DNA of 64,000 nucleotides from Echinarachnius parma (lineage: Eukaryota; Echinodermata; Echinoidea; Clypeasteroida; Echinarachniidae), in the NCBI GenBank assembly GCA_037951105.1, contig JBAMJV010001832.1:264607-328606 (forward strand). The letters are read 5' to 3'. Position numbers and translations under genes: made by a program. This document shows positions 1-64,000 of this stretch, in pieces. The notes below the pieces were generated by a model. It saw nothing but the letters and a program-made list of their open reading frames with translations, made no database searches and was not told where the DNA came from. How positions within the stretch are numbered: position 1 is the first letter of the stretch; each line of letters begins with the position of its first letter.

Positions 1-1041
1 GCCACTGGTCACAGCCACAGGTCGTAAATCTGTCATAACTACTGCAGTTTACTTGAGCCAATCCCATTTTTTTCTTATATGTACCAGTATACAGATTTGT
101 TATTATTACTGGAGAAAATTTGTTGCCAAAACCAAGAATTATACAAACAAAGGGCCAATTCTCGGACTGCTCGTTTCCCGGTTTGAAGGCCATAATCGCC
201 GGGAATCCCTTCTCGTCTCGGATCGGATAACAGCACTAATGAAATGTCACTTGAATTTGTCTACTGTTTCATTCTTTACACTGCATTTAACAATTACTTT
301 CTACTCTTGTGCGCAAAGTACTTTTTACATAACCTTTTTAAAATAAGTTTTTATTCAATCATGCATGACGTTATCACCACATATTTGGTATCAAACGAAA
401 GAGTATGAATTAACCTTTGATATGACATATTGCAAAAAATATAATTAATGTTTATGTAATAAAATATTGCTGGTGGAAGTTGCGTTCCGCTTTTTTATAA
501 ACACCCTGTAATGTCTAGTCCGCCAATTAATACAAATGATACAAAACAAGATTCTAATTTAATGTTTCAATTATTTTACATTTAGAAATGCACATAAAAA
601 GTACAGGTTAATATAAGCTTCATCGATGTCATATGTCATTTCACATAATTATGAATAGTTAACTTGCAAAAAGCAATAACTTCCATTTTTGTCAATGTTT
701 GATAATTGCATAAAAAAAAGTAGGATGTCATGAGCAATTAAGGGTAATTATAGTCATAGATTGAAATAGCATACGTTTTATGCTAAACTTGATCTTACAT
801 CATTTAGAATTGTTTATGTGTCATTTGTGTACATTTAAAAATATGTAATGTTCTTGCTTCAAGTATATCACATTTAAAAAAAGGATAAATCATAAGAAAA
901 TACCATTCAAAAGAAAATACAAACTGATACAGAAAATTGACTTTGTCATCATGCCAAAAGGATAAATGGCTTTAGATATTAACTAAATTAACAACATTGT
1001 TTATCATATATATTTTGTATTTGGAACCTTACTGTTTGCAG
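1..1041. other. Intronic/upstream DNA of CWF19L1
   Basis: AT-rich sequence before the first visible CWF19L1 exon, probably intron. No exon is recognised. A short TTTATAAACACCCTGTA at about 495-511 looks like the end of a mariner-type MITE of the kind seen near 33640 and 33973. Confidence 0.5.
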
Positions 1042-4000
1042 CCAAGCCCACTGGTCCCTGTTGGTTCTGCCTGGGCAGTCCTGAGGTGGAGAAACATCTG
1101 GTGGCTAGTGTAGGAGAATCCGTAAGTTATCTTCTTTCTTCACTGGATTTTCAATTTTTTTTATTTTAGACAATTATGTTTAATGTATGAAAATGAGCAA
1201 TGAAAACTGGGATATGCCTGTGTCTTCCTGATTGCTAGAATCGGTAATAATTGTTTTTTATGCCTCCGCAACGAAGTAGCCGGAGGCATTATGTTTTCGG
1301 GTTGTCCGTCCGTCCGTACGTCCCGTTCTCGTGATCGCGTTATCTCAAGAACCGATTGACGGATTCTGACCAAACTTGGTACATGTATGTATTTTGGGGA
1401 GCCAATGAACTGATTAGATTTTGGGGTCATGAGGTCAAAGGTCACAGAGCTCATTTTATATGCAAAATAAGCTCGTGATCACGTTATCTCAAGAACGGAT
1501 TGACGGATTCTGACCAAACTTGGTACATGTATGTATCTTTGGGAGCCAATGAACCGATTGGATTTTGGGGTCCTGAGGTCAAAGGTCACAGACCTCATTA
1601 TATATGCAAAAATAGCTTGTGATAGTATTATCTCAAGAACCGATTGACGGATTCTGCCCAAACTTGGTACATGTATGTATCTTGGGGAGCCGATGAACTG
1701 ATTACATTTTGGGGTCATGATGTCAAAGGTCAAAGGTCACACGGCTCATTATACATGCAAAAATGCTTGTAATTGGAAATCTCAAGAACTGAATGTCAGA
1801 TTTCAATCCAACTTGGTACCTGAATGTATCTTTTAGAGAGCTTTTGTAGTCATTATATTTTGGGGTCATGAGGTCAAAGGTCAAGGTCACAGGACTCATT
1901 TTGTAAAATTATCTCAAGAATCAGTTGACAAATAACCATCAAACTTAGTACCTATAATTTGAATTTTGGAGAGCTAATAAGCTAATAAAATGTTGGGTCA
2001 TGAGGGCAAAGGTCAAGGTCACATATATATAGCTCATAATTGTGATATGGCAAGATCCGATAGACAGATTACCATCAAAATTGAGTTGACAGAATTAATT
2101 CTGTGTATGTTAATTTGGGCTTGATATATATAAATCGCGCAATGACGGAGACATCATTTTCGACTGCGCGCAGTCGAAGATCCATCTAGTTTATTTGAGT
2201 AACTTTTTGTGGAAGAAAGTCAGTTGGATGAAGGATTTGTATATCGGTTTAAAGGGATCTAGTAACTTTGTTGATTATGTGCAAAAAGTGATAAGTGGTT
2301 GATACAATGTATTTTGTTGTTATCTGATACCATGTCCATTGGGTGTTGTGTGAAAATTTCAAGTTAAATGGACGTTATATGGCCGAGTAATGAGCAAAAA
2401 TGCAAAGTGATATTCACTAACTCATTGCACTCACTTTGTACACGGTTCTGACGATCCAGTAGTTAATTTAACAACTGAACACTTCAATCGTAAATATCTT
2501 TTTAACGAAAGGGAAATTTGAAAAACCGAAACCTGTCCAATGCTTTTTTATTGTTAATACGAATACAACAAGGTATGAGGGAACTGCTAGAATTCCAATT
2601 GGATTTTGAGGATTTGGACAATGTTACTAAGTCCCTTTAATTGTCTATGTTTGCGAAATAATATGTGAAACTTTATGAGTGAAAGGAAATAAAGGAGTGT
2701 AATTTTTTTTTTTTTTCAGGATCAAAACATGTGACACTTTCATTCAAAGTCATAGATATTTCCATAACTTGATAATGTTCACCTTTAGTTATGTCCAGAC
2801 AAAATTATTTTCAATCTCTAGCTCATACACTTGTTATGTGTTAGTGGTTGTACACCTACTCATTTGTTTATGCAAACCTTCTGCTAAGTTACATCCAGTC
2901 AAAAGATCTCTCAATACTCCAGGGAAAGTTTTGTTTGAGTGGTATACTTTCCATCAAATTGTCTATATTTAATGCCTGTTTGATCCTTGACTACAGATGA
3001 ACACTGTTATGAATTTGTGCCATTAATTTTATTTCACTTTTAACCGTCTATTTACTTTCAGTGTTACCTAGCTCTTGCCAAAGGAGGTCTCATCCCAGAC
3101 CATGTCCTAGTCCTTCCTATTGGTCACTATCAGTCATCACTGGACCTAACTGAGGTATGCGAGAGGGATATACTATTCTTTCCTTTCTAGATAGGACACT
3201 ATGTGAAAAATGGAGAAAAAAAAAGAAAAAAGGAGAAAGTACATGGAGGGGTAATTAAATGCTTTCTTTCAGCACAATAAATTAGAAATAGGAGGTGATG
3301 ACTTTATTTTAAGATTAAAATTCATCAAATTGGTTCATGATAACTAAAGTGTTAATTGTAAGCCTCTAGAACGAGTATGAGATTTTTAGTAGGATTTCAA
3401 TTATATAGATTATTGAAAACCTTGTTTTGCTTATGATAAGATACAGCTCATTGTTTATTAATTCTAAATTCTGCTCACCAAAGTAAAATTTAGGGTCTGA
3501 ATTCAGTGTCATTATTTGTTAACTCGTTCTCTTTCATTCCAATGTGTATCTTGTTCACTTGTAGGAAGTGCAAACAGAGTTGGAGCAGTACAAGACGGCT
3601 CTGCGGAAGTTCTTTCACTCCAAGGGCAAATCCTGCGTCATCTACGAAAGGAACTTTAGAACGCAGCATCTGCAGCTTCAGGTACAAAATAATGTAAATC
3701 TTATATTTACAAACTGCTTTACATCCCTGTCTTACTGGAGACATAAATGTACTTAATAGTGACTAGCGTTAAACCTTGTGATGGTCATGTTGGTAAATTT
3801 TAGGCACATCTTCAAAAGATTCTATTATGATTTTTTTTCTCAAAATAAATGTGTGCCAATTATAAGTTATCTATTTTGGTCATTGATTTTATCTGCTTTC
3901 CTATCCATTAAATCGGACAGATGTTTTCTATTCAAATTAATATGAGAATTAATTGTTATCTCCTATCTTATCTACCAGGTGATACCAGTTGAGAAGTCCA

Positions 4001-6380
4001 AAGTGGAGGACATTAAGGAGGTTTTCTTCAGGTTAGCTGAGCAGCACAAACTGGAGCTGGCTGAGATACCCAAACACACAGACCTCAGACAGGTAATGAT
4101 ACCCAAACACACAGACCTCAGACAGATAATGATACCCAAACACACAGACCTCAGACAGGTAATGATACCCAAACACACAGACCTCAGACAGGTAGTGATA
4201 CCCAAACACACAGACCTCAGACAGGTAATGATACCCAAACACACAGACCTCAGACAGGTAGTGATACCCAAACACACAGACCTCAGACAGGTAATGATAC
4301 CCAAACACACAGACCTCAGACAGGTAATGATACCCAAACACACAGACCTCAGACAGGTAGTGATACCCAAACACACAGACCTCAGACAGGTAGTGATACC
4401 CAAACACACAGACCTCAGACAGGTAATGATACCCAAACACACAGACCTCAGACAGGTAATGATACCCAAACACACAGACCTCAGACAGGTAGTGATACCC
4501 AAACACACAGACCTCAGACAGGTAGTGATACCCAAACACACAGACCTCAGACAGGTAATGATACCCAAACACACAGACCTCAGACAGGTAATGATACCCA
4601 AACACACAGACCTCAGACAGGTAATCATACCCAAACACACAGACCTCAGACAGGTAATGATACCCAAACACACAGACCTCAGACAGGTAATGATACCCAA
4701 ACACGCAGACCTCAGACAGGTAGTGATACCCAAACACGCAGACCTCAGACAGGTAATGATACCCAAACACACAGACCTCAGACAGGTAATGATACCCAAA
4801 CACACAGACCTCAGACAGGTAGTGATACCCAAACACACAGACCTCAGACAGGTAATGATACCCAAACACACAGACCTCAGACAGGTAATGATACCCAAAC
4901 ACACAGACCTCAGACAGGTAATGATACCCAAACACACAGACCTCAGACAGGTACTGATACCCAAACACACAGACCTCAGACAGGTAATGATAATTCATTT
5001 AATACCTCAAGCAGGCTGAGATACCCAAACACAAAGACCTCAGACAGGTAATGATAATTCATTTAATACCTCAAGCAGGGCTCTATGAAACAAATATTTG
5101 TTGCTTGCCCAACAGCAAAATCAACTTGCCCTAAGTGTTCAGGTATTATATGCCATTGAGCTTGTTAATATTTTTGTGTACTTATAAATCACAATTTCAC
5201 ACTTGAAATATGTTACCTAGCAAAAAATTTAAATAATAAGTCATAATTTTAATTCCAAATCTGAACAAAATGCATTATTTTCAACGAGGCAACAAAGTTA
5301 ATCCCCTGCCCAATAGGACAAGTGAATTGATTTAGTCTTGCCCTTCTATGACTTTAACTTGCCTTGGGCAAGCAGTCAATCTGCCATTTAACTTTGGCCT
5401 CACTGTTAAGTTGGCACAGGGTGGAAACTTAATTGGTGTATTTTATGGCATGCCGCAAATTTGAAATATTGAACATGTGCTTATATGAGTAGTCACCATT
5501 AGTATTATTATTATTAAAAACTCTAAAGCAAAAGAACAAAAGTAATATAACAGCAAAACACACAATTTATACAAATTGCGAGTATGCGACAGCTATAAAC
5601 AGTGCAAAGCAGACTTCTAATGATATTCATATTTCTATTTCAGATCCTTTCTGTTGGGTCCCCCTACTTCTTTGCAGAGTTTGGTGATGGTGAGAAGCTC
5701 CTTCACAAAATCAAGAGGTTCTTCCCTCTTCAGTTTGGAAGGTACAGAGGCATTCATTTATTTATCTTTCTGGTATTTCATGAATTAATTAATTTCTGCT
5801 TGTTTGGCTACCTATCGGTAAGCAAACATTTAATGTTGTGTGCCATCGTTTTTTTTATTATTTGCATCATTAGAGTATATAGAGAGAGTAATAAATACTC
5901 TGCTTATTATGTATTTTGTATTCCAAAAAAAAAAAAAAAGGATTTACTTTGTGAATGTGTGTGACAAGCAAATCAACATTGGGAATAGACCCATTTAATT
6001 TCTTTGTGGACAATAAAGAAAGTATCCTCTTGCTTGCCGTTGTTTACTGAAGTCACAATACACCTGAATCTACTTTGTTATATTATTCCTAAATGCACTA
6101 TGTTTTGGTATAAAATGCATTCACCATAGACTTTAAACAGAGTATTTTTAGGACCAGTTCTTAACGGGTTAATTTGCTATCCCAATGAAAATTTTATTAT
6201 AAATAAATTAATTAATTCTGTATTACAAATCTTGCTCCCAGGGAGGTGATGGCATCAGAGGAACTACTGAACATGCCTGAGAGAATCGACTGGAAGAACT
6301 GTAGCTCCACTAAGGAAGAGGAAATTAAGATGGCCGCCACATTCAGGGAGGCGTTTGAGCCCTTCGATTTCAACGAGTGA
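1042..6380 (+). CDS. CWF19L1: CWF19-like protein 1, C-terminal part (5' end outside window)
   Basis: Six coding exons: 1042-1121, 3062-3154, 3565-3681, 3979-4092, 5644-5741, 6242-6380; all introns are GT-AG and phases join, giving about 212 residues and a TGA at 6378-6380. The first exon reads [17 protein letters not shown] and the second [17 protein letters not shown], the signature of the HIT-like CwfJ C-terminal domain 1. The last two exons (FPLQFGREVMASE, then [12 protein letters not shown] at the end) match CwfJ C-terminal domain 2. Family knowledge: CWF19/Drn1 proteins work in the nucleus with the spliceosome and with lariat debranching. The N-terminal metallophosphoesterase-like domain must lie upstream of base 1. 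Oddity: exon 3979-4092 runs in frame into a 28-unit repeat of its own 3' end and splice donor, so the exon could be up to about 0.9 kb longer. The gene converges with CPT2. Confidence 0.95.
1255..2189 (+). mobile_element. Helentron/HINE-like non-autonomous element, family 1, copy 1
   Basis: Starts TTTTTATGCCTCCG with a small palindrome (GCCTCCG...CGGAGGC), then a GTCCGTCCGTC run, then degenerate tandem units of about 155 bp (ATCTCAAGAACCGATTGACG, CCAAACTTGGTACATGTATG, TGGGGTCATGAGGTCAAAGG). It ends with the inverted head motif GCGGAGGCAT, a hairpin (TTCGACTGCG/CGCAGTCGAA), GATCCAT and CTAG before a T. Subterminal inverted repeats, a 3' hairpin, a CTRR-type end and no TIR fit Helitron-related HINEs. 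Antisense frames reading [11 protein letters not shown] come from the tandem unit and are not genes. It lies in a CWF19L1 intron. Confidence 0.75.
2249..2640. mobile_element. TTAA-bounded MITE (piggyBac-like), copy 1
   Basis: Begins TTAAAGGGATCTAGTAAC and ends GTTACTAAGTCCCTTTAA, so ends are inverted and both borders are TTAA, the piggyBac target. An inverted second copy lies at 54042-54429. No coding capacity. It sits in a CWF19L1 intron. Confidence 0.8.
4066..5060 (+). repeat. 33-bp minisatellite of an exon end plus its splice donor
   Basis: Twenty-eight head-to-tail 33-bp units fill 4066-4989. Each encodes IPKHTDLRQ followed by two variable residues (VM 17, VV 8, IM, VI and VL once each). 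The nine-codon part is the true 3' end of the CWF19L1 exon and the next six bases (GTAATG or GTAGTG) are its 5' splice site, so 27 of 28 units keep CAG|GT. Unit order shows a higher-order period: VM VM VV VV occurs at units 7-10 and again at 11-14. A 29th unit (IPKHKDLRQ, 5021-5047) follows a duplicated 3' flank. Because 33 is a multiple of three, this frame and two antisense frames are open throughout; the antisense frames are not genes. Confidence 0.97.
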
Positions 6381-6399
6381 CCTACGCTTGTGGGCAGAC

Positions 6400-6790
6400 C
6401 GGTGTCAAGTTAAAACTGATACTGGCGCCTAGCTTCAGGGAGGCATTTTAGCTCTTCGACAATCACTGCAAGCTGGTATTGCCAGGGAGGCATTTGAGCC
6501 CTTTGAAGTCAACGAGTGAGCTACAGGCAAACTGGTGTCACTTCAAATCTGGTACTCTCGCACAAATTGTACCCTTGTACAAGTACTTCTAGGAAAACTG
6601 GTTACAAGGACATTTAATTCTAGAGTTTCTTGTACCTTGAGAGTGAGCTACATTCATGGGCAGACCAGTGTCACTGCAAAACTGGTACCTATGCAAAATG
6701 GTCCCATTGTACAAGAATTTGTAGGAAAATTGGTATCAAAGACAGTTTATTCTAGATTTCCTGGTACTCATACACTTCGATGACAGTGTT
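6400..6790 (+). repeat. Decayed copies of the last CWF19L1 exon in its 3' flank
   Basis: Downstream of the stop codon the end of the final exon recurs. At 6481-6550 the sequence again reads agggaggcatttgagccctt, then a close match to FDFNE-stop and the following 3' flank. A weaker piece lies at 6425-6450, and the 3' flank motif (gagctacattcatgggcaga) returns near 6645-6690. Copies are degenerate and shifted, so they are presumably untranslated 3' UTR or spacer. Confidence 0.75.
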
Positions 6791-7304
6791 CAGACATTGT
6801 AGCTCAAAGGTTGTGCATCTGTCTTGTGACCAGGAAGATGTCGGATCAAGCGCCAATCGGGTAATACCAATAACAGGTGTCACTGTCATATATCAAGGGG
6901 CGTGGTCTTTATAGGATGGAGTAAGGACAATTATTAACCTGTTCCCTACTAGATTTTCTGTTCCTCATTGAGTTCTCACAGGACCTACCAGGTTCCCATA
7001 AGCAGTAGGTTAATACCCATTGCACACTTCACAATCCAATTAACAACTGCATATCTCAACTAAAGCAAGCCTTAGTTGAATGTCGGATTAATACACATCA
7101 AGCTACCAGAGGATTGGCCCATTTCCACTGCATATAGCAGACATGTAGCATGGAATGGAGATATGGGCTACTGGATGTGTCTGAAAGATATGTGAGACAA
7201 TTACTCTCTGCTCTAAGGGAGTCATTTTAGATTTCAAAGATTGAGCAACTGTCTTGTGATGGCATCTGATTGTACTTTTTCACACAGATCCGTAGATGGT
7301 TACT

Positions 7305-8052
7305 TTTTTATGCCTCCGTAACGAAGTTGGCGGAGGCATTATGTTTGCGGGTTGTCCGTCCGTCCGTACGTACGTCCATCCGTCTGTCCGTATCTCAAGA
7401 ACCGATTGACGGATTCTGACCAAACTTGGTACATGTATGTATCTTGGGGAGCCAATGATCTGATTAGATTTTGGGGTCATGAGGTCAAAGGTCAAAGAGC
7501 TCATTTTATATGCAAAAATAGCTCTTGATCGCATTATCTCAAGGACCGATTGATGGATTCTGACCAAACTTGGTATATGTATGTATCTTGGAGAGCCGAT
7601 GATCTGATTAGGTTTTGGGGTCATGAGGTCAAATGTCACAGATCTCATTATATATATGCAAAAATAGCTCGTGATCGTATTATCTCAAGGACCGTTTGAC
7701 GGATTCTGACCAAACTTAGTACATGTATGTATCTTGGAGAGCCAATGATCTGAGTAGATGTTGGGGTCATGAGGTCAAAGGTCAAGGTCACAGGACTCAT
7801 GTAAAAAAAATCTCAAGAACCAGTTGACAAATAACCATCAAAACTTGGTACATATAATTTGAATTTTGGGGAGCTAATAAACTAATGAAATGTTGGGGTC
7901 ATGAGGGCAAAGGTCGTGGTCACTTATCTGATTACCATCAAAATTGAGTTGACAGAATTGACTCAGTGTATGTTAATTTGGGCTTGATATATGTAAATTG
8001 CGTAATGGCGGAGGCATCATTTTCGACTGCGCGCAGTCGAGGATCCATCTAG
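7305..8052 (+). mobile_element. Helentron/HINE-like element, family 1, copy 2
   Basis: Same layout as the copy at 1255: TTTTTATGCCTCCG head, GTCCGTCC run, about four degenerate tandem units, GCGGAGGCAT, hairpin CGACTGCGCGCAGTCG and terminal GATCCATCTAG followed by T. Flanks differ from the other copies, which sets the borders. It lies 0.9 kb beyond the CWF19L1 stop. Confidence 0.75.
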
Positions 8053-8327
8053 TATTATCTTGTTAACATGTTTCCTACTAGATTTTGCAATTACCATAGA
8101 GTTCATACAGGGCCCACCAGGTTCCCGTAGACAATGGAACATTTAAATAATACACAGCCTCTTTCAGAATGAGAAGCTCTGTCAAAAGGTGGAAACATGC
8201 TCGCATTTTGCCCAGTAAAAAATAAAAGATATTTTCAGACCGTAATAGCTTGCTAGCTGCAAGTGCATGGCCAGCCTGTATTTTTGTATTGCTTTTTCAA
8301 CTCGACAGGAGGCATTTTGACATCCCT

Positions 8328-9131
8328 TTAACCCTAATCCCATTAGGGGGGGGCCTTTTAGGCCCCCCCTTGTCATTTTTTTCGACGTGCATCTAGACCG
8401 ATTGGAATTTCACGTTCAAACTTCATGACTTTTTTCTCTCAAGTCTCCCGCATGTTTTGATGTATAATTCACCCCGATCGGACTTGTAGAACTGATTTTA
8501 GAGGTGGATAATTGCTCAGCCGTCACAATAAAATGCAATTTTTGTACAGGTTTCTATGTAATTCATATATCTGATGCCATGTAAACTCCAAATCTGTTAT
8601 AATTGTTACATTGAATCATAATTTTGATTATTGCTTTATTAGTTTAATTCATACACTTCAGAGATAAATTCTACTTAAAAAACAAAACAAAAAAAACAAA
8701 AAAACAATAAAATACATAAGAATAAAAACAATGAAATACAAAAGAAATAAGGAAATATCCTTATTTCTCGAGCTTTTCTAAAAACATGAAGATTTGAAAC
8801 TTCATATTTATCATTGAGATACTCAAAAGAAATTTTTTACAGAAAACCTGAAGAAATCCTGTAATTTCTCTTGATTTTAGATGAAAATCCCAATTTTCCC
8901 CAAATTCGTCAAAAATTTGCATATTCAAAATTTTAATTAATTATTAAAAAAAAAAATAATGCTCAATTTGTTTTAATTTTTTTAAATTCTTATTCTACTC
9001 GACTTGTTTTACGTATGTGCCAATTTTCAAGTCAATCGGTTCATTCGTTGCCGAGATTTGAGGGGGGGGCCTAAAAGGCCCCCCCCTAATGGACTCGAGT
9101 GATCAAAATAACCCAATGGGATTAGGGTTAA
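8328..9131. mobile_element. TTAA-bounded MITE with CCCTAATCCCATT ends
   Basis: Left end TTAACCCTAATCCCATTAG, right end CCCAATGGGATTAGGGTTAA. Inside the ends GGGGGGCC-TTTTAGGCCCCCC blocks mirror each other. TTAA at both borders and CCCTAA-type ends fit a piggyBac-related MITE. No gene inside. Confidence 0.8.
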
Positions 9132-9331
9132 GGAGTTTTTGATATGTAGTGGCTTGTTCCTTACCAACCAGTTCCCCTTAGGCAATCGGTTAAGAGATAT
9201 GGTATGCAATTTAGGGGTGCAACCTATTGTTGAGCACTTCTTATCTAAATGTGACCAAGGCAGTCAATTGTAAAGTTCCTATTAATTGCAAGTTAGAAAA
9301 TATGCACATTTGACCCAAACAGATTTGCGCA

Positions 9332-9747
9332 TTAAAGGGGACCACTGGGCACATAACAACACCTTACTATATGTTTTGGTACTGTTTTGTGATATCAAAT
9401 AGATACCCAACATTTTCCAAAGGGTTGTGTAATTCATAAACAAAGCAATTAATTTCCACCACTTACGGAACCACTACTATTTCCTGGTTCCTGGTTTGCG
9501 AGTGCGCCAATGCTATTCACGCGTACGTTTGTAGGCAATATAATCCCGTGCGATTCGCTTGCCGCACACGCAGTAGTCTTCGCAATTCAGACCGCATGAA
9601 CGCATGCTTTAGAATGGTGATGCGTTTTCCAATTTTTTTTTCTTTTTTCTGAAAACATATTTTTATGAACTTGTTGATGGAATGGAATACTAAAGATGTT
9701 ACCTTTCTATAATAAGAATATTAGTTTTGGGTGGTGGTACCCTTTAA
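9332..9747. mobile_element. TTAA-bounded MITE inserted in an older repeat
   Basis: Ends TTAAAGGGGACCAC and GTGGTACCCTTTAA with TTAA at both borders. It splits an older TTGCAA-rich repeat (about 9225-9331 plus 9748-9800) that is uninterrupted near 56170-56335. An inverted relative lies at 10839-11206. Confidence 0.75.
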
Positions 9748-9852
9748 GTCATTTGATCTTACTGGCAATTAATTGCAACTTACAATCAGCAGGGCCCAGC
9801 TCTAGCACAATCAGGCTTTTGTCAGCAAATCATGTTTTGCAGAAATTAGCTG

Positions 9853-10420
9853 TTAAAGGGGTATTCCGGGCCTGATAAAACCATCCGTTATTTGAATAAG
9901 CAGAATAAGAGGCATACTTGGTGAAAATTTGATCAAAATCGGACAAGAAACACGGGAGTTATACCTATTTGAACATCATGTAGTAATGAGCGATCGTTTC
10001 AAAATTGCCGCCATATGCAACATCATTGACGAGCAACTCGCCATGGCTTTAGTACATGAAAATACACTTATTTCTCATTTTCGTTGCTAAAAATTAAATT
10101 TTCTCTGCTTGTTTTCACGAATTCATAGAAGAATATCGATGGGCCAACCTCTTTGGAATGTGTAAGCTCATAAATTTGCTTTGTTATGAAGAAAATTTAA
10201 ATTTTGTAAAATTTCCATGTAGAAGTCAAAATGGCTGCAGCTCGCAAGTGACGTCACGATCGATAGCAATTGCGAACGATACTAAAAATCGGAGCAAAGT
10301 TCATCCTGTCATAACTTTTTTATTGCTCTACCGTTTTGGCTCAGATTTTCGATCATGATTCTTCATATTCACTTCATTTTATAGCAAACATCACATTTCT
10401 GGGGTGGAATTCCCCTTTAA
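9853..10420. mobile_element. TTAA-bounded MITE
   Basis: Ends TTAAAGGGGTATTCCGG and GGTGGAATTCCCCTTTAA, bordered by TTAA on both sides. A 66-codon frame inside is not recognised and is probably chance. Confidence 0.75.
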
Positions 10421-10838
10421 CTAAAGGTGAAAAGTATGTACATGTACAATCAATTTCACACGTCAGCAAAAATTGAAGTGACCATAATTATACCAAAATA
10501 CTGTCATTTTCATGATTTGTCATGCATCAAATGAAAGCTAATGAGTTATTTCAATTAGTGAGATAAATATCAATGTTGATTTTTTTATGACAAAAGCCTG
10601 ATTTGACCATAGCCAGTCAGAAATATCAATGATTAAGGTAATCCTCACATGGTAGCTGGTAAACCCATAAAGGACCCATTTATGGTGATATTTACTGCAT
10701 GGTTGCCAAATGAGTTGCAATCGATTGAAAAGTTGCAATTAATTGTAAGTCAGAACATGTGACTATGTACTGTAAAACCTCGTTATAATGAAAACCATGA
10801 ACATTACCTTGATATATCAGGGTAAAAAAACAAAAGAA

Positions 10839-11206
10839 TTAAAGGGAACCACCACCCAAAAATAATATTCTTATATATGAAAGGTAATTGTTTTGGTAGT
10901 CCATTCCACCTACAAATTCAGAAACATTGGCTTCCAGTTGAAAATAAAATAATTTGAAAACGAATCACCATACTAGCGTAAGTGTTCATGGGTCTGCACT
11001 ATGTTTTCGAACGTACGTGTAAATAGAGTAGGCACACTCGCATACAATTGGCGCATGAGGCCGTAATAGTTCCGGAAGTGTTGGTGATTAATTGTATTGT
11101 TTATGAATTACAAAACCCTTTGCAAAGTGTTGTACATCTATTTAATATCAAACACTGTTAACAAAACATGTAAGACTGTTGTCCTTTGGGTGGTGGTCCC
11201 CTTCAA
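10839..11206. mobile_element. MITE related to 9332-9747, opposite orientation
   Basis: Starts TTAAAGGGAACCACCACCC and ends GGGTGGTGGTCCCCTTCAA. The right TTAA has decayed to TTCAA. Interior words (accaaaacattacc-like, aaacccttt, ttaatatcaaa) mirror 9332-9747. Confidence 0.7.
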
Positions 11207-13115
11207 AGGCAAAATGTCCTAGTATTGCATCAGCACTCTTTATAACAATGTTCCACTGTACAACTATAATACAATCACTCATTAGGTCTAAATGTGAAAA
11301 GTCCCAATTTTCAAATTGTTTTTTGTTGAGAACACACTTTTTGCATCTGTAAATATTTTTGTATTTTTACCGACATGCACCTTTTTATGTATGTTTCTTT
11401 TGTAAATCTGTATAATATATCTTGCATATTTTGTAATAAAATGAGACAGACACAAATAAAAACAGAGTTGTTTTTCTTTTGAATTGAATTTAATTCATAT
11501 TAAACTTACTCCATCACAATAGATATATTGTACAGCATTAATGGAGCTTTTCAAAATTGATATAAATTTTTCAATTTCTTCCATATATTTCCATTTGATT
11601 GCATAGAAATGCTAGTCAACATATTTTCATTATTGTCAATTATTGAGGACAAAATAAGGTAGACACATTTCCAGTAACAAAAATGAATACTTTACTACAT
11701 ACGGAACAACGCATATGCTACACATCCAATGTTACATACATGTATTGTGTACAGTTTCAAAAATTGATGCGAAAGACTTGATATGTGATATCACATTTTA
11801 TGGTATGGCAACATGTATATTTAACTTGTGTTGCTTTATAAATTACTTTTACTTGTATACTTGCATATAGTGGTCACCAAAAGAGTTAAATCATCTGGCC
11901 TCATTAGCCACTTTCCTTGTTTCTCCTAGGTGGTCACTATACACAGCATTGACTGTATCTATTAGTCTCAACTAAAAACATAACTTGTAGAGCCGCAGAA
12001 TACTTGCATTTGAGACATGGGTATAAACGTGACAATTCCCTTGCAGAGTTGCTAATTAGCATGTAAAGAAGGATTTAAATACTGGAGGAAAAACAAAACA
12101 CAACATCTGCCTGGGTATCAAATAGTAACATTTTTCATGAAGGATTTATAAAAGAAAATTTGAAGACAATGCTTCATCTTTACATTCCATAGATGACACA
12201 ATACCTAGAAAAGGATAATGAAACACAGAGTATGAATATAATTCACAAACATTTTGAATACAATGAGATTTGGGAATGGGAATGCCTACAAGACCATGAG
12301 ACTAAAATCTTACTTGGTACTGTACAAAATGGAAAAACTATACATGCTGCATCAAATTTGAAGTAACACATATTTTTTTCGAGAGGAAAAACATCCTTCA
12401 TATGAAAATATTTTGTTTTACTTTGGATACTAGTAGGTGGCTGTTTATCTTGAATAAAGAAATATTCCCTGTCCTTGATTTCTATTGCACAAAAATAAAA
12501 TGGTAATTTAGATAATTCAAAGATCATTGTGTGTCCTTTGAAATCTCATATGTACCTGTTGCCACAAAACCAAATGAAGAGCTGAGAAATTGGTGAAGAT
12601 ATTTAACTTTGTCAATGCATAGTATGTCATTACTGGATTTCTGACACATTTTGTGTAAGGATGTTATTACCAAAGTACATGGAAATAGATAGTACAAACA
12701 ATATCATAATTCCAGTGTTCCATCACATATTATTCCCTTCTCCATTTGAAACTACTGTATGACATACAGAGTGACTGTCGAGTTGATTTATCAATATTGT
12801 TAAGAAACTAGAAGTCAAACTGAAAATCTAGCTTTCATGGTCCCAAGGTCCTCTTTAAAAAGAAGTTATACTGTATTTATAAAGTTCTTATTGGACATGG
12901 ATCCAAAAATCCTAAACATCACACCTTTCAAAAGAAGTAACATTTTAAACTTTTGATCACAATAAAACTATTTAAAACGTTAATTCTGATGAAATATCAA
13001 TACAAATGAAATTTCATGCTAACATCACACCTAGCTTCTTTCCTCAAAAACATATAAAACACACACAACGTATAATTAATATCAATACTTATTTATATGA
13101 GATCCATATATCTAT
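11207..13115. other. Intergenic spacer and CPT2 3' flank
   Basis: No coding exon is recognised between the convergent ends of CWF19L1 and CPT2. The part next to 13116 must contain the CPT2 3' UTR. AATAAA-like words on the plus strand near 11434 and 11454 are possible poly(A) signals but are far from the CWF19L1 stop. Confidence 0.5.
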
Positions 13116-16100
13116 CTATTTGCTGGTCTGCGCTAGAACGTCGTGGATGTCCGTCCAGCACTCGTTAACGCTCGTCACAAAGTCGCTACCACTCGGCGAA
13201 CCTGGGTACGAGGTGACGACGCAGCCCAACCGGTCATCCTTGACTGCGTACCCGATGCCCAGGCCGTTGGGGACCACGGGAGCAAAGCCACCTGCCAGTA
13301 CGGCTGGGGCAGACAGGGTGCTGGTCGACAGGATGATGTGGGTGATGTGCTGGTAGGCAGGGTCGGAGAAGAAGGCCGGTGTCTTGCCTTCCTTAGCGGC
13401 AAGCGTGCGAAGGGCAAATAGATGTCTGTCCCAGCCTTGACCTAAAGGAATTGGATTAGGGGAGAAACATAAAATGTTTGTGTTAATTGTATAATATACA
13501 AATAAATGTGGACAGGGTCCTGGTCGATAGAATGATGTGGTTGATGTCTGGTAGGCAGGGTCGGAGAAGAAGGCCTGCGGCAAGTGTGCGTAGGGCAAAG
13601 GTATGCCTGTCAAAGCCTTGACCCTAAAGGAATTGAAGGATAGATATAAACGGATAAAAGGAGAGAGCTAACGAAATTTAACCAATGATTGATTTGGTTA
13701 AAGTGTTTGTAAGTAGATAATGGAATGGCAAAAGAAAACAAAATTCATAGAACATTCATGTATATCGAGTATGAATTATGCCTAGTATACTTACTATCAT
13801 CCATTTTACCGATAGCTACTTCCTTAGCAATGTGTTTGTCAGAGCAATTTAGTTTCTTTATTCAACTCAATGACCAGAATTTGTTTGTTTGAATGCAGTA
13901 AAAAGAATAAAGAAACATTTCATACAGTAATCAACTAAAGCTAATCATTAGTACAAATACATTAAACATCACAATTCAATGCATGGAACCAAGCTAATTC
14001 ACATACCCATCGCTGCTTCCTTGGTGAGTTGGTTATGTTTGTTGGAGCATTCCTGTAGCAGCCGCCGTTTCTCTTCTGCGCTGGAGGACGAGCTCTTCTC
14101 GAAGGCTTGCGAGCACTTGTACGTCTCCATTGTGGCAGACCGAAGCGTCTCCGTCCTACCGTGCTTGAAGGCGGCCGTGCTACACGACTCGTACGTCGGC
14201 CCTACTCGTCCGGTCATTCGGTAGTAGGCCATCTGGAGGTTGCACATTTAAAATACACCAAATGTTAAAAGTTGCATTTTTTAACAGAGAAATAAATTTT
14301 GGGTATTTTATGTCTCCACTCTCCAACAATGTTTACACATGACCCCCCCAAAGTTCCCGTAGGCAATAGGTAAATGCTCTTTTACCGGGAATATAGTTGC
14401 ATGACTGTGTCTTAGCTGAGCTTGCTTGTCTTCATTAAATTCTTTTCCAACAATATACATGATGTTAGATTTGCAAAGTGACGGTTGAGTTGAGGAACTA
14501 TCAATATATTTTCAAGAAACAATTCCATATCTTAAGTTGCGATATCATTTAGAAAAAAAAGAAGAAAAGTAATTCCCTTTATCTTTTACCTGGAATGATA
14601 GTTGCATGACAGAGTCTGGGCTGAGCTTGCTGGTCTTCAAGAAGTCCTTTCCCCAGTCCAAGTGCTCTCGGGAATCTATCTTGAGCTTGCTCGTCGCCGA
14701 CTCGTAATTTTCTTTTGCTGTCTCGATGGCATTCGAAGTTGCTGCATCCAAATCAAGACTCAGCTGTATAGAGGAAATATATTTGATCTGTTTATTAAAG
14801 GCTATAGAAAATTTGTTTCTACCACAAACAAATTGCCTTCCATGGGTTAAAAAACTAGCTACAGAATGTTATGTCACACTTTTAATAATCAGACACGTAA
14901 ATTTAACAATAATACAAACCAGCACTAAATACTAATGTTTTTAAATGTGAGTTACAGTACCATACAGCTAATATGCATTTTAGCAAAAATAGTTAAGAAA
15001 GTGTCTTCTACTTCAATTATTCAAAGATTGCTTGGTTGCCATGTATCAGAAACACTGTGCCTAATGTCAATGCACTTGTAAAAATTAATATTGCTCCCCA
15101 TCCCAAGGTTGACAATATATGAAGCACTTTAAGAATTAACCCCTTCAAGTACCAATGAATTATGCATGTATACTATGTCAGCAAACCATAATGGATAACT
15201 AGCTATTATACATTATATCCCTCATAAGACTGTTCTAGCCATGTGATTGGTCGTAACGCTGTCATGTGTTCAAGTATAATTTCTCCCATCAAATCCCAAT
15301 CTCATATAGTACTTTTGTACAGTTCTTTTTTTGTCGAGGGCAACAAACTTTTGGGCGCCGCACGAGAGTTATAGTAAATTGCTGCTTCACACAGTACGTA
15401 CGCGCATAGAGCGTGTGTTAAAAAGTAGTAAGTAAGGCATCAGCGAATTTGTTTTTTAAAAGTATTTTTTGGTATCTTGTTTGCCGGTTTGCTCTACATT
15501 GGATTGTTGGAATTTGATCAATTTTGAGTGAGCAGTCAACACGTCATGCTAGCACTGCTGGGGAAGTGTTGCCTAATGCAATATTGCCATTGCATTGGTA
15601 TAGCCTAGTAAGTGTACTATCTATTTATCAGTTTGATAAGCCTTAACTTTAAGCCAGCCCGCCCAACCTATCATTAGTATTCTAATGACGTTTTATAAAA
15701 TACCGGTAATAGGCTTAATATTAAGCAGCATGCATGGGACAGAGTCGTAGTACTTAGTCATGATTGGCATTGTAATTATTATACAGTCGATTAACTTAAC
15801 ACCTGTCTGCATATGTAGCTATTGTATGATCCGGTAGCTGCGCTGCATGGATCGAGTTCGTCAACAATTCGTGCGATCGTGTGTTCGATGATGTCGATGG
15901 GTCTCAAAGTCAAATCTTGATCTCGATATCTAGCCGCGGCTATACAGCTCGCGTCGTCGCGTGCGCGATCAGTACAAGTACTTGCATTATTATAATATAT
16001 GCATGCATATTGCATGCATGCACTTGCATATCGCGTGCATGCAGTGCAGTGATCAGCTGATTGTAATGCTATTTTTAGCCTACAAATATGTATTGTGTAT

Positions 16101-19100
16101 CGAGTACTGTTTGCGAAGACACGCGCCTACGTGGTTAAGTGACCAATCATATTGTGCGGATTGAAACAAATACGCGTAATGCGCCTTGTTACGCACGGGA
16201 ATATCCATATATGGGATCGATGGCTGATCGATGATGAGGGAAATAAAACAAATAACCAAATCTCCTTGCTCGGGTGATGGAGGCAAAATATACGCGCCTC
16301 GGTGATCTGCGAAGGTACCATCATGCCTCGGCTATCGCCTCGGCATTATAGTACCTTCGCAGATCACCACGGCGCGTATAGTTTTGCCATCACCCTCCCA
16401 GTCGATGGTTATTTGCTTATTATTATTGAACATCTGCTTCCGCAATATCAAACAGCATAATTCTACTATGTTTAGAGTCATCACTCACCCTGCTGACACT
16501 CTGTGAAGCATCTATGGCAGCCGGTTGGGAGGACGGGGAAAATGCAGCGTTCTCTGTCATGTCCTTATGCGTCTCATTGAAGAGTCGTAGCACGGCAACA
16601 CCGTCGCCCCACGCGTGCTCAAAGTTGACGGCCATCAATCCGTTCTTGCAAATGATGACTTGGAATGACTTGTCGAACCACCTTTAGGGCAAACAGAAAG
16701 AGGGGGAAGGAATAGCAGTCAAAATTTGAATGTTTTGGAGATTAATTATCTCCTTTCACATGGTCAAACTCTAAATATTGCTGTAAAGTTTAAAAAGACT
16801 CAGTTGATTTCTCCTTTATGTCTTTGTGTGTCTCATTAAACTAATGTAGCACAGCGACACTGTAGTACCTTGCATTCAGAAGTAACTAAATTTGGCATTG
16901 GTATGTATTAAATTAAACCCATGGACTAAACTGACCTAGGGTTAAATTTGTTCCTCTGATGAGAATTTGAACCGTTGACTCCGGCCACTTTGGGGGAGAT
17001 AGAAACATGGAAATCTCATCAGTATAATGAGTTTCTCACCTATTCCCACCATCCCCATACAGCATGTTCCTCGTCATTGTATCAGCCTCATCTGGCGCTC
17101 CGTCGTCCAGACAGAGGCAGAACACCGCTGAGTCGATCCGCCTCAATGTTTCTTCATTCTTCCCACTAGCGCCCTCTATCTGTCCTCTAACGTCAGCCCA
17201 GACATCCCTGTTCTCTGTTGTCAGGTAGCCCCAGGGGTGAGTAGGGCGGGGCGTGTTGTCGCTCTGGATGTAGCGGAGGTTGGCGTTGATCTCTTCGGCT
17301 GATTTGACGTTACCTAAAATAGGAGGGAAACACGGAATGTGTCCTATGAAGTCATCAATTTCAGATTGCGCTGTAGAGTGCTCCTGTGATCTCCACGATA
17401 GCACGGTATACTACCCTATCTTCTGCCAAGTGTGTTGCATTCATTGAGATTCTGGAGAAGGAATCGAGGGTACTATGTATTAAGTAGACACCATTATTAT
17501 TACTTGGTATTATTATGGTTGCTTTATTGTGTAACTTATGCTGGAACTTTGCCTTTGAGTAGCACTACAGGTAATGCATACATGTTTTACAACTGAATGA
17601 ACTATTCTTTATGTTCATACCAGCGATAAAGCGTAACATAAGTATACATAGATAACCAGATACGAGAAAAACATGAACCATGGGACCATGAAATTAAACT
17701 ACTTTTATCCGTTATCTGGGTTTTGTCTGGGTTCAACAAGTTTCCACTGTATGTTTATCTTATTTGACATACCAAACAAACAGAACATGCTACATTTGCA
17801 TCTCTTTTATTCATTTTATCACTAGGGATAGCTCCTTTTATAAGACTTTTACATGTATGTAATATATTTTATAGCATGCTGAACTTTCCTTTTACTTTCC
17901 ATTTTTTACAGTGCATTAAGACACATGTGATAAGCCTGTTTTAAATATAACATAATCATCATAATTATACCATTTCTCGAAATAAGCACATGCACGCCCC
18001 CTGGCATTGGGTCACTAGAAAATCAACTTTGGGCCACCAAAATGAATTGATGCCCTATTCCACTGGCCTGAATGGGCAACCAAATATTAGTATTTACAGA
18101 ATTTGTAATGACTTTCTTTGGTTGGGGTCGTCAGATACAGGTTTTTGGCCACTAAAGATTCAGATTTCTTTTTGTTTACTTGCCTGACTGGACCACAAGC
18201 TATTTTTTAAAAATCTTGAGCATTGGACATACCATCATTATCTAGGAGGTGTAGTTAGTCGCCTTTCTTGAGAACTATATGTGCCGTCCAGTCTTCATTT
18301 CTTCAAGTCTTTTATCAGGTATATTGTTTAAATTAGGGTAAAAACAAATCTGAACTCTTTATAATGCAGTTGCACTGTATGCTATCTTATTTGACATACC
18401 ATCTTCATCCAGAACATCAAATGTGTAGTAGTTGCCGTTCTTGACGACCAATACGTGCCGTGCAGTCTCGTCAGTGACCAGGTCATCACGGCCCGTCTGG
18501 GGGATGCGTGTGGAGTTGAACAGCCGGAAGTACTGGCTCATGTCCAGAGGGTATGCCTTGTTGACAATGGCATAGTATGCTGCTATAGACTGGGGCATCC
18601 ATCTGAATGATTCAAGTGGAAAATAATAGTTTTAACAATCTACTTTTGAATATGTTGCTTCTTATTGCAGTTCTTCTGTCAAATAGTTTCAACAAGCTTT
18701 CTTACAGCATATGCACAACATTTGAATACTTTCCGGAATTGTTTTAACTAAAACCAAGTAAATACAGTTTGTCCATTACCGTATTTGTCGGTGTATTAAC
18801 CGCTCCGGTGTATTAACCCCCTAAAAAAAAAAAAAAAAAAAAAAGTGAGGTTAATACGGTCGTGTATTAACCGCACCCCTTTTTTTTTTTTTTTTTTGAA
18901 AAAAGGTGCGGTTAATACACCAGCAAATACGGTAAATAGCATTATTGTAGTTCCTTCATTGATGAATGAATGAATTACTTAATTACCAAAATGTTCAAAG
19001 AGCTAACATGGTAATAAACAATTAAGAGGACCATACAGAAATTTTATAGTAATTATTGCTAGTGGAGTGAAAGATCCTTTGTACATTGATATATAATACA

Positions 19101-22100
19101 TTTAGTTCAGGCAAGAAACTACATGTATGAATATAACATGCAGTACTTGATCTACTATGTTACAAATTTAAGAAGTGAATTTAAGAAGCCTGATATTAAA
19201 AGAATCTGTGTAAAATGATTGTCCGCTCTTTTTGTTCATACCTGGCCATTCTTCGAAAGCTCTTGGTGTCAGATTTCTGTGGGTTGAGATGGTAGACCTC
19301 TGGTGCTAGTCTGCTGGATCGTATTGTCTTCATGAAGCGCATGGCGGACACAATGAGGTTGGTAGATCGAACAATCTGAGGAATAAAGATGGAGTCATTG
19401 AGGAAATAATCTTATTGAACAGTGATAAAAAGCATGTACAAACTGGAGAGGGTAAAAGCAAGAATAACTGCAGATTATTACAAAGTCTCTACTTTTGAAT
19501 ACTTGTTTGAATTTGGGGACAATACTTCTTTGTCCATTAGAAACTAGACTCTTCACCAAACTGATTATGCTTTCATTACACCCTCATTTGAGGTTCCCTA
19601 AGAAATACCATCATCTGTCTGGTATTTCCATCATAAAATACAGCATTTGTATGACTCGAAACAAATCACACAGATCCTCTTTTGTGATTTTTGTAAAAAA
19701 ATAATTTGGACATTGCTAAATATACAAAATATTATTTTCATAACACAGATAAATACCCTCATCATACCAATGATCATTGTATTTTGGTCTCTAATCAAAC
19801 TTGAAACAATTCACATAGTTCCTAGCTGTTTCTGCTTGTTGGACGAAACCATTTCAACATCACTATTAAAATAACTACCCTTTTGGCCACCAAAGTAGTA
19901 TCAAAATGAGATGACAAAGAAAAACCCAACATCATACCTGATCATTGTATTCTGGTCTCTCATCAAACTTGTAGGCCATGTACGGGTTGAAATTGAGAAC
20001 CAGAGATAGTCTGGACTCCAGGTACATATCAAACCATGGACCTAACACAGGAGAAATATCATTATTATTTCCTAATTCATGGAATTATTACAAAAATATG
20101 AGAAAAATCAAAGTCATAGAAAATAAATACACAAACATTTCAAAACATTCATTGTCAAGATTGTTATTAAAAGCATCATATGTTAATTAATTAATTAATT
20201 TTGTTTTACAGTAAAACCAAATTGAATGTGTATCTGATGATTGATGAAAGAAAGAAACTAAATGATCTTCTTTTTTACTAGTCACACTGCATCCTAAATA
20301 CATTTCATTCCTAACAACTACACCAAAATGTGTTCATTAAATATCCCACATCTTGTGACATACATAATTAATAACAGCATGGGTGGTTAAAAATGTCAGT
20401 AATATACTCATATATAGATATCTTTATAGTTATAAAATTGAGAAAAAAGGTCAATGAAAATAGGCATTCTTACCTGAAATATAGCTTGTATGCTTGTTCC
20501 TCTTATCTTGAGCAATCAGCTGACCATTCAAGCCTGACAAAATATAGAAAGTTCAATTAGGTAAAAAATATATTTTTAACCTAAAATTGGTGCACCCAAG
20601 AAGATAAAGTTTCAATTAACATGCCTAATTTTCAATCACACTCAAATAAATTCATGCCGACACATATTAGCCAGTTTGCCCAGTTATATCCATATCAGTG
20701 TTCAGTTCATAGTTCAGTGATGAAAACTAAAAATGTAGGCTACTTGATTTCAATACTTCTTACCACTTATAAAATGTCACTTTTGGCCTCGCATACATCT
20801 TTACCCTTCCCCCGCCCCAAATTCCCCACCAACCTATTTACTGCAACAACTGCAACTTCTGTTGTATAATGTTTATGATTAATTTGTGCACTGGTATACA
20901 TACTTTGCCCCTCTCCTTTCTCAAAGTCCCGGACTATCTTTTCTGTGGCAGCGTACACCTCTGGGGTAAGGACGGGTTCCTGGGAGGCAAGGTAGCGGCG
21001 ACAGGTCTCAGGCAGCTTGGGGATCGGCAGGTGAGGGAGACTGCGCTGGAAATGCATTGTGGGAATGATGCTGTCCTCCAGGTAGTCTGAGGACGATGAG
21101 CTATATAATAATACAAAAATAATAACAGCACAACTTTTGTTGAAAAGACAGTTGTATGGTAATTGGAAACAGTTTGAAGGGAAGCTAAATATGCTGGTAC
21201 TGATAAGAGTGCAAGTGCCGGCATTTAGCTTCCCTGTAATGACGCTATAAGTTAGCTACATTGATAGAGTGTCTTATTCATATTGTGCCTCCATGCATAA
21301 ATATATGCATTTATATGTGTCAAAAAGTAAAACAAAAAAATTACTTGAGAAACCATATTTTTGTCTTCATGTGGTATTTTTTTCTCATTAGTTTTGTATG
21401 ATCTTTACTGTGCATCTTACCAGTTTCCATAATACAATTATAAACAAAATCTGACAAAAAGGGTTCCTTTAATTCCTTAATGCCACTTTTATTTAAAAAA
21501 TACAGACAAAAAGGGTTCCTTTACTTCCTTAATGCCACTTTTAGTGAAAAATACAGACAATAGATTTAGCCCCACAAATGTGTATAAAAGCAAAAGAAAA
21601 TGGTTTACTCTGGTATATTTTTGGTCGCGAGGCTTGACTTGCGCTGGTATTGGCAGTAGCTCAGGGGTGGCATTTGCAATGTATTTCATCAAGTTCAATA
21701 AAACAAATTATAAGAGTGTTTGTTTAAGAAAAGTAATCATTGAAAATAGTATTTTATTAATTTTCCCTTGCATTAATTAAACAATATTAGGAAACAAATT
21801 AATGAAATACAGAATTTGGGAGTTGTATACTTGTATACCTGTTACGATGATTTGTCAATGATGGGTTACATGTTGTTGTGGCTTGAAGGCACTGGAAAAA
21901 AGTAAAGAAATTAAACATTATTAAAGTAGGGCATACTTTAATAGCATTTCGGTATTTCCAAAAAGGCAAAAAACAGTAAAATAATGTGAAACAAAAGTCC
22001 TGAACAAAAATAAATAGTAAAGATGATCATAATTTTTCCTTCTGAAGTTGTTATGAACAAATTCATTATTAGGGCTCATGCATCTTTGGATGCAAGGTCT

Positions 22101-23190
22101 TACATCAGGACCATTTATGAATACTTTGACGTTGTAGATGTGCTTACATACTTGATACTTGATGAGGTAGTCCCTTGATGCAGCTGCAAAGCTATACTGC
22201 CTTTACTGGGATGAATTACATTCAAATTTTTCTTCTGGACGAGTTCTTTCAATTTTAGATATTATTATGTAAAATTCTTTCTCTTATTTCTCTCCTAGAC
22301 CTAGATAAGCAGAAATGTGTATTGCCTGATCAGGCAAATAAACTATTCATGAAATTTCACTTACCCTGTTATACCCGTCATCAATTTGTTTATTGCCCTG
22401 GGCCTGGGCAATTGGCCAAGTGTAAGTGTCGTGTTGAGCCCTGCCTTATTTATTGTTATCGAGCCGTTTTCATCATCACCCACAACTACTACTAATGCAT
22501 GTATTCTGATAAATTTAATATCAGGGCAAAAATAACCAAAATTACAATTCATTGAATTCAAGTAAAATTACTCAGCTGTCTTCAATAAAAAATACTTTTT
22601 AATTTTTTAAAAATAAATTCATGTTTAAAAAATTCAGAACATCTGGTCAATAAAAAGACGAGAATATCATCATCATGCATCAAGACAAGTCAATCACAAA
22701 GACATCCTCAGCCCTCATCAACAACGTCGATGACAATCAATGATGATTTTGATAGACATTGTCATTGACATTGTCATGACATTGATATTGACATTGTCAT
22801 CGACATTTTGATTTTTAAAAATTCAAATCTAATTCTAAGACTAAGTTTACCAAATTGGACATTCCTTCCCCCGAGTCAGCTCAGAAAGGGTTAGTTTTAA
22901 CTTTGGTAATCCTGCACTTTAGGGTGATATAACGGCAATATAACTTTCCCTTTGCCTTGGAGTTGGACTTGGTTCATCACTTTTCTTTTCTTGTTTTTAA
23001 AATATATTTTTCTCCTGCGCTTGGAATTGGGGACACAAATTCAAACGTGTGGGACCGAAGTGAAAATTACTGTTTCTTTTTGAGGATGGACACTTTCGCT
23101 GCGTATTTTGAAACACAATTTTGTAGTTAAACTTACCCTGTTCAATCCCCTCTTCGCTTCAGCAGTGAAAATCCTCTGAATTCCAGCCAT
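13116..23190 (-). CDS. CPT2: Carnitine O-palmitoyltransferase 2, mitochondrial
   Basis: Twelve coding exons, read right to left: 23137-23190, 21839-21891, 20904-21100, 20474-20533, 19938-20041, 19242-19375, 18400-18602, 17040-17313, 16489-16681, 14590-14763, 14007-14232, 13116-13441. All have GT-AG borders and sum to 1998 nt, 665 residues plus stop, close to the usual CPT2 length. The enzyme transfers acyl groups from carnitine to CoA on the matrix side of the inner mitochondrial membrane. Seen: [15 protein letters not shown] near the N terminus, [40 protein letters not shown] with the expected catalytic His at about 382, [16 protein letters not shown], and [11 protein letters not shown] near the C terminus. 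The N-terminal 40 residues are basic and poor in acids, as expected of a targeting peptide. Starts head to head with AMDHD1. Its introns hold many decayed copies of its own exons. Confidence 0.97.
13508..13637 (-). pseudogene. Decayed copy of the 5' half of CPT2 exon 12
   Basis: Next to the real exon (13116-13441), in the intron before it, a second copy of its acceptor and first third occurs. It reads [16 protein letters not shown], then lacks about 17 bases (frameshift), then resembles the FFSDPAYQ and ILSTSTLS regions before the match stops. It keeps the F usual in CPT2 (GQGFD), where the working exon has W (GQGWD). There is no stop-containing 3' half, so it cannot replace exon 12. Confidence 0.85.
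13808..13852 (-). pseudogene. Decayed copy of CPT2 exon 11 3' end and donor
   Basis: Plus-strand words ccgatagctacttcctta and tgtttgtcagagca resemble the donor end of exon 11 (cccatcgctgcttccttggt, tgtttgttggagca at 14006-14055). The copy lies 155 bp downstream of the exon in gene direction. Short and diverged. Confidence 0.5.
14381..14449 (-). pseudogene. Decayed copy of CPT2 exon 10 3' end and donor
   Basis: The run cttttaccgggaatatagtt, then gcatgactgtgtcttagctg and agcttgcttgtcttca, matches exon 10 and its donor at 14582-14642 over about 65 bp with scattered changes. It lies 140 bp downstream of the true donor, in intron 10. A further donor (GTAAAAG) is conserved in the copy. Confidence 0.8.
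15996..16060. repeat. TGCATGCA-rich cluster in CPT2 intron 9
   Basis: Overlapping TGCATGCA, GCATGCAT and TGCAGTGCAGTGATCA words, mostly self-complementary, in a CpG-rich part of intron 9 that differs in composition from flanking DNA. Function unknown. Confidence 0.5.
16272..16395. mobile_element. Small foldback MITE in CPT2 intron 9
   Basis: Inverted arms of about 50 bp (GGGTGATGG...GGTGATCTGCGAAGGTAC and its mirror GTACCTTCGCAGATCACC...CCATCACCC) around a short loop with a CCTCGGC repeat. Confidence 0.75.
16803..16868 (-). pseudogene. Decayed copy of part of CPT2 exon 9
   Basis: Plus-strand tatgtctttgtgtgtctcat and taatgtagcacagcgacact match exon 9 (16555-16605: cttatgcgtctcattgaaga, cgtagcacggcaacacc). 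The copy lies in intron 8, about 120 bp upstream of exon 9 in gene direction. Confidence 0.7.
17981..18200. repeat. Dispersed GGGCCACCAAA-type repeat
   Basis: Contains ctcgaaataagcacatg, tttgggccaccaaaatgaat and ccactggcctgaatgggcaa. A better preserved relative is at 56338-56600. It lies in CPT2 intron 7. Identity of the family is not known. Confidence 0.55.
18222..18297 (-). pseudogene. Decayed copy of CPT2 exon 7 3' end and donor
   Basis: The plus strand reads ttggacataccatcattatc, then gcctttcttgagaactat and gtgccgtccagtcttca, matching the donor end of exon 7 at 18391-18468. It lies about 100 bp downstream of the real donor. A second shorter copy of the donor region lies at 17747-17789 (tcttatttgacatacca). 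Confidence 0.75.
18777..18934. mobile_element. Foldback MITE with TACCGTATTT ends
   Basis: Starts TACCGTATTTGTCGGTGTAT and ends with near-mirror ATACACCAGCAAATACGGTA. The arms repeat GTATTAACCGC-CCCC and hold A- and T-runs of about 20 bases. It lies in CPT2 intron 6. The terminal motif is shared with 40855-41223. Confidence 0.8.
19768..19815 (-). pseudogene. Decayed copy of CPT2 exon 5 3' end and donor
   Basis: The plus strand reads tgatcattgtattttggtct and ctaatcaaacttg, matching the 3' end of exon 5 (tgatcattgtattctggtct, ctcatcaaacttg at 19938-19972). It lies about 125 bp downstream of the real exon end, in intron 5. Confidence 0.8.
21453..21556. repeat. 52-bp direct tandem duplication in CPT2 intron 2
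   Basis: Two adjacent copies of gacaaaaagggttccttta followed by ttccttaatgccactttta and a trailing ATACA, period 52, differing at a few bases. Apparently recent. Confidence 0.85.
22690..22812. repeat. Cryptic TTGACATTGTCAT repeat
   Basis: Repeated words (attgtcattgacattgtcat, gacattgatattgacattgt) with a period near six and short mirror symmetry, in the intron before CPT2 exon 2. No gene seen. Confidence 0.6.
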
Positions 23191-24746
23191 TTTTCAAATA
23201 AACTTTTCTGGTTGACACAATTTAGGGCCGAAGAGGCGAGAATTCTCACGCCAGTAGAAAATATCACCCGCGTCGCGTCTGGAAAATATGTAAGTGATCA
23301 GTCCCACCTGTAGATATTTATGTTTGTAATAATGTTTTAGACTTTGCATAGAATTCCATGCATAACCAAATATTTTAGCCATTTTAGCCTTTTGTCAACT
23401 GTTAATTTCACATCGATATCTGAAGTGCATGATTTTAAGACTTGCCCTCTGAGAACTAGTCTTTATGCTGCTAATGTTTTGCTGAAATAATTTACAGTGT
23501 CTTTTGACTATTTGTATATTTTAATTATTTTCCAATTTTGAAGACAAAGTTAGCATAAAGTAAAAATTAGAAGGGTACACGGTGGGATGGTGGGTGTGTC
23601 TGGGGGATGGTCTGCCAACGCAACAGCCAATAGCAGAGCAAGGTTCAGCAACGTGGTTTGTAGTTTATGAGATAGTTGGATAATCCCCACACAAAACTAG
23701 AAAATGTTTCTGTTTTATAATTCAATTAGACATGATTTAGAATTTAGTCGTTGAAGTAACATGGTTAAGAAACTAGAATTTAGAAAGGCTATTCAATATT
23801 TAATCTGAAAACTATGCAATGCACGTGTAGTCTGTAGACGTAGTAATGATGCAGTGGCCAAATATGGCCTCCCTTTATTTTTTTTACTATAACCGATATC
23901 GGAAAAAAACAAGTTAGTAATAACCACAAAATTTGTCAAGAGTGAAATTAAAATGAAGATGAAAATAATGCCATAACTTCTGATCTGCGGGATGCGATCA
24001 TAATTGTCCCGTAATGGCGATTTGCAATTTATGAATCATGTCGGGGGGAAAAATCACTCTGAAAGAGGGTGCCATAATACCCCACCCCCCCCCCCCCCCC
24101 CTTTTAAAAGTTGTGTTTAACAAACTTTTCCCAATGAAATTGCCATCAATGATCAAAGTGGTCTTTAAATCCTGAAGATTACATTTGTCCACAAAATATT
24201 TGTATAAATGTGATCTGCCGAATCCGAGCCGATTCTTAAACAATGTCTTTTATTTCCCTGTGCAAACAAATTTCCCATTCATTTGTATAATACACACTTG
24301 ATTATGAGCGTGCTGAAGATGGTTTTTGCTTGTGCAATGACTATTAGTGCGCCTAACCACACAGGGAAAAGGATAAGGAAATGATGAACACACAGCGCAA
24401 AATGCACTTATTCAGCCAATAAACAGGGTCAGGGGGGCCATGCATATTATGGCACGGGCCATATTTGGTAGCCTGATCATACTTATTAATTCATACCAAT
24501 TTGTTTGTAATCATAATTATAAAGAATCATAATGTTTCAGGCCTAGCCCTAGGACCGTATTGTTTTATTTACATTAAATTATGTACGTGTAAAGGGGAGC
24601 CATGCTTTGTGGGTATACAGCAGATGAGGAACAGAATATGTAGCTTTTTTGCAATACTGTTTTAGTTATACTTTTAGTTTAGGAACTTGATCAGCATTTT
24701 TATATGTTATTGTTTTTTGTAATTCTTTGTTTCAGAATCAGGAGAG
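23191..24746. promoter_or_regulatory. Bidirectional intergenic region, CPT2 and AMDHD1
   Basis: The two start codons diverge across 1.56 kb. AMDHD1 exon 24736-24895 has an acceptor just before its ATG, so its transcript begins upstream in a non-coding exon not located here. Candidate elements: two exact CC(A/T)6GG CArG boxes, CCAAATATGG at 23858-23867 and CCATATTTGG at 24459-24468, and a CCAAT at 23627-23631. A 20-base C-run lies near 24083. These are motif matches only. Confidence 0.5.
24589..24640 (+). pseudogene. Decayed copy of part of AMDHD1 exon 1
   Basis: Reads gtaaaggggagccatgcttt, gtgggtatacagca, gatgaggaac and matches exon 1 at 24802-24843 (gtaaaggggagccatgcctt, gtgggtgaagg, gatgaggaac). 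It lies about 200 bp upstream of the real piece, before the 5' splice acceptor. Confidence 0.8.
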
Positions 24747-27700
24747 ATGCAGTATTTCAAGCTGTTGATAAAGAATGCCAAACAGGTGGTGCAGGTTTGC
24801 AGTAAAGGGGAGCCATGCCTTGTGGGTGAAGGGATGAGGAACCTGGCAATCTTGGAACAGAACGGAGAGGATGGACTGGACATTGTCATCGATAGGTAGC
24901 CAGCAGTGTAACCTTTTCAGCGACAATTAACTAACAGTCATAAAATCACTATACAACAATTGACTGCTATTTATGTAGTACTCTTACAATTTTCCAGTCC
25001 TTATGGAGCATTCCAGCCAAGAACTAGACCTCAGGAAGACACTAGAGGGCCAAAAATAGAATATCTCTACACAGATTTTGACACTTTCCACAATTGAAAA
25101 TATGGTTAGAAATTTACTATACAGAACAACAGTTGAGTGTATTAATTATCAAGTTTCACCGTTTGTGTCAAGCATCACTGCATTTCCAACCCTCCTAGTA
25201 CTAACTATTACAATGAAGTCTCATATTTTAGGGAAGGAACGGTTGCTGCTCTTGGCTAAAATAATGTTTCGATTTATATAGCGCCTAATATGATTGATAA
25301 TCATCTCTAAGCGCTTTACAATGATAATATTACCCCCGGTCATAGGATACAATGCAAACCAGCACACATTGTGTGCACCATCTCCACTCCCTGGGGAGCA
25401 TTCCTTCCAAGCGCTCATGGGCTCAAGAAGATCGTTCACATAAGGCTTTCACCTCCTACCGGGTCCCCATTTATACACCTGGGTAGAGAGCAGCAATAGA
25501 CCGCTTCTGTAATGTATGCAAATAATATGCGAATGACGTCAGACTCCCCGTCGTCAAGCTTAACAAAAGTAACCATGTCCGGCAAGCTATCTTGCCGGAC
25601 TTAGTTACTATTGTTGAGCTTGACGACGGGGAGTCTGACGTCATGCGCATATTATTTGCATACATTACAGAAGCGGTCTATTGTGGATAAATTGTCTTGC
25701 CGAAGGACAAAGGCAGTGGCCTGGCAGGGTTCGAACCCGGGATCTCATGATCGGAAAGCGCGCGCTCTACCAATCTTGCCACACCACATCCACAGCAGTC
25801 AGATCCAACAGAATATAGTCTTCCTTGTCAGTTTGACCGGACTGTAGATGCTACATAACAGACTTGTGTGTTCAGCACAGGTTATACACTTTCAACTACC
25901 TAGGGAGCATTCCAGCCAGGAATTAGCCCTTGACAAGTATAGAGGGGTAAAAAGAAATTGTGTCACTTTTAAGAATGAATGTTACCTCCAAGCCTCCTGA
26001 CTATATATTCTAATGAATTCTTATTTCTGTCCATATTTTAGGGAAGGAAAGATAGCTGCTCTTGGCTACAGCAGTCAGGTCCAACAGAATATTCATCCAT
26101 GTCAGTTCGACCAGACTATAGATGCTACAAATATGTGTGTTATTCCAGGTAAATATTAGACATTAATATATACATTTGTTATTTTTTCTTTCTTTTTTTA
26201 TACTCATTCTGAATTATTAATTTCAGGGATCCGCATTCTACTTGCATATATTTGAGGGAATTTGTCCATGTTCATGTAGAAAGTTGTATAGTCACAATTC
26301 TTTGGCACTTTTCTATAATAAAAAAAAATATTGTGTATAAATTGGAAATGGTAAATAAACTTGACATTGAACTCAGTTTAACCATTTAAATGCACACATG
26401 CATATTTCAATTGTAACCATAATAACTTGAAAATTGTAGGTTGTATACAAGAATGTTCCATTTAAATTTATTTATTTTTTATTTTGAGGAGACCTAATTT
26501 TACCAGATTTAGTCACATATATACTGTATAAGTTTTAATGCAAATTGTATCTTGAATCTTGCCTGTTTTGTTACAGGTTTGATTGATGGTCACACACATC
26601 CAGTGTGGGCTGGGGATAGAGTCCATGAATTTGCAATGAAGGTAGACTCCCTCTCTTAGTATTATTAACCCTCCGAGTGCTAAATTGAATTACAAGAATT
26701 ACAAGGGGAAGAGGGTTTGGAAGTAAGGTGGGTATTGCACAAATGGGGTGCATAGTACTAGTAGATACTTCAACTGTGATTTTTTTAAATTGTTTATTAA
26801 GTTTGTTCATGTGTCTGCATGAAAATCAAATCAAATAAAAAGTGAAAATAAGGATGTGAACAATGAACTAAAAATGAGAAATTGTAAGTCTTTTTTTCTG
26901 GCACAAATGCAGCTAGCAGGATCCACATATACTCGTTCACTAAGTAGGCAAGATAATCAAATCATATCAATTCAAATCAAATTAGATCAAATCAAATCAA
27001 CAGTGAACATATGAGGCTCAGAACAATGGACTAAGATTTGTTTATTTTTCTTCCTTTTTTCTGTCACATTACAAATGCAGCTTGCAGGAGCCACATACAT
27101 GGACGTGCACAAAGCGGGCGGGGGAATCCACTTCACTGTCAATCACACCCGCAGCGCCACGGAAGACAACCTCTATAGTCTGCTGGAAGACAGGCTGGGG
27201 AGCATGTTGAGATGCGGGACGACGACCGTTGAGTGCAAGAGCGGCTACGGACTGGACGCGGAGACGGAGATCAAGATGCTACGAGTTCTGGAGAGGGCAA
27301 AGAAGGAGCTTCCCATTGAGATTTCAAGCACGTACTGTGGAGCACATGCTATTCCTAAGTGCGTAAAGTATTTGGGCATATAACCCAATGATGATGATGG
27401 TGTTGTTGATGATGATAATGATCGATGTTGATGATGTAGATGGTATGATGTTGTTTTTGTTGTTGTTAATTATGATGATGATGATGATGGTGGTAATATT
27501 GTTGCTGCTGCTGTTGATAATGATCATGTAGATAATGATCATCATGATGATGAGTATAAACATTTCCAAACTGTTGAAGGGGCAGTAAAATGCGTGCAGA
27601 AAAGTTCTCTAAAGATAATACGTTGTTGTTTTTCCATATTTCTAAATTAGGGGTATGTCAGTGGAAGATGCGACTACTGATGTCATCGAAGTACAGCTCC

Positions 27701-30700
27701 CACAGATCCGGGAGTTGATGCGTACTGGTGAACTGAATGTGGAGAACATAGACGTGTTCTGTGAGAAGGGCATCTATGAGGTACTTGCTCTAGTGATCAC
27801 CTGTATAGAAAGACCATTATTTGATCTAGACTTTCTAGAAATTATGTTGCATATAACACATTAACTTAATTGGACTACCTCTTTATGAAGACCACCTTTT
27901 CTGAATCATAAGGCAGTGGTCTGTACAGAAAATCTAATTGTACAAGCAATTGAATTCCAGCTTCAATTAAATGTATTTATCAAAATGTTAATAAATTGGA
28001 ATAATGTGCATAGTCAATGTCAACAATGTGTGTATTTTGGGAGTCGAGCAAGACCATGGCTCCTCGCCGAGCAGAGTTTTCATCCAGGGCAATATTATAA
28101 CTACATGTACCTGGGAGTGTTTCACTAAACACTAAAATTGTTTTTAGGATCGATGCAACATGACGATTATCACATAAAATCAATGCTAGTGAAACGCCCC
28201 CAGGACCTTAATTCTCACATGACATGTATGCAATTGGTATATTATGAAGTGGGGTGCACAATTACAGGCTGAAGTAAACAAGAACAGAAGAGTAATCGGT
28301 TATTTTAAGGTGGAGGGGACAAAATAGTTAATAGGAAGTGTGAGTGTAAGGTAACAGAGGATTTGTGATATTCATTATGGTATGGAACATTTCATATCGA
28401 TGGCTATCATTTAAGTTTTTAGAATATTCAATATGGTTTATTAATTAGGGGAACTTTCTTTGAAATTAATTCCATTTCAAAACAGATTGAAGAAACAAGA
28501 CAGATACTGGAGGCGGGGCAGGAAGTGGGACTAGCCATTAATTTCCATGGCGATGAACTCAACCCAATCAAAGCTGCTGAGGTAAGAAGAATCCTGGATC
28601 GGTTTTGTTACTGATAAACAATGTATAAGGTAGAATGTTCTGAACTGAGGATTATTGGAGGATGCATGCTCTAATATGCATGCCATGATATGGTTTAAAA
28701 ACAAGATAAGAAGGTCAGTTGTAATAATATTTGTTTAACCCTACGTTAATCCTGTGTTTGTTACATATGATGCATTTTATTTTGTCTAACCATTAGGTTA
28801 CAGAGTAGTTAGGGGACTACCTCTCCTCAGCGCTGGCGAGCGGTCTGGGTTTTCCACTGTCAAGCTAGTTCAGATTGGACCTTGGGGAATTTATTTGATC
28901 CCTGTTCGCTCTTATCACTAGCCTCTAGGCGCTGATGTGTCAATTTACTGGCAGCAAGAGGAGGAAGTGAGGAAAAAGAGAGGAGGTATGCCAAGGTCGT
29001 TGGTCAGTGGACCCGAGCTAGACCAGAAGTCTTGTAGTGTTAGTCTTAGTAATTAAACTCAGTAAAAGTATACTGTAGGTTATAACATTGGTTGTGTGAG
29101 TATTATATAAGGTTTGCGAGATGTGTGTATAAAAGAGACTGGGGGAGAGAATTCTCATTCTGGGAAAAACATTGCTAAAATCTTTCACTGCACATTTACC
29201 AGAATGATTGTTTAATAAATGCTACTCCCTTGGTTAAGTTTTTGGCCTCAAAAGAGACTGGTGTTTTACTTTTAGAATTAATTTAGTTTAGTGTCCACTA
29301 CAGTCTACAGGCAGGATAACTGCTACAGACAACTTAAATAGACATGCTGTCTGAATGTTTATAGGTCATAATAAGAATGAAGAGGTCTGCAAACATAGAC
29401 TAGTGGTCATACAGTGAACTGCAGCCCAGAGAAGATTATCTCTATGATAGCACTAGGCCTGGGGGGAGGAGGCAGTTAAAACAGCATGGGATTGTTGCCT
29501 GAAGAGATAAAAGTGTCAACATCAGAACAAAATGTGACCAGTTGAGTTCCACCGAGGTGGAACTCACGCTAACAGGGCAAACACGTCATGCCCTGAAGCT
29601 AATTTAAAAGCCAGAGCTATCTTTCATCTGAAAGAGATCTCTGATGGAATGTAGAAAGCAGAAACATTTTGTTTTGTTTTACCTGATTTTAACCTGTTTT
29701 CAACCTTTTGAAAATATTGTTTTGTGATTTAAATTAATTTTGTCCCTGAAGCTAGGAGGCAGTCTTGGAGCCAGGGCCATCAGTCATCTGGAAGAGATCT
29801 CCGAGGCAGGGATAGAGAGCATGGCCCAGGCAGGCTCAGTGGCCGTTCTGCTTCCTACCACGGCATACATCCTCAGACTCAAACCTCCTCCAGCCAGACG
29901 CATCATAGACGGTGGAGTGGCCGTCGCTCTCGGGTCTGACTTCAATCCAAATGCATTCTGTCTCTCCATGGTGAGAACTTAGTTAGAGAACCTTGTTAGT
30001 TCCAGGATCACCATAAGCACCAGACACATGATTATCTTAAAATTACATTTGTATACACAGTTAATTGTCTTTATAAGCTCTGGGACTGCATGGTCTTCAA
30101 TCCAAACCCATTCTTTCTTTTTGATCAAAGAACTATGACGCATCCTTATGCAGGTGTCATTTGTATGACGTACCTCTTGACCCCCGGGAAAGGTGCGTCA
30201 AAGGTGCGTCATGGATGCATCCATGACGCACTTATGACGCACCCATGATGTCTTTCCCGGAGGTCAAGAGGTGCATCATACAAACGACACCTGCATTATT
30301 ATAGATGGTGGAGTAGACCTTTCTCTCAAATTAGAGTTCAATCCAAATAGTATACATTCAGTCTCTTGGTTAGAACTTTTGTCACACCATGATGGACAAG
30401 ACCCGATAAATTGTAGGATAAAATTCTATAATTAAATAGATACACAGACAATTGTCTTTAGATCTCATCTGGGACTGCATGGCTTTTTAACCGAAACCCC
30501 TTTCTGTCTTGTCATGGTTGTCAACTTGTCACTCACTGGCATTAGGCTGTTTTTTTAAATCGGATAATTACATTTAAATTATGTTATTGTAAAGAAACAG
30601 TCAATTGTCTTTATCTGTAGAACTACATAGTCTTATTCTCAAACCCATAAACAGTAAAAAACTTTTATCCCTATAATTAAATAATTTCACTCAATAGAAT

Positions 30701-31528
30701 TAGCAAGAGAAACAAAGCTATATCATTCCATTTTAAAGAAATTACAGAATTTAATTTATACTTCTTCTCTAGGATTGGCCTTAAATCCAAATGCATATAT
30801 TCTTAACATGGTTCTTTGTGTTTTGCTCCACCAGCCCATGGCTATGCACCTTGCCTGCGTGATATTCAGCATGTCGATGGAGGAGGCATTAGCAGCGGCC
30901 ACTATCAATGCAGCAAAGTCTCTTGGGAGGTCAACGACCCATGGGTCACTAGAGGTCGGCAAGGTCGCTGACATACTCATCATTAATGCTCCAAGGTAAA
31001 CAATCAATTAAGAACTACAGTTGACTGTTTTTTTAATACAACTACCAGTTGACTGTTTTTGCATACAACTACAGTTGACCATTATAGCATACAACTACAG
31101 TTGACCTTTATTGCATACAACTACCAGTTTACTGTTATTGCATAAAACTACAGTTGAACGTTATAGCATACACCTACAGTTGACTGTTATTGCATAAAAC
31201 TACAGTGGACTGTTATTGCAAACTCGTGGGGACCATTATACATGATTATTTTGTTAAATCAAATTTCATGGGTTTTTTTTTTCAGGGTGAGAACATCAAA
31301 TTAATGGGAAGAAATATGTGAACTTTATAACCAGATAGTTCTAGCATGATAATGATGAGACAGTTGTATGATATCTCTTAAATAAGCTCAATATCTCTTT
31401 CTTATTCCCCCCCCCCCCCCCCCCTCCCCAGATGGGAACATCTAGTCTACCAGATGGGTCGTCATCAGGAACTACTCAAAGCTGTCATCAAAAATGGAGA
31501 TGTGGTGCATTCTGGGCAGACATGTTAA
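24747..31528 (+). CDS. AMDHD1: Imidazolonepropionase
   Basis: Nine coding exons: 24747-24895 (exon from 24736), 26042-26148, 26577-26641, 27081-27358, 27651-27780, 28486-28581, 29752-29970, 30835-30995, 31432-31528. The sum is 1302 nt, 433 residues plus TAA. The enzyme hydrolyses imidazolone-5-propanoate to formiminoglutamate, the third step of histidine breakdown, in the cytosol. It belongs to the metal-dependent amidohydrolases. Seen: metal ligands HTHPVW (His 91 and 93), ATYMDVHKAGGGI, CKSGYGL, FHGDEL (His 264), SHLEE (His 287) and GSDFNPN (Asp 338). Donors of exons 1 and 4 (AG|GTAGCC and AA|GTGCGT) are weak but are the only ones that keep phase. The final acceptor follows an 18-base pure C tract. 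Head to head with CPT2 and convergent with SNRPF. Confidence 0.97.
25258..25790 (-). mobile_element. tRNA-derived SINE inserted in the duplicated exon
   Basis: Read on the minus strand, an A-box-like TGGCAAGATTGGTAGAGCGC (25762-25781) and a B box GGGTTCGAACC (25728-25738) form a tRNA-like head. The body is rich in GGAGTGGAGATGGTGCACA-type sequence and the tail is AGGCGCTATATAAATCGAAA, common in SINEs of marine animals. It is interrupted by a palindromic MITE at 25494-25683. No clear target duplication is seen. Confidence 0.8.
25494..25683. mobile_element. Palindromic MITE, copy 1 (CAATAGACCGCTTCTG ends)
   Basis: 190-bp, nearly perfect inverted repeat, starting CAATAGACCGCTTCTGTAAT and ending with its mirror. 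It includes GACGTCAGACTCCCCGTCG and a CCGGCAAGCTATCTTGCCGG centre. It sits inside the SINE body. A shorter copy is at 46793-46939. Confidence 0.88.
26821..26960 (+). pseudogene. Duplicate of the AMDHD1 exon 4 start and its upstream intron
   Basis: The end reads acaaatgcagctagcagga, tccacatatac, and matches the acceptor and first codons of exon 4 (acaaatgcagcttgcagga, gccacatacatgg at 27071-27102). Upstream sequence (aatcaaatcaaat, gtgaacaatgaactaa, tttttttctg) is also repeated, so this is a tandem copy of about 170 bp that decays after the exon start. Confidence 0.8.
27386..27560. repeat. GATGAT/GTTGTT trinucleotide-rich tract
   Basis: Degenerate (GAT)n and (GTT)n microsatellite in AMDHD1 intron 4. 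Antisense frames rich in I, N and S come from it and are not genes. Confidence 0.85.
29566..29655 (+). pseudogene. Decayed copy of AMDHD1 exon 7 start
   Basis: Reads ccctgaagctaatttaaaag, ccagagctatctttcatctg and aaagagatctctgatggaat, matching the acceptor and first 65 bases of exon 7 (ccctgaagctaggaggcag, ccagggccatcagtcatctg, gaagagatctccgaggcag at 29744-29815). It lies about 180 bp upstream of the exon and contains in-frame stops. Confidence 0.85.
29990..30815 (+). repeat. Degenerate tandem array seeded by AMDHD1 exon 7 3' end
   Basis: Pieces of exon 7 end plus donor recur: 30086-30116 (tcttcaatccaaacccattc), 30301-30385 (atagatggtggagtagacct, agttcaatccaaatag, then ggttagaactt), about 30482-30520 and 30772-30815 (ttaaatccaaatgcatat). 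Between them a second motif repeats (cacagttaattgtctttata at 30057, cacagacaattgtctttaga at 30444, aacagtcaattgtctttat at 30596, each followed by gggactgcatgg-like bases). This is an old array of roughly four uneven units in intron 7. A palindrome at 30148-30295 interrupts it. Confidence 0.7.
30148..30295. mobile_element. Palindromic MITE in AMDHD1 intron 7
   Basis: Arms of about 65 bp, ATGCAGGTGTCATTTGTATG...CTCTTGACCCCCGGGAAAG and its mirror, around a centre with repeated GGTGCGTCA/TGACGCAC words. Confidence 0.8.
31013..31221 (+). repeat. 26-27-bp minisatellite in AMDHD1 intron 8
   Basis: Eight units of aactacagttgactgttatt followed by gcatac-like ends, with small variations (accagttgac, cagttgaacg). 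It begins 17 bases after the exon 8 donor. Confidence 0.9.
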
Positions 31529-33600
31529 AGTACTGGGTTGTCGATCCTCAAGGGCGCTTTAGTGAACAATGGGGGGGGGGGGGGGGAAGGGGGGCTTTTG
31601 TTTGCCTGAAGGGGCACAGGTTTTTACCCGACAGGCAAAAAAAGGGATCATCACAATTTTGTTGCCAACAAGGAATATTCTCTCTGAAAAAGGCATGATT
31701 TTGCCAATTTCGTGTCCTTTTCTCTTAACCCCAGATATTTTTTTTGGGGGGGGGGGCAGTGAAAAAAAAGAAAATTGTTTACCTTGTGAAGAAATTTTTT
31801 TAAAGATTAGATCACCTAACGTCCGTTGCTCCATAATTAGGGAGGCATTGAAATAGTAAAAACTCTTTTCATTCTCAATTTACCACAAGCCAAACAACAA
31901 AGTCCAACAGAAATGTGACAGTTTTACATGACTTTGGTTGAATTTAACAATGTGTTGTGACCCCTGCCCACCAAAGACTGCCTTGTTCTACAATCAATGA
32001 CGTGGCAATTGAGTTTAATAATGGACCACTTTATAAGAGTAATCTAGTAAATCTTCATTTGAGTGTTGTAAACACAAAAACATTGTATATATTCATTAAT
32101 TTTTAACTTTGCACATATCATGTCTTTCAATGTAAATATAGATATGTGATGATCCTTGTTGATAAGAAATTGGTCAACTTACCATTTTTCACATGAGTTT
32201 TTAAAACTAAAAACTGTATATATTCATTCATTTTTGTTGTTGAAAGTATGTTAGATTCACAAGAGTAATGTCTTTCAATGTAAAAATAGATCTGTAATGA
32301 TCTTTATTGGTCAGCTATAGGTCAACTTACTTTTTATTACTTATGTTATATTCTGAATATTTCTTTACTATCTTGTAAATGGGGTAATAATTATGCAGCA
32401 TCTTGAGCTCAAAATAATTGTGTTTCGTTAGGCTATTACATACCCTTTATTACAATTAAATTTACCCCCCTTTTAAAAAAAAACATTTGTCTTTCATCCT
32501 TTTTCCAGACAGTATGTTCTTATTTTTTTTAAATGACAAATTCTTAATTGTATAAGTTGTCAAGGTTTTAGGTAATCAAGACTGATTTCTGTAATTGATG
32601 TGTTAATATTCAAGACTAATAATTTCTGCAATGAGTACACATATGGGCAAAACTATACTTTAGTAGGCTAGCAGAATTTTGGTCGCTAACTTCAACCCTA
32701 ACCTTACCCCTAACCCTAAATTTGGTGGCTATATGTCAGATTTAGTGGCTATAAAATATTCAGAGACTCAAGTATTTCATGTGCAATAAATACCATGATT
32801 TCAGTACATGTTCTAAAGAGACAGCAGCTAATTCAAATAGTGTAGAATAATTAAATAGATAAAATGCACCTAAACGCGCAAATCTTATTGGCTCAAATGC
32901 CCAAATACTGGACTTGAGATTGATCGCAACTCTTTATGCAACACCTAGAAGTTATTTATCCGGCCATGTATTATTCATTTTCATACCGACATAAACATGC
33001 TAACATTGGACAATCATTATAATATATCTCGAATCTTACAGTCAATAGGAATCACCTACAAATATCTGAAATAATATCAAGTTATGAAGTATTCATTGTA
33101 AGACTTTTGTAAAGGTTGGACTAAAAGAGGGCATTTTTGTGACATTATTCACTTTATTTTTCATTAATTTGTGTTTATAAGAATATGTAAGAGTATGTTT
33201 GTTTGTTTTTATTTGTATTGTATTTTTCTTCCCTTTAATTTGTAGTTTGTACATTATACAGTGGAACCTTGTTATATCAGGGTTACAGGGTACACAAACA
33301 AGAGAATGTATAGTTTGGACCAGCTACACAAGTCAACCTTTTTATAGCAAGAGGGTTTTGTAATACACAGGCATGAAAAGTACTGTTCATAAAAAACACT
33401 GAAAAACTTTCGAAAACTACTGAACTACTGTGAGGGAGCGAAGCGAACCGAGCCAGGGGGGGGGGGGGGGTGGGGGGTGGGAGGTGGGTGTCCCTCCTAC
33501 ACAGGAAGGGAGATTTTTCAATTTTGGGGTTCAGAATCGTGCAATCTGGTGCATTCTGTGGTGAGATTTTTAACCCTATATATTTAATAAGAATCTGGAG
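31529..33600. other. AMDHD1 3' flank and spacer toward SNRPF
   Basis: No exon is recognised. It holds G-runs (31571-31586, 31746-31755) and a short CCCTAA-rich patch at 32693-32722. Repeated words near 32060-32340 (atattcattaatttttaact, gtctttcaatgtaaatatag, tcttattggtcagctatagg) show a degenerate duplication of about 150 bp. Confidence 0.5.
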
Positions 33601-33606
33601 TACCGT

Positions 33607-34004
33607 AAATCTCCGGTAAATTATTATTATTTTTTTTTAGACACCCTGTAGTCCTGTCTAGGGGGCATGACAAGGTCTTGCTGTCAAATGTAGCATTAAG
33701 CAGCTCATACATTTTTCTTACATACAAAATATTGGTTAGTTAAAAAATTGCAAGTTTATTGAGCAAGTAACACTGCTGCTAATGAATATTCATACATTCG
33801 TTAGTAATTTTAGTTAATTGCATATTTAATGAGCATCATGAATATTCATATATTACTATTCAATTTTACTACTCAATAAATGTGCAATTTTGGTACTAAC
33901 CACTATTTTTCATGTGAGAAAATATATATGTTGATGAATGCTAGACCAGTGGTATAAGCATTCCAACAGCACTACAGGGTGTCTAAAAAAAATACCCGGA
34001 GATT
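33607..34004. repeat. Pair of inverted MITE ends (ACAGGGTGTCTAAAAAA)
   Basis: 33607-33652 reads AATCTCCGGTAAATTATTA to TTTTTAGACACCCTGTAGT. 33968-34004 is its mirror, ACTACAGGGTGTCTAAAAAA to CCGGAGATT. The CAGGGTGTC motif is typical of mariner-type ends and faces outward, so this may be two separate elements whose facing ends flank 320 bp, or one element with internal symmetry. Confidence 0.6.
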
Positions 34005-35793
34005 TTTATCATTACCAGCAAGCAGGGAGGATTATTGGAAGATAAAAAAAAATTTAAAAAATAATAATTTGTTGTTGTTTTGATTGGAGAAAAAAAAGAG
34101 GAAATCCGCGGAAACGCAGAAAATGTTCATGCCTGAATACAGTAGTCTCCGCAAGATATATTTTACCCCTTTCACTTGTACTCCATTATTAAGCAGACTC
34201 GAGCAAAGACCACTGTATCCGAGCACTTTATGATGATATTATACTATACTAGTGCACAAAATATTGAGATTAATTGAAATAGAATACTATGTAGACGAGG
34301 TTAATTTTGAAGTATTCTGAAATAAAGTGATGAGCTATACTTGTAATTTGGCGAGTAATTTTGTCCTAGTTTTATTTACATGAATGAAATTCTTCAAAGC
34401 TAAACAGTCGAGGTACCGCTTAAACTAAATTCTCTCGGTGCTCTCTTCTATTGTACACAATGGAAAATATGATTATGATTATTTGTGTGTGTAAAGACAA
34501 TCAATAATCTAATACTTGCATTCATATTTCCTGACCCATGAAAGGGATTATGAGCATATTACATACTATCTATAATTTCATAACTACATGAGACCACATC
34601 ACAATGCCTTTGGTGTTCACATTACAGTGGAACTTCTTTATAACGAGCTCTTCTATTACGCAATACCTAATACAGCGAGGTTATTTCACAGGTCCAGGTT
34701 CTATTGTTGTTCTTCCATGTATCCTTTATTAAGTTACACTTAACAAGTTATGGTACGCCAAGCCTTGGAATATACACTTTGAAAGCAAAATGCAAACGTT
34801 TCAGACTTCTAAGAAATTTACAAGAACATGAAATCTCCTCGATAACAGAAAACACTGATGATATTGAACCAAATTTTATGTTGCGATTTATTACTAGTGT
34901 ATTAATTTTACATACAAACAGCTTTCCATAATTTTTAGTCTAACTTTTAAGTTCAACTTGAAATCTTTGTGAAACACCCCTGTGGGATGTTTGGGGTGAT
35001 GAGCTATACTGTAGATGTTAAACTGACATAATGTAGAGTTGCTACCAACAGATTGAATGTCAACAACTGGATGTAAATAAATCAGATGCATGAAACAAAT
35101 GTATAATAAAAAACAGTGTTTATTTTACTCTGTTCTCCATTTTAATAGGAAAACGTAATGACTATTACAAACATGAGAAATTACATGAATAAGCGTCCTT
35201 CAACACTGATAGACATTTAGAGGAAACAAAAGGAAAAGGAAATTCACAAAGTTCCAAACAGCTGACAAACAAAAATTACTTTCACATGGATTTCAAACTT
35301 GATACAGAATATAAGATTAACCCCTCCAAAAATAGTGAATACTCCCTTTATGTTACACATACTGTACTGGTAAGATAAATTAATCTGAAGGCTTAAAAAG
35401 TCTAAGACATGAACTTTACTTTAAAATCAAGTCATTTGATAAGGTTTTATAATTAGATACAAAATACAGGTTCAAAGTCACATCACAAATGCTGCAAACA
35501 AAGAACAGTGTTTTCTCTTGGTGTTGAGTTCAACCAAGTGCTCTTTCCAAATGAATAATTATGTTATTAACATTATTTAAAAAGAAGGGATGATTCTTAA
35601 AAATAGTTTATTATGCATGCTTGCTATCATCATATTGTTTGACAAAATGGGACTTGGAGAACATCAATGTTTGAAATACGAGTCGGATAGTTATGTGTCA
35701 GTGATATTGTTCTTGTTATTTTGAAATAATTAAATGAAACACCCCCACAAAAAAAAGGCCCTTTACAAAACTTGTTCCAGGACACTTTCAGCT

Positions 35794-36301
35794 AGTATAG
35801 TGCTGTAACCGATCATCGGATCGGCATGCCGATCACGATCCGATCACACATGATCGGACCGTTTTTGCCGATTTCCGATCATGCAGAAAAAATCGGAAGA
35901 TCGGATCGGCAAAAAAAAAAAAAAAAAAAATGATCCCAAAAAACATATTTTGGGAATATAAATGAATACCAAAGCAACATATATCCATATGAATAAGCCC
36001 AAGGTAATCTTGTATGGGTATGCTTTCATTTAAAACAGATTACCTCTCCTTTTACAAAATTATTCGCGCCAATTTTGAGCTTAGTCCCATGTGTTTCTGA
36101 AAGGTTACGCCAAATTAATCACATGGGACTAAGCTCAGAATTGGCGTGAGTAATTTTGTAAAAGAAGAGGTAATCAGTTTGAAATGAAAGCATACCCGTA
36201 CAAGATTACCTTGGGCTTATTAATATGGATATATGTTGCTTTGGTATTCATTTATATTCCCAAAATGTGTTTTTTGGGGAATTCCAAAGAAAAAAAAAAA
36301 C

Positions 36302-36339
<38 letters not shown>

Positions 36340-36449
36340 TTTTTTTTTGGGCCGATCATCCGATCCCGATCATCGATCCGATTTCGTAGATTGATAAAAT
36401 TTTGCCGATCCGATCAAACGATCCGATCATCAAGGTCAGTTACAGCACT
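35794..36449. mobile_element. Long foldback element with a 10-bp target repeat
   Basis: Inverted arms of about 300 bp meet near 36095. The outer parts are rich in CGATCGGATCGGC words; the inner arms include CATATATCCATATGAATAAG and its mirror. Ends are AGTATAGTGCTGTAAC and GTTACAGCACT. ACTTTCAGCT lies directly outside both ends (35784-35793, 36450-36459), close to a hAT-type duplication. A- and T-runs lie in the arms. The two reading frames starting MKAYPYKITLG are mirror images of an arm. Confidence 0.85.
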
Positions 36450-37066
36450 ACTTTCAGCTGCCCTTTCCCCCTGCAATTTCTAAATTACATAATACAATGT
36501 AAATTGGATCTAGTTCACTGATAAAAAGGAGAATGTATTACTTTGTTTGAAGAATTAATTTAATAATTTCTTGGGGTGAGAAAAAGAAGGGCACTAATTC
36601 TGAGATAATCAAGTTCAAAGTTGGTGAGCCTTGTAGAAACCCAATTCAGCTCTCATTTATTTTTAAATAGCTATTTCCAAAATTAGAAAAACAATATTAT
36701 ATGAATAGTTGACATCACAAAGAAAAGGCTCCGAACTACAAGATAGTATGAAAAACTTGATTTAGGCCAAAATAAAGTTAACGCCCTTCTCATCTCACCT
36801 GATGATTTGATGTGGGTTTATTTTTACAGTTACTGACGATGTCCTTTCTCCATGGAATGTCACGTCTGTGCTCAGCTGCCACAGTTCTCTTTCATAAGGG
36901 TCCATTTCTAAACTGCTACATCTTAACTCCGAACTTCCAAAGTCCTTTCAATCTTTCATAGCATGGCTCCACTAAGGCTCTCCATGCCACATGACATACA
37001 ATATGTACAGAGTTCAGTTCATACATGATTCACAAGGTGAAGTACTGATGTGTGTGGGCAGTGAAT

Positions 37067-42206
<5,140 letters not shown>

Positions 42207-42548
42207 TTTGGTAATTGAATCTGTGCGTCCCGCGTTGAAAATGACAAATACAAGCTCGAGCAAGAACTGAAATAAGCCGACTGAGATACAATTCAGTTGA
42301 ATACGATTGCCAATTTGATTTCTTTGCACTACAGTGGTGTATATCGATGACCAGAGTGCGATGATAGAGCTAGAGATCAACGCGTTCTGATTTGATTCGA
42401 AAGAGTGAAAGGAAAATTAAATTAGATTAAATCTTAATTATCAATTCAATATTTGCAATATTCAAAATATTCACAGTTCAGATTGCCTAACAAAATGATG
42501 GTAGGTTCTATCATAGACCTACAGTAGGTCTATGGTTCTATATTATAT

Positions 42549-45172
42549 ATAGGTTTTCCCGCTCAATTTTGCACTTTTCTCAATCGAATTCATTTAGGGG
42601 CATTCGAATTCGCGCGTTGCCGCAGTATCGTTGGTATCGGTTTTTCTAATTCCGAATAAGTGCAAGCGAATTCATGCATACGCATACGATTTCGCGAATA
42701 GACACAGAAGTTCATTTATGGGCAATCGATTTCGCGAATGTGCAGCCAAATGTAAACTTGGTTCATACAATTTAACGCGGCATGGCCGGTCATGCCTGAT
42801 GAGCACGTTTGGAGCATTCGATTTCATTTCGGGGCAAACAATTGTAACATTTCGTCATTCGTTTTAGATAACGCGGATGCTATGTACATGTATGTACATT
42901 TGTGTATATGTAGGGGAGGGGGGGGGGGGGGGGTACTTTCGGGGCCTTGGACTTTCATGGGAGACATATGTATGCATTTCTCAGTCGTCCGTAAATATAC
43001 ATACAAGTCTTCGTCCTGTTTTAATTGTCTGAATATATATATAATTATGATATGACACACGAAACTGGGAACAATAATGTTTTACTTTTGCCCTGGAAAG
43101 GACATTGTGCGGTTTGTTACGTTTGAACATCTTTACAAAATGATGTATTTACATGTATTTTGTTATCATCAAGATTTTCCAATTGTAATGTCATCTACAT
43201 CCCCATTTAGCTTTAATAAACATTGATATACGCTTTAGCACGGAGCTATATAGGAGGCACAATCACCCCTCCCCACCCCTAATAAGTTGACAAACAATAC
43301 ATCATAAGCCAAAGGGGAATCTTTATAGAAAACAAAGATATACATGAAGCTTATAAGCATTTTATTTTATATATTTCCAGATGGCCAGGGTCCTTTTCCC
43401 CGAATTCCATTTTCTCATTCTCACCTTACAAGCAAAATTAACCTTTATCAAAATTATAGGTTTTCCCGCTCAATTTCGCGATTGTGTCAATCGAATTGAT
43501 AATAGGAGCAAACGAATTCGCGCGATTTGCGATCGCCGTACCAAAGCATTATTCGAATTCGTTAATAGGCATTCAAAATCACGCCCGGAGCAAACGAATT
43601 CGCACAAAGCGCATACCATTTCGTCAATGGTCGTTCAAATTGACACGTAGTATACGTAGACGTCTCTTCGGTCAATCGAATTCGTGAAAGGGCAGCCAAT
43701 TTTCAAATTACTGCTTTCGATTTAAGAAATGTAAAGATAGATCAGCAATAAATTGGCTAAAAGCAGTGGCGTCTGTATTCAGGTAAACTTAATTCATATT
43801 CAGACAAAGCATGTTATATTTGGGAAAAATCAAGTCATAAATTATTCGTGAAATTTATAAAAGGAATATAATTTTGATAAAGGTAAATTTTGCTTGTAAG
43901 GTGAGAATGAGAAAATGGAATTCGGGGAAAAGGACCCTGGCCATCTGGAAATATATAAAATAAAATGCTTATAAGCTTCATGTATATCTTTGTTTTCTAT
44001 AAAGATTCCCCTTTGGCTTATGATGTATTGTTTGTCAACTTATTAGGGGTGGGGAGGGGTGATTGTGCCTCATATATAGCTCCGTGCTAAAGCGTATATC
44101 AATGTTCATTAAAGCTAAATGGGGATGTAGATGACATTACAATAGGAACAATCTTGATGATAACAAAATACATGTAAATACATCATTTTGTAAAAATGTT
44201 CAAACGTAACAAACCGCACAATGTCCTTTCCAGGGCAAAAGTAAAACATTATTGTTCCCAGTTTCGTGTGTCATATCATAATTATATATATATTCAGACA
44301 ATTAAAACAGGACGAAGACTTGTATGTATATTTACGGACGACTGAGAAATGCATACATATGTCTCCCATGAAAGTCCAAGGCCCCGAAAGTACCCCCCTC
44401 CCCTACATATACACAAATGTACATACATGTACATAGCATCCGCGTTATCTAAATCGAATGACGAAATGTTACAATTGTTTGCCCCGAAATGAAATCGAAT
44501 GCTCCAAACGTGCTCATCAGGCATGACCGGCCATGCCGCGTTAAATTGTATGAACCAAGTTTACATTTAATTTGGCTGCACATTCGCGAAATCGATTGCC
44601 CATAAATGAACTTCTGTGTCTATTCGCGAAATCGTATGCGTATGCATGAATTCGCTTGCACTTATTCGGAATTAGAAAAACCGATACCAACGATACTGCG
44701 GCAACGCGCGAATTCGAATGCCCCTAAATGAATTCGATTGAGAAAAGTGCAAAATTGAGCGGGAAAACCTATATATTCCTTTTATAAATTTCACGAATAA
44801 TTTATGACTTGTTTTTTCCCAAATATAACATGTAAGTTTACCTGAATACAAACGCCACTGCTTTTAGCCAATTTATTGCTGATCTATCTTTACATTTCTT
44901 AAATCGAAAGCAGTAATTTGAAAATTGGCTGCCCTTTCACGAATTCGATTGACCGAAGAGACGTCTACGTATACTACGTGTCAATTTGAACGACCATTGA
45001 CGAAATGGTATGCGCTTTGTGCGAATTCGTTTGCTCCGGGCGTGATTTTGAATGCCTATTAACGAATTCGAATAATGCTTTGGTACGGCGATCGCAAATC
45101 GCGCGAATTCGTTTGCTCCTATTATCAATTCGATTGACACAATCGCGAAATTGAGCGGGAAAACCTATATTA
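42549..45172. mobile_element. Composite inverted repeat with order A-B-A'-B'
   Basis: A (42549-43455, about 905 bp) recurs inverted as A' (about 43870-44775). B (about 43456-43869) recurs inverted as B' (44776-45172). Each of A and B starts AGGTTTTCCCGCTCAATTT, and A' and B' end with its mirror. Similarity is high: over about 100 bases checked at 42781-42880 one change was seen. B has about 19 extra bases near 43793 relative to B', and a G-run differs in length between A (42909-42933) and A'. The arms are rich in TCGAATTCG and TTTCGCGAAT words at uneven spacing. Mirror reading frames, such as the one at 43484-43687 and 44937-45140, are by-products. Lies between SNRPF and LSM8. Confidence 0.85.
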
Positions 45173-46300
45173 TTTTCTTGAAATAATACATTTCTTGATT
45201 GATAATTTGAGCTGACAAATATACGGTAGCAAAATGCTTATCAAAATTAGCTCCGATACTGATAATAAACTTATCCATATTTGACACATATTTTATCACT
45301 TTAATTGTAGATCACTTGCTTCATAATAACTTATGTTTTTGCTGCACATTGTTTTAATAATTGGCAAAAGCTTTTCCACGGTCCATCAGTAAAGTTGTTC
45401 CATAAATGTCGCCCGATCATTAATTGTTTTTATAATTTACGCAAATATAAGTAATTCAGTCCCGCGTTTTATATACGGTATGGATGAGCCTAGCAAGATC
45501 ATCTCCGAGTACTCCGACTCGCAATATCCCTGCTTGTATCAAATCTGTTTCTCTTGTACCGCTATTCTTCACTCCGCTCTTTTGTTTTATACATTCTATA
45601 TTATTTTGTTAACAAGATGGTTTATTTCACGATGGTCAAGTCTCTATATAGACCGGCGTGAAATCCGTCTTCAAAAATAATGTCGAGGCCGGGAAGACCA
45701 CTGGTTTAGTTTTGTTTGGGGGGGGGGGGGGGGGGGGGGGGGCGGGGGAAACAAGACCGGAGTTGTTGCCCTAGACCACATATATAGTTGAGTTCAGTTG
45801 GTAAAGAGGGTAGGCCTACAGTTTTTGTAAAAGTCACTGAATTTTAGTAACCAAAACCTGCACCATTACACTTTATTACAAACTAATAGTTATAACTCCA
45901 CCATGCTCGAAAGGATCCAAAATACACTCATGATGAAGTGAGCCTGTTATAATTAAAAAAAGAGCCGTTAAAACAAAGGGCGCTCAGTAAAAGCACATTG
46001 GTTTTAACCATTTTAACTCTGTGGCATTTGTGCGCATTGTAACTCGCAGAAATGCGACCTTGGCACGTTAGGAGTTAACTTGTGCATGTGATAAATTGTT
46101 AAAATCAATGGTAGATAGAGAAATAATCAACCACTATTTAAAAACCCCTTTTGTAAATTTTTTAAAAGAGGAAGCATAACAAAAAATATCATGGCTGGTT
46201 CAAAATTATCGCATGTGCATGGAGCCCACAATTATAACAAATGGTTATGTTTTTGGTATCCGTTGACCGGGGTAATAATATAAATAAACGTTATTATTAT
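45173..46300. other. Spacer without recognised gene
   Basis: AT-rich. A G-run of about 25 bases starts near 45718. No exon or complete mobile element is recognised. Confidence 0.5.
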
Positions 46301-46340
46301 TATTATTTTTTATTTTTAACTGATGTTTTTCTCGTAGATA

Positions 46341-46640
46341 TTGAAATCCTTCTCTCCTCTTTACTGGTTCCTCTCTGCTATCCTTCATACTATCATAATT
46401 GAGTTCGACTACTCCGAGTACTTTACTCCGAGTACTCAGCTTTACCAGAACTCCTACTTCCCACAAACTGTAACAGCATGGAATGCGCTCCCCAATAATA
46501 TCTTGGCTTCTACATCACTAGGAGCCTTTGCGGGAGCAGTTGCCTCAATCGGCAATTAATGGGACACCTCACCGGTTCCCCTCGACTCTACGTCCTGACT
46601 GATGGACCCTGTCGAGTACCCAAGTAGAAGTAGAAGTAAT
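46341..46640 (+). mobile_element. 5'-truncated non-LTR retrotransposon 3' end
   Basis: The frame ending TAA at 46557-46559 reads YQNSYFPQTVTAWNALPNNI then LASTSLGAFAGAVASIGN, the usual C terminus of CR1/L2/Jockey-type reverse transcriptase ORF2 (FFPRTVxxWNxLP motif). A short 3' UTR ends in an AAGTAGAAGTAGAAGTAA tail. Only the last 50 or so codons are recognisable; upstream sequence is unrelated. Confidence 0.8.
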
Positions 46641-46734
46641 TTGATTGTAAACAAAACGAATTTCAGTCTATCAACTGCCTTGTTTTGTATTTTATATGTT
46701 TTTATTGATCAATAAACTGGATACCCAGGACAAA

Positions 46735-47165
46735 ATTCCAGTTGAAATTCTAATTGGTAGGCTACCCATTGAATTCAATGGGTAATTGGTACCAATAGAC
46801 CGCTTCTGTAATGTATGCAAATGCGTATGACGTCAGACTCTCCGTCGTCAAGCTTAACAAAAGTAACCATGTCCGGCAAGCTAGCTTGCCGGACCTTCAT
46901 ACGCATATTATTTGCATACATTACAGAAGCGGTCTATTGAAACTGAATTCAATTGGTACCCATTGCCATGGATACCCATTGAATTCAATTGGTACCCATT
47001 GAATTAATTAGTTTCAATGGGTATTTGTTTCATTTTCCATATACTCTTCGATTACCAATTTATTTCAATTGGTAATTTTCAATGGGTAATTTTAAATTGG
47101 TACCAATTGATTTCAATTGGTAAAATTGTTAATATAGTCAATGGGAATTTCACCATGGGTAGTGG
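46735..47165. repeat. Cluster of CCATTGAATTCAATGGGT / ATTGGTACC words
   Basis: Palindromic words (CCCATTGAATTCAATGGGTA, ATTGGTACCCATTG, CAATTGGTA) recur at least a dozen times in both orientations, interrupted by the MITE at 46793-46939. No coding potential. Confidence 0.75.
46793..46939. mobile_element. Palindromic MITE, copy 2
   Basis: 147-bp member of the same family: CAATAGACCGCTTCTGTAAT at the left and its mirror at the right, with a CCGGCAAGCTAGCTTGCCGG centre. One arm is shorter than in copy 1. It is inserted in a block of ATTGGTA/TACCAAT words. Confidence 0.88.
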
Positions 47166-47169
47166 ATTA

Positions 47170-47640
47170 TATTATTGGCGTAGCTACGGGGGGGGCACGG
47201 GGGGCACGTGCCCCCCCCCCCCCCCCAATCATTTGGCCCCCCCCAAAAAAAAAAATGACGACCCGACATTAGCCAAATGTGTCTATATCATTCATTATCA
47301 TCATGTTTTATTAAATGTGTGATGATAATGATGTTATCAACGATAGTAAAGAAGAACATAACGGTCGTTCCCTAGTACTAGCAATAGCGCACCTATATCA
47401 GTTTGAAGAATCCTTCCAATATAGCGCCTTATACAAATTTTCAGTCCCGTGCGCGAGGATCGACGCTCACCGCTTCAGAAGACATAGAGCGCGTAAAGGC
47501 AAAACAAACTTCCTAGCACGTGGTAAATCGTCCATCATACCAAGGGCCTTTTCAGGATCTAGAATCTGCCTCCCGCTTTTATAGATAATTTTGACCATTT
47601 GACACCTTCATGCAGGCTATAAAGGCGCATAGCTGCACTA
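47170..47640. other. G/C-run patch and unrecognised sequence
   Basis: 47176-47250 holds ggcgtagctacgggggggg followed by long C-runs, typical of CAGTGGCGTAGC-ended hAT-like elements. An 89-codon frame at 47315-47584 is not recognised and has no splice or start context that supports a gene. Confidence 0.45.
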
Positions 47641-47648
47641 CGTAGTCC

Positions 47649-47990
47649 TACCCAACTAGCCACCTGACGTCGGGCCGATGTCGGAAGTTGGTTGGCGGAT
47701 GTCGGCATATCGCCGTTGGCTCGAGGTTAAAATGTCCGCCAGCCCAACATCGTCACGACGTCATTTTTGTGATATATTGGCATAACGTCATTTTCCGACA
47801 ATGGCCCAACATCATGTCATGAGATGATGTTGGGCCATTGTCGGAAATTGACGTTATGCCAATATATCACAAAAATGACGTCGTGACGATGTTGGGCTGG
47901 CGGACATTTTAACCTCGAGCCAACGGCGATATGCCGACATCCGCCAACCAACTTCCGACATCGGCCCGACGTCAGGTGGCTAGCTGGGTA
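47649..47990. mobile_element. Near-perfect 342-bp palindrome (foldback MITE)
   Basis: Arms of about 165 bp pair with very few mismatches around an eight-base centre near 47817. Ends read TACCCAACTAGCCACCTGAC and GTCAGGTGGCTAGCTGGGTA; TA may be the target duplication. The arms are rich in GATGTCGG and GACGTCA words. No coding sequence. Confidence 0.88.
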
Positions 47991-48235
47991 AATGTCTAGG
48001 TAAAGATAAACTTCCTTTACTAATTTCTTCACTCTGCAAATGCACCCGTTCCATTAATTCATGATGCATATCTAGGCATATTGTTGATGATCATGATTGA
48101 AGGAGCACCAGTCATCTTCTCCAGAGTCGACATCTGCATCAGTTGAGCATATGCCTACTGGAACTAACTCAAGGGACCCGTGTCATGGGTCTAGTCACGC
48201 GACAACAGGCAGGGGACGGGGAGGGGGGACATGCC

Positions 48236-48500
48236 CCTCCCCATACATTTGAAAGTGGAGGTGATTGTTCCTCCCACTTTTAATATGCATACACTATGTA
48301 TGTTTGATTCTATAGCTTGAACTACGAATCACTTATTTTGGTCTCGGGTATGCGCCAAATCGCACAATTTAAAGCCCAAAATTTGCAAAAGCTCCCTACA
48401 GTGGGAGGGGTACACCCCCTCCCATGGCGTCGATCCTGGGGGGCAGGGGTGCGGTCGCCCCCCAATGAAAATATTGGGGGCGAGCATATCATTTCGCCCC
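48236..48500. repeat. Dispersed repeat with GGGAGGGG...CACCCCCTCCCA
   Basis: Contains atttgaaagtggaggtgatt, gcgccaaatcgcacaattta and aagctccctacagtgggagg, repeated at 53126-53345 and in part at 53690-53860. It ends in G- and C-runs. Confidence 0.65.
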
Positions 48501-48894
48501 CCCCCCCAAATAATTCTGAAAATAAGGAAGAACAAAATCGAGTGATATAATGCCAAAGAGGGGAAAGACATATTTATCAATAATTAATCTTCAAAATAGC
48601 TGTTTTCTTTAGTTTGAAAAGGACTGTAAATCTCGTTTTTTGGCCGCGCGCTTCGCGCGCATACTGTTTCTCATATTGCAAGTTTCATTTCGGTTTGCTT
48701 GAACTCACTTTTCGAACTGTGTTGAGCAGTGTAATTTCTCAAACGCACACCTCAAACGAAGTTTATTAAACCCTCATCTATAGCACACCGTCACAGAAAA
48801 TAAAATAATCTGAAATAATATATCTTTGATGCAAAAATACTGCTGAAAACTGCTTATCTACTATAATAATGCCGGGTAATAAAATGAGAGTCGA

Positions 48895-48943
48895 TATAGG
48901 GCCTAAATTTTCGATCCTAGCAGAATCTTCTTCAGAGGCTATA
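48895..48943 (-). ncRNA. Hammerhead ribozyme motif, left arm (inverted)
   Basis: The reverse complement of 48895-48943 has the same core, stem II, GAAA and stem I as the right-arm copy, with no difference seen. It would be transcribed from the opposite strand to the RT frame. Confidence 0.78.
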
Positions 48944-49346
48944 AAATGACAATTGTACAAACAAAAACATCATATATATACACATAGAGGTACACATGTA
49001 AACAACTAAGAAAGGGGGCGGAGACATGGAACAATGAAAAGGCTGTGAGTGGCCAATTGGGCTGGGCTGGGATTGGAGGAAATACACACAAAGAGATGTT
49101 ATGTAACAAGGAGCATGATAGGAGGCATGATCAAAGGAGTACCATGAAGGATGGTAATTAGGGACATGAATAGTGAATGGAGGTGAGATGTGAATGGAGG
49201 TAAGACGAAAGGGCTTATAGTAAGTAAAAGATTGAAGAGGGAGGTGTGAGGGGAGGGGGGGGGGGGGGGGGTGAACAAAGGGGAGCTTGAGTGGAGGAGG
49301 TGGGATTAATGAAGAATGGTGGTGGGATGAAAAGGAGCATCTATGA

Positions 49347-51821
49347 AAAGGAGCATCTATACAGTTGATCAACATCCTCGCTGAACAATGTGCCTCTTCC
49401 CTTGATTCCTTCGCAGCTGACATCAACCGATTGGAAGATGATCTACGTTCGTGTTGCAGCGATGCCCAGTGGATCAAATACAATGACGAAATTGATTCTT
49501 GTTTGTCTAAGCACAGGTCTGATCTCCTCCAGCGTAGAAACCGGAAAATTGGCAATCTCACCAGAAAACGCCAAGGGACACGTAGATTCACCCGATGTAC
49601 TAATAACACTGCTGTTTCACCCCAAACAGTTGTCAATCTCTCATCTGCCCCCCTCTCCACATCAGAATCCTCCCTTCTCTCCAAAGGTCTCAACTTCTGC
49701 CCCACCCCACCAGCTGTCAATCAGATCTCACTCAACCAGGATTTGTCTTCCTTCTATCGCTTCATCCGCCTCAAGGAATACTTCCTCGATGAACCCCCAT
49801 CTCAACCTGAACCCTTCCGACAGAAAAGCAGCTGGGTACCCCCCAAGAACAGAGTTCCATCCCTCGAAACGTATGTGCAGGCAGTTAGTTCACAAGTTCT
49901 CTCCTCAGATATCCCCAGCAACACGCACGACAACCTCCCTCATGAAGAACGCCAAGCTCTCACTTCCCTCAAAAACAGGACCGACATCATCATCAAGCCA
50001 GCAGACAAAGGATCGGCCGTCGTCGTCATGGACCGCCAACAATACATCGACGAGGCCATGAAACACCTCAACAATCGTTCACACTATTCTGTGCACAACT
50101 CTGACCCCACATCTGAATTCTCTCAGCAGATACAGCAGACACTGGATGACATGAAGGCTCGTGAACACCTCTCCAAAAAAGCTCACAAATTTCTCTCCCC
50201 CGTCAATACTAAACCTGCCAGATTCCACCTTCTCCCCAAGATACACAAACCAGGGAATCCAGGTCGTCCTATCCTATCGGGAAATGGTTCACCCACAGAG
50301 AACATTTCTCTCTTTGTCGATCATCACATTAAACCTCTTGTCCATCTAGCACCTTCCTACATCCATGACACCCCTGACTTTCTTAGGAAACTTGAAGCCA
50401 TCAAGGATCAAATACCAGAGACTGCCATCATTGGCACTTTTGATGTTTCTTCCCTGTACACCAACATCCCTTTCGACGAAGGAGTCGCTGCATCATGTGA
50501 AGCTTTGACCAGGAGCGGTCACTCCAACCCACCCATTTCTGACATCAAATCTCTCATGTCCCATGTACTAACCAAAAACAACTTCACTTTCTTGGATCAA
50601 CACTATCTACAGGTTTTTGGCACGGCAATGGGTACCCGTATGGCTCCCTCATTTGCCTGTCTCTTCATGACCAAGCTCGAACAGCAAATGTTGGATTCGG
50701 CTCCTTGCCGCCCATGGATCTGGTGGCGTTACATTGACGACGTCTTCTTCATCTGGACCAGCGATGATGACAGCCTCCACACATTCATTGACCACATGAA
50801 TTCCTTTCACAGGACCATCAAGTTCACTTCCGATTTCTCCCCAGATGAGACGCACTTCCTCGATGTCACCGTCAAGAAGGCAAACGGCCATATCACCACA
50901 GATCTCTACACCAAACCGACAGACACCCACCAATACCTTCATTCCACTAGTTGCCATCCCCGTCACTGCAAGACTGGCATCGCTTACAGCCAAGCTCTCC
51001 GACTCCGCCGCATCTGCTCCAAAGATTCCGACTTTTCCCTTCACGCTAGAAATCTCAAGGAACATCTCACATCTAGGGGTCACAGTGCTAGAACAGTTAC
51101 ACAAGCCATTAACAAAGTTCGTTCTCTCCTCAGATCTGATGTCCTCAAACAGAAGACTCACAACCAGACCACCACCAACGTGTTACCCCTTGTGACCACC
51201 TTCCATCCCAACTTACCTCCCCTCCGTACCATCCTCCACGATAATCACCACATCCTCCACACCTCCGACCGGCTCCAACATGCTGTCCCTGACCAGCCAA
51301 TTCTAGCCTACCGACGCCCCCGAATCCTCAAGGATCTCATCGTTCGTGCTGAAGTCCCTTCTCTCACTAATGATTCTTCTCCCACACAGCATGGTACCTT
51401 CAAGTGCACAGCTGACAGATGCGTCATATGCAAGGTTCATCTCTCCCAGGGCGATTCTTTCACCAGCCACTCTAACAACCTCTCTTTTCACACCAAAGGT
51501 AACATCACATTCACCACCACCAACGTTGTTTACCTGATCACCTGCCGAGTCTGCCGCATCCAGTATGTAGGTGAAACCAAGACCACTCTCAAGAGACGCT
51601 TCTATGGACACAGATCCACCGTCCACACATCCAAGCTCGACACCCCAGTTGGCCATCATTTCAACCTACCTAACCATTCCATTTCTGACATGATTCTACA
51701 GGGCATAGAATCTCTAGGCAACCGTCCAGATTCACTACGCACCAGCAGGGAAAAACACTGGATGAGATGTCTCTGCACAATCCAACCCCGTGGGCTCAAC
51801 ATTCAAGAAGGCAGTGTTTAG
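49347..51821 (+). CDS. Penelope-like reverse transcriptase with GIY-YIG endonuclease
   Basis: One uninterrupted frame of about 825 codons ending TAG at 51819-51821. There is no in-frame ATG near its start; the first candidate is a TTG at 49365, so the 5' end is probably missing or lies elsewhere. Residues are counted from 49365. RT motifs: GTFDVSSLYTNIPF (about 350-363), AMGTRMAPSFACLFM, and the catalytic YIDDVFFIW with its Tyr at about 456. The C-terminal endonuclease has VYLITC at about 722-727, QYVGET at about 733-738, LKRRFYGH, then HHFNLPNH. Family knowledge: the protein nicks target DNA and copies its RNA there. The frame is intact and codon use is even, so insertion is recent or the frame is still under selection. 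Confidence 0.92.
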   Translation, partial: KGASIQLINILAEQCASSLDSFAADINRLEDDLRSCCSDAQWIKYNDEIDSCLSKHRSDLLQRRNRKIGNLTRKRQGTRRFTRCTNNTAVSPQTVVNLSSAPLSTSESSLLSKGLNFCPTPPAVNQISLNQDLSSFYRFIRLKEYFLDEPPSQPEPFRQKSSWVPPKNRVPSLETYVQAVSSQVLSSDIPSNTHDNLPHEERQALTSLKNRTDIIIKPADKGSAVVVMDRQQYIDEAMKHLNNRSHYSVHNSDPTSEFSQQIQQTLDDMKAREHLSKKAHKFLSPVNTKPARFHLLPKIHKPGNPGRPILSGNGSPTENISLFVDHHIKPLVHLAPSYIHDTPDFLRKLEAIKDQIPETAIIGTFDVSSLYTNIPFDEGVAASCEALTRSGHSNPPISDIKSLMSHVLTKNNFTFLDQHYLQVFGTAMGTRMAPSFACLFMTKLEQQMLDSAPCRPWIWWRYIDDVFFIWTSDDDSLHTFIDHMNSFHRTIKFTSDFSPDETHFLDVTVKKANGHITTDLYTKPTDTHQYLHSTSCHPRHCKTGIAYSQALRLRRICSKDSDFSLHARNLKEHLTSRGHSARTVTQAINKVRSLLRSDVLKQKTHNQTTTNVLPLVTTFHPNLPPLRTILHDNHHILHTSDRLQHAVPDQPILAYRRPRILKDLIVRAEVPSLTNDSSPTQHGTFKCTADRCVICKVHLSQGDSFTSHSNNLSFHTKGNITFTTTNVVYLITCRVCRIQYVGETKTTLKRRFYGHRSTVHTSKLDTPVGHHFNLPNHSISDMILQGIESLGNRPDSLRTSREKHWMRCLCTIQPRGLNIQEGSV

Positions 51822-52994
51822 CTTCATCCTGCACATTCTCCTAATATGCTTGCCATCTTTGATTTGTTTTTGTTTTGCTTCCATTACCTTTTCTCAACAG
51901 ATCTCCATGCTTCTTTTTGAATAAATTGTTGTATTCACATTCACTATGCTTTGCACATTGGTATGATTTGTATGATTGTATTATAACCTGTATACTCGCA
52001 TGTTCTCACATTTACATCTTGTCACCTACATGTTTGTTTAACTAACATTGATTATTCTCTTGTTTTCCCACAGGCTCCCCTCTCATTTATTAGCAGTTTC
52101 TCTAATTTTCCCTCCATATCCATGCATTGTTTTGCTCGATTTTCATCCATAGTTCTCTATTCTCTCACTTTTTCTTCATATTAGATTATCATTTGTTATA
52201 GTTTGACACTGTATATAGTTGTACATATTGATATGCTCATCTGTTTTATATTGATATATCACATGCACCACTTTTTAATTATGTTCAATCTACATTTCTC
52301 CCACTTTCTGTTTTCCCACAGGACTTTAATCGGCAGTCAGCTGCATTAGTTTCATAAGACTTATTTATTTGCGATGTTGTAATTATTTTCATATATTGTT
52401 TATATTCCTATAAACGTATTTATATATCATGTATATATCTTGCTAACTAATGTTAAACCCACATCACACTCTCATTTTCCATTTTTCTACAGGGTTTCAG
52501 GGTGTGTACATCCTTCTTTCTCTTGTTCATTCTTCTTCTTTCAATTGATCATCACCCATTCTTATCCCCCTCCCTCCCCTTCAGCATTCCTTTTCATCCC
52601 ACCACCACTCTTCATTAATCCCACCTCCTCCACTCAAGCTCCCCTTTGTTCACCCCCCCCCCCCCTCCCCTCACACCTCCCTCTTCAATCTTTTGTGGCC
52701 ACTTTGGCCTCCTTACTATAAGCCCTTTCATCTTACCTCCATTCACATCTCACCTCCATTCACTATTCATGTCCCTAATTACCATCCTTCATGGTACTCC
52801 TTTGATCATGCCTCCTATCATGCTCCTTGTTACATAACATCTCTTTGTGTGTATTTCCTCCAATCCCAGCCCAGCCCAATTGGCCACTCACAGCCTTTTC
52901 ATTGTTCCATGTCTCCGCCCCCTTTCTTAGTTGTTTACATGTGTACCTCTATGTGTATATATATATGATGTTTTTGTTTGTACAATTGTCATGT

Positions 52995-53044
52995 TATAGC
53001 CTCTGAAGAAGATTCTGCTAGGATCGAAAATTTAGGCCCTATAT
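52995..53044 (+). ncRNA. Hammerhead ribozyme motif, right arm
   Basis: Core CTGAAGA (53003-53009) fits CUGANGA. Stem II is GATTC/GGATC with loop TGCTA (53011-53025). GAA at 53026-53028 is followed by a very short AATT stem III and the cleavage-site T (53033). Stem I pairs TATAGCCT (52995-53002) with AGGC-CC-TATA (53034-53043), all eight positions matching with a two-base bulge. This is an open-at-stem-I minimal hammerhead, the kind known in Penelope-like elements. Activity is inferred from the fold. Confidence 0.8.
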
Positions 53045-53054
53045 CGACTCTCAT

Positions 53055-54041
53055 AATATATCTTTCAGTAAATTCGGTCCATATGCGCTGAACGCAAATC
53101 ATATTGGAATAATTATCATGTCACCCCACATTTGAAAGTGGAGGAGATTGTCCCCCTCCCTTTGTCATGTATGTTTGGTTCCATACTTATTTACTTCATA
53201 TTACGTGAAATTTCTGTCTTAGGTGTGCACCAAATCGCACAATTTCACGCCCCAAAATACAAAAGCTCCCTACTGTGGGAGGGGGACACCCCCTCCCACA
53301 CCCTCCCCACTCGGTCGCTTCGCTTCCTCGCAATGTCTCCCCTCCACTTTTGAGAAGTCGTTGACGCCCTTGCTTAGTTTCACTATATCACTATCACTAT
53401 ATCGATATTCCTGTTTAAAAATACGTTACGAGTAGGTTCACTATTATAATACAATGACAAATAAAAAGACAATAATGACCATACTTCTACAGTGATATTT
53501 TAAACACCAATTTCAAAAATGTATCCACACCCTCCCCCCAATAAGTATAGACAAGCACGGATACGACGTGAGCGTATTTGAGTCTAGTGTGTGTGCATGT
53601 ACACGTAATGTAGGTTCGATTGTGTTTGTATACTAGGGAGATGATTTAAGTCCTGATTTCTTTAATTTAGTATTATCAAATTTCCTTCCAAGGTATGCAC
53701 CAGATTGCATTATTTCAAGTGAAAATTTGCAAAAGCTCCCTACCGTGGGAGGGGGGACACCCCCCTCCAACACCCTCCCCCCTCGGGCGCTACGCTCCCT
53801 CGCAGTTGTGCCCCCCCCCCCCCCCAATCCGTTGACCCTCGCTACGCCACTGAGTGGATATATTATTATTCAAGTTATAATAGAGAAATATTCAGGTGTA
53901 ATTGTTGAATTAGAAAATGGGCAGAACCATGCTAAAACGTTTTTTAATTACCTTCTTCCATCTGACTAATAATAATAAATAATACTTACTTGGATATCTC
54001 TGGCTTTTCTGCCGATAAAAAACGTACATTTCTCAGGGAAT
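53055..54041. repeat. Two further copies of the GTGGGAGGGGG repeat
   Basis: The copy at 53126-53345 (catttgaaagtggaggagat, gtgcaccaaatcgcacaatt) and the copy at 53690-53860 (gcaaaagctccctaccgtgg) resemble 48236-48500. The second ends GCTACGCCACTG, a common hAT-like terminus. No gene is recognised. Confidence 0.6.
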
Positions 54042-54429
54042 TTAAAGGGACTTAGTAACATATTGTCCAAATCCTCAAAATAAAATTTTAATTCTAGCGG
54101 TTCCCTTATACCTTGTTGTATTCGTATTAACAATAAAATCACGGGACAGGTTTCGGTTTTTCAAATTTCCCTTTCGTTACAAAGATATGTATGATTGAAG
54201 TATTCAGATAAGAAAAACTCCGGGCGAGTTTTTCTTCCGTGTACAAAGTGAGTGCAGTGAGTTACTGAATACCACTTTGCATTTTCGCTCATTACTTGGC
54301 CATACAATGTCCATTTGACTTGAAATTTTCACACAATACCCTGTGGACATATGAGATAACAATAATATACATTGCATCAACCATTCATCACTTTTTGCAC
54401 ATGTCAACAAAGTTACTAGATCCCTTTAA
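54042..54429. mobile_element. TTAA-bounded MITE, copy 2
   Basis: Reverse-oriented relative of the element at 2249-2640: TTAAAGGGACTTAGTAAC at one end and GTTACTAGATCCCTTTAA at the other. It lies 240 bp upstream of LSM8, so it may reach the LSM8 promoter region. Confidence 0.8.
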
Positions 54430-54669
54430 GGCTTGTCTGTCGTTAAATTGGCAACACCCCTTCTTCGCCTATAAAAATTAGTCGCAAGGTTCATTGGAAG
54501 ATATCGCGCGGCGCGCGTGCGTGGAGCTGGAGCAGAGCGAGATCGAGACAGCACGATCGCGCGCCCGACGTTTTCCCGCTACTACACCGTACACAAAGGT
54601 GTACCGTACTAGTGCACATACAAGTATACAACTATCAACACTGACTGACTGCACGGTAAAACCATCAAC

Positions 54670-57600
54670 ATGGCGTCTGCTCTGGAAAGCTATGTTAACC
54701 GTATCCTTTTTTGTCTACAAATAACAAATATCAAGGATCTTATATTTGTGATAATTATGATTACAATAATGCGATTGCATAGTCATTTTGCACATGATTT
54801 GATTAATATTGTTTTGTTTAACCATGTATTTGTGTCTGGTCATATCTTCACTTCAGTCCCACCTCTTACAAATTTTGTGGTAAAATTAAAAGTTAATTTG
54901 ATTAGAAATTATAAATGTTAATGTCTACAATATAGTTAGTACTTGGAACTGTAATGCTGTTGTATTGCTGCTGTTTTTTATTTTGATTATTACCGTCGGT
55001 CTAGAGTAGAGACTATTGTCTGCGTCTTTATTTATAATCGAGATAAATTTAGAGGATAAATTTAACCAAAAAATATGAATGATTAGTTTTACACTACTTT
55101 TCCGGCCCCGGGAATTTACACTTTATTGCCACAGCTCTGGCAGCGTCTGCGTGCATGTTCCTTCATGTGCACACAAATACTAACACACACAAAACCCTAT
55201 CTAAAGCCACTGCGTGTGACGCTTATTTTAGCATGCTGAACAAGCGCAAGCAGGAGGAAAGTGGTAAAAAATTAAAAATGTGACGAAAATTGCAGATTAT
55301 CGTCGTTTTTAGAGCTTTAAAATTTTCTTCTCTATCGGAATTATATTGACTAATCATCGGGGGGACACCCCCCGATCCCGAACCCCCAATCTAAGTTTCT
55401 AGAGAAAAAGAAACATCGGACACTTACAGAAAGTCAAAAATCCAAGTAAAGCTGGGCATTCTCTTACTTTAGTCCACCCCTTACATTCACTTGCGTTCAT
55501 TTCGTTACGGACGGGGACCTAATCCAACTCCCATAGACTTTGTACACAGAGTGAGCTCACAGACGTAACAGAGGGGGACCTAAACCACGATTTGGCCTAA
55601 AGCTGTGGCAGTAAAGTGTAATTGACCCATTATTATTACTACCGGTAAGTTAAGTAAGACTAAGTTTAATCTTAAATGATAATTGCAAAATGCTGTGTTT
55701 CACTTTATTCATGGTGCTAATCCCACTATGCATAGCAAATGTCTAGAATCACATCTACAAAGTACATGGTCCACTCGGGTGGACCATTTACATACATTAC
55801 ACGCAATATACGCTAATACACTGGAGAATAGCATACTGCCAATTCGTACACTGTACCGATCAGTTGAACGCTATGCCTATGTGTTAGGACGCATCGGTAA
55901 GGAAAACAGACGGGAATTAATCATTTTTTTCTCCTTTTTGCGGTCTTCAAAACAACAGAGTCGGTAATTATTATCAAAGTATATGAATTGTGGATCACAT
56001 AAACAAAATTTTTTTTGCATTTGCTGGTAAATTGAGGGAGAAATCGGCCGACAAAAATTGTCTTCGTTTTGGATAATGCTATTGTAATGTACCTTGGTGT
56101 GTCTTGAATGGGGAATTACTGTTCAGACCACATTAAGCCCCTTGACTTACAGGGGTGTGTTCAGACCTAGGCCCCGCTGCAGAAAGGGTTACAATTGATT
56201 GTAAAGTTGCAAGTCAGAAAATATGCGCATTTGAAGTTGAACCATGGCAATTGATCAGATTTGCAATTCAGTGACATGATCCAACTTGCAATTACATTAG
56301 TTACAACTTTCCATTGATTGCAACTCTTTCTGTTATGCAGTGCTCGAAATTAGCATAGGCCCGCTGGCCTGGGGCCACTAAAAATTAGCTTGGGGCCACC
56401 AAATTTCATTGATCATAAATTCTACTGGCCCATTTGGGCAAGCAAAGGTAAAATGATTGTTTATGTTCTTCTTTGTTTGGGGCCACCAGATTTAGGTTTG
56501 GGGCCACTAGAAGTAAACAAATCTTGTTTTGACTTGCCCGACTGGGCCACAAGGCAAAAAGGTTACTTTCTAGCATTGTGTTGTGCGATGGGGCCTAGGA
56601 GAATGACAATCTCATGCACACTCACACTTGACATTGAATTTGAATATGTAGGGAATCACTGCTTTCCCAAGCCATTGGCTTTTTATTGTGGTTTCCTCTA
56701 CACATTTTCATTGTATTGTGCGGTGCCTTTTAAAGATATCAATAAACTGAAATTGAAATTAAAATTGAGCCAAAATTCAAGGCACTGGCATGCTTTATAT
56801 ACAATACAGTATATTATTGTAGCGCTGTAAATGTCACTTTGTGGCAGAGTTTTTAATTTTGTTTGGAAATTTATAATGTTTAATAATTGAAACAATTAGT
56901 TTTCTTAACTTGAATGTCACAGACACCGTTTCTGTAATAACAAATGATGGCAGACAGATTGTGGTAAGTTGCGTAGTAAACCTTCAGTAATCATGATTAT
57001 CTACTCTAATACTTCTAATTTTTTCATTTAAGAACTTCTGTTAAATTGCAATATTGCTGCTGCCCCTTCAATAATTTTTACCTTATTCTGTTAGTGAATA
57101 AGTTTTAAACTTGTAAACATTTACAAATATAACTGTAGGTAACTTTATTTCCAGCTTTTATATGACAAGAATTATTCAGATAAGAGTAGTTGAGCAATAA
57201 CAGTATAATATCAAGCTTGATCAATTGATTCTTTTACTAGATTACTTTTCCTTTGGCTCTAAGCTCTAATTCATGTGATATTTTAGCACCGTGCCCAAGT
57301 GTAAGGAAATATTTCTTCAAAAATGCATCCCTATTTCTTATCTTTTGTAGTCATGACCCAGCATTTATATTACATGAACGCTAAAAGGGTTTGACCAGAT
57401 GATTATTGGATGAAAGTAAAGGGTTTGTAGTAGCAGAATGAGTGGAGCAGGTTGTTTAGAGATTATTATCAACAACAGGTCTGTTGTAATGTTATGTTTA
57501 TTATAGAGCTGAGTTATTCCGTTTATGTCACTAAACATTTAAACAGTGTCATTAAAGGTTTAAAAACTAAATTTGACTCGGTACTAGTTATAAATGTTTG

Positions 57601-58159
57601 TTATGGCATTTGCAGGGAACCTTGAAAGGTTTTGACCAGACAATCAACCTGATCCTAGATGAAAGCCATGAGAGAGTGTACAGCAATACAACAGGTGTGG
57701 AGCAGGTGGTCTTGGGGCTTTACATCATCAGAGGGGACAACATGTAAGTACAACACACAACCTCATTTTGCCCTCTTATGTATACATGTTTAGAATCATA
57801 GACATACTTGTTGACAAAAAGCAATCCTAAGTTGTCTATTGAGGTTCAGGAAAGATGAAATTGTCTCCAGAATTTATACAATTATTTTCTGAATTGATCA
57901 GGCCGAAATGCTCCTACATGTAATTGTTTGAAGAAAAAAATGCACTTTGTAGTTGAAAATGGTAAATGTAAGTTAGAACTATCTTGATTTATGATTTCTA
58001 TATATTATCTTCTCCCATCTTTTAACAACTGCATTTATTGAATAACATCATTATTTGGTTATCTTCAGAGCCGTGATCGGGGAAGTGGATGACGATGTCG
58101 ATACTGGTCTGGATCTGCCAAACATCAGAGCAGAGCCCCTCAACGCAGTGGTCCACTGA
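54670..58159 (+). CDS. LSM8: U6 snRNA-associated Sm-like protein LSm8
   Basis: Four coding exons: 54670-54700, 56923-56963, 57616-57743, 58069-58159, with GT-AG borders, 291 nt, 96 residues plus TGA. This is the usual LSm8 length. LSm8 is the subunit that makes the nuclear LSm2-8 ring, which binds the 3' oligo(U) of U6 snRNA. Seen: MASALESYVNHTVSVITNDG (Sm1), GTLKGFDQTINLILDESHER, GVEQVVLGLYIIRGDN (Sm2), then IGEVDDD and NIRAEPLNAVVH at the end. The Arg common before TV is His here, made by the exon 1-2 junction. Intron 1 is 2.2 kb. Upstream of the ATG lies CpG-rich sequence (54500-54600), a likely promoter. Confidence 0.96.
54701..56160 (+). other. LSM8 intron 1, first part
   Basis: No second gene is supported. 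A 94-codon frame at 55683-55967 has no recognised domain. A GGGGGGACACCCCCCGATCCC patch near 55360 is a fragment of the dispersed repeat seen at 53300. Confidence 0.45.
56170..56335. repeat. Inverted repeat rich in TTGCAATTGATTG words
   Basis: Starts ctgcagaaagggttacaatt and ends aactctttctgttatgcag, an imperfect inverted pair. An interrupted relative lies around 9225-9800. In LSM8 intron 1. Confidence 0.65.
56338..56600. repeat. Dispersed GGGGCCACCAAA repeat
   Basis: Contains gtgctcgaaattagcatagg, gctggcctggggccactaaa, cttggggccaccaaatttca and ctggcccatttgggcaagca. Related stretches are at 17981-18200 and 59690-59910. In LSM8 intron 1. Confidence 0.6.
57375..57482 (+). pseudogene. Decayed copy of LSM8 exon 3
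   Basis: Reads aaaagggtttgaccagatga, ttattggatgaaagtaaagg and tgagtggagcaggttgttta, matching exon 3 (gaaaggttttgaccagacaa, cctagatgaaagccatgag, tgtggagcaggtggtcttgg at 57624-57716). It lies about 245 bp upstream of the exon, in intron 2, with in-frame stops and small deletions. Confidence 0.85.
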
Positions 58160-58940
58160 CATATCGTCATCGTGTCATAATACCGAGCAAAATGGAACAC
58201 TATTTATGACGTTCTTCATCAGCTGGAAGACTGTCCGTTGTACTTGAACAGGGCTCTCCCTTTAGTTTTTCTTTCAGCTGGCCAAAATTACACATCAGAT
58301 CTGCTCCCACCATACCCTGTGTGTTGTAGATCCTAATATGTTAGTGGCCAATACAGAGTTTCTAGCCAGTTTCTAGTCGCCAAAATAAATCTTTGGTGGT
58401 TATTGGCACCCGGGCCATTGCTAACGGAGAGCTCTTTTAAATATTGATGTTATAACTTATAACACAGAAGAATCAGGAATACTATTTCTTCACAAACTGA
58501 AAGACTGTCCGTCAAACTTGATTATTGACTCTGGAATGCTCTCCATCATTTAATCTTGATTTAAATTTTAAAGACAATCTTCATAAACTGGAAACTTGTT
58601 TGTTAACCCATTGCCTAGTGAAACCTGGTGGCTTTGGAATGGATATTGAGTTTGAAATGCTTTCCATTATTTCATCTTGATTCAAATTTTAAAGAGCATT
58701 CTGCATTTACTGAAAACCTGTTTGTTAACTGAGGAACCAGAAACACTATTTTTTCACAAACTGCAAGACTGTTGAACTTGAATATTGACTTTGAAATGCT
58801 CTCCATCATTTAATCTCAAGTTATTACACTTTTGAAAACATTCTGCATAAACGGGAAACCTGATTGTTAACAAATTGCCTACAGGAGCATGGTGGGTCTT
58901 TTATTGACTGTGTGGGAATTTTCGATATATTGTAGGGTAC
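58160..58940 (+). repeat. LSM8 3' flank with degenerate tandem units
   Basis: Words recur at irregular intervals: actgaaagactgtccgtcaa (58497), tgctctccatcatttaatct (58539 and 58798), ttaaattttaaagacaatct (58561), aaactggaaacttgtttgtt (58587, variants at 58707 and 58852). This looks like a duplication of about 150-260 bp that decayed. Poly(A) site not defined. Confidence 0.65.
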
Positions 58941-59040
58941 AGGTAAAATTTTGATTTGGAAAATATTTGAACATGGAATCAATATTCTGATATCTCAGGA
59001 TAACGTTATTGGAAGATTTAGACCATCATGTTCCAATATA

Positions 59041-59545
59041 CAGGGTGGCCCCAAAAAACGGAACGGGGCACTTCCCAAAATAAAGTACCAAACTATTCAT
59101 GTCCATCAGGTAAGGGGTCTTTTCCAATGAAAAACGATACCAAGAACAGTAATTTTGGTTGTGTAGTTTTTGTTTTAGGACGCTGTGAGTGGGACCATGT
59201 CAGGTGCAAATTTGTGTCAATTTTTACCTAGTCAGGGCCAGTAAAACCGCACTCACTGCCCGTAATACCATGCCCATTATCTCGGCACCCGGCTGAGTGC
59301 ACACTGTCAATGGTGCGCTGTGTTGTACGCTATGAAAGGCGGTGCGTGCGGTTTTACTGGCCCTGACTAGGTAAAAATTGACAAAAAACGGAACCTGACA
59401 TGATGTCACTCACAGCACCCTAGAACAAAAACAACTGTTCTTGATATCGTTTTTCATTGGAAAAGACACCCTATCCGATGGACATAATAATTGTGTTACT
59501 GTATTTTGGGAAGTGCCCCGTTCCGTTTTTCGGGGGGCCACCCTG
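59041..59545. mobile_element. TA-flanked foldback element (CAGGGTGGCCCC ends)
   Basis: Ends CAGGGTGGCCCCAAAAAACG and GGGGGGCCACCCTG with TA on both sides. Arms of about 200 bp mirror each other (acgataccaagaacagtaat with its counterpart near 59440; cagggccagtaaaaccgcac with its counterpart near 59350) around a loop of about 100 bp. A decayed relative is at 38153. Confidence 0.88.
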
Positions 59546-60108
59546 TATTGATGGGTCTTCCCCAAAAAGGAAAAAACAGATTAGAATGTTTCAATTGAAG
59601 TTGATTATCATGTGGTGTATTCAGAACACCCAATGCTTCATGAACACTTTATGTATTCATACTTTATACTAGAATGAACTATTTTCCCTGGTGGTGCTGT
59701 TGGGCAAGTAATATCAAGAATTTGTACATATCAGTGGCTAGAGGGCAAGCATGGGTTGCCCAAGACAAAGAAAGACAATTTTAAAAAGTCTTGATTTTGG
59801 TTGCCCAATCATGCGATTAAAATAAAGTTTGCCAGTAGAGAAATCTGGGGGCCTGAAGGTTATATTTAGTGGACTCTGACCAGCGGGCCATTGCAGAATT
59901 TGAGCCCTGCTTTATACCTTGTCTCAGGTTTGACCTACTTTTTCAGGACATTGTAGACCCTTTGAAGTGACAATGAATGTTTGCAAGATCTAACTTGCAA
60001 ACCTTGTACAGTGGAACCATGTTAAATAGAGCTCTGAATCTATGATATAACAAAACCCTCTGATAATTGGGTGACTTTACTGATCCAAACTCTATATATT
60101 TAGTTGTA

Positions 60109-60895
60109 TTTTTATGCCTCCGCAACGAAGTAGCCGGAGGCATTATGTTTTCGGGTTGTCCGTCCGTCCGTCCGTACGTCCGTACGTCCCGTTCTCGTGA
60201 TCGCGTTATCTCAAGAACCGATTGACGGATTTTCACCAAACTTGGGTCATGTATGTATCTTGGGGGGCCGATGATCTGATTAGATTTTGGGGTCATGAGG
60301 TCAAAGGTCACAGAGCTCATTATATATGCAAAAATAGCTTGGATCGCATTATCTCAAGAACGGATTGACGGATTCTGACCAAACTTGGTACATGTATGTA
60401 TCTTGGGGGGCCAATGATCTGATTAGATTTTGGGGTCATGAGGTCAAAGGTCAAAGGTCACAGAGCTCATTATATATGCAAAAATAGCTTGTGATCGCGT
60501 TATCTCAAGAAGGGATTGACAGATTCTGACCAAACTTGGTACATGTATGTTCCTTGGAGAGCCAATGAACTGATTAGATTTTGGGGGTCATGAGGTCAAA
60601 GGTCACAGGGCTCATTATATGTAAAAGAACTGAATATCAGATTTCAATCCAAATTGATACCTGAATGTATCTTAGGGAACAATTGTAGTCATTAGATTTT
60701 GGGGTCATGAGGGCAAAGGTCAAGGTCACTGATAGCTCATAATTGTGATACGTCAAGATCTAAAAGACAGAGTACCATCAAAATTGAGTTGACAGAATTA
60801 ATTCAGTGTACAGAATTGATTTGGGCTTGATATAAATAAATTGCGTAATGGCGGAGGCATCATTTTCGACTGCGCGCAGTCGAAGATCCATCTAG
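60109..60895 (+). mobile_element. Helentron/HINE-like element, family 1, copy 3
   Basis: Third copy of the family with the same head, GTCCGTCCGTCCGTCC run, three to four tandem units, GCGGAGGCAT subterminal inverted repeat, 3' hairpin and GATCCATCTAG|T end. It lies downstream of LSM8. Confidence 0.75.
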
Positions 60896-61519
60896 TTTTA
60901 CCCTAATTACAAGGTAATTTTCATGGTCCTAAGGTCCCTCTATGATGAGGTTCCACTATACCAGTGTTAGTAATTGTTTTGTAAATTTGTATACATGGAG
61001 ACAGTTAGGTACGACATTGGACAAATATACTGTATGTAAGAGTGATTTAGTTAAGTAGTTAATCTTATCACAGAGTTCAAAGGAAAGCAGAATTTGACAA
61101 TTGTATTTTTGTTTTAAATTGGAAAGTTTAAGTAACGATGGCTATTATTTCCCATTAACTGATATAAACCGAACACAAAAAGTAACTTCACCCCTAAGCA
61201 ATTGCCCATAATTTCATAACCGATTATTGTTTCAAGATATCATCTTGCCACAATATTGGCACAGTTGTTATGTTCGATATGTGTGAAAATCAGAGATATT
61301 CATTACTTTATGGCTGAATGAGCACAGATTAAAGACAAAATGGCCCAATTCAAAAGTCACAAGGTATTGCGTGTGCCTGTACATTTTTGTGAATCCGCAC
61401 ATGTGGCGGAATGCATTGATCATGGTTTATTGAAACAATGCTGTTTGATATTCCATTCATTTTGATTTTTTGATGGCACATGTGGTAAAATGCATTAATT
61501 GCAATTGTAAAACAGTGCA

Positions 61520-62857
61520 TTTTTAGCTCATCCGGCCCGAAGGGCCCGATGAGCTTATGCCATGCCGTGGCGTCCGTCGTCCGTCCTTCCGTCCTTCCGT
61601 CCTTCCGTCCGTCCGTCCGTCCACAGTTTTCAAAATGCTTCTTCTTCGTTATTTTTCAACCGATTTTGATTCTGATTGTTTCATATGATAGGGCTAGGAG
61701 GGGGATTTAAAACTTCTACACAGAATCGTGAAATTCATTATATATGCTAATATATGCAAATTTATTCGAAATCACAAAAAATGCTTCTTCTCCTTCATTT
61801 CTTGACCGATTTTGATTTGGTTTGCTTTATCTGGTAGAGCTAACTTTGGTACACTAAACTTCTACACAGAATTTGAAATTTTTCTCCATTAATTAATTAT
61901 GGTAATTTATGCAAATTTATTCCAAAAATCACCAAAAATGCTTCTTCTCCTTCATTTCTTGACCGATTTTGATTTGGTTTGCTTTATCTGGTAGAGCTAA
62001 CTTTGGTACACTAAACTTCTACACAGAATTTTGAAATTTTTCTCCATTAATTAATTATGGTAATTTATGCAAATTTATTCCAAAAATCACAAAAAATGCT
62101 TCTTCTCCTTCATTTCTCGACCGATTTTGATTTGGTTTGCTTTATCTGGTAGAGCTAGCTTTGGTACACTAAACTTCTACACAGAATTTTGAAATTTTTC
62201 TCCATTAATTAATTATGGTAATTTATGCAAATTTATTCCAAAAATCACAAAAAATGCTTCTTCTCCTTCATTTCTCGACCGATTTTAATTTGGTTTGCTT
62301 TATCTGGTAGAGCTAACTTTGGTACACTAAACTTCTACACAGAATTTTGAAATTTTTCTCCATGAATTAACTATGGTAATTTATGCAAATTTATTCCAAA
62401 AATCACCAAAAATGCTTCTTCTCCTTCATTTCTTGACCGATTTTGATTTGGTTTGCTTTATCTGGTAGAGCTAACTTTGGTACACTAAACTTCTACACAG
62501 AATTTTGAAATTTTTCTCCATTAATTAATTATGGTAATTTATGCAAATTTATTCCAAAAATCACAAAAAATGCTTCTTCTCCTTCATTTCTCGACCGATT
62601 TTGATTTGGTTTGCTTTATCTGGTAGAGCTAGCTTTGGTACACTAAACTTCTACACAGAATTTTGAAATTTTTCTCCATTAATTAATTATGGTAATTTAT
62701 GCAAATTTATTCCAAAAATCACAAAAAATGCTTCTTCTCCTTCATTTCTCGACCGATTTTGATTTGGTTTGCTTTATCTGGTAGAGCTAACTTTGGTACA
62801 CTAAACTTCTACACAGAATTTTGAAATTTTTCTCCATGAATTAACTATGGTATTTTT

Positions 62858-62898
<41 letters not shown>

Positions 62899-63194
62899 TT
62901 ATTTATTTTTTTATTTTTTATTTTTTTATTATTATTATTATTATTTTTTTTATTTATTATTTTTTAAATTTATTTTTTAAATTTTTTTTATTTATTTATT
63001 TATTTTTTTCCCCATGTCCCTTCTGGGGCGTCAAATTTATATTTTGTTCACTCTATTTTTTTAAAATTAATTTTTATGTCCCTTCCAGGGCATCACATTT
63101 TTATTTTTTGACCAGTTGAAAAGTGCACCACATGAAATTTGCGATATTTGATGTTGCGAGATGCCGGATGAGCGCTACGTCATTGACGTTCTGG
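61520..63194 (+). mobile_element. Second modular element family, same plan as family 1
   Basis: Head TTTTTAGCTCATCCGG inside a palindrome, then a CGTCCTTCCGTCCGTC run, then seven clear 158-bp tandem units (atgcttcttctcc at 61781, 61939, 62096, 62254, 62412, 62570 and 62728) with a diverged eighth near 61635. The last unit breaks into an (ATTT)n stretch. The 3' part carries the inverted head motif (GCCGGATGAGC), a perfect hairpin ACGTCA-T-TGACGT and CTGG at 63191-63194. The order of modules matches family 1, though the sequence does not. It sits inside the TA-flanked element 61167-63434. Confidence 0.65.
62852..63010. repeat. (ATTT)n low-complexity tract
   Basis: A tract of ATTT and T-rich repeats interrupts the last 158-bp unit of the modular element. 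A 90-codon frame of F, I, Y and L across it is composition only. Confidence 0.9.
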
Positions 63195-63542
63195 TTTAAT
63201 TTTCCAACTCTCAATAATTTGTAATGATGATAATACTTTTGCGAATTTTGAAATATTACTATTTTTATGTAACGAGTGCTCACTCAACCATGGATTAATT
63301 GTTACCTCTTATTTTTGCACATTGTTTTCCTAACTACCATATGGATATATTGGCAAGACGAAATCTTGAAACGATTCTTGGTTATGAAATTATGGGCAAT
63401 AGCTTAGGGGTGAAGTTACTTTTTGTGTTCGGTTTAGTTTGAAGATGAAATAGTAAACACAAACCATCCAAATATTGAAAGAAAGTTAATTATTGAACAG
63501 TATTTTTCTGGAAAGAAAACATTGATGACAGTTAACAGGGAA
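63195..63542. other. Remaining end of the TA-flanked element and spacer
   Basis: 63195-63434 is the right arm of the element at 61167-63434; the rest shows no recognised feature. Confidence 0.5.
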
Positions 63543-63715
63543 CAGTGGCAAAGCGCCAGGGGCATGTGGGAGTGGAGAGGGGCACATTGACCCCAATAAT
63601 TGAATGAAACATTAACATTCATAAGGGGAAAATCCTGTACAAAATAAAGAAATGCATAGAGTGTGCCTCCCATGATTTGTGTGCCCCCCCCCCCCCCCCA
63701 CACCGCATGCCACTG
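63543..63715. mobile_element. Short hAT-like MITE (CAGTGGCA ends)
   Basis: Begins CAGTGGCAAAGCGCCAGGGG and ends CATGCCACTG; the inverted repeat is about eight bases. The interior carries a 17-base C-run. Flanking eight bases do not match, so no duplication is seen. Confidence 0.6.
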
Positions 63716-64000
63716 ACAATAAGGACAATAAAACAAATGGTATTTGTGAAGAAAACAAATAATAATTTAGTTCAATACATGCACACTTCCCAAGCAAAGA
63801 TGAACTGATCAGTTAACTATTGTATTTTGTCATGTTAAATTTTGTACTGTCTTGCTATTTAAATTAAATTTGACCAAGAACTTTGATATGTTTATGTACA
63901 TGTACAGTAAAGCTTCTTCAAGAAGAGCTTGGATATAACAAAACCCTTCTGTAATTTTGCAGGTTGAAGCTTTGTATACGTTTTTTTGCACGGATATAAC
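63716..64000. other. Window end with a mariner-type terminal fragment
   Basis: No gene recognised. 63905-63960 (tacagtaaagcttcttcaag, then atataacaaaacccttctgt) resembles fragments near 10770, 33260 and 60008 that start ACAGTGGAACC or similar, a common mariner/Tigger-type end. Confidence 0.45.

Follow-up and report, generated by a model that had tools for sequence, protein, structure and literature searches.

Alternative splicing within the VNTR array of the human CBS gene was reportedly described by Lievers et al. in 2001, and competing equal 5′ splice sites have mostly been studied with engineered pairs. In the portions of the literature on which we draw, the CBS VNTR is named c.1444_1467+7(16_21), by which name it comprises 24 exon and 7 intron bases in 16–21 copies (PMC2630376), and it is listed as exon 13–intron 13 (PMC1395315). 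By that name its copies each hold a 5′ splice site (donor), and according to the same portions its units differ by single bases (PMC2630376, PMC1395315), as do those of the array that we describe here in the CWF19L1 gene of Echinarachnius parma. The two differ in that the CBS unit is 31 bp long, which is not a multiple of three, and is polymorphic in people, whereas the CWF19L1 array has 28 copies of 33 bp and stays in frame. A second CBS variant, 844ins68, lies at the exon 8 boundary and not at an exon end with its donor. The part of its description that we use presents it as an intron–exon boundary duplication that splicing can skip, giving normal mRNA (PMC7277093). Unlike the CWF19L1 array, it consists of a single extra copy, of 68 bp. 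In the ABCA7 VNTR the donor itself is, to our knowledge, not repeated. That repeat is an intronic minisatellite which, in the excerpt cited here, affects the splicing of its host gene (PMC5954066). Tandem duplication of segments containing AGGT is also a published route to intron gain, for which the sections of the paper used here give the Rogers model, ATP2A1, 24-bp repeats in fission yeast and the potato RdRp gene (PMC4974935). The CWF19L1 array shares with these cases, as those sections present them, its tandem copies of an AGGT-holding segment (PMC4974935), but the copies there create a new intron, whereas those in CWF19L1 extend the start of an old one and come without a pyrimidine tract. 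In a literature search for donor-spanning repeats, human CBS was the only direct match among the titles found, and others may be in print. The CWF19L1 array is of a kind already known from the human CBS 31-bp VNTR; to this kind it adds an in-frame, 28-copy member, in a genome where such arrays recur.

A tandem array across a CWF19L1 exon end

The window that we analysed is a stretch of 64,000 nucleotides, and the array lies within a contig of 328,606 bases in an assembly of 1.2 Gb and 14,790 contigs. COX1 of this genome forms a single frame of 521 residues under translation tables 5, 9 and 24; reading AAA as Asn in NNMSFW favours the echinoderm code, and the protein resembles that of a sea urchin. 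An earlier, sequence-only reading had assigned the host gene to CWF19L1, and this was confirmed by protein comparison. Joining the exons at 3979–4092, 5644–5741 and 6242–6380 (these and all array features below are on the forward strand) gave 116 residues followed by a stop. This protein aligned without gaps to the CWF19L1 of 8ro2 (8ro2_L1; E = 5.7e-36) and to the CWF19L1 homolog in 8ro1 (E = 3.9e-19), structures that we take to be human and worm, respectively, and it matched the Pfam domain CwfJ_C_2 (PF04676; E = 1.3e-17). The first of the three exons is 114 nt long and ends in IPKHTDLRQ, with its donor GT at 4093–4094; the second ends in FG and provides the acceptor common to the array donors; the third is the last exon of the gene and includes the stop codon. 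A preceding CWF19L1 exon lies at 3565–3681, where a CwfJ_C_1 match covers 3478–3684, and further stretches that we take to be CWF19L1 exons were picked out by eye among the translations. The window contains no Rfam family at gathering score and no tRNA.

From 4066 to 4989, 28 units of exactly 33 bp, counted by position, follow head to tail, as the sequence-only reading had reported. Each unit consists of 27 exon bases (the IPKHTDLRQ codons, 4066–4092 in unit 1) and six intron bases and runs from GATA to GATA; the exon parts end at 4092 + 33k, the last at 4983. As in exon–intron boundary VNTRs of the CBS type, the tandem unit is made of an exon end, a 5′ splice site and an intron start. TRF gave a period of 33 with 30.1 copies and 94% matches over 4065–5056, and a tandem array of this kind is far beyond chance. 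The CAG-GT junction is kept in 27 of the 28 units, the exception being unit 2, which has AT. The intron parts read GTAATG in 17 units, GTAGTG in eight, and ATAATG, GTAATC and GTACTG in one each. Private variants mark units 2, 17, 20–21 and 27, and units 20 and 21 have one exon-part change in common.

The claim that these units form a comb of near-identical donors held up when we predicted pairing with the 5′ end of U1. Each of the 27 GT units kept a usable-looking donor, with a predicted pairing of −7.1 to −8.2 kcal/mol (−8.1 or −8.2 for GTAATG, GTAATC and GTAGTG; −7.1 for GTACTG), compared with −1.6 for the dead ATAATG donor of unit 2 (4126–4131). Compared with the 3,387 GTs found elsewhere in the window, the array GT donors rank in the best 0.8 to 1.7%, and three other CWF19L1 donors were predicted at −5.8, −7.1 and −5.6. 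By the same measure, donor 1 was not set apart from the other donors of the array.

Beyond unit 28 the intron start runs on for 32 bases and is followed, 64 bp after unit 28, by an imperfect 29th copy of the exon end that the sequence-only reading had missed. This copy occupies 5016–5079: the exon end (5016–5047, with a private C>A) is followed by a donor at 5048 and by the intron start, present here for a second time. By eye, it represents a separate 64-bp duplication of the CWF19L1 exon end just downstream of the array, with GG at the join. An in-frame TGA at 5017–5019 precedes the donor at 5048 and ends read-through past unit 28. The earlier statement that no stop interrupts the frame is therefore right through unit 28, whose donor (4984–4985) is the last with an open frame, and fails before the 29th donor: the comb ends in a stop. 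The left edge of a dispersed repeat (5077–5372), placed by eye on two copies, is only a few bases from where the 64-bp duplication ends. When 5080–6400 was used as a query and 40 of 191 candidates were scored, 32 of the 40 other matches fell in the first 293 bases, in this repeat, at 68–84% identity.

A search of the 1.2-Gb assembly with the array gave one match, in a procedure that skips very common words, and copies elsewhere are possible. No second copy or allele of the locus was found in the assembly with the array, the 3′ flank or CwfJ_C_1 as query, and the only other hit with CwfJ_C_1 was CWF19L2. The sequence-only reading had also seen a second-level repeat in the order of the units and had taken the array to be still evolving. 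By eye the unit types do show such a pattern (AAGGAAGG), but permutation tests did not carry it (autocorrelation p = 0.06 at lag 4 and again at lag 10, and p = 0.28 for the best of the 12 lags; p = 0.75 for the longest repeated run). The second-level order is not established, and unit order gives no significant sign that the array is still evolving. One 171-nt stretch of the array folded as RNA no better than its shuffles (z 0.36). Among 20 contig starts of 10 kb, we counted 28 arrays with a period of 10–100 and three or more copies, six with eight or more and two with 15 or more; these 200 kb of contig starts may be repeat-rich and are a thin base, on which we claim no excess of donor-spanning arrays.

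Other repeats occur in the window. A related 143–146-bp unit is found in three arrays (1328–1883, 7391–7785 and 60197–60609), and a 158-bp unit is present in 7.1 copies at 61743–62856. An open frame of 818 aa at 49365–51821 matches reverse transcriptase and, at a score slightly below the cut-off, GIY-YIG; it is presumably Penelope-like. The 17-bp tandem motifs at 49173 and 52729 look mutually reverse-complementary.

Repeated donors elsewhere in the genome

Further tandem copies of an exon end with its donor and intron start, like those of the 33-bp array, were found in the same genome. They differ from it in spacing, which ranges from 59 to 255 bp, and in number, with two to four copies in all cases other than contig C11389, which has at least 25. 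In C11389, the end of an exon that matches DEAD-box helicases is repeated with strong tandem donors of the form TCTGAG-GTAGGT, 25 of them in 33650–35500, in an array that reaches the end of the examined stretch. These donors are spaced in steps of 59 bp, with one step of 210, and TGATATA stands at both unit ends; the second block contains 23 complete units with three deviations. All 25 donors are intact. Translation beyond donor 1 yields VGLNMI before a stop, and because this stop lies in the first added unit and the 59-bp unit is not a multiple of three, the C11389 array cannot encode a ladder of isoforms.

CWF19L1 itself has a second case. The end of an exon upstream of the window (8ro1_L1, E = 2.7e-13; 8ro2_L1, E = 1.1e-12) is present in four copies spaced 184–197 bp apart (L003:5588–6452, about −4412 to −3548 relative to the window start). 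These copies are more diverged than those of the 33-bp array, with donors predicted at −8.2, −4.5, −4.3 and −1.5, the fourth without GT, and a stop directly after donor 1. In CWF19L2, a copy of an exon with its donor occurs 238 bp on (two copies); both donors are at −5.6, and a stop precedes the second. A 68-nt piece of an exon is also found three times in CWF19L2; by eye, two of these copies lie upstream of the exon. A stop thus follows donor 1 in all three of the same-genome arrays checked for it (C11389, upstream CWF19L1 and CWF19L2), and the stops before donor 2 in the older duplications indicate that CWF19L1 and CWF19L2 do without the later donors there.

We also surveyed Helicase_C matches. 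Scoring 150 of 236 candidates gave at least 144 of these, and by eye we grouped those that overlapped within 1.5 kb into clusters on C2030, C8910, C3567, C5116, C2429, C6793, C11389 and C4382, with C2080 doubtful. Repeated donors were present in four of the seven helicase clusters examined (C2030, C8910, C11389 and C4382). C2030 has four copies of an exon end with its donor (36500–37900), and C8910 has two in the stretch examined (58600–59400). The two contigs are 96.3% identical over 684 bp, with the first donor at −11.1 and the later ones at −7.1; they are likely one gene or a recent pair, and the difference between four and two copies is possibly allelic. C4382 has two donor copies, both at −7.9. 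In C3567 and C2429 we recognised no donor copies by eye, and C6793 has a partial exon copy upstream. The upstream exon copies of C6793 and CWF19L2 would fit the mirror image of a donor-spanning duplication. A listing of kinase matches (at least 138, with 125 of 1333 candidates scored) gave four clusters by eye, on C1746, C12035, C333 and C7072. In both the Helicase_C and the kinase listings, many pairs of contigs have identical scores, which suggests that the assembly still contains parts of both haplotypes.

Comparison of donor strengths among these cases gave a divided result. The first donor is the strongest in upstream CWF19L1 and in C2030/C8910, as expected if only the first is needed. 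The donors are equal in C11389, CWF19L2 and C4382, that is, in three of the five recurrence cases, and decay of the later donors is therefore not general.

A probable origin by duplication and the possible cost of extra donors

We consider it likely that the array is a donor-spanning minisatellite, which arose by microhomology-seeded tandem duplication across the exon end and whose extra copies are tolerated in the intron, with the first donor supplying most of the functional mRNA. Supporting this explanation, the joins carry short identities: by eye, GATA bounds the 33-bp unit on both its exon side (GAGATACCC) and its intron side (ATGATAATT), and GG stands at the join of the 64-bp duplication. 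The recurrence of donor-spanning duplications within the genome and the conserved, ungapped protein at the insertion point also argue for it, as do the all-nonsynonymous changes among the units (see below) and the human 844ins68, a boundary duplication past which splicing can still give normal mRNA (PMC7277093). Events may have begun with a 64-bp tandem duplication, in whose upstream copy the GATA microhomology then seeded a 33-bp duplication; replication slippage or unequal exchange may later have raised this to 28 units. Duplications of this kind would be nearly neutral, because the exon and its donor remain intact upstream and the additional copies simply become the new start of the intron. 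A segment duplicated within an exon would alter the protein, so that survivors would be expected across exon ends.

Under this minisatellite explanation, U1 could pair with any of the 27 near-equal donors, and we infer that the first, at 4093, supplies most of the functional mRNA because it gives the 114-nt exon and an ungapped, conserved protein. Later donors would be used as noise, adding 11(n−1) residues, and use of the 29th donor or failed splicing would lead to the premature stop at 5017. Two findings count against the explanation. Predicted U1 pairing shows no preference for donor 1, and the changes among the units are clustered in the intron-derived bases (see below), which neutrality alone does not predict. 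Additionally, in the sections of one study that we cite, choice between two 5′ sites depends on SR proteins and on position (PMC5585400), by which later donors could be favoured. On balance, we regard the array as a probable by-product of repeated duplication rather than a means of making 27 proteins.

The alternatives overlap, and their probabilities need not sum to one. A closely related possibility, which we regard as doubtful, is that the array imposes a load on gene dosage, with more units giving less correct mRNA because some transcripts spliced at late donors or at donor 29 would run into the stop at 5017. This overlaps with the minisatellite explanation and differs from it in claiming a measurable effect of unit number. 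The position of that stop ahead of donor 29 is in its favour, as is the title of Lievers et al. (2001), which links the CBS VNTR with reduced CBS activity. Against it, 27 donors stay in frame, and the assembly searches yielded no second allele of the locus.

Reading frame, isoforms and remaining alternatives

The sequence-only reading had drawn from the intact CAG-GT junctions and the open frame the possibility of up to 27 isoforms, each use of donor n lengthening the protein by 11(n−1) residues. In its full form, the spliceosome would use many of the 27 in-frame donors to give CWF19L1 proteins extended within CwfJ_C_2 by varying multiples of 11 residues, and the 27 near-equal phase-0 donors and the frame open through unit 28 are what such a ladder calls for. 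Later donors would indeed add units of 11 residues, but with donor 2 dead an insert of 11 is not available, and the possible lengths range from 22 to 297 residues. The openness of the frame carries little weight, since the array is open in four of six frames. Moreover, near-identical units cannot be counted as 28 independent open frames and amount to a single event: the donor is in phase 0 and the unit length is a multiple of three, which leaves just one added codon at which a stop was possible.

The C11389 array is the decisive control for the isoform claim. With its frame-breaking 59-bp unit and immediate stop, it has no encodable ladder and still keeps 25 of 25 donors, and the retention of CAG-GT in 27 of 28 units loses its force as evidence; judging from this comparison, donor retention can reflect youth or homogenisation alone. 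The older duplications in CWF19L1 and CWF19L2, with their stops before donor 2, point the same way. The insertion point lies inside CwfJ_C_2, and because there is no gap there in the alignments to the CWF19L1 of 8ro2 and 8ro1, inserts of 22–297 residues appear unlikely as a normal product. Taken with these observations, a ladder of isoforms seems quite improbable. Feedback through CWF19L1 as a splicing factor, which the sequence-only reading had thought conceivable, likewise gained no support.

The changes among the units give a mixed picture. They are of five kinds, all nonsynonymous (0 of 5 synonymous), and in this small sample we see no sign of purifying selection at the protein level. With each kind taken as a single event, four of the five lie within the six bases derived from the intron (binomial P = 0.005, post hoc), as do four of six when the 29th copy is included (P = 0.012, post hoc). 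Chance could account for this clustering, as could exchange with the exon or selection acting on the exon-derived part.

Misassembly, in the form of a wrong unit number or a wrongly built array, is very improbable: the locus is known from a single assembly in which many contig pairs have identical scores, but the units carry private variants, the flanks are continuous, the window contains no N and like arrays occur on other contigs. Least credible of all is that each CAG-GT unit, present in 27 of 28 cases, acts as both acceptor and donor and that units are removed without trace in multiples of 33 nt, in the manner of recursive splicing and of the intron gain by AGGT duplication published, in the part of the source cited, for cases that include the 24-bp fission-yeast repeat (PMC4974935), because the units offer a donor without a credible acceptor and its pyrimidine tract, the 20 bases before the array CAG being 45% pyrimidine (two units measured) against 65–80% at five CWF19L1 acceptors.

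Were the comb really used, which we think improbable, individual animals would produce CWF19L1 proteins in graded lengths, carrying either no extra 11-residue unit in CwfJ_C_2 or 2 to 27 of them, and the number of units would differ between alleles. Given the recurrence, the species would then also have natural genes in each of which 2 to about 28 nearly identical 5′ splice sites compete, and donor choice by position alone could be read from these. The natural set that one genome holds, with 27 near-identical in-frame donors, at least 25 out-of-frame donors and older cases of two to four copies, bears on whether donors are chosen by their position alone. It also suggests a simple way for exon ends to become intron sequence, in which duplication across an exon end is tolerated as the upstream copy stays whole.
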